Source: Methanobacteriota archaeon
GTDB taxonomy: Archaea > Thermoplasmatota > Poseidoniia > Poseidoniales > Thalassarchaeaceae
DNA: 5,361 bases
NCBI GenBank assembly: GCA_014384685.1
Contig: JACNFL010000108.1
Location: 1-5,361, forward strand
Direction of reading: 5' to 3'
Shown: positions 1 through 5,361 of the stretch, piece after piece
Position numbering within the stretch: position 1 is the first letter of the stretch
Layout: each line of letters starts with the position of its first letter
Made by a program: the position numbers and the translations under genes
The notes under the pieces: model-generated
Told to the model about the DNA's origin: nothing
The model's database searches: none
The model's input: the letters and a program-made list of their open reading frames with translations, nothing else

Positions 1-1
1 T

Positions 2-70
2 GAACAGGATATTCTTGAATTCGTATCCGCATTGGATATCGCCTTAAAAGCGAATAATGGAGAGGAGTAA
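2..70 (+). CDS. C-terminal end of an upstream gene (partial; possibly hemL)
   Basis: Twenty-two codons are open from the window edge to a TAA at 68-70, ending in ...DIALKANNGEE. The stop lies one base before the TTG proposed as the hemE start, and the hemE Shine-Dalgarno site lies inside its last codons, so this gene is most likely translated together with hemE. The fragment DILEFVSALDIALK resembles the last helix of glutamate-1-semialdehyde aminomutase (HemL), whose family often ends in a 'T-x-E-D-I-x-x-T-x-x-A-A-x-x-A-L' pattern. HemL would fit the pathway context. Twenty-two residues cannot settle the family, so no symbol is given. It could equally be another aminotransferase or another heme gene. 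Confidence 0.5.
   Translation, partial: EQDILEFVSALDIALKANNGEE
59..65 (+). promoter_or_regulatory. Ribosome binding site that favours the TTG start of hemE
   Basis: GGAGAGG lies six bases before TTG at 72-74. An ATG at 57-59 is in the same frame but overlaps this purine run, so it cannot use it. Starting at 72 gives the typical short HemE N-terminus (M-N-S-R-E-R-I-L). The ATG would add five residues that the family does not need. Confidence 0.6.
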
Positions 71-71
71 T

Positions 72-1112
72 TTGAACAGTAGAGAGAGAATCCTTTCCGC
101 ATTAAACTTGAGAGAGGTAGACCGCCCCCCTATTTGGTTCATGCGACAAGCGGGAAGATACCTACCTGAATATTTGCAAATAAGTTCCAAATATGATTTT
201 TGGCTACGGGTGAAAGACTCAGACTTATGCACAGAGATAAGCCTCCAGCCACTAAAAAGATTTGATTTGGATGCGGCTATCGTCTTTAGTGACATTCTCA
301 CTCCATTTCCTGCACTTGGCTATGAAGTTGAATATGGAGGAGGAATTAGAATTTCTCCATTTGAGTTTTCGGACCTTGAACAATGGCCAGTTTTTGATGC
401 TGAAGAAGATGCACCTTGGGCAGCCAATGCACTTCAAAAACTTCGCAAGGCTCTACCGGACACCGCCTTATTGGGTTTTGCTGGCGCACCTTGGACATTA
501 GCGATGTATCTCCTAGCCGGAGGAACTGGCGACCGAGATTTTACAAATGCAAGGGCAAAATTGGCCTCAAACCCACAACAGCGAGATTTATTGCTTTCGA
601 AACTGGCCGATGCCGTTGCTGACTTACTTGTTGACCAAGCATTACGAGGTGGGGCAGATGCTGTACAAATTTTTGCCACATGGGCAGGCCTACTAACCAA
701 AAACGAATATGAAACTATTGTTCTGCCAAGCACATTACGAGTTATAAAACGGTTCCGTCAAAAGGCGGGAAATGACATACCGATAATCCACTACGCCCGA
801 GGCGCCATGCATCTTGAAGAAGCACTGTTTTCCTTGCCAGTAAACTGTATTTCTCTAGATTGGAGAATGGAACTTACACATATTCGCCAACAATATGGTA
901 AGAAATATTGTATCCAAGGTAACCTTGACCCAATGGCCCTACACGCCACACCATGTGAAGCAAAACTGCGTAGTGAGGAAGTATTGCGGGCAGCAGGAAA
1001 TAGTCCTGGATTTATTTTTAACCTAGGACATGGCATATCACCAGGTGCAAACATAGATGCTGTAAATGCGATGGTCGAAACAGTCACTGGGGGTGGAGAT
1101 GATTCAGATTGA
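72..1112 (+). CDS. hemE: Uroporphyrinogen III decarboxylase
   Basis: HemE removes the four acetate carboxyl groups of uroporphyrinogen III to give coproporphyrinogen III, in the cytosol and without a cofactor. From TTG-72 the protein has 346 residues, close to the usual ~340-355. Family landmarks appear in order. The N-terminal signature PPIWFMRQAGRYLPEY (residues 19-34) carries the two substrate-binding arginines R25 and R29. FSDIL has the pyrrole-binding D74, and GFAGAPWTL is followed by Y146. QGNLDP lies in the C-terminal third, and NLGHGI carries H320. These match human Arg37, Arg41, Asp86, Tyr164 and His339. One departure is QIFATWAG (A202, T203), where bacterial enzymes usually have F-D-S-W; T203 replaces the usual serine. 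The alternative ATG start at 57 would give 351 residues. The 3' end overlaps hemN by 14 bases, which implies coupled translation. Identification is secure; only the start is open. Confidence 0.96.
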   Translation: MNSRERILSALNLREVDRPPIWFMRQAGRYLPEYLQISSKYDFWLRVKDSDLCTEISLQPLKRFDLDAAIVFSDILTPFPALGYEVEYGGGIRISPFEFSDLEQWPVFDAEEDAPWAANALQKLRKALPDTALLGFAGAPWTLAMYLLAGGTGDRDFTNARAKLASNPQQRDLLLSKLADAVADLLVDQALRGGADAVQIFATWAGLLTKNEYETIVLPSTLRVIKRFRQKAGNDIPIIHYARGAMHLEEALFSLPVNCISLDWRMELTHIRQQYGKKYCIQGNLDPMALHATPCEAKLRSEEVLRAAGNSPGFIFNLGHGISPGANIDAVNAMVETVTGGGDDSD

Positions 1113-2445
1113 TGCCGAAACAGTTGCTCGTTATGACCGTCTAGGTCCGCGATATACCTCATATCCAACAGTCCCTCAATGGCACGATAGTTACGGTCAA
1201 GGCGAAGTTATTTCGGCACTGAAGAGAGCCAATCTACGTAGTGGTCCTTTGAGCCTTTATATTCATCTTCCTTTCTGCAAATCAACCTGCTCTTTTTGTG
1301 GATGTAATCATGTTGCTGATCAAAAGCAAAAACTTACTGCACAATTTGCACCCCTGCTTGAAAAGGAATTGGATTTGTTTGCTTCCAATCTGCCAAAACG
1401 ACGAGATATTGTTCAACTGCATCTCGGAGGAGGGACTCCTACATGGCTGACATCCATTCAACTTGATACTATTCTCAATGTAGTTGGAGAGAAGTTCAAT
1501 TTTCTCGTAAATGCGGAAAAAAGCATCGAAGTTCATCCTGCGGTGACCACAATTTCCCATATTGAGGTTCTCGCTGCACATGGATTCCAACGTATTTCGA
1601 TGGGAGTCCAAGATTTCGACCCTCAAGTTCAAGAAATCATCGGCAGGATTCAATCAGTTGATATGACGAGAGAGTTGATCGCTGCTTGTAGAGAAAGAGG
1701 TTTTAGTTCAGTAAATCTCGATTTGATATATGGCTTACCTGCACAAACAGCAAATAAATTTGACTCAACATTAACTCACGTAATTAACCTAAGACCAGAG
1801 CGAATCGCATTGTATTCATATGCCCACTTACCGGCAAGATTTAGCCATCAATCAACGATGCCTCTAGAACTGTTACCATCTAGTGAAGAGAAAATGAAAA
1901 TATTCTTACTCTCACGCCGGAGATTACTCGAGGCAGGGTACATAGACATCGGAATGGATCACTTTGTACTTCCAGAAGATGATATGGCAAAGGCACTTCT
2001 CACGGGTGAGTTACATCGTAATTTCATGGGCTATTCTACAAAGGCGGGTTCTGAAATGATCGCGGTTGGTCCAAGTGCGATTTCAATGCTTGAAGATAGT
2101 TACTTCCAGTTAAACCCTCATTGGGCAAGTTGGCGTAGAGCAGTAGAGATGGGCGAGTTGTCCATTGTCAAAGGAATCAATTTGGATGAGGAAACGCAAA
2201 AACGACGTGATGCAATTATGTCATGGATGTGCAATAGGAGAATAGACAAAGGTGAGGATTTTCCAAACCATTGGATTACCCACTTGAAAAGTGAAACCAT
2301 TTCGCCATTAGTAGAAGAGGATGAACATGGGTGGCATGCAACAAATTTAGGTAACCTCTTTTTACGAGTTATTGCAATGGGCTTTGACCCTTCTTTCAAT
2401 GGCTTAGAAGAAGAGGTAAAGCATCAATACAGCCAAACAGTTTGA
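1099..2445 (+). CDS. hemN: Oxygen-independent coproporphyrinogen III dehydrogenase (radical SAM)
   Basis: HemN oxidatively decarboxylates two propionate side chains of coproporphyrinogen III to vinyl groups, giving protoporphyrinogen IX, using S-adenosylmethionine and a 4Fe-4S cluster instead of oxygen. The protein has 448 residues (E. coli HemN has 457). It opens with the HemN-specific GPRYTSYPT (16-24). The cluster motif is C60-x3-C64-x2-C67-x-C69; the fourth cysteine is characteristic of true HemN as against HemW-like proteins. GGGTP (110-114) is the SAM-binding glycine motif. IEVHP, QRISMGVQDF and NLDLIYGLP follow, and the true HemN C-terminal region is present with GMDHF (285-289) and HRNFMGY (306-312). 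Heme-chaperone HemW lacks these last blocks, so I call HemN with confidence. ATG-1099 aligns with the E. coli N-terminus. An in-frame ATG at 1066 and GTG at 1093 lie inside hemE. The upstream GGGGGTGGAG is only a weak, very close ribosome site, in keeping with coupling to hemE. Confidence 0.96.
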   Translation: MIQIDAETVARYDRLGPRYTSYPTVPQWHDSYGQGEVISALKRANLRSGPLSLYIHLPFCKSTCSFCGCNHVADQKQKLTAQFAPLLEKELDLFASNLPKRRDIVQLHLGGGTPTWLTSIQLDTILNVVGEKFNFLVNAEKSIEVHPAVTTISHIEVLAAHGFQRISMGVQDFDPQVQEIIGRIQSVDMTRELIAACRERGFSSVNLDLIYGLPAQTANKFDSTLTHVINLRPERIALYSYAHLPARFSHQSTMPLELLPSSEEKMKIFLLSRRRLLEAGYIDIGMDHFVLPEDDMAKALLTGELHRNFMGYSTKAGSEMIAVGPSAISMLEDSYFQLNPHWASWRRAVEMGELSIVKGINLDEETQKRRDAIMSWMCNRRIDKGEDFPNHWITHLKSETISPLVEEDEHGWHATNLGNLFLRVIAMGFDPSFNGLEEEVKHQYSQTV

Positions 2446-2450
2446 GGTGA
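2444..2450 (+). promoter_or_regulatory. Ribosome binding site of the protoporphyrinogen oxidase gene
   Basis: GAGGTGA overlaps the hemN stop codon (TGA at 2443-2445). It precedes two consecutive ATG codons at 2454 and 2457 by 3 and 6 bases. The spacing slightly favours the second ATG; the product differs by one methionine only. Confidence 0.6.
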
Positions 2451-2453
2451 ATA

Positions 2454-3566
2454 ATGATGAATGAAATTGACATCACTGGAGGTGGATTATCTGGCCTCAT
2501 TACCGCATATCGCATTGGTAAAGAAGCCCCTCAAGCAGAAATCAATCTATATGAAAAAAATTCGAGATTTGGGGGTTCAATTATTACTGTACGAGAAAAT
2601 GGCTATGTTGAGGAAGGCGGACCAAGTACCTTTAGATACTGTGAATCGACATGGAAATTAGTGAAGGAGTTGTCTCTTGAAAATGTATGGGAACCACTCA
2701 AGCCAGCGCACAAAAAGCGCTGGATAAGGTGGAAAGGAAAGAACCTCACTCCTGCCCGCGCAACTTTCACCTCCCTAATCCCAAGACCATGGCGGTTTCC
2801 ACTTGTCAAGAAACTCCCTGGAGGTAGTATCGCTGATAGATTCCCAAGAGATAGGCGCGGTGGGACTGCGCCATTGGCCAATGCAATTTCCTTGGGTATT
2901 GTCAATGCCCCTGCTGATGAGGTCGATGCCGCATTTGTAATGCGTCGGCGCGTAAAGGGCCCAGTGCCTCATACCTTCAGCACTGGCATAGATACTCTCA
3001 CAACACGATTAGTTGAACTGCTTCAGAATATGGATAATGTAAAACTTCACCTTAACTCACTTGGGCCAAGCAGCCCATCAATCCTCGCTTCACCGCCACA
3101 AAATCACAAGTTAAATGGAATTCAAGTGGTAGGAATCGGCTTTTCCGAGGAGGACTGTGAAGTGATTCCTCAGGGCTTTGGTATTCTTTCTCCAGATTCA
3201 AAAGAAGGAGTGATTTCTGGTATACTACACAGTACTGATCATTTGCCGGGAGAAAGATCTCCTGTCGGCCATCGCCTATTTAGAGCAATGATCCCTGACC
3301 GCAGACTTAATGGTGAGAGCCCTGTTGAAGCTGCAGTTAGTTGTATGCAAAAGTGGTATCCCGACCTTAAGGACCCTGCATGGACAAAACTAATCGCTTC
3401 AGCAGCAATTCCCGAATTCCCTCCTGGATGTTCATTAAACTCTCTTCTTGACGACAGCAACCTTCCGGTTAGAGTTGATTGGAGCGCAGTAGGACCAGCG
3501 ATGAATCACATTATTGAAGCATCTGAAAAAGCCGTTGGAAGGATTAAGAAAGCAAATCTTCTATGA
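2454..3566 (+). CDS. hemY: Short HemY-type protoporphyrinogen oxidase (FAD, amine-oxidase fold)
   Basis: This FAD enzyme is predicted to oxidise protoporphyrinogen IX to protoporphyrin IX, probably at the membrane surface. The N-terminal Rossmann motif is G9-G10-G11-L12-S13-G14, followed by the ribose-binding E34 and the R-F-G-G motif (38-41) of the amine-oxidase/protoporphyrinogen-oxidase superfamily. EEGGPSTF (53-60) is the next family block. The middle contains TFSTGIDTL and PQGFGILSP, which match the HemY patterns 'tf-x-x-G-m-x-x-L' and 'G-f-G-f-L-v-P'. The C-terminal FAD-binding block is DWSAVGPAMNHII (342-354). At 370 residues it is about 80-100 shorter than the usual ~450-480. The shortfall falls around residues 120-165 and 195-215, in the substrate-binding/membrane half. 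The glycine that normally precedes the C-terminal D/N is V341. The gene starts eight bases after hemN and overlaps the convergent ferrochelatase fragment by 23 bases. Context strongly supports this function over other flavin amine oxidases. Some authors would use hemG in a generic sense. Confidence 0.85.
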   Translation: MMNEIDITGGGLSGLITAYRIGKEAPQAEINLYEKNSRFGGSIITVRENGYVEEGGPSTFRYCESTWKLVKELSLENVWEPLKPAHKKRWIRWKGKNLTPARATFTSLIPRPWRFPLVKKLPGGSIADRFPRDRRGGTAPLANAISLGIVNAPADEVDAAFVMRRRVKGPVPHTFSTGIDTLTTRLVELLQNMDNVKLHLNSLGPSSPSILASPPQNHKLNGIQVVGIGFSEEDCEVIPQGFGILSPDSKEGVISGILHSTDHLPGERSPVGHRLFRAMIPDRRLNGESPVEAAVSCMQKWYPDLKDPAWTKLIASAAIPEFPPGCSLNSLLDDSNLPVRVDWSAVGPAMNHIIEASEKAVGRIKKANLL

Positions 3567-3849
3567 TGTTACCAAGACCATGGACCCAGGTACTTTCAAA
3601 GTTAAGGCAAGGTAAAAGGCGGTAAGACTTACCTCCATTATTGAGAAATTGCATTCTCACTTCTTCTCCAAGTTCTTCAAGGGTCTCAAGGCAATCAGTG
3701 GTAAATCCCGGTACGAGCACTTTTCTATAGATTTTAAGATTGGTAGTTTGTGACTTCCCTTTGAAACCATTTACTTCGAGTATGTTTAGGCCCGGGAAAC
3801 CGTTTGGCATGTCAGAAAAGAAATCAATCGAGGTCAGCGGAGTAACCAT
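3544..3849 (-). pseudogene. hemH: Ferrochelatase C-terminal fragment joined to a copied membrane-protein tail
   Basis: This is an open frame of 101 codons. From position 3720 to the stop, about 58 residues match the end of HemH: VLVPGFTTDCLETLEELG, then NNGGKSYRLLPCLN, then a final helix. HemH inserts Fe2+ into protoporphyrin IX and is normally ~310-340 residues. Here about four fifths is missing, including the segment with the catalytic histidine (His183 in Bacillus subtilis HemH); the glutamate of CLETLEE, equivalent to its Glu264, remains. The ~43 residues in front are not ferrochelatase. They contain DMPNGF...ILEVNG, a diverged copy of the tail of the protein encoded just upstream. ATG-3849 is preceded by AGGTGA at a six-base spacing, so the frame may still be translated; a TTG at 3855 is an alternative. 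It overlaps the upstream gene by 26 bases and the oxidase gene by 23. I see it as a recombination remnant without ferrochelatase activity. An assembly chimera is the main alternative. Confidence 0.75.
3766..3807 (-). repeat. Diverged direct repeat, copy nearest hemH (inside the chimeric frame)
   Basis: These 42 bases align without gaps to 3872-3913, with 30 identities by eye. The best-kept blocks are ACCA, TTACTTC and CCGTTTGG on the + strand. In the - strand frame used here it encodes PNGFPGLNILEVNG. The offset between copies is 106 bases, not a multiple of three, so the two copies are read in different frames. Confidence 0.7.
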
Positions 3850-4279
3850 CTTCAATCACCTGGAGAGTCAGACCAGTTACTTCAAGCACCTTTTGACGTG
3901 AAAAGCCGTTTGGTAATTTCAGTGAAGGTCGACCTGGGGTGCATATTTCGTAATTTGTCGAGGTGGTCGTTGTACCCGAATCTTCGTCGTAAGAGTGGTA
4001 ATTGTATTCAGCCATAAAGGATGTAGGCGTGAGGTTAATGCTCATCTTTTCCTTTTGGGCTTTGTTAAACCAACTGGTTTTTACAACAACGGTGTTTTCC
4101 AAACCTAAATGAGCTATGTATGTTCTTTTAGAATAAACTGCATACACTACAAAGATGTAAAGCATGCCCAAGGACGCCATGATTGCTGCCCACGTGAATG
4201 AATTTGCAGTTATGATCACATCCAGACCCCAATATATGTCCCTGTCGTAGGTTCCAAATCCAATAGTTAGGAAGATCAA
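3824..4279 (-). CDS. Small membrane protein with C-terminal beta-rich domain, function unknown
   Basis: I do not recognise the family. From TTG-4279 it has 151 residues. Two hydrophobic stretches come first: about residues 1-9, extending upstream of the TTG, and about 29-49 (AAIMASLGMLYIFVVYAVY). A soluble domain of ~100 residues follows. It has alternating hydrophobic residues, a Ser/Thr-rich loop (SGTTTTST, 101-108) and a closing motif TPGRPSLKLPNGF...VLEVTG (114-136). The layout, a pair of membrane helices then a beta-type domain, resembles the central part of the larger protein encoded just upstream, so the two may be paralogues. The start is uncertain. The frame is open back to the TAA at 4333-4331 that ends the larger gene, and the sequence between is hydrophobic and coding-like but has no ATG or GTG. 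TTG-4279 has GGAGG only one base before it, which is too close. The gene may have lost its proper start, or may once have been fused to its neighbour. Confidence 0.6.
   Translation of the reverse strand: MIFLTIGFGTYDRDIYWGLDVIITANSFTWAAIMASLGMLYIFVVYAVYSKRTYIAHLGLENTVVVKTSWFNKAQKEKMSINLTPTSFMAEYNYHSYDEDSGTTTTSTNYEICTPGRPSLKLPNGFSRQKVLEVTGLTLQVIEDGYSADLD
3856..3861 (-). promoter_or_regulatory. Ribosome binding site for the ferrochelatase-fragment frame
   Basis: On the - strand AGGTGA lies six bases before ATG-3849, similar to the GAGGTGA that precedes the oxidase gene. It lies inside the coding sequence of the upstream membrane-protein gene, as expected for overlapping genes, so it may be chance. 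Confidence 0.4.
3872..3913 (-). repeat. Diverged direct repeat, copy at the end of the small membrane-protein gene
   Basis: This is the partner of 3766-3807. In the frame of the upstream gene it encodes PNGFSRQKVLEVTG. The same peptide motif (PNGF, then a hydrophobic residue, LEV, x, G) is kept in both copies although the frame differs. That points to copying of a coding segment followed by divergence under protein-level constraint, not a random DNA match. Confidence 0.7.
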
Positions 4280-4330
4280 ACCTCCGACGAAAGTTGCTAT
4301 ACAGGTTTGAGCGATAACCGAACTTACAAC

Positions 4331-5248
4331 TTAGCGAGGCTCATGAGGGATGAAATCATCCGACACATTCTGCAATGAACCCTGCGGGTCTTCTTCCGAA
4401 GTCGGCATTGGTGTTTCGATGGAAACGCTTGACTCAGAAGGGGATACTTTTTGCTGTGCAGTTATCGATCCTGCATCATTATCAACTTCTGCCCAAAAGG
4501 TTTCTTTTGGTTCAGACTCTTCTTCGGATCTATCTTTGATTTGCAGCAAATAGTTGAGTGCATCAGCCATATTTTCTGCTTCCGTTTGTGTGCCCGATTG
4601 AATCTCAACCAAAGGTATTGCATACTCCGACTGAGTAAGAGACCGTTCATCATCAGGATTTTTCAATACAATTCCAGTCACATGTACTTTGTAGGAACTC
4701 GAATCGCCATCCGAATCACTTGACTCAACCCAACGCGTGTAATACTTGATTTCAGTTATGTCTGTTCGAGGTGTGTTGACATGAATCTCAGGCGTAGCGA
4801 TGTTCAATCGCTCATAGAGAACTTCGAGATGATTATCATGAACATACAGAATTTGTTCTCCGCGCAGATTCAGCAAAAAGAATATCAAAAGAACAAAGAA
4901 TGCAAAAACTGCGATTCCCGTCATAGACCAATTTGCAGTGGTAATTCCGTTGAACACATATGCAAGGGCAATGATTGACGCTAGGAGCATTCCAAAAGCC
5001 ATTCCTAAGGAACCGTTTCCTCCTACCACCACTTTCAGTATCCCGTCCTCCCATCTGATTCGTGTATCCAATTCCCCCGAATTTTGAATGTTCATGAACC
5101 TCTGGTCCATGGTATCAGCTTCGTTTGAAAGCGATGAAAAGTCTGTTCCACTTCCATGAAAAGTGGAGGTTTGCCCCATCCTCGAGCGAATGAGCAAACT
5201 CACATATCCAAATATGGAAAGAGGGAGGAGAATTGGTATAAATTGCAT
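4331..5248 (-). CDS. Multi-pass membrane protein with beta-rich domain and acidic tail, function unknown
   Basis: I do not recognise the family by sequence. The 305-residue product has an N-terminal hydrophobic anchor (residues 3-20, followed by R21 and R23), a Ser-rich linker, and two more membrane helices at about 81-99 and 107-127. A soluble domain at about 129-235 has short alternating beta strands, including GEQILYVHDNHLEVLYER and TDITEIKYYTRW. A low-complexity Ser/Glu/Asp/Pro tail makes up about 236-305 and looks disordered. Two adjacent helices followed by a strand-rich domain would suit a bacterial/archaeal PH-like (bPH) membrane protein; this rests on pattern only. ATG-5248 is the only standard start in the frame after the upstream stop. 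It lacks a clear Shine-Dalgarno site, and the ten codons before it also look coding, so it may be an internal methionine of a once longer gene. The stop TAA (4333-4331) is followed in the same frame by the smaller membrane-protein gene. Confidence 0.75.
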   Translation of the reverse strand: MQFIPILLPLSIFGYVSLLIRSRMGQTSTFHGSGTDFSSLSNEADTMDQRFMNIQNSGELDTRIRWEDGILKVVVGGNGSLGMAFGMLLASIIALAYVFNGITTANWSMTGIAVFAFFVLLIFFLLNLRGEQILYVHDNHLEVLYERLNIATPEIHVNTPRTDITEIKYYTRWVESSDSDGDSSSYKVHVTGIVLKNPDDERSLTQSEYAIPLVEIQSGTQTEAENMADALNYLLQIKDRSEEESEPKETFWAEVDNDAGSITAQQKVSPSESSVSIETPMPTSEEDPQGSLQNVSDDFIPHEPR

Positions 5249-5361
5249 CAGTGCAGAATATTCTTCTTCAGTCTGGACTCCCGTACCCTTGCTTCCACCA
5301 ACATCGTTTCAATCTACCGTGAAACGGATGGAATACGTGCCGAATTACGCCCAACCGCCGT
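5249..5361. other. Edge region upstream of the membrane-protein gene; coding-like on both strands, unresolved
   Basis: On the - strand, in the frame of the 305-residue protein, the translation reads FGTYSIRFTVD, TGA (5311-5309), then NDVGGSKGTGVQTEEEYSALM running into the proposed start. A TAA also occurs at 5347-5345. Codon use (G-rich first positions) looks coding despite the two stops, as in a decayed extracellular beta domain ahead of a membrane anchor. The exact antisense register on the + strand is fully open to the window edge and reads STNIVSIYRETDGIRAELRPT. It could be the start of a divergent gene from TTG-5243, with GGGAGGAG at 5223-5230. Codon-register symmetry means one of the two is a shadow of the other, and the window edge prevents a decision. 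I see no convincing promoter here. Confidence 0.35.

Follow-up and report, generated by a model that had tools for sequence, protein, structure and literature searches.

A ferrochelatase gene reduced to its C-terminal tail, convergent with a hemE-hemN-hemY run

How could a ferrochelatase gene (hemH) come to be reduced to its last codons beside a run of heme genes, and how might its organism then obtain heme? These questions are raised by the window analysed here (the whole stretch of DNA under study, 5,361 nucleotides long). On the plus strand the window carries hemE, hemN and a hemY-like gene, and on the minus strand an open reading frame (ORF) that ends as a ferrochelatase ends but does not begin as one.

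A heme gene run facing a ferrochelatase tail

The run begins with hemE, encoding a full-length uroporphyrinogen decarboxylase (57..1112, plus strand; TIGR01464, 324.1 bits against a cut-off of 302.95), and continues with hemN, encoding a full-length oxygen-independent coproporphyrinogen III oxidase (1099..2445, plus strand, with an earlier start possible at 1066; TIGR00538, 432.8 bits against a cut-off of 324.95). The third gene (2454..3566, plus strand) encodes a hemY-like protoporphyrinogen oxidase that is short (370 aa) and divergent. Its score against TIGR00562 is 83.0 bits, below the cut-off of 97.85, and the match covers residues 2-108 only. An initial annotation of this DNA had described the heme gene run as otherwise intact, a description that holds for HemE and HemN, which score over their cut-offs, but is less secure for HemY. 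Since the hemY-like gene has an open frame and a coding score (0.184) resembling that of hemE (0.198, in a codon table that included both genes), we take this gene to be divergent and not broken. Its product is very isolated among 5.8 billion proteins, with three matches at E<=0.001, one of them itself, among 4596 candidates, and in an alignment its middle part is shorter than that of its two matched relatives. In the genome contig collection, 16 stretches matched a pattern of the hemY query, none of them a relative. Just ahead of hemE, positions 2-70 appear by eye to hold the end of a further gene, whose product would end in ...ILEFVSALDIALKANNGEE; by its place this could be hemL, as in the Heimdallarchaeota locus L007.

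Convergent with the run lies the minus-strand ORF that carries the hemH tail (3544-3855), with a length of 103 aa when started at a TTG at 3855 or of 101 aa when started at an ATG at 3849; hemY and hemH share 23 bases at their 3' ends (3544-3566). Its last 58 codons and stop (3544..3720, minus) are assigned to hemH by PF00762, by tblastn and by invariant alignment columns, and the 58 residues encoded by 3547-3720 are the C-terminal end of ferrochelatase only. In the PF00762 match (E 1.2e-12), which at 47.9 bits exceeds the cut-off of 27, residues 46-99 of the ORF align with profile positions 261-314 of 317. The homology starts at 3720, in agreement with the initial annotation, which had HemH reduced to its last ~58 residues. 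The NCBIfam hemH profile (TIGR00109) is matched over positions 265-321 of 322 with 42.8 bits, a score below the whole-protein cut-off of 124.6, as expected of a fragment; a full HemH would have about 310-360 aa. A sequence search of the PDB with the tail alone gave two matches (E 0.04 and 0.72), neither of them a ferrochelatase. The tail is short for such a search, and it is therefore the Pfam profile that decides its identity as HemH. In the plasmid collection the tail matched 89 of 72,556 records, the named ones being hemH, with an identity of 44-48% in the 15 rows listed of these 89.

Where, then, is the rest of the enzyme? With the 355-aa HemH of a metagenome-assembled genome labelled Geobacter sp. 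(L072), tblastn found a single significant place in the window, 3720-3556 on the minus strand (40% identity, E 2e-11). The remaining pieces of this protein had E 0.03 or worse, and its residues 1-284 gave a best E of 0.5. A HemH of the Heimdall type (L082, 347 aa) reached a best E of 2.7 against the window. The stretch S[FYA]HG.P of HemH, whose histidine is catalytic, is present in all eight full-length HemH rows of our alignment and has no match in any of the six frames of the window. The tblastn searches with two full HemH proteins and the six-frame motif scan thus bear out two earlier statements, namely that the N-terminal ~260 residues occur nowhere in the window and that the fragment is without the stretch bearing the catalytic histidine. 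With this part missing, it follows from established knowledge of HemH that the fragment alone would be unable to chelate iron. The initial annotation had also considered that nothing but frameshifts might divide an otherwise intact HemH here. This case is ruled out, as tblastn finds the N-terminal part to be missing from the window and not frameshifted.

The part that is left resembles HemH of the proteobacterial type (PF00762, TIGR00109). Such proteins and the last 58 residues encoded in the window have in common the DCLETLEE stretch, the GG and the P.LN, whereas the window lacks their ~260 N-terminal residues, including the catalytic-histidine stretch. We aligned the tail in ten rows, the window included, of which the L089 row is itself partial. 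All 14 columns that are invariant in eight DCLETLEE-type relatives are kept in the window, as are all nine columns that are invariant across the nine other rows. When the other DCLETLEE-type rows were left out one at a time, each was found to keep 14/14 or 14/15 invariant columns. The coding score of the tail in its own frame is positive, and to judge from its residues the HemH tail is without visible decay.

The junction and the region upstream of it

The homology to HemH stops at 3720, and in the junction zone (3721..3732, minus) the residues upstream of this point are unlike HemH. From there the fused ORF continues as an in-frame, non-HemH leader (3733..3855, minus), which has no Pfam match and contains a PNGF....LEV.G stretch. 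This stretch resembles the C-terminal part of the next ORF upstream, m2, with a local alignment score that was reached by 1 of 3000 shuffles; the leader and m2 lie in different frames. Read as an ORF, m2 (3824..4330, minus) is the probable second half of a membrane protein, and its first ATG, GTG or TTG comes not before 4279. The ORF that precedes it, m1 (4331..5248, minus; 305 aa), probably encodes the first half of that protein. The two ORFs are in the same frame, with a single TAA at 4331-4333 between them. No Pfam or NCBIfam family was matched over its cut-off by m1 or m2, and the best PHROG match had E 0.054.

Our reading of this region is that 3733-5248 probably represents one membrane-protein gene, broken by the stop at 4331-4333 and by a loss of frame near 3826-3860. 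Alternatively, m1, m2 and the leader may each belong to an ordinary gene, three in all. That the gene neighbouring hemH is apparently broken as well makes local decay or a deletion more plausible than a special heme strategy. No repeats were found at the junction itself, a 13-base near-repeat (3696-3708/4936-4948) lying off it, and no RNA family matched the window at the gathering threshold.

By eye, and in a low-confidence model, m1 and m2 could have diverged from a repeated membrane unit composed of membrane helices and a strand-rich part. The likeness of the two is weak, with 7 of 1000 shuffles scoring at least as high and a BLASTP E of 0.37. The single-sequence structure model of m1 had a mean pLDDT of 43.5 and was not usable.

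How the fused frame may have arisen

Three things are directly observed in the window, namely the HemH tail, the lack of an N-terminal part and the fusion of two frames into one. As to their origin, the reading we prefer, with a little better than even confidence, is that they are what remains of an ordinary hemH broken by a DNA deletion, which linked the end of the membrane gene directly to that of hemH. According to this reading, hemH would once have stood convergent to the hemE-hemN-hemY run. A deletion between two minus-strand genes would then have taken the 3' end of the membrane gene together with the first four fifths of hemH, and the remaining ends would have been joined at about 3720-3732, in frame by chance. 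Since both genes point the same way, one deletion would be enough. The membrane gene would itself be defective, and the upstream lesions that we count in favour of a deletion are the TAA at 4331-4333, the late start of m2 and the m2-like motif that lies out of frame in the leader. With two neighbouring same-strand genes defective around the join, a single deletion together with decay would offer a simple explanation. The fused product would have no ferrochelatase activity, and the ORF most likely makes nothing useful.

Because the tail appears free of decay, the break would have to be recent, or else the join artificial, and an assembly chimera is indeed the main rival to a deletion. A heme-gene piece ending inside hemH would then have been joined to an unrelated piece at about 3720-3732, and the real genome would have an intact hemH. 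We consider this rather improbable, though well worth weighing. The abrupt stop of the hemH homology next to an undecayed tail would suit such a join, and so would codon use. When scored against the hem genes, synonymous codon choice gives 0.020, -0.018 and -0.034 nats per codon for m1, m2 and the leader (simulated p 0.003, 0.0002 and 0.05), compared with 0.068 for the hemH tail (p 0.42). GC3 is likewise 0.34-0.36 in hemE, hemN, hemY and the tail, as against 0.41 in m1, 0.44 in m2 and 0.49 in the leader. However, scores below those simulated were also obtained for whole hem genes when each was omitted in turn (0.044-0.061, p 0.007-0.085), and six chunks of the hem genes cover a range of 0.044-0.084 (p 0.043-0.445). 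For this reason the codon-use signal is modest and leans only mildly to a chimera. Overall GC is alike on both sides of the join (0.41-0.46), and a chimera would leave the in-frame stop and the frame break inside the upstream gene unexplained.

If the real genome had an intact hemH, a full-length protein with this tail might be expected in the sequence collections, and none was found. A search of ~5.8 billion sequences for proteins of 110-350 aa with this tail gave seven candidates, none of them at E<=0.001; we estimate that an intact HemH with this tail would have ~320-340 aa. Sequences close to the window do exist in such data. The representative of P0004, the closest HemN cluster, differs from the window HemN at 1 of 459 residues, and at least one sequence in this cluster is therefore not the window's. 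P0004 stands for three members on six contigs, the longest of 50,323 bases; these six may include the window's own contig, the 50,323-base one being perhaps its parent record. Given these contigs, a whole hemH lying next to a further copy of this hemN ought to have come up in the search. The initial suggestion that the contig joins two unrelated pieces is weakened by this null result. As evidence against a chimera the null is nevertheless moderate to weak, because the search had no positive control and misses any HemH longer than 350 aa as well as contigs that end in the gene near the tail. It also misses the 101-103 aa fragment itself.

Two further explanations concern the kind of gene that was lost and the use of what is left. 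In a variant of the deletion reading, which we hold to be unlikely, the remnant would derive from a redundant, transferred hemH of bacterial type, and the organism would have its own hemH elsewhere, for example at the head of a heme operon as in Heimdallarchaeota. In favour of this variant, the tail is of the DCLETLEE type, as in proteobacterial hemH, and keeps the full set of 14 columns invariant in that type, compared with 9/14 in the Heimdall HemH L082. In addition, the hemH of Heimdallarchaeota L007 heads a hemH-hemA-hemC/D-hemB-hemL-hemE-hemN-hemY row (the names besides hemH, hemE, hemN and hemY being read by eye). Finally, the 101-103 aa protein could have a function of its own, serving as a small tail domain that cooperates with a partner protein, but this is very improbable. 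An open frame and the conservation of every invariant tail residue speak for such a function; against it, the protein contains no catalytic-histidine stretch, its leader is without a Pfam match, and the tail is just the end of a single enzyme.

Relatives, heme supply and hemH on viral contigs

The relatives of the window were approached through HemN. In a tree of 141 rows (the window, proteins P0005-P0059 and 85 locus rows), built by a quick method and rooted at the midpoint, the window HemN groups with P0005 (56% identity, on a long branch). Next comes a 21-row set (98% SH-aLRT) with Heimdallarchaeota and P0008, whose source name is 'Euryarchaeota archaeon'. We take the source of the window to be archaeal; horizontal transfer of the hem cluster may have taken place. 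A search with a two-row HemN alignment yielded 80 loci, kept out of at least 543 relatives; the best among those listed is 43% identical, and closer relatives may lie beyond them. Among 56 relatives of a Heimdall genome, 20 matched the window HemN at E<=0.001, none of them with more than 46% identity.

A HemH match was present within the fetched stretch in 32 of the 80 loci, in 30 of them on the hemN strand. Proximity of hemH to hemN is thus known from other loci, which speaks for the deletion reading. In L058, hemH lies at a distance of 2.9 kb beyond hemN, on the opposite strand and next to a hemE of that strand. In the 48 other loci HemH is absent from the fetched stretch, a count that refers to the stretch only and not to whole genomes. 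In L072, hemH is convergent just behind hemN and stands tail to tail with the hem run, as in the window, but there it is whole (355 aa). The initial annotation had looked to related genomes for an intact hemH convergent with hemY; L072 provides a distant case, its intact hemH lying convergent behind hemE-hemN without a hemY between. The order hemE-hemN-hemY on one strand, as in the window, is seen in Heimdallarchaeota L007 and L087 (the latter from the genome of L004) and in a relative, L086. In L007 and L004, unlike in the window, hemH is intact, upstream and on the same strand, while L086 is too short to show hemH.

According to the accessible part of a 2010 survey of 59 archaeal genomes, late heme genes were missing from these genomes; hemE and hemH were found only in Picrophilus torridus and two Thermoplasma species, in which hemF/N and hemG/Y were unrecognizable (PMC3004389). 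The Heimdallarchaeota loci show that such late heme genes exist in archaea sequenced since that survey.

How would an organism with the fused ORF obtain heme? Most likely, iron would be inserted by another ferrochelatase encoded elsewhere, or heme would be taken up. An Ahb or coproporphyrin route is a further candidate, the initial annotation having named a second hemH, another iron-insertion route, or the export or use of protoporphyrin. One may also speculate that a free-living, archaeal-looking lineage keeps its porphyrin genes as far as protoporphyrin and has lost ferrochelatase, releasing porphyrin, using another chelatase or importing heme, but we give this little credence. Heme auxotrophy is widespread in aquatic lineages, according to a 2021 study cited in the accessible parts of PMC11561045 and PMC12381374. 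The lineages with incomplete heme synthesis described there are compared here with a 5.4 kb window alone. Among the best-ranked titles of the open-licence literature we found no report of ferrochelatase loss in a lineage like that of the window. If the break is real, the lineage has locally lost the last step of its heme gene run, and it would be of use in studying whether organisms that make heme turn into producers of porphyrin or into importers of heme. At present there is a single gene remnant from one short window, and ordinary explanations are available for it.

Some hemH genes were also encountered on viral and prophage contigs. Queries with m1 and with HemN found no relatives in the viral contig collection. 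An IMG/VR contig of 399,796 bases, listed as viral, encodes an intact 360-aa HemH (L090:4158-5240). In the phage collection this protein matched 4 of 50,697 records, namely two of Acinetobacter phage MD-2021a, one of an unannotated faecal phage and one of Enterococcus phage SEsuP-1. The hemH of L090 and of the phage records are candidate phage genes or, alternatively, candidate host DNA. At E<=0.1, no PHROG was matched by the window tail, the L072 HemH or the L090 HemH. In the accessible part of PMC11561400, phrog2954 is named ferrochelatase; the 'ferrochelatases' of pelagiphages may not be HemH-like, or the phrog2954 profile may be narrow. A second IMG/VR contig (7,049 bases) encodes a HemH that the contig end truncates to its C-terminal 129 residues (L089:2-391), ahead of ORFs that by eye resemble phage structural proteins. 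In a third (L091, 36,966 bases), a bacterial flank stands beside a likely prophage, and an integrase-like ORF adjoins ORFs that, named by eye, are like dus, folE and an intact hemH.
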